Origin: Pseudomonadota bacterium
GTDB taxonomy: Bacteria; Desulfobacterota; Desulfobacteria; Desulfobacterales; Desulfobacteraceae
Direction: 5' to 3'
Assembly: GCA_018816605.1 (NCBI GenBank)
Contig: JAHIVS010000535.1
Coordinates: 1-19,121 of the forward strand
Length of the DNA: 19,121 nt
Shown in pieces: positions 1-19,121 of the stretch; position 1 is the first letter of the stretch; the number at the start of each line of letters is the position of its first letter. The position numbers and the translations under genes were made by a program. The notes under the pieces were generated by a model. The model made no database searches. It saw only the letters and a program-made list of their open reading frames with translations, and was not told where the DNA came from.

Positions 1-29
1 AACCTCCTCACTTGCTGGTCCGTTACCAT
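1..29 (-). CDS. istA: IS21-family transposase IstA, N-terminal fragment cut by window edge
   Basis: On the minus strand an ATG at 29-27 follows a good Shine-Dalgarno sequence (AAAGGAGA, about 37-44) and opens the reading frame MVTDQQVRR before the window ends. I recognise this as the usual opening of IstA transposases of IS21-like elements, which continue into a helix-turn-helix and a DDE integrase core. Only nine full codons are visible, so the call rests on the peptide start, the ribosome binding site, and the subterminal repeats and gene disruption next to it. The partner ATPase gene istB would lie further left. Confidence 0.55.
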
Positions 30-139
30 CCAGATTTCTCCTTTTGAGTGTGATTTGGATAGTCGTACCATTTTTTTAAGGTTTTACATTTCGGGAATTT
101 TAATTGTCGTTAGGCGGGAATTATAACTGACGCTGATCA
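1..139 (-). mobile_element. End of an IS21-family insertion sequence (partial)
   Basis: Reading leftwards, the lnt coding sequence stops making sense after the codons for FSGY (near position 140). A non-coding leader follows and then a transposase start at position 29. The leader holds two imperfect direct repeats, CGGGAATTTTAATTGTCGT (92-110) and CGGGAATTATAACTGACGC (115-133), with 15 of 19 bases identical and 23 bp apart. Repeated subterminal transposase sites like these are known for IS21-family ends. The outermost base is inferred as the TG read on the minus strand at 139-138. The rest of the element, its other end and any target duplication lie outside the window, so the exact boundary is uncertain. 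Confidence 0.6.
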
Positions 140-856
140 TACCCCGAAAAAATCGCCTCATAACAGAGTGACGGAATCCCCTGCCTCCCTTTGCCCAGGT
201 CATACAGCACCGCCTTTTCACCCGGGACAAACGGCATCACCCCCGGAAAGAGCCGACGCAAAAAAGGAAAATGCCGTTCCAGGGGGATATACTCGCCAAA
301 CGGCACCAGGATGTTCTTGTGGTAGGTCTCGCCCTTTAGGCCGCGTTTATCCATAAAGACCACACTATTGTAGTAGAAGGGTCCTTTCGGATCAGCCACG
401 GCGGCACAGGAGATCATGACAGCCATGCCCGTATCCTTTACAAGGAGCGGCATATCTTTGCCAGCCTCATCGGCAGTACAGGAATAGCCGCAGGGGAGTT
501 CCGGGAAAGCCATCAGCTCGGCTTTCGGATAGTTCAGGGCGGCCTGGCGGCTGAACTTCAGCACGGCATGGTAAGCGCAGAAAATGACTGTCCAGCCCCA
601 GGCCTGCCAGGGGGGAAGCCCCACCAGCCCCACCAGGTTGATCTTGAGCCACCATACAGCGGAAAACCAGAAGCAGAAACCGCACACAAAGCCGCTTACC
701 AGACCGTGTTTGGCCTCCGACCGGTACAGGGAAAGGCCTAACGGCACAAGACAGACCCAGACGGACATGGGGAAGGAGAAGGCCTGGGAACTGAACCAGT
801 AGAGCAGCCCGGACAAAGCAGGCAATAATTAAGATGCGCAGAATCATGAATTTCAT
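121..856 (-). pseudogene. lnt: Apolipoprotein N-acyltransferase remnant: frameshifted, internally deleted, IS-truncated
   Basis: Lnt adds the third acyl chain to lipoproteins in the inner membrane and is normally about 500 residues. Here the reading frame from 825 (a TTG) gives 234 residues. Residues 1-89 match the first membrane segments. Then, at about position 558, the sequence jumps straight into the nitrilase-like catalytic domain, so roughly 130 residues of membrane and periplasmic sequence are missing. The catalytic triad survives: Glu109 in AFPELP, Lys170 in YHKNILVPFGEY and Cys221 in LCYEAIF. Ten residues later the frame ends inside the IS21 end. A better N-terminus, MKFMILRILII starting at 856 behind AAAGG, lies in another frame, and a TAA blocks the 825 frame two codons upstream, so a frameshift near 815-830 is also needed. 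With the C-terminal half of the nitrilase fold and the last membrane helix gone, activity is very unlikely. A working copy should exist elsewhere. It lies 25 bp downstream of the SEC-C gene. Confidence 0.85.
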
Positions 857-881
857 TTTCAGTGCGGACCTTTTAAATGAA

Positions 882-3368
882 TCATTGTCCTTTCATGCAG
901 CATTTTTTGTATTTTTTATTGCTGCCGCAGGGACATTTTTCGTTCCGCCCGATTCTTTTCATTTGTTTCCCAACCCCCATGTATCCAGAGGGTAAAAGGG
1001 AGGGAATTTGCCTGCCTGTCCGCTCCAGCAAATCGAAATGAAAGGAGACATAGGCCTCCAGAATCTGTTCTGCCGTGACCTGGATGTCCTTGCAGATCAC
1101 GGGACGTTTCAGGTAGGGACGACCCTTTTCCAGCCAGTCCAAAGCAGCATTAAAATCCCCTTTCTCTTCTGCTATCTCTGCCAGGGACAACTGGGCTTCA
1201 ATATAGAATGGACCTTGCTCGATGGCCTTTTGGTATTGTTCTTCGGCAAATGTATATTGATTTAGCGATTTATAAACATTGCCAAGGCCGATATACAAAT
1301 CAGGTTTTTTCGGGTTTTTTCGGATCTTTTCCTTGTACAGTGCAATGCCCTGGGCCAGGGAGATCTGTTTCCCCAGGATTGACGCGTTTAAAAACCGAAC
1401 GGCTCCGGTAAAGGGGGTCTCTTTGGTTTCATCCGGGCTTTTCAGGGTGGTCAGGCGCAACAATTCGGCAGTGACAGCCATCTGCCCCATGGGGGCGATA
1501 TTAAACTCGCTGATCCTGTTGCAGGAGATGCAGGTCAGCTCCTGTGCAACATAGGCGTCTCCCTGGGGGGATGTAATAATGTTGCTGCATTCATAGTCAT
1601 TGATATCACCGCAAGAGCTGCATTCCAATGCCAGGGTCAGAACGGATCGGGCAATACCGGATTTCAGGATATCCATGGCCCCATTAAGACTTTCCCCAGG
1701 AGAAGCAAGGGAATCCAGTATCTCCTGGGTTTTCCCATCGGCTTTTCCCCTAAGGGTGGTGACAATCACATAAAGTTCGTCAATACCCTTTTGATTTTTA
1801 CCGACCTTATGGCCCAGAAGGGCCAGGGCCTTCTGACTGACCAGGTTTTGGCATGTTGCCAGGGTGTCTGCCCGAAAAGAACGGAGAAAACAGTCAAAGT
1901 GTTTGATCAGAAAGTCTTCAGCCCGGGGGGTTCCGATCTTCCGGATTATGTCCAGCATATCCAGTAACCTGAATTCTGGTATCTCCTTGCCCACCTTTGA
2001 ATCCAGGCAATCAATGGCCTCATCTTTGAAGCAGGACAGGGCCAGGATCGTCTTTTTAATGAGCCAGTCGGCATCCTCGTCAAAATCATATAAAAACACA
2101 TTGGCAAGCCCCGGAACAAAGGCTGGATCTCTGAAATGCGCCATGAGTTCCATTGCGTTTTCAATGACAAATTCTCCATCTCCCACCCGTTCCAGATCGC
2201 CCATGCCTTTCTCCAGAGCTGCGCACAAAAGGGAAACTCTGCTTTGGGGAGGGATTCCTGAAAGATAGGTTTTGATCTGGGCCATACAAGGAATATCCTT
2301 GGAATCTATGGTGATAAATTCCAGTACATTGGCATCGGAAAACCGGGCCGACTCAATTTCCTCTTTTCGATGAAATTGCCAGACGATGGATGCGAAAACA
2401 GCCAAAATAGCATGGTGCAGGTGATGTGATTCCAAAAGCAGCATCAATGCCTTGTCCTGGATCAATGTCCGGATGATGCTGGTCAAAAGCGGTTCATTAA
2501 TGCTGGACAGAAGCGCCGGGATCATGGAATTTTCAGATAAATTTTCTGACCGGATAAGGGTATTATAAAGGTCAAACAACCGGCCACCGCTCCAGGCGGC
2601 CGGGTAGAGAGAATCTAAAAGCTTTGGGGCAGAGGTATTTTCATTGTTTTCCAGGTCAAAAAACAGATTCAGTTCAAACGGATATCCGGTCAAAAACCGC
2701 TCCAGGGTCAATACATGCCGAAAGAGAAGGCAGACATCGTAGTAATTGAAATCCTCGGTAGCATAGGCCTGAACCAGGTGTTCCAGGTAAGTTTTGGCCA
2801 TCGGAACCGCTTCGGGACGGTCCAGCAGGAGAGCGATGGATGCCTGGTTGGACAAAACCGCATGGAAATGGGGGGATTCTGCCAGGGAATCCGGTGCTCT
2901 GAGCAAAAGGGCATGGGTCTTTTCAAAGTATTCACGGCACAACGCCCGGGGAAGAAATTCAAAATGGTTCTGCCAATAAAAGGTATTGATCGTGACAGGC
3001 GCTTGGTCGATCTGCTGTTGAATTTTTTGTTTCAGGGTACGAAGAAACACGTCAGGTGCATTGGCCTTGATAATGGCGTCTAATTTTTCACCGTAGTCTG
3101 AAATAGACCCGTTTTCATAACGATCGGAAAGTTCATCCATCACCGGGACAAAAAATGAGGGAGGCACCTGTGCGAACATAAGCGAACGCATAAACATATC
3201 CCCGTTGTCCAGAATGTTCAGTAAAAAGGATCTGGTAAATACCCGGGTTTCAATTTTACGGGCCGATTCAGGATCACTCTCCTTTAGATCCCGGTATTTA
3301 TCCAGAATAAAATCTGCAAACAAAAGGATTTGCCAATCTGCTCGGTTGAGTATTATGTCAATATCCAC
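882..3368 (-). CDS. Large HEAT-like/zinc ribbon/TPR protein with C-terminal SEC-C motif
   Basis: This is an 828-residue soluble protein with no signal peptide or membrane segment. The first two thirds are helical and leucine-rich; around residues 370-540 there are HEAT-like repeats (stretches like DPAFVPGLANVFLYD and DEAIDCLDSKVG). A zinc-ribbon-like knuckle pair follows at about residues 600-640 (CSSCG and CISC). Two or more TPR units lie at about 690-765 (PDLYIGLGNVYKSLNQYTFA, then a copy ending in GDFNAALDWLEKG). The last 20 residues are a textbook SEC-C motif (GRNEKCPCGSNKKYKKCC), the zinc site also found at the end of SecA, where it contacts SecB and ribosomes. The combination points to a protein-interaction scaffold; the partner and biological role are not recognisable. 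It is the first gene of a probable two-gene unit with the lnt remnant. A GC-rich hairpin separates it from tdh. Confidence 0.8.
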   Translation of the reverse strand: MDIDIILNRADWQILLFADFILDKYRDLKESDPESARKIETRVFTRSFLLNILDNGDMFMRSLMFAQVPPSFFVPVMDELSDRYENGSISDYGEKLDAIIKANAPDVFLRTLKQKIQQQIDQAPVTINTFYWQNHFEFLPRALCREYFEKTHALLLRAPDSLAESPHFHAVLSNQASIALLLDRPEAVPMAKTYLEHLVQAYATEDFNYYDVCLLFRHVLTLERFLTGYPFELNLFFDLENNENTSAPKLLDSLYPAAWSGGRLFDLYNTLIRSENLSENSMIPALLSSINEPLLTSIIRTLIQDKALMLLLESHHLHHAILAVFASIVWQFHRKEEIESARFSDANVLEFITIDSKDIPCMAQIKTYLSGIPPQSRVSLLCAALEKGMGDLERVGDGEFVIENAMELMAHFRDPAFVPGLANVFLYDFDEDADWLIKKTILALSCFKDEAIDCLDSKVGKEIPEFRLLDMLDIIRKIGTPRAEDFLIKHFDCFLRSFRADTLATCQNLVSQKALALLGHKVGKNQKGIDELYVIVTTLRGKADGKTQEILDSLASPGESLNGAMDILKSGIARSVLTLALECSSCGDINDYECSNIITSPQGDAYVAQELTCISCNRISEFNIAPMGQMAVTAELLRLTTLKSPDETKETPFTGAVRFLNASILGKQISLAQGIALYKEKIRKNPKKPDLYIGLGNVYKSLNQYTFAEEQYQKAIEQGPFYIEAQLSLAEIAEEKGDFNAALDWLEKGRPYLKRPVICKDIQVTAEQILEAYVSFHFDLLERTGRQIPSLLPSGYMGVGKQMKRIGRNEKCPCGSNKKYKKCCMKGQ

Positions 3369-3412
3369 AGGCTTTTATCTCCACCATTGTGCATGTTCCC
3401 GGTTCATCAAAA

Positions 3413-3438
3413 GGGCCGTGGGGAAAATGCCGCGGCCC
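3413..3438 (-). terminator. Rho-independent terminator downstream of tdh
   Basis: A 9-bp GC-rich stem (GGGCCGTGG at 3413-3421 against CCGCGGCCC at 3430-3438, with one G-T pair) closes an 8-base loop. On the minus strand it is followed by TTTTG. It lies about 80 bases after the tdh stop and before the SEC-C gene start, so it probably ends the amino-acid transcript. Confidence 0.55.
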
Positions 3439-3517
3439 CAAAATATGGGATACTATTTAAGACAAGCCTTGGTCTTTGTCAAGAAAAGGGATCTAAGCCT
3501 TGATCAAATTTTTTTGT

Positions 3518-4543
3518 TCAACCCCATTCTAAAACAACCTTGCCGGCTGCGCCGCGGTTCATTGCTTCAAAACCTTTAAGATAGTCGTCCACAAAAAACC
3601 TGTGGGTAATCACAGGATCGATATCAAGGCCGGACTGGAGCAGGCTGATCATCTTATACCAGGTCTCAAACACTTCTCTGCCGTAAATCCCTTTTAAGGA
3701 AAGACTTTTGAAAATAACCTGATCTGTATTCAGAACAGGTTTTTGGGCAAAAATTCCCAATAGTGCAATTTTGCCGCCATGATTCATGTTGTCTATCATC
3801 TGGTCAAGGGCCGATGGGATACCTGACATCTCCAGGCCGATGTCAAAACCCTCCTTCATCCCCAGTTCCTGCTGAACCTGCCCGAGGTTTTCCGTGGATA
3901 TATTGACCGTCCTTGTGGCACCAAGTTTCTTGGCCAGCTCAAGGCGATAGGGATTCACATCCGTTATAACAACATGGCGGGCACCGATTTTTCTGGCCAG
4001 GGCAGCCGCCATCATGCCGATGGGGCCGGCTCCTGTGATCAACACATCTTCTCCTGCAAGATCAAAGGAAAGAGCCGTGTGGGCGGCATTGCCAAGGGGA
4101 TCAAGGATGCAGGCCAGGTCATCGCTGATATTATCCGGTACAAGATAGGCGTTTACTGCCGGCAGGGCCAGATATTGGGCAAAGCACCCTGGGCGGTTGA
4201 CTCCCAGGCCGCTTGTGTTTTTGCACAGATGGCGTTTGCCGGCCCTGCAGTTTCTGCAGGAACCGCAGGTTAAATGGCCTTCTCCTGAAATTCTTTGGCC
4301 CAGGGTAAAATTTTTGACATTCCTGCCTGTTTCAATGATTTTTCCCACAAATTCATGGCCGATGACCATGGGTGTTTTAATGGTTTTCCGGGACCACTCA
4401 TCCCAATTGTATATGTGCAGATCTGTTCCGCAAATTGCAGTTTTCAAAATCTGGACAAGAACATCGTCCGGTCCGCATTCAGGCTTGGGAACATCCTGAA
4501 TAGATAGGCCTTTTTTGGGTTCTGCTTTGACAAGTGCTTTCAT
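3518..4543 (-). CDS. tdh: L-threonine 3-dehydrogenase (zinc, NAD-dependent)
   Basis: Tdh oxidises L-threonine with NAD+ to 2-amino-3-ketobutyrate in the cytoplasm, the first step of conversion to glycine. The protein is 341 residues, the same length as the E. coli enzyme, and the key residues fall at matching positions. Catalytic zinc ligands are Cys38 (ICGTD) and His63-Glu64 (GHEF). The structural zinc site is Cys93, Cys96, Cys99 and Cys107. The Rossmann motif GAGPIG is at 171-176. The ATG at 4543 was chosen because GAGGAAAA lies just upstream and MKALVKAEP aligns with family N-termini; the open frame runs further upstream but overlaps kbl. It begins 25 bp after kbl, giving the classical kbl-tdh pair. 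Confidence 0.97.
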
Positions 4544-4568
4544 TTTTCCTCGTTTCTGTAAAAAAATT

Positions 4569-5762
4569 CTATATGACTCCCAGCTCTTTACCTGTTTGCT
4601 CAAAGGCCGATATTGCAAAATCCAGATGTTCTGGTTCATGGGCTGCAGAGATCTGGGTACGGATGCGGGCCTTGCCCATGGGAACAACAGGATAGCTGAA
4701 CCCCACAACATAAACGCCAAGATCAAGCATTCTGGTTGCCATATGGGTTGCCAATTTAGCATCTCCCAGCATGATCGGTATAATTGGATGGTCTCCGGGC
4801 ACAAGGGAAAAACCCAATTGTGTCATTTTTGTTCTGAAATAGTCTTTGTTTGCTTCAAGCTTTTTGCGTAATGGATCACCTGCCTGGATCATGTCCAGAA
4901 CCTTGATGGAAGCGGCTGCGATCATAGGAGCCAGCGTGTTTGAAAAAAGGTAGGGCCGGGATCGCTGGCGCAGCCATTCTATTATATTGTGACCTGCTGC
5001 GGTATATCCGCCTGAAGCTCCGCCAAGTGCCTTTCCAAGGGTGCCGGTAAGAATGTCCACCCTTCCCTCTACCCCGCAATATTCAGGCGTTCCCCGGCCG
5101 TTTTCCCCCATGAATCCAACCGCATGGGAATCATCCACCATGACAAGGGCATTGTATTTTTCTGCAAGATCACAGATGTCTGCAAGTTTTGCAATGGTGC
5201 CGTCCATTGAGAAGACTCCGTCCGTGGCAATCAATCTGTGACGGCAGTTTTTTGATGCCTTGAGCTGGGATTCCAGATCATCCATGTCATTGTTTTTATA
5301 TCGAAACCGTTTTGCACGGCACAGCCTGATACCGTCAATGATGCTGGCATGATTCAGTTCATCGCTTATTACAGCATCCTCTGATCCCAGTATGGCCTCA
5401 AAAAGACCGCCATTGGCATCAAAACAGGAAGCGTATAAAATAGTATCTTCCATGCCGAGGAAATCACTGATTTTGGCCTCTAAATTTTTATGCAGATCCT
5501 GGGTCCCGCAGATAAACCGGACCGAGGCCATGCCGAATCCATATTGATCCCCCCCTTTTTGGGCGGCTTTTATGAGTTCGGGATGGTTGGCAAGGCCCAG
5601 GTAATTGTTGGCACAAAAATTAAGGACCTGGTCATTGTTTTCCAAGCCAATATCCGCCTTTTGCTGGGAAACGATTATTCGTTCCTGCTTGTACAGGCCC
5701 TGGGCTTTAAGTTGGTTTATGTCCTGATTTAATTGCTCTAAAAGCAAATGGGTCTGTTCCAT
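4569..5762 (-). CDS. kbl: 2-amino-3-ketobutyrate CoA ligase (glycine C-acetyltransferase)
   Basis: Kbl cleaves 2-amino-3-ketobutyrate with CoA to glycine and acetyl-CoA, removing the unstable product of Tdh. It is a PLP enzyme of the alpha-oxoamine synthase group. The protein has 397 residues (E. coli 398). Visible signatures are NNYLGL (52-57), the PLP-stacking His138 in [11 protein letters not shown], Asp210 and His213 in VDDSHAVG, and the Schiff-base lysine Lys244 in GTLGKALGG. The ATG at 5762 is preferred over one 27 bases upstream because it directly follows a strong AGGAGG at the right distance. The upstream gap to the cysteine synthase gene contains two hairpins, so kbl-tdh may have its own promoter or be attenuated. 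Confidence 0.97.
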
Positions 5763-5783
5763 TTTGCCTCCTGCCGATGTGAT

Positions 5784-5823
5784 GTTCAACCCGGCACAGC
5801 CCCAATGGTGTGGCGGGTTGAAC
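5784..5823. promoter_or_regulatory. Perfect 10-bp dyad in the kbl leader
   Basis: GTTCAACCCG (5784-5793) pairs perfectly with CGGGTTGAAC (5814-5823). After one mismatch, CACA (5795-5798) pairs with TGTG (5809-5812), leaving a 10-base loop. The dyad ends 21 bp before the kbl ATG and contains no uridine run for the minus-strand transcript. It could be an operator or a structured leader. No known riboswitch or T-box is recognisable. Confidence 0.5.
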
Positions 5824-5842
5824 AGGGTTTTAACAATTTTTG

Positions 5843-5878
5843 ATAAAAAACAGGTGGGTGTTTACATCTGTTTTTTAT
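5843..5878 (-). terminator. Rho-independent terminator at the end of the cysteine synthase gene
   Basis: A perfect 11-bp inverted repeat, ATAAAAAACAG (5843-5853) and CTGTTTTTTAT (5868-5878), starts within the stop codon of the cysteine synthase gene. The stem is weak in GC but has A- and T-runs on both sides, a common form of bidirectional terminator. There is no gene facing it from the plus strand. Confidence 0.5.
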
Positions 5879-6792
5879 GCATCAAACAGGTCTTCAACAC
5901 TCAGATATCTCTCGCCTGAATCGGCAAATATACCAACCAGAGTTTTGCCCTTGTTTTCCGGCATATTGCCAAGTCTTTCCAATACACAGGCCACGGCCCC
6001 GGAAGTGATACCGACCAGAATACCTTCTGTTCTGGCAAGCTGTCTGCACATTGCAAACGCATCTTCCTCTTTTACCAGCAGGATCTCATCGATAATGTCC
6101 CGATCCAGAGTTTCAGGCACAAAACCCGGAGCGGTACCCATCATGCGATGGGGTTTAAAGATGCCTTTGGAAATGAATGGAGCGCTTTCAGGCTCAATGG
6201 CCATGAGCTGAACCTTGGGATTCTGTTCCTTGAGATATTTCCCGGCCCCGCAGATCGTGCCGCCGGTACCGAGGCCTGCAATCAGGATATCAATGGTTCC
6301 TTCCGTGTCTTTCCACAACTCAGGGCCCGTGGTTTTGTAATGGGCCTGGGGATTGTTCATATTAATGTGCTGGCCCACATAAAAGTACTCGGGATGTTGT
6401 TCTCTTATTTCATTCATCCGTACCTTAGCACCTTTGGTACCAAGGGAGGCGTCAGTCAACTCAAGTTCGGCCCCAAGGGCCTTCATTATTTTACGCCTTT
6501 CAATGCTCTGGATGGCCGACATGCAGAGGATAAGCCGATACCCCTTAAGGGCAGATATATAGGCCAGGGCCATACCGGTATTGCCGCTGGTCATTTCGAT
6601 CAAGGTATCGCCCGGTTTGATTTTGCCGGTCCTTTCAGCCTCGCTGATGATATTCAGCATGGGCCGGTCCTTGACGCTAAAGGGATTCATGAATTCACAC
6701 TTGGCAAGCAGCGTTGCATTGTCTGAAAGTTTGTTAAGTCTTACCAGAGGGGTGTTTCCGATTAAATCAAGCATTGAGTTTGAATATTTCAT
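5875..6792 (-). CDS. cysK: Cysteine synthase-family PLP enzyme (O-acetylserine sulfhydrylase-like)
   Basis: The protein is 305 residues of the beta-family of PLP enzymes, close to CysK, which makes cysteine from O-acetylserine and sulfide in the cytoplasm. Seen in the sequence: GNTPLVRLN (12-20); the PLP lysine Lys41 in NPFSVKDR; the substrate loop TSGNTG (68-73); SIERR; the phosphate-binding glycine loop GLGTGGTICG; and GITSGA near residue 266, holding the serine that contacts the pyridine nitrogen. The C-terminus ends shortly after the conserved GERYLS segment; no CBS domain is present. AGGAGA lies 8 bp before the ATG at 6792. It sits 57 bp after the transporter gene. Related enzymes of this fold also degrade cysteine or use phosphoserine, so the exact substrate is not fixed by sequence alone. 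The presence of a transporter and threonine-degrading genes rather than cysE leaves a catabolic role open. Confidence 0.88.
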   Translation of the reverse strand: MKYSNSMLDLIGNTPLVRLNKLSDNATLLAKCEFMNPFSVKDRPMLNIISEAERTGKIKPGDTLIEMTSGNTGMALAYISALKGYRLILCMSAIQSIERRKIMKALGAELELTDASLGTKGAKVRMNEIREQHPEYFYVGQHINMNNPQAHYKTTGPELWKDTEGTIDILIAGLGTGGTICGAGKYLKEQNPKVQLMAIEPESAPFISKGIFKPHRMMGTAPGFVPETLDRDIIDEILLVKEEDAFAMCRQLARTEGILVGITSGAVACVLERLGNMPENKGKTLVGIFADSGERYLSVEDLFDA

Positions 6793-6849
6793 ACATTTCT
6801 CCTGTTACTGCATCGTAATAATTTGTAAAATAATGGCTGTAAATACACA

Positions 6850-8088
6850 TTATTTTTGCCAGCATTTTGATGTCTTGCCATCAAATAGTTTTTCTGATTT
6901 TGATACCAGTGTGGCACCTACAATATCACCCACCACGTTGGTGGCGGTAATCCCCATATCCAGGATTCGGAATATCCCGATCATCATTGCACCGGCCTCT
7001 ATGGGCAGACCAAAGGAAGAAAGGAATATGGTTGTCGAGACAAAGATTCCGCCCGGTATGCCAGGGCTTCCCAGTGTCAGAAGAAGGCCCATGAATGAAA
7101 ATTGTAAAATGGTACCAAAGGTGACCTCCATGCCGACAATCTGTGCGGCAAATACCCCCATGATTCCAAACCAGATGGCATTGCCGTCCATATTCATGGT
7201 TGCGCCCAGGGGAATGGAGAAATTGGTTATATTGCTGGGCAGGCCCAGGTCTTCTTCAGCCACCCTCAATGTAACAGGTATGGTTGCGGCACTGCTGCAA
7301 AGTGTAAATGCCGTGAGCCATACTGGCTTGACTTTTTTGAGAAAAGTAAAGGGATTAAGCCGGACAAAACAAAAAATCACGCCCATGTATACACAGACAA
7401 CCTGAAGAATGAGCGCCGCATAGACACTGGCGAAAAAACGAGCAAACGGACCAAAAATATCAGCCCCGAACTTCCCGGCGGTCCAGGCCATGAGGGCGGC
7501 AATTCCATAGGGGGCCAATTCCATTACCATCATGATGATTTTGAGCATCAAAGTCGAAAGGTCATGGAAAGCACCGATCAGTCGTGTCTTTGTGTTTCCC
7601 CCAATCAGCAGGATGGCAATACCGGTAAAAATTGAAAACAATATGACCTGGGGCAAAGATCCTTCTGCCATGGCACTGAAAATATTACCCGGGATGAACG
7701 AAGACAGGGTATCCCAGAAACCTGACATGGCCTGAGCTTTTGGTGCATCAGCTGCCGTTTCAAGCACAATACCTGTTCCCGGGCTGAACAATTGTCCCAC
7801 AAAAGCACCAATCATGGCTGCAATAAATGTGGAAACTGTATAATATATCATCAATTTGCTTCCGGCTTTTCCGAAATTGCGTGCATCATCCATCTGACCG
7901 ATACCATAAACCACATTGGCAAAAATAAGAGGGACAACTGCCATTTTCAACAGCTTCATGAAAACCATGCCAATGGGTTGAAGGGATATCCCAAATTCCG
8001 GAGCGATAAACCCGATGATCAGCCCGATAGCCATACCGATGAAAATCTTGTTTGCCAGTCCAATTTTCTTTTTTTTTGCTGCAACCAT
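6850..8088 (-). CDS. Dicarboxylate/amino acid:cation symporter (DAACS), probably neutral amino acid type
   Basis: This 412-residue inner-membrane transporter belongs to the GltP/GltPh sodium- or proton-coupled symporter family. The family landmarks are the serine-rich hairpin 1 (SSAAT, 265-269), NMDG in TM7 (299-302), hairpin 2 (GSPGIPGG, 340-347) and the TM8 motif DMGITATNVVGD (377-388). Compared with GltPh, the amino-group and cation residues are kept (Asp377, Asn384, Asp388 for D394, N401, D405). The arginine that clamps the acidic side chain (R397) is Ile380, and T314 of NMDGT is Asn303. I infer that the substrate is not glutamate, aspartate or a C4-dicarboxylate. Neighbouring kbl-tdh suggests threonine or serine. 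A perfect AAGGAGG precedes the ATG at 8088. Confidence 0.93.
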   Translation of the reverse strand: MVAAKKKKIGLANKIFIGMAIGLIIGFIAPEFGISLQPIGMVFMKLLKMAVVPLIFANVVYGIGQMDDARNFGKAGSKLMIYYTVSTFIAAMIGAFVGQLFSPGTGIVLETAADAPKAQAMSGFWDTLSSFIPGNIFSAMAEGSLPQVILFSIFTGIAILLIGGNTKTRLIGAFHDLSTLMLKIIMMVMELAPYGIAALMAWTAGKFGADIFGPFARFFASVYAALILQVVCVYMGVIFCFVRLNPFTFLKKVKPVWLTAFTLCSSAATIPVTLRVAEEDLGLPSNITNFSIPLGATMNMDGNAIWFGIMGVFAAQIVGMEVTFGTILQFSFMGLLLTLGSPGIPGGIFVSTTIFLSSFGLPIEAGAMMIGIFRILDMGITATNVVGDIVGATLVSKSEKLFDGKTSKCWQK

Positions 8089-8108
8089 AGAAACCTCCTT
8101 AAAAATTC

Positions 8109-8138
8109 AATATACACAATTGTCAAACCTCTATTCAA
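8109..8138 (-). promoter_or_regulatory. Possible promoter of the transporter gene
   Basis: On the minus strand TTGAAT (8138-8133) and TATATT (8114-8109) are separated by 18 bp and end 20 bp before the transporter ATG, just upstream of its AAGGAGG. A second -35-like TTGACA (8126-8121) lies between them. The match is reasonable, but the region is very AT-rich, so chance matches are likely. Confidence 0.3.
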
Positions 8139-8390
8139 CCTGCCTTAACCCACTAAATGATACCAAAACTTTTTCCCTGGTAGCAGTTAAGGCGTATTGC
8201 CAATCATATTTACTAATTTTTTGTGATGCACTATCACCTTCCAAATCATACTGGTTGATTGCCTGCCCTTTTTTTGCAGCTTTTGGTTTAAGGCAGAATC
8301 TTGATCTCCAACTCTTTACAAAATCAATTGTTTGCGAGTTGAATCAACATACCATAAAAATAGATAAAAATACGGTCACAATTCATGATT

Positions 8391-8672
8391 TCATACAAAT
8401 CATTTTTAAATTATCGTTAAATAGAAATGAATATTTCATAATATGTCATATATATCATGTGCAGTAATTCGATAAGTGAAACCGATTGATTTCACGCCTG
8501 CATTTAATATAGCATTAGCCATAATTAACTATTTTTATAATTAAAAAATTAGCAAAAACATTCTTTTTTAAAGCAAATGAAAGCCTTGCTTTTTATGAAA
8601 TTTTCATATATATCATTGGCACTTATTGTTTTTAATAAAATCGGAGGGATTAGAATTTTTCATACATATCAT
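8391..8672. repeat. Four copies of TCATAYAWATCAT in two equally spaced pairs (putative operators)
   Basis: The 13-bp motif occurs at 8391-8403 (TCATACAAATCAT), 8446-8458 and 8604-8616 (both TCATATATATCAT) and 8660-8672 (TCATACATATCAT), all in the same orientation. Each copy is itself a TCAT-N5-TCAT direct repeat. Starts are 55 bp apart in the first pair and 56 bp in the second. The last copy overlaps the AraC-family start codon. Direct-repeat half-sites are usual for AraC-family regulators, so autoregulation with DNA looping is a reasonable inference. The first pair is about 300 bp upstream of the transporter gene. Confidence 0.6.
8570..8592. other. Hairpin in the AT-rich divergent region
   Basis: AAAGCAA (8570-8576) and TTGCTTT (8586-8592) form a perfect 7-bp inverted repeat with a 9-base loop, flanked by T-rich sequence on both sides. 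It lies between operator-like copies 2 and 3. It could be a weak terminator or attenuator ahead of the AraC-family gene. Nothing else in the 8089-8670 gap looks like a gene; it is strongly AT-rich. Confidence 0.3.
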
Positions 8673-9531
8673 GGCTAATCGTTCAATAAAAGAATGCAAT
8701 GGGTCAAAGATAGTGCATGAGATCGCATCTGCCCAATATTTTTCCAGGGTATTGATGTTGTCCGAAGCTTCAAAATCCTATGGTGATCAGATCCTTTTCA
8801 GTTATCCCTTTTACAGAATAGTCATTTGCTACTCTGGCAATGCTGAATTTACCGTGATGAAAGAGGGGCAGCCGGCGATTATAGGACTATCACCTGGGGA
8901 AGCTATGATTATTGTACCAGGGGCCTGGGTCAGAAGTATTAACCAAAAGCCCTATGAAACATGTGGCGTGCTTTTGCGGGAGCAGTCAATGGATCTCTTT
9001 ACCAATGATCATCTTTGCCGCCACAGACATCGGTCCATGACACCCATCCGCTATGTAAAAGAGGAGCTTCATATCCTGTTTAAACAGGCTGTTGAATTCT
9101 CAGGCAGTGAAAAATTGTTGCAGCAATATGCCCGGCTGATATGGACTCATATTGATGAAATTATTAAAAAACACAATCTGCCATCAGGATCCCATGGAAC
9201 ATTTATAAGGGTGAAATCCTATGTGGGCAAACACTTTCAGTTTGGAATAAACAGAAAAATTGTTGCCGGGGAATTGGGCTTGAACCAGGATTATCTCAAT
9301 GCCCTCTTTCATCAGTTTACCGGGCTGAGTTTTACCGAATATATTGTGAAGGTAAAGCTGGAAAAAGCAAAAGATATTCTACGAGATAAGAGTCTCTCCA
9401 TTGCCCAGGTCAGCAAGGTGTGCGGCTTCAACTCCAACACCTATTTCGGTCGCCAGTTCAAAAAATATTATGGCATGACCCCCCTGGTATACCGAAAATC
9501 ATTGTCATTATTCAGCAAAAAACTGCCTTGA
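8671..9531 (+). CDS. AraC-family transcriptional regulator with N-terminal cupin-like sensor
   Basis: The protein is 286 residues from the ATG at 8671. Residues about 40-115 form a beta-rich, cupin-type ligand domain (SGNAEFTVMKEGQ, then SPGEAMIIVPGAWVR). Residues 178-275 are the two helix-turn-helix units of the AraC/XylS fold: IVAGELGLNQDYLNALFHQF, then IAQVSKVCGFNSNTYFGRQF followed by the typical YGMTPLVYRK ending. The frame also opens at a TTG at 8626 but no ribosome binding site precedes it. The ATG has GGAGGG 22 bases upstream, further than usual, so translation may be weak. A repeated operator-like motif overlaps the ATG. It is divergent from the amino-acid transporter and upstream of the Tct operon, so either could be the target. 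Confidence 0.85.
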   Translation: MANRSIKECNGSKIVHEIASAQYFSRVLMLSEASKSYGDQILFSYPFYRIVICYSGNAEFTVMKEGQPAIIGLSPGEAMIIVPGAWVRSINQKPYETCGVLLREQSMDLFTNDHLCRHRHRSMTPIRYVKEELHILFKQAVEFSGSEKLLQQYARLIWTHIDEIIKKHNLPSGSHGTFIRVKSYVGKHFQFGINRKIVAGELGLNQDYLNALFHQFTGLSFTEYIVKVKLEKAKDILRDKSLSIAQVSKVCGFNSNTYFGRQFKKYYGMTPLVYRKSLSLFSKKLP

Positions 9532-9595
9532 CATGGGGGTACAAGTCAAACCCAATTATCCCCTGAAGCATCCGTGATAATTTTTTTCAAAGGAC

Positions 9596-9601
9596 TTGAC
9601 A
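9596..9601 (+). promoter_or_regulatory. Possible -35 element of the gntR-tct operon
   Basis: A consensus TTGACA stands 87 bp before the gntR ATG. At 17 bp spacing the -10 position reads AATGGT, a poor match, so an activator may be needed or the promoter is elsewhere. The 151-bp gap between the AraC-family gene and gntR otherwise contains only the tandem repeat described separately. Confidence 0.25.
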
Positions 9602-9628
9602 AAGAATTACTTATCTGGAATGGTGAAT

Positions 9629-9666
9629 TTTAAAAGAACTAACTTTAAAAGAACTAACTTTTAGTT
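9629..9666 (+). repeat. 15-bp tandem repeat plus inverted repeat before gntR (putative GntR operator)
   Basis: TTTAAAAGAACTAAC is repeated exactly at 9629-9643 and 9644-9658. The end of the second copy also forms an inverted repeat, AACTAA (9652-9657) and TTAGTT (9661-9666), with a 3-base centre. It ends 16 bp before the gntR ATG, where autoregulatory operators of FadR-type repressors are often found. Binding by this GntR protein is inference. Confidence 0.5.
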
Positions 9667-9682
9667 GCGCCAGAGGAGAGAG

Positions 9683-10399
9683 ATGGAAAACGCACTCCAG
9701 GATGGGATAATTCGTAAAGAACGAATATCAGACCAGATTAAATCCATATTAAAGCAATCCATTCTGGACGGACATTTCAAACCTGGAGACAAATTTCCCC
9801 CTGAAATTGAAATCGCCCAGAAATATAATGTGAGCAAGGTTTCTGCCCGGGAAGCATTGCGGGAAATGGAATCAGAAGGACTGATTCAAAAAAAAAGGGG
9901 GGTATTCGGCGGCAGCTTTATTGCCGAGCCCGGTTCTGAAAAGATGGTGGATGTGGTCATTAACTCCTATCTGTTTGGCGGCATCAGCGCCAGGGATCTG
10001 GCCGAATTCAGACGGATTCTTGAACCCGGGCTTGCAAAGCTTGCTGCGAAAAGACGGACCACGAAAGATCTGGCCGCCATGGAACTGTGTATCCATGATA
10101 TTGAAGCATCCATTAATGAAGGCCATCCGGATCAGACAAAAGCCATCGGATTTCATCGCCTGATTGCCGATGCCTGTCACAATCCATTCATCAGCAGTCT
10201 GATGGAAGCGCTGGTCAGTGTGTTTCAACAGGTGCTGGCCAAAACCCCTGATTTAAAAACAGCTCAAAAAGACCTTCACTACAATCAATTGTTTCTTGAC
10301 TGCATTCGACAACGGGATGGAAAAAGAGCTGAGCAGGTGATGGAACAACATTTTGATACCCTGGAAGAGATCATCCGAGAAAAAGAGGGAAAAAAATGA
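9683..10399 (+). CDS. GntR-family regulator, FadR/FCD type
   Basis: This 238-residue regulator has a winged helix at residues 15-82 (ISDQIKSILKQSILDGHFKPG, then VSKVSAREALREMESEGLI) and a helical FCD effector domain at about 105-232. Probable metal or ligand residues of the FCD pocket include His158 (GFHRLIADA), His199 and His223 (MEQHF). FCD regulators usually sense organic acids and repress their own catabolic operon. The ATG at 9683 is chosen because GAGGAGAG lies directly upstream; the frame opens 18 bases earlier at a TTG. It is the first gene of the tct operon, 42 bp before tctC, with a likely operator just upstream. The operon's substrate is probably the effector. Confidence 0.92.
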   Translation: MENALQDGIIRKERISDQIKSILKQSILDGHFKPGDKFPPEIEIAQKYNVSKVSAREALREMESEGLIQKKRGVFGGSFIAEPGSEKMVDVVINSYLFGGISARDLAEFRRILEPGLAKLAAKRRTTKDLAAMELCIHDIEASINEGHPDQTKAIGFHRLIADACHNPFISSLMEALVSVFQQVLAKTPDLKTAQKDLHYNQLFLDCIRQRDGKRAEQVMEQHFDTLEEIIREKEGKK

Positions 10400-10441
10400 A
10401 TGGGACCCATTAAGCAAAAACTATATATAAGGAGAATTGCA

Positions 10442-11395
10442 ATGAAAAAAATCATCATCCGTCTTATGTTCAGTGCCCTTGTTTTGACCCTGGTTGTTCC
10501 GGGAATATCGTTTGCCGCATGGCCGAAAAAACCCATACAGATCATTATCCCCTGGCCGGCTGGCAATGATCCCTCCACAATGGTTGCCACGTCCATGGCA
10601 CCGCTCATGTCTGCAGAACTGGGTGTGCCTGTGAAGGTGGTGAACAAACCCGGCGGAGGGGCGGTGTTGGCGACCAACGAACTTAAAAACAGCCATCCCG
10701 ACGGATATACCATGGGGTTGATATCCATCGGCCCCATGATCACCCAGGTTCTCAGGGGCAAGACCCCTTATAAAAACCAGGATCTGCGACCCCTGGGTCT
10801 TGTCTGGTCTTCTCCCTTTACACTGGCCTGCCGGGCAGATGCGCCCTATAATAATTTAACGGAACTATCCGCCTATGGGAAAACCCATGATTTAAAACTG
10901 GCACATTGGGGATTGGGTGCCGTCCCCACCTTAATTGCCATGAATGCCGCCAAAATCGGTGGGTTTGCATGGAAAGAAACCGCATATAAAGAGTTGAATC
11001 CCCTGCTGATCATCAAAGGAGATGCGGACGTGATAACCTTTTCAACCCCGGGGATCAAAGATTATGTGGAAGCCGGGAAAATGAAAATCCTGGCCTGCAT
11101 GCTGCCCCAGCGCCTTGACCAGTATCCCGATGTACATACCGTGGCCGAAGACGGATTCGGGGACGCCTATTCCATATGGTTCGGTGCCTTTGTTCCGGCT
11201 GCCACACCCGATGAGATCGTCACACGGCTCAGTGATACCTTTTTCAAGGTCATGGCCATGCCCAAAATCCAGGAAGTGATCAAAAACGTCGGGGTGATTC
11301 CACACCCCACGGGTCCGGAAAAGGCCAGAAAGCAGATGGACAGCGAACTTAAAAATTTTGGTACGATCATGAAGGATCTGAAGATCATTCAATAG
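10442..11395 (+). CDS. tctC: Tripartite tricarboxylate transporter substrate-binding protein TctC (Bug family)
   Basis: The 317-residue protein has a clear signal peptide (MKKIIIRLMF, hydrophobic core, cleavage probably ISFA|AWP near residue 25), so it works in the periplasm. The mature start, AWPKKPIQIIIPWPAG, is the hallmark of TctC/Bug proteins, which bind carboxylates through a strand-end loop. KPGGGAVLATNEL and HPDGYTMGL are further family motifs. The ATG at 10442 has AAGGAG at 7 bp and gives the signal peptide; an in-frame ATG at 10400 would add 14 residues and disrupt it. The ligand cannot be read from the sequence. tctB follows after 16 bp. Confidence 0.94.
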   Translation: MKKIIIRLMFSALVLTLVVPGISFAAWPKKPIQIIIPWPAGNDPSTMVATSMAPLMSAELGVPVKVVNKPGGGAVLATNELKNSHPDGYTMGLISIGPMITQVLRGKTPYKNQDLRPLGLVWSSPFTLACRADAPYNNLTELSAYGKTHDLKLAHWGLGAVPTLIAMNAAKIGGFAWKETAYKELNPLLIIKGDADVITFSTPGIKDYVEAGKMKILACMLPQRLDQYPDVHTVAEDGFGDAYSIWFGAFVPAATPDEIVTRLSDTFFKVMAMPKIQEVIKNVGVIPHPTGPEKARKQMDSELKNFGTIMKDLKIIQ

Positions 11396-11411
11396 ATCCA
11401 CAAGGAGGATC

Positions 11412-11906
11412 ATGTCTGACAAAGCGTTTTCTTCAAGCCGGGTTCATGACCTTTTGGGGTCTTTGCTGGGGGTGTTTGCCGCGTCCATGCTGATCTCTTG
11501 TCCTTGGCAGGTGGACACCTCCGGCCCCGACCCCTTTTACAAGGGTCCGTTGATATTCCCGTTGATTCTCTTTGGTTTGATCCTGGCGGGTTCTTTGCCG
11601 TCCATGTGGCGGTTGTGCAAGCCTTCACTGAATGCATCCTGGTATCTGGACGGACAGGGGAAATCCTTAAAAAGCATGGTCATCCTGGGACTGTTGATCG
11701 TCTACCTGGCAGGCCTTATGGTGATCGGGCTGGAAGTTTCCACCTGGCTGTTCCTGGTCATTGCCTTGAAGTTTGTAAAACAGGACTCCCCTTTAAAAAT
11801 CACCCTGATTCCGTTACTTATCACCTTGATTCTATTTTTTATTTTCAAAATATTCCTGGATGTATGGTTCCCTGAACCGCTCATCATGGGGATATTTCAG
11901 GAGTAA
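11412..11906 (+). CDS. tctB: Tripartite tricarboxylate transporter small membrane subunit TctB
   Basis: The protein is 164 residues with about four membrane helices (around residues 16-32, 46-64, 82-108 and 130-152), the arrangement of TctB. The loop GPDPFYKGPLIFPLILFG between helices 1 and 2 resembles the family's conserved glycine/proline loop. TctB pairs with TctA in the inner membrane and receives substrate from TctC. AAGGAGG precedes the ATG. The gene ends 3 bp before tctA, and the tctA ribosome binding site lies inside its last codons, so translation is likely coupled. TctB sequences vary widely; position between tctC and tctA is strong support. Confidence 0.9.
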   Translation: MSDKAFSSSRVHDLLGSLLGVFAASMLISCPWQVDTSGPDPFYKGPLIFPLILFGLILAGSLPSMWRLCKPSLNASWYLDGQGKSLKSMVILGLLIVYLAGLMVIGLEVSTWLFLVIALKFVKQDSPLKITLIPLLITLILFFIFKIFLDVWFPEPLIMGIFQE

Positions 11907-11909
11907 ACC

Positions 11910-13403
11910 ATGGTTGAAAATTTACTGGCCGGTTTCTGGGCTGCCACCTCTCTTTCCAATCTGGCTGCATTGTTTTCCGGCACCCTTGTGGGAATCATTG
12001 TGGGGATTCTGCCGGGCCTGGGTCCCATGGTCGGGATGGTGGTATTGTTGCCCTTCAGCTTTGCCTTCCCGCCGAATGTAGCCCTCTCCCTTCTTTTGGG
12101 CGTGTTTTGCGGGGGATACTATGGCGGCGGAATCCCGGCGATCCTCCTGCGGACACCCGGGGTGCCCTCTTCCCTGGTGACCAGTTTTGACGGCTATCCC
12201 CTGACCCAGAGGGGCGAAGCACAAATTGCGCTTTCCGCGGCATTGCTGGGATCTTTTGGCGGTGGGATAATCAGTGTTCTGATCCTGATTTTTCTGGCCC
12301 CTGTCCTGGCCCATGTGGCGGCCAGTTTTGGACCGCCCGAATATTTTGCCGTGGCCGTGTTCGGGGTCGTGTTGGTGGTCATGGCTTTCCGGGCCCAGTT
12401 GGGACGGGGCATTATGCTGTTGGGGTTGGGGTTCTTTTTTTCAACCGTGGGCATTGACGGCACCACCTTAAGCCAGCGGTTCTGCTTTGGAACCCTTTCC
12501 ATGCAGAACGGTCTGGATATCGTTCCCATTTGTCTCGGGCTCTTCGGTATCGGCCAGACCCTGATCCTGGTGGAACAGGAGATCATGAAAACCCATGACA
12601 TTCAATTGAGTCGCTCATCCCTTGATTTTTCCAAACTCTGGAAGGTGTTGAAATATTGGAAAACCCTGATACGCTCCAGTGTCATCGGTACTTTTGTGGG
12701 GCTTTTACCCGGTACGGGTTCCATCCTGGCCTCATTTCTCTCCTATGATGTGGCCAAACGGCTGTCAAAGGACAAATCGCTTTTTGGAAAAGGAACCCCC
12801 GAAGGATGCCTGGCAGCAGAAGCCGGGAACAATGCCGTGCCGGCCGGGGCCATGATTCCGCTTCTCACCCTGGGTATTCCGGGAGATGCATTGAGTGCGG
12901 TGCTCCTGGGCGTTTTTACCATTAACGGCATATACCCGGGGCCCCTGCTCCTTATCAAAGAGCCGGTTCTGATTTCCACCCTTTATATCTCCATGCTGTT
13001 CATCAATATTGCCGCATTTGTCATGCTGATTGTCTGGCTGCGGCCATTTGCCATGATTGTAAAAGTGCCGGGCCGATTACTGGCAGTGGTGATAATGGTT
13101 ATTTCAGTGGTGGGGATTTACGCCGTCAATACGCGGTTGTTTGATGCCGGGGTTGCCATTGCCATGGGGGTTCTCGGCTATGCCCTGCTGCGAATGAAAT
13201 GGCCCATTGTCAATCTTGTTATGGGAGTGGTTCTGGGTGAAATCATGGAAAACCGGCTGAGGCAAACCTTAAGCCTTGGCGACGGCAGTCTCTGGATTGT
13301 ATTCCAACGGCCCATCAGCCTTTTTCTGATCGTCTTAACCTGTCTGATCATCATTGTCCCCTTTGTCCTGGATGCCAGGAAAGCAAAAAAGAAAATAGTA
13401 TAA
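11910..13403 (+). CDS. tctA: Tripartite tricarboxylate transporter large permease TctA
   Basis: The 497-residue polytopic membrane protein is the ion-coupled channel of the TTT system. The conserved TctA motifs are present: GIIVGILPGLGPMVGMVVLLP near residues 28-48, GGYYGGGIPAILLRTPGVPSS near 68-88 with its DGYPL sequel, and a second inverted copy, GTFVGLLPGTGSILASFLSYD near 260-280, followed by GNNAVPAGAMIPLLTLGIPGD. These two LPG-containing regions form the substrate site. About 11-12 helices are apparent. It is followed after 26 bp by the arylsulfotransferase-like gene, which suggests that the imported compound is the substrate or regulator of that protein. Confidence 0.96.
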   Translation: MVENLLAGFWAATSLSNLAALFSGTLVGIIVGILPGLGPMVGMVVLLPFSFAFPPNVALSLLLGVFCGGYYGGGIPAILLRTPGVPSSLVTSFDGYPLTQRGEAQIALSAALLGSFGGGIISVLILIFLAPVLAHVAASFGPPEYFAVAVFGVVLVVMAFRAQLGRGIMLLGLGFFFSTVGIDGTTLSQRFCFGTLSMQNGLDIVPICLGLFGIGQTLILVEQEIMKTHDIQLSRSSLDFSKLWKVLKYWKTLIRSSVIGTFVGLLPGTGSILASFLSYDVAKRLSKDKSLFGKGTPEGCLAAEAGNNAVPAGAMIPLLTLGIPGDALSAVLLGVFTINGIYPGPLLLIKEPVLISTLYISMLFINIAAFVMLIVWLRPFAMIVKVPGRLLAVVIMVISVVGIYAVNTRLFDAGVAIAMGVLGYALLRMKWPIVNLVMGVVLGEIMENRLRQTLSLGDGSLWIVFQRPISLFLIVLTCLIIIVPFVLDARKAKKKIV

Positions 13404-13429
13404 TTTGAGATTTTAAAAGGAGTATTTAA

Positions 13430-14869
13430 ATGACCTATCCCAGTATATATCCGACCGGAACCACCCTGTATCTTCCTGAAAAATGTTTTAACGGCTATCC
13501 CCTTCTCCCGGCCAAGGAGCTGGGCGCACTTTTGATTGATATGAACGGCGGGGAAGCCAAGCTCTGGAAAGGATTGCAGGGGTTTCCCAATAAACTGCTC
13601 CGGGACGGTCATGTCCTCGGGCATACCGGGGAAAGATCCACCAAATTCGGCATGCAGGATTACCGGGACCTGGTCCAGGTGGATTGGGACGGCAATGTGG
13701 TGTGGAAATTCAACGAATACGAATATATTGAAGACCCGGGAGAAGATCCCCAGTGGATGGCCCGGGCCCACCATGATTACCAGCGCCAGGGAAATCCCGT
13801 GGGATATTATGTGCCGGGTATGGATGGGGCAATTGACAAGGGAAACACCCTGATCCTGGGCCATAAAAACCTTATCTGCCCTGCCATATGCGACAAAAAT
13901 CTGCTGGATGATACCATCTATGAAGTCTCCTGGGAGGGGGATATCCTGTGGGAGTGGGTCTGCAGCGAACATTTTGACGAATTCGGGTTCCGGGAAGACG
14001 CAAAGAACGTTCTATCCCGTGATCCGAACATGCGGCCCTGCGGCGGCGGCATGGGCGACTGGATGCATTTAAATGCCATGTCCCTTCTGGGACCTAATAA
14101 ATGGCATGATGCAGGGGATGCCCGATTTCATCCGGACAATATCATTGTGGACGGCCGGGAAACCAACTTGATTTTTATCATTGATAAAGAGACCGGAAAG
14201 GTGGTGTGGAAAATCGGCCCCTACTATGATTATACCCCGGAAAAGAGTCTGGGGTGGATCATTGGTCAACACCATGCCCACATGATCCCCAGGGGCCTGC
14301 CAGGGGAGGGCAACATTCTGGTCTATGACAACGGCGGCTGGGCCGGTTACGGCCCCTGTCATCCGGGAAGCCTTAACGGCACCAAAAATGTATTGCGCGA
14401 TTATTCCCGGGTCCTGGAATTTGACCCTGTGACATTAAAAATTGTCTGGCAGTTTACGCCCCAGGAGGCAGGACTGGTTCACCCCACGGACAGCAACCGG
14501 TTTTACAGCCCGTTTATCAGTTCCGCCCAGAGACTGCCCAACGGCAACACCCTGATCACCGAAGGCAGCGGGGGCAGAATCATTGAGGTGACCGCAGATC
14601 ATGAGCTGGTATGGGAATATATCTCTCCCTATTGGGGCAAACACTTTAAAATGAACATGGTATACCGGGCCTATCGCTACCCTTATGATTATGTCCCCCA
14701 GGTGGAAGCGCCGCATCAGATTGCCATCCCCCCATTGGATGTTACAAGTTTCAGGGTCCCCGGGGCAAGTCCCAAAGGTCCTCGGTCGGAAGTGATGGTC
14801 GAAGGAGTGGTGCCCTATCAGACTTCCTCTGCCCTGTGCGTGATATCCGACACAGATCATGCCAAATAG
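13430..14869 (+). CDS. Arylsulfotransferase (ASST)-like beta-propeller protein, cytoplasmic
   Basis: The protein is 479 residues and resembles PAPS-independent arylsulfotransferases, which move sulfate between phenols. Five or more propeller-blade repeats of the type GNVVWKF are visible (about residues 88, 171, 257, 336 and 391). Family active-site blocks are DWMHLNAMS (His213), QHHAHMIP...GNILVYDNGG (His281/His282), SRVLEFDP (Arg327) and SAQRLPNGNTLI (365-376). Unlike periplasmic AssT there is no signal peptide: the N-terminus MTYPSIYPTGTTLYLPEKC is hydrophilic. The loop expected to hold the sulfohistidine nucleophile reads EGSGGRIIEVT with no histidine (from remembered family features, not an alignment). 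It may therefore be a binding or differently acting propeller. AAAGGAG precedes the ATG. It lies in the tct operon, 14 bp before the glutaredoxin-like gene. Confidence 0.8.
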   Translation: MTYPSIYPTGTTLYLPEKCFNGYPLLPAKELGALLIDMNGGEAKLWKGLQGFPNKLLRDGHVLGHTGERSTKFGMQDYRDLVQVDWDGNVVWKFNEYEYIEDPGEDPQWMARAHHDYQRQGNPVGYYVPGMDGAIDKGNTLILGHKNLICPAICDKNLLDDTIYEVSWEGDILWEWVCSEHFDEFGFREDAKNVLSRDPNMRPCGGGMGDWMHLNAMSLLGPNKWHDAGDARFHPDNIIVDGRETNLIFIIDKETGKVVWKIGPYYDYTPEKSLGWIIGQHHAHMIPRGLPGEGNILVYDNGGWAGYGPCHPGSLNGTKNVLRDYSRVLEFDPVTLKIVWQFTPQEAGLVHPTDSNRFYSPFISSAQRLPNGNTLITEGSGGRIIEVTADHELVWEYISPYWGKHFKMNMVYRAYRYPYDYVPQVEAPHQIAIPPLDVTSFRVPGASPKGPRSEVMVEGVVPYQTSSALCVISDTDHAK

Positions 14870-14883
14870 GAGAACAAAACACC

Positions 14884-15702
14884 ATGAGGTTTCAGCTTTT
14901 CACGGCGACCGGATGCAGCCGGTGCAATATCATTAAATCCTTTATGGACACCCATCAGATTGCCCATGAAGAACTGGACATCAAAACCAATGGAAAAGAT
15001 GCCTTTAAGGTTTTTTACCGGGAAAACCGGCCGGATATTTTCCGGGGGGAAGAGGGGGTGGAATTTCCCATTTTGTTTGCCGGTCAAAAAATTTATCAGG
15101 GGGTTGGCATCATCCTGGCCTCGCTTATGGCCGATGACCGGCTTGACGGGTTCGTCACCAGAAGTCAGTTGAGCCACGGCTGGATCAGCGGGTTGACCCT
15201 TTCGGCAAAACCGCTCTCGGATGGCAGGGAGTTTCTGTGTCTCCTGAGGTTTCTCAAAGAGGCGGGGCTGATGATTCAATTGGAAACGGACGGACGAAAC
15301 AGCCTTGTCCTGGAAACCATTTTAAAGGAAAAACTGATCCATGACCTGGTATTTCGACTGCGCGGTCCGGCCCAATTGTATGAACCTTTGACGGGTATGG
15401 CTTTAAGCCAGGAAGAACTGGTCCACAGCCTTTCCCTGTTAACCGATTCTATTAAATATAAAATTGTTCTGCCCCTGTCTGCACTGATCCGAACCACCGG
15501 AGAAGAGGGGTATCTGACCCCGGAGGAAGCCGCCGGAGCAGCAGCGTTCGTGGTCTCGGCAACCCACAACAAAAAACATCCATTTTTCATTGAGCCGGTT
15601 CTGCCGGCCGCAACATATAATATCCCCCCATTGCCGCCCGCTGCCTTGTTTAAATACAGAACCGCATGCCGGCGCCATCTGCTGTTATGTGAAATTTTAT
15701 AG
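14884..15702 (+). CDS. Glutaredoxin domain fused to a radical-SAM-like barrel lacking its cluster cysteines
   Basis: The protein is 272 residues from an ATG preceded by AGGAG at 11 bp. Residues 1-85 form a thioredoxin fold: MRFQLFTATGCSRC with redox motif Cys11-x-x-Cys14, and a cis-proline-type EFPILF (60-65). Residues 100-205 read like the later strands and helices of a PFL-activase-type radical SAM barrel: ISGLTLSAKPLSDGREFL (like SGGEPL), LLRFLKEAGLMIQLETDGR, LIHDLVFRLRGP, then LTGMALSQEELVHSL. No CxxxCxxC motif exists; the remaining cysteines are 119, 262 and 269. The barrel comparison is by eye. The gene is last in the tct operon, so it may keep the sulfotransferase-like protein or its substrate reduced. 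It could also be a standalone redox adaptor. Confidence 0.65.
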   Translation: MRFQLFTATGCSRCNIIKSFMDTHQIAHEELDIKTNGKDAFKVFYRENRPDIFRGEEGVEFPILFAGQKIYQGVGIILASLMADDRLDGFVTRSQLSHGWISGLTLSAKPLSDGREFLCLLRFLKEAGLMIQLETDGRNSLVLETILKEKLIHDLVFRLRGPAQLYEPLTGMALSQEELVHSLSLLTDSIKYKIVLPLSALIRTTGEEGYLTPEEAAGAAAFVVSATHNKKHPFFIEPVLPAATYNIPPLPPAALFKYRTACRRHLLLCEIL

Positions 15703-15743
15703 GATAAGACCTTGCTTTTTTAACTGAAATCATCGGAAACTCG

Positions 15744-15780
15744 AAAGTCCTGCCAATTCGATGAATGGTCAGGGCTTTTT
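15744..15780 (+). terminator. Rho-independent terminator of the tct/ASST operon
   Basis: AAAGTCCTG-CC pairs with GG-T-CAGGGCTTT across an AATTCGATGAAT loop (one G-T pair, one bulged T) and runs into TTTTT at 15776-15780. It lies about 40 bp after the last gene of the operon. The remaining sequence to 15858 shows no gene. Confidence 0.8.
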
Positions 15781-15858
15781 GAAAAATAATCTGGAGACGT
15801 TCTACTCTCCCAAATTGCCAATTTTATAACCACCATCGACACTAAAGAGCAAAACATA

Positions 15859-16293
15859 TTATGAAAGAGAACTCCATCCATCAATAATACCGGCTATGAA
15901 GATTATGCCAATGAACAGAGACCCAAGTGAAAAAAGGATAAACCGTGGCGCAACAGGTATTGAAACATGAAAAACGCCAACTACAACAAGAAATTCCGGC
16001 AGCAACAAAAGACCACGGATGATAAAAACACAGCTTATCCCAACAAGTCCCTGTTTCAAAAACGGTAATTTTCGAATAGAACCTGCTCCAGAGAGAGCAT
16101 ATAAACCAAAAACAACAAGGACACCTGCAATAAAAAGGCTTGCAACAATAAGGGCAACAATATTTTTGACCAATGCTTCGGGTGCACCAAAATATAGACT
16201 TAGTGATGGAGAAAAGCCTATCACCACCTGAAATAATGCAAGAGCAAAACAAATTATCCCTGCCAATGCGAGTCTTTGCTTGAAATTTTTCAT
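15859..16293 (-). CDS. Small four-helix membrane protein of unknown function
   Basis: The protein is 144 residues, nearly all hydrophobic, with four predicted helices (about 8-27, 43-68, 79-100 and 117-138). It has no metal-binding or catalytic motif; the short basic N-terminus MKNFKQR favours a cytoplasmic N-terminus. Its ATG overlaps the stop codon of the qmoC-like gene (ATGA), so the two are translationally coupled and probably work in the same membrane. I do not recognise the family. It could be a stabilising or quinone-site subunit of the complex. Confidence 0.7.
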   Translation of the reverse strand: MKNFKQRLALAGIICFALALFQVVIGFSPSLSLYFGAPEALVKNIVALIVASLFIAGVLVVFGLYALSGAGSIRKLPFLKQGLVGISCVFIIRGLLLLPEFLVVVGVFHVSIPVAPRFILFSLGSLFIGIIFIAGIIDGWSSLS

Positions 16294-17432
16294 TTAGAGA
16301 CTTCCTTTTTTACATAGTGGTAAAAGGCAATCGCAACGGTCCGGTAAACCAGATGGGCCAACTTGGTATAAGGCAGAAAGGCCACCAGGTTAAACGCAAA
16401 GAGCAGATGGATAAAATACATGGAATAAGCCGCCCAGGAGATATCTGCCAGTCTGAGCATCTGGGTAAGCATGCCTGTGATTCCTAGGAAAAGGGCAAGG
16501 CCCAGCAGATACCAGTCAAAATATCCATTGGTCTGTCTTATGTTTGCCCTTCGTTCCCGGATCAGAAGCAGGCTGCCGGCAACCAGAGCGATGCCTGATA
16601 CATTGGCCAGAATTTTCACCGGATTGATCTGATCATAGGGGCCGTGGCTGTTAAGAACATAGAGGGCAAAAACAAAGGCACCGGCCACAAAAGCAAGGCT
16701 GGTAAATGAAAAGGCCACCATCATGTGGGAAATTTTCCGTCCTTTGTTTTCGGAGCAGGTGGAAAACCGTTCGTGTTTTATGATGGCGGGCAGCTGGGTG
16801 ATCAAGGTGATCAGGAACCGTTTAAAATCAATGGGGCTGGTGGCGGCCTTGCCCAGCCGTTCATAGGTAGCCTGCATATCCTTAAGAAATCTACTGACGC
16901 CTAAAAAAAAGACCAGGGCCACTCCCAGGGACAGGGGAATAAAAATTATCTCGATCAGGAGCACGGGAAAAAAATGGGCAAAAACAATGCGTTCCCCGCC
17001 AGGGGACAGATTCATCAAGCCTGTAACCAGCCCCATGGTGATGATGATCAGGGCCGGAATGATAAAAAGCCATGGCAGCTTCCGGCTGTCATTGAGAAAC
17101 CGGTGCATGACAGCTGGTTTTGAATATTCTCGGATGGACATTTTTCTCAAAGTATTCAGCACATCACCCGGCCTGGCATCCCGCGGGCAAAGCGTGGAGC
17201 AATCCCCACAATTGTAGCACAGCCAGATATCGGGGTTTGCGATAAGCCTGTCCTTCAATCCCCAGGAAGCATGGATCATCTCCTTTCTGGGAAAAGGCTG
17301 GTCATTGTGGGACAGGGTACAGGCCACGGAACAGGTGGCGCATTGGTAACATTTTTTAAGGTTCAAGCCTGAGTCTGAGTTAACTTGGGCAATAAAATCC
17401 AGATCAGGTTCAATAAAGCCAAATGAAGCCAT
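16290..17432 (-). CDS. qmoC: QmoC-like membrane iron-sulfur/cytochrome b protein
   Basis: The protein is 380 residues, the usual QmoC size. The N-terminal cytoplasmic part binds two [4Fe-4S] clusters (Cys28, 31, 34, 38 and Cys72, 75, 78, 82), as in HdrC. The C-terminal part has about six membrane helices from residue 118 with scattered histidines (FAHFF, KISHMMVAF, YFIHLLFAF), as in heme b-binding gamma subunits. QmoC passes electrons between the menaquinone pool and QmoAB, the partner of APS reductase in sulfate reducers. Here qmoA, qmoB and aprBA are absent, so this is an orphan copy. It is 15 bp downstream of tetR and overlaps a four-helix membrane protein gene. The partner may be another HdrA-type flavoprotein encoded elsewhere. 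Confidence 0.88.
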   Translation of the reverse strand: MASFGFIEPDLDFIAQVNSDSGLNLKKCYQCATCSVACTLSHNDQPFPRKEMIHASWGLKDRLIANPDIWLCYNCGDCSTLCPRDARPGDVLNTLRKMSIREYSKPAVMHRFLNDSRKLPWLFIIPALIIITMGLVTGLMNLSPGGERIVFAHFFPVLLIEIIFIPLSLGVALVFFLGVSRFLKDMQATYERLGKAATSPIDFKRFLITLITQLPAIIKHERFSTCSENKGRKISHMMVAFSFTSLAFVAGAFVFALYVLNSHGPYDQINPVKILANVSGIALVAGSLLLIRERRANIRQTNGYFDWYLLGLALFLGITGMLTQMLRLADISWAAYSMYFIHLLFAFNLVAFLPYTKLAHLVYRTVAIAFYHYVKKEVSK

Positions 17433-17447
17433 AACGATACTCCTTAA

Positions 17448-18053
17448 TTACAAAAGGGTCTGTTCAACAAGGGTTTCAAGCAAAGCGGCCATTTGATCAG
17501 GGTCTGTCATTTTGTCACGTACAAAGCAATTGACCAGAACAAAAAAATAATTGGACATCAAAGCAAGTGCCAGAATATGGCTGTCTTTTGCAGGGTTGAT
17601 CTCTCCCTTTTTCTGGGCTTCCCGAATCAGTTGGGCCATCTTCATGGCATAGTCATCATCAAAGGCATTGATCTCATCCAGCCATTCTCGTTCATAAAAA
17701 AACAGATGACTCAAATAGGCCCGGGAAAGGGAATAATGGGTGGTATAAAAGATGAAAAATTGTTTTGAGATATGAACAAAGGTGGCCTGGAAGGATTGAT
17801 TATCCGGCACAGTGGTCAAGGCATCCTGGTACAGATTTTTCAAATCATCTGAAAAGGCTGCTGCCAGCATGGACAGCTTGTTGGGAAAATGCTTGTAAAT
17901 GGTCCCAATGCCGATCCGTGACCGGGCGGCTACATTTCGGATGGTTACTTTGTCATAGTCTTGGGTTTCAAAAAGTTTTCTGGCACTTTCTAAAATCATG
18001 GTACGGGTTTCACCCTTCTGCACTTCTCGTCGGTTTCCTTTTGGTTGTTCCAT
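17448..18053 (-). CDS. TetR-family transcriptional regulator
   Basis: The 201-residue protein has the TetR DNA-binding domain at about 17-65 (TRTMILESARKLFETQDYDK, VTIRNVAARSRIGIGTIYKHF, PNKLSMLAAAF) and a helical ligand domain with many aromatic residues (FFIFYTTHYSL, LSHLFFYERE), suggesting a hydrophobic effector. The ATG at 18053 is used because it lies 6 bp after AAGGGTGG; a TTG seven codons upstream is possible. It heads the tetR-qmoC-membrane protein operon, 15 bp before qmoC. The promoter just upstream is embedded in a repeated palindromic operator, which points to autorepression. Confidence 0.92.
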   Translation of the reverse strand: MEQPKGNRREVQKGETRTMILESARKLFETQDYDKVTIRNVAARSRIGIGTIYKHFPNKLSMLAAAFSDDLKNLYQDALTTVPDNQSFQATFVHISKQFFIFYTTHYSLSRAYLSHLFFYEREWLDEINAFDDDYAMKMAQLIREAQKKGEINPAKDSHILALALMSNYFFVLVNCFVRDKMTDPDQMAALLETLVEQTLL

Positions 18054-18066
18054 CTCCACCCTTTTC

Positions 18067-18127
18067 AATAACACGTTATGTTAAGCGAACGTGTTCACTC
18101 AATATAACGTGTTATTCATATTGTCAA
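18067..18127 (-). promoter_or_regulatory. tetR promoter inside a three-half-site operator with 18-bp phasing
   Basis: A perfect 13-bp inverted repeat, AATAACACGTTAT (18067-18079) and ATAACGTGTTATT (18104-18116), flanks a third half-site. The core AACGTGTT occurs inverted at 18070-18077 and direct at 18088-18095 and 18106-18113, exactly 18 bp apart. On the minus strand a consensus TTGACA (18127-18122) is followed by TATTGA (18104-18099, 17 bp) or TATATT (18106-18101, 15 bp), so the outer half-site lies in the promoter spacer. Repressor binding there would block RNA polymerase. The protein bound is most likely the adjacent TetR. Confidence 0.75.
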
Positions 18128-18207
18128 GAAAATTTCAGAACCAAAAAATAAAAAATGGTGTTGATTTTTTGAATCGTTATGGATAAGGTAAGCTTATCTA
18201 ATTCGCA

Positions 18208-18271
18208 TCATTCTGGAAGGATTTTCTTTTCAAACTCTAAATTTACGCGCCCCCATTCTTTGCCAGAATGA
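18208..18271. repeat. Spaced inverted repeat upstream of the hypothetical gene
   Basis: TCATTCTGG (18208-18216) and CCAGAATGA (18263-18271) form a perfect 9-bp inverted repeat with a 46-bp spacer, ending 43 bp before the ATG at 18315. A smaller dyad, GATAAG-GTAAG-CTTATC, lies at 18182-18198. They may be regulatory sites or coincidence. Confidence 0.3.
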
Positions 18272-18314
18272 ATTTATGGTCATTCGGCCCAACGTTCAAG
18301 AAAGGAGTGTGGAT

Positions 18315-19043
18315 ATGCTTTTTCATCCAATTTTAAGTCTTAAAAAACACAGTGATGGAACCTTTACTTTAAATGCGGTGACCTATGGTCCCAACTCTTG
18401 TATTAAAGCAGGTGCGGCAAGGATTGGAGCACCCCAGGGAGAATCCTTTATTAAGGCAGCCCAGCCGGTCACCCTTGTCATGGAGGAAGCCGGAGAAATT
18501 TGCGCCCAGGTCACGACACCTATGGCCCATACCCTTAAAGGAATCACGCCTGAAGGTCAGACCAATACCATGATTCAGGTTTTTGTGGTGTTTAGGGATG
18601 AAGTTAGAGGCATTGCCACGATCTGCTTTGAGCAGGCGGATCTGGGAAAAAACCTGGGGACGTCGAAACTGCATTCTGTGAGCACCTACCACCTTCACGC
18701 GCAGAACCTGAAAATCATCATCGAAGGCGCAGACTCTAAAGATCCTGTAATGGTCTATGAATCGGTTTCAAGAGAAGAACGTTATCATGGCAAATCGCTT
18801 TCCGTGGAAAAGACTCCGGTTGGCACATTGTACTCTGCAGCCATTGAAATTATACCGGATCTGCACTCCAGATTTTTGACCATTGTGGCCCCCCAGGCCA
18901 ATTGCCCTGAAGATGCTCGTTCTGTCTCCATTGAGACCCTGGCCATTGAAACCTTAAGTGAGGATCATTTTGCTGGGCCTGTCGCCATTGACCGTCAAAT
19001 ACAGACATATAAGGTTGTACACCTGACAGGGAACGCCTGGTAA
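18315..19043 (+). CDS. Hypothetical protein, unknown function
   Basis: The protein is 242 residues from the ATG at 18315, which has AAAGGAG 8 bp upstream; the frame opens earlier at 18276 without a ribosome binding site. It is soluble, with no signal peptide or membrane segment. The sequence is rich in beta strands and alternating hydrophobic residues (AQPVTLVMEEAGEICAQV, MIQVFVVFRDEVRGIATICF, LKIIIEGADS) and has few cysteines (about 4), suggesting a beta-sandwich. I do not recognise a family or catalytic motif. It is divergent from the tetR-qmoC operon with about 200 bp between them, so the TetR operator could also affect it. The 78 bases after its stop contain no feature I can support. Confidence 0.7.
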   Translation: MLFHPILSLKKHSDGTFTLNAVTYGPNSCIKAGAARIGAPQGESFIKAAQPVTLVMEEAGEICAQVTTPMAHTLKGITPEGQTNTMIQVFVVFRDEVRGIATICFEQADLGKNLGTSKLHSVSTYHLHAQNLKIIIEGADSKDPVMVYESVSREERYHGKSLSVEKTPVGTLYSAAIEIIPDLHSRFLTIVAPQANCPEDARSVSIETLAIETLSEDHFAGPVAIDRQIQTYKVVHLTGNAW

Positions 19044-19121
19044 ATTGTTTGCAGGGGTAATGCCAGCCATTGATGAGCATCCAAAAATTAGAACACATAA
19101 ATGCAAAAAGCCCTACCACGA

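Follow-up and report, generated by a model that had tools for sequence, protein, structure and literature searches.

A cytoplasmic ASST-fold protein linked to dithiol proteins and interchangeable importers: a probable system for uptake and reductive desulfation of organic sulfate esters

Our analysis of a 19,121-nt stretch of DNA from a member of the Desulfobacteraceae (assembly GCA_018816605.1, contig JAHIVS010000535.1; hereafter "the window") reveals an operon that probably serves to take up an organic sulfate ester and to desulfate it reductively. This reading rests on the conjunction of four elements: an importer, a sulfuryl-transfer site, recurrent dithiol devices, and hosts that are mostly sulfite reducers. 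At the core of the system is a sulfotransferase of the aryl-sulfate sulfotransferase (ASST) fold tied to dithiol proteins. Computational evidence establishes the gene linkage, the conservation of the active site, the dithiol partners and their fusion to the enzyme, the swapping of importers, and the enrichment of dsrA in the hosts; from these we infer a sulfate-ester substrate, a thiol acceptor, a sulfite product, and a role for a C-terminal cysteine, Cys470.

The genes gntR, tctC, tctB, tctA, the ASST-like gene, and the gene for a glutaredoxin (Grx) fusion protein form an operon that ends in a hairpin terminator (Table 1). The ATG codons of gntR, tctC, and the Grx fusion were picked by inspection, the mechanical ORFs beginning earlier; with these starts, the intergenic gaps are 42, 16, 3, 26, and 14 bp, exactly as given in a first-pass annotation of this DNA. 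The terminator described in that annotation was also recovered, as a hairpin located after the Grx fusion (−17.4 kcal/mol; z of −3.95; matched by 0 of 200 shuffles), and it is not on the list returned by a simple terminator scan. TctA, TctB, and TctC are all present by Pfam, indicating a complete tripartite tricarboxylate transporter (TTT). The window also contains a qmoC-type gene, of a kind carried by sulfate reducers.

Table 1. Positions of the operon genes and of selected codons and signals in the window.
Feature	Coordinates	Strand	Basis
gntR, regulator of the GntR/FCD family, opening the operon	9683-10399	+	ORF and Pfam GntR/FCD
tctC, TTT solute-binding protein with leader peptide	10442-11395	+	PF03401, 140.7 bits; start and leader by inspection
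tctB, small membrane subunit	11412-11906	+	PF07331, 41 bits
tctA, large membrane subunit	11910-13403	+	PF01970, 440.2 bits
ASST-like cytoplasmic beta-propeller sulfotransferase, 479 aa	13430-14869	+	PF05935; active-site residues; model
Grx fusion, glutaredoxin (CSRC) plus partial radical-SAM-type barrel without Fe-S motif	14884-15702	+	
His281 codon, counterpart of E. coli ASST His436, a transiently sulfated residue	14270-14272	+	alignment
Cys470 codon, C-terminal cysteine typical of the ASST-like subfamily	14837-14839	+	conservation counts
CxxC of the glutaredoxin domain (Cys11-Cys14)	14914-14925	+	alignment
Terminator-like hairpin with U run	15741-15782	+	fold

Gene neighbourhoods were compared across 80 loci, comprising the window and 79 loci from the best 80 of 469 confirmed places in one genome-contig scan, a selection by which the 79 lean to close relatives. 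ORF clusters c10, c14, c33, and c34 were judged to be antisense frames over ASST, Grx fusion (GRX), or transporter genes, and the neighbourhoods were therefore redone by tblastn. Genome-level co-occurrence was counted in two samples, the first having 249 genomes from the phylum of Desulfosporosinus (G001) and the second 247 from the phylum of Desulfosediminicola (G002); group names are inferred from these centres, and both samples (496 genomes) include them, chosen as gene carriers. At E up to 1e-60, ASST-like carriers number 16 in each sample. The gene order recurs in relatives: TctA, ASST, and GRX lie on one strand in 18 of the 80 loci, the window included, indicating that the arrangement is not due to chance.

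The ASST-like protein matches Arylsulfotrans (PF05935) with 80.2 bits (cut-off 24.2), and its structural model (pLDDT 89.4) is a beta-propeller matching Cpz4 and EcAST, the E. coli enzyme. Specifically, EcAST residues His356, Asn358, Arg374, and His436 align with H213, N215, R243, and H281, which are invariant in 80 of 80 loci and in 209 of 209 proteins (the top-scoring matches of two homologue searches plus the window protein). EcAST His252 is an uncertain match, placed at V128 by MAFFT and beyond the point at which the profile alignment stopped; an invariant HHD motif at residues 114–116 resembles the HHD of canonical ASSTs. The N-terminal Ig-like domain PF17425 has no Pfam match in the protein, indicating an ASST-fold subfamily distinct from the canonical ASSTs, and no PAPS_reduct domain is among its Pfam matches at E up to 0.1. 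Neither the ASST-like protein nor the Grx fusion has a hydrophobic leader at its N-terminus, as judged by inspection. The closest relatives of the window protein belong to Desulfobacula-type bacteria (86% identity), and five named Bacillota proteins that were aligned with it are 72–74% identical. Of 7998 candidates that were scored, at least 7190 are relatives at E up to 1e-5, a total that probably includes homologues lacking the C-terminal cysteine.

That cysteine, Cys470, is nearly as constant as the active site, being present in 80 of 80 loci and in 208 of 209 proteins, with Ala in the sole exception (P0166). It is absent from all seven distant homologues, and no dithiol partner was found in their flanks of approximately 4–6 kb. 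These seven comprise one place each from five of the eight second-sample genomes having a tail-less homologue, and two plasmid homologues taken from 34 plasmid records with a match.

In the model of the Grx fusion, a partial radical-SAM barrel comes after a Grx domain. The Grx domain falls below the PF00462 cut-off (17.3 versus 22.9 bits), a cut-off reached by only one of four scanned relatives (P0106, 24.9 bits), and the NCBIfam NrdG2 and GlrX matches are far under theirs. A CxxC in a thioredoxin fold is present. Cys11 and Cys14 are both invariant in a 50-row alignment. Of 120 listed relatives, 105 show C-x-R-C, and the remaining 15 have gene calls with a later start. The radical SAM motif CxxxCxxC is absent from the protein and from all 120 listed relatives.

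The full-length Grx fusion occurs in 6 of 249 genomes of the first sample and 5 of 247 of the second, and all 11 of these genomes, one of them G001, which was known beforehand to carry both genes, have an ASST-like gene within 11 kb (hypergeometric p of 3e-8 and 6e-7, respectively, uncorrected for shared ancestry). The distance between the two matches ranges from approximately 40 bp to 4.3 kb, except in G350, where it is 10.4 kb. Weak matches (57–69 bits; 5 genomes of the first sample and 20 of the second) cover the barrel part only (model positions 83–249), are likely NrdG-type radical SAM proteins, and were therefore left out of the count of 11. The Grx fusion is absent from 10 of 16 ASST-like carriers in the first sample and from 3 of 8 carriers of the Cys-tail form in the second; in particular, no match at E 1e-15 was found in the complete genome G002, which has TTT and ASST-like genes. 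In such carriers, general thiols would have to serve.

Other dithiol proteins accompany the enzyme elsewhere. By tblastn, the families counted in the 80 loci are GRX (53), TctA (29), a Crp-type regulator (25), proteins labelled as dihydrolipoyl dehydrogenase (LPD; 22), and GcvH (21). GcvH has the lipoyl-lysine motif in 21 of 21 cases and is always found with GRX and never with TctA; the tblastn queries found none in the window. Two cluster GcvH proteins that were scanned score above the gcvH cut-off. Among 24 hand-picked genomes, each of the 15 that hold a cluster GcvH possesses at least two gcvH genes, and eight of the other nine have one, indicating that the cluster GcvH is a dedicated paralogue. 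The CxxxxC of LPD is present in 20 of the 22 labelled proteins, giving 20 loci with LPD; the remaining two (L054 and L078) proved to be thioredoxin-reductase-like. In two loci (L044 and L045), LipB and LipA follow LPD in the same gene run. In L054, a canonical ASST, with PF17425 present, is followed by thioredoxin, thioredoxin reductase, and GRX. In three loci (L072, L078, and L079), a C-terminal thioredoxin domain is fused to the ASST-like protein itself, and no GRX was found in the fetched flanks. In L078, L103, and L105, the gene for the fused form has a thioredoxin-reductase-like neighbour. Among 120 listed matches of the L079 protein, 28 newly listed proteins have at least 580 aa, and all 28 have both a CxxC and a C-terminal Cys; the 28 include proteins of Pectobacterium, Dickeya, Yersinia massiliensis, and Tatumella. 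No dithiol partner was found in the fetched flanks of 23 of the 80 loci, nor in 15 of the 41 loci having at least 5 kb on both sides. Neither chance nor a general protection against stress readily accounts for one enzyme being accompanied by such a variety of dithiol devices. The first-pass annotation, which cast the redox protein as a helper, identified a genuine partner, and this partner looks less like a generic helper than like a participant in the reaction.

The importer, by contrast with the dithiol-linked core, is an interchangeable module, as indicated by its swapping across loci. The importer counts in the 80 loci (tblastn) are TTT 29, DASS 19, TRAP 14, MFS 7, and NhaC 3; binding proteins of the SsuA family occur in L072 (163.7 bits, cut-off 163.5) and, below the cut-off, in L079 (140.1 bits), and an SsuABC-like transporter adjoins homologues of L104 and of L108, the latter on a Paenibacillus plasmid. 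Of the 41 loci flanked by 5 kb or more on each side, 37 have an importer, 26 some dithiol partner, 24 GRX, and 15 TctA. On a tree of the 80 proteins (FastTree, with many weak forks), the neighbour labels change many times. A specific partnership of Tct with the ASST-like protein does not hold up, as 51 of 80 loci, some of them on short contigs, lack TctA, and 32 of the 53 GRX-bearing loci are without TctA, which is the outcome that the first-pass annotation had itself named as refuting; we therefore rejected a Tct-specific system, given that unrelated importer types exchange among loci. The broader proposal of that annotation, import followed by an ASST-fold reaction in the cytoplasm, is supported.

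The hosts are mostly organisms with dissimilatory sulfite reductase. In the genomes of 50 of the 79 loci, which were searched for dsrA, the gene is over the cut-off in 40. The ten genomes without it are those of Brenneria, Cetobacterium, Paenibacillus, a Lachnospiraceae member, and six others, several being small or fragmented assemblies; in the four named cases, sulfite could be for assimilation. In the first sample, dsrA is present in 11 of 16 ASST-like genomes versus 27 of 233 others (p of 7e-7) and absent from 5 of the 16 carriers; in the second, it is present in 8 of 8 Cys-tail genomes versus 114 of 239 others (p of 0.003), both values being uncorrected for shared ancestry. In the second sample, dsrA also occurs in 5 of 8 genomes having only a tail-less homologue, indicating that there it is not specific to the Cys-tail form. 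Carriers include the gut-type genera Desulfovibrio, Bilophila, and Mailhella.

We propose the following mechanism. TctABC would import an organosulfate anion, and the ASST-like propeller would take its sulfuryl group onto His281 in the cytoplasm, freeing an alcohol or phenol. The sulfuryl group would then pass to a thiol, possibly that of a mobile C-terminal Cys470 first, and from there to the CxxC of the Grx fusion, or be displaced by it. A second thiol would expel sulfite, and the resulting disulfide would be re-reduced. In relatives, dihydrolipoyl-GcvH with LPD, or thioredoxin with thioredoxin reductase, may act instead of the Grx fusion or alongside it. In sulfate and sulfite reducers, the sulfite would enter dissimilatory sulfite reductase, bypassing ATP sulfurylase; in other carriers, it would enter sulfur assimilation. 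Besides the active site, the dithiol partners, and the enrichment of dsrA, the presence of importers for organic anions, the SsuA-family binding proteins, and an alkyl-sulfatase-like MBL gene in L055 speak for this mechanism; against it speak the loci without a dithiol partner, the carriers lacking the Grx fusion or dsrA, the occurrence of dsrA with tail-less homologues, and the usual role of TTT and DASS carriers in the transport of carboxylates. Quite possibly, although we put this forward tentatively, such an organosulfate:dithiol reductive desulfation, performed by an "organosulfate reductase" in which an ASST-fold enzyme transfers the sulfuryl group by way of a C-terminal Cys to a Grx, thioredoxin, or dedicated lipoyl protein and yields sulfite without ATP, would be a reaction class and pathway not previously described. 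We recognised no description of a sulfotransferase coupled to dithiols in the open-access literature covered by our limited search terms.

The ASST-like protein has the fold and active site of the ASSTs, and an ordinary PAPS-independent sulfotransfer between phenols or alcohols, in which thiol proteins only keep the enzyme folded or reduced, has a precedent in E. coli, where assT is followed by dsbL and dsbI, so that ASST operons can carry thiol proteins. DsbL and DsbI are thought to keep E. coli AssT folded or reduced and are periplasmic oxidants. The partners here, however, belong to the cytoplasm and are reductants or carriers (lipoyl GcvH accompanied by LPD, and in two loci by LipA and LipB as well; thioredoxin with its reductase; direct fusion), and a folding role would leave the dedicated lipoyl carrier and the enrichment of dsrA unexplained; we consider this reading unlikely. 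It is more doubtful still that the same thiol relay acts on an anion other than an O-sulfate ester, such as a sulfonate or thiosulfonate. The breadth of the importer families, which include TTT, DASS, and SsuA types, would accommodate such a substrate; the invariance of the four residues of the EcAST sulfuryl site and the presence of an alkyl-sulfatase-like MBL gene in L055 argue against it.

The reaction could in principle run in reverse, with sulfite joining a lipoyl or Grx disulfide to form an S-sulfo group that is then transferred to an alcohol to make a sulfate ester, and lipoyl carriers do serve sulfur oxidation in the sHdr-LbpA system, as described in PMC6067878. We regard this direction as very improbable: many of the transporters are of kinds that import with the help of a solute-binding protein, dsrA is present in most of the carriers tested, and making an ester from an S-sulfo thiol should be energetically uphill. 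Scarcely credible is a purely sensory role, in which the ASST-like protein would bind and sense the imported anion. Regulators of many families do lie nearby, but many loci already have GntR, Crp, LysR, or IclR regulators, and invariant catalytic residues speak against a protein that only senses. Where the first-pass annotation had left the choice among sulfating, desulfating, and sensing, the evidence favours desulfation, onto thiols, over the other two.

The proposed reductive desulfation can be set against known systems. Compared with AssT of E. coli CFT073 (3ELQ/3ETS), the ASST-like protein is without a leader and without an Ig-like domain match, and it has an extra C-terminal Cys tail and cytoplasmic reductant partners. 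Cpz4 (9KF4/9KF6), of caprazamycin synthesis, performs a biosynthetic sulfation in Streptomyces according to the entry title. To our knowledge, Cpz4 has no link to thiol carriers or importers. In PAPS/APS reductase (CysH), the sulfuryl group passes to a C-terminal Cys, and sulfite is then released by Trx or Grx; the chemistry proposed here would be analogous, but the fold differs, and the nucleotide sulfate donor of CysH needs ATP, whereas the donor here would be an organic sulfate.

In the sHdr system, too, a dedicated GcvH-like lipoyl protein, LbpA, has lipoylation genes near it, and it acts as a sulfur carrier (PMC6067878), the role proposed for GcvH here; but sHdr oxidises sulfur, whereas the partners of this GcvH are LPD and an ASST-like enzyme. 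Release of sulfite from an organic compound to support respiration is known from Bilophila, a gut sulfite reducer (PMC8473560), but its isethionate sulfite-lyase IslA belongs to another enzyme family, being a glycyl radical enzyme that cleaves a C–S bond. PMC10932419 discusses Sutterella ASST neighbourhoods, with predicted signal peptides in 16 of 17 ASSTs, and does not contain the word "thioredoxin". SftP of Pseudomonas was considered as an ASST and set aside, as PMC4079955 and PMC3596284 have it annotated as a TonB-dependent receptor; a search of part of PMC11576661 with limited terms returned nothing on physiology.

Sulfate esters are a large pool of organic sulfur in soils, sediments, and the gut. 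The usual sulfatases yield sulfate, which sulfate reducers must activate with ATP. If our proposal is correct, the thiol-coupled route would give sulfite directly, saving ATP, so that sulfate and sulfite reducers could respire sulfate esters and other bacteria could scavenge ester sulfur. It would give a role to proteins annotated just as "aryl-sulfate sulfotransferase" or "thioredoxin", and a new job to lipoic acid. It would also link sulfated host and plant compounds to the formation of hydrogen sulfide, by a route that may have gone unrecognised.

Outside the ASST-like operon, the window carries further genes on both sides (see table). At one end lies a 234-aa lnt-like ORF in which LNT_N directly abuts CN_hydrolase and which overlaps an out-of-frame ORF; it looks shortened or disrupted. 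The amino-acid gene run, two members of which are named here as Tdh-like and Kbl-like, looks like an operon for threonine or serine import and degradation. Next to the qmoC-type gene lie a regulator of the TetR type and a short ORF having no Pfam match; no qmoAB was seen among the scanned window ORFs.

Features of the window and of loci holding ASST-like relatives (coordinates within each locus)
Sequence	Position	Strand	Feature	Match
Window	121-856	-	lnt-like ORF	
Window	3518-8088	-	consecutive Tdh-like dehydrogenase, Kbl-like aminotransferase, PALP-family enzyme, SDF symporter	
Window	8626-9531	facing the 3518-8088 run	AraC-type regulator	
Window	16290-17432	-	qmoC-type gene	NF038018, 439.7 bits
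L055	8240-9529		metallo-beta-lactamase-fold gene with alkyl sulfatase dimerisation domain	
L025	5049-14127		Moorella sulfitireducens neighbourhood	
L054	14145-18633		canonical-ASST run	
L044	2025-8670		lipoyl gene row	
L045	8636-15349		lipoyl gene row	

The ASST-like relatives have various neighbours. The L055 gene adjoins the ASST-like gene, and close to the ASST-like and Grx genes of L025 lie an AprA/FrdA-like flavoprotein, a ferredoxin-like ORF, and an amidohydrolase-like ORF called by eye. In L044 and L045, consecutive genes for GcvH, GRX, the ASST-like protein, LPD, LipB, LipA, and a Crp-type regulator form a self-contained lipoyl kit. The L054 run, close to an ASST-like gene, comprises thioredoxin, thioredoxin reductase, the Grx fusion, and a canonical ASST (630 aa); on the basis of this run, canonical ASSTs without leaders may also be thiol-coupled.
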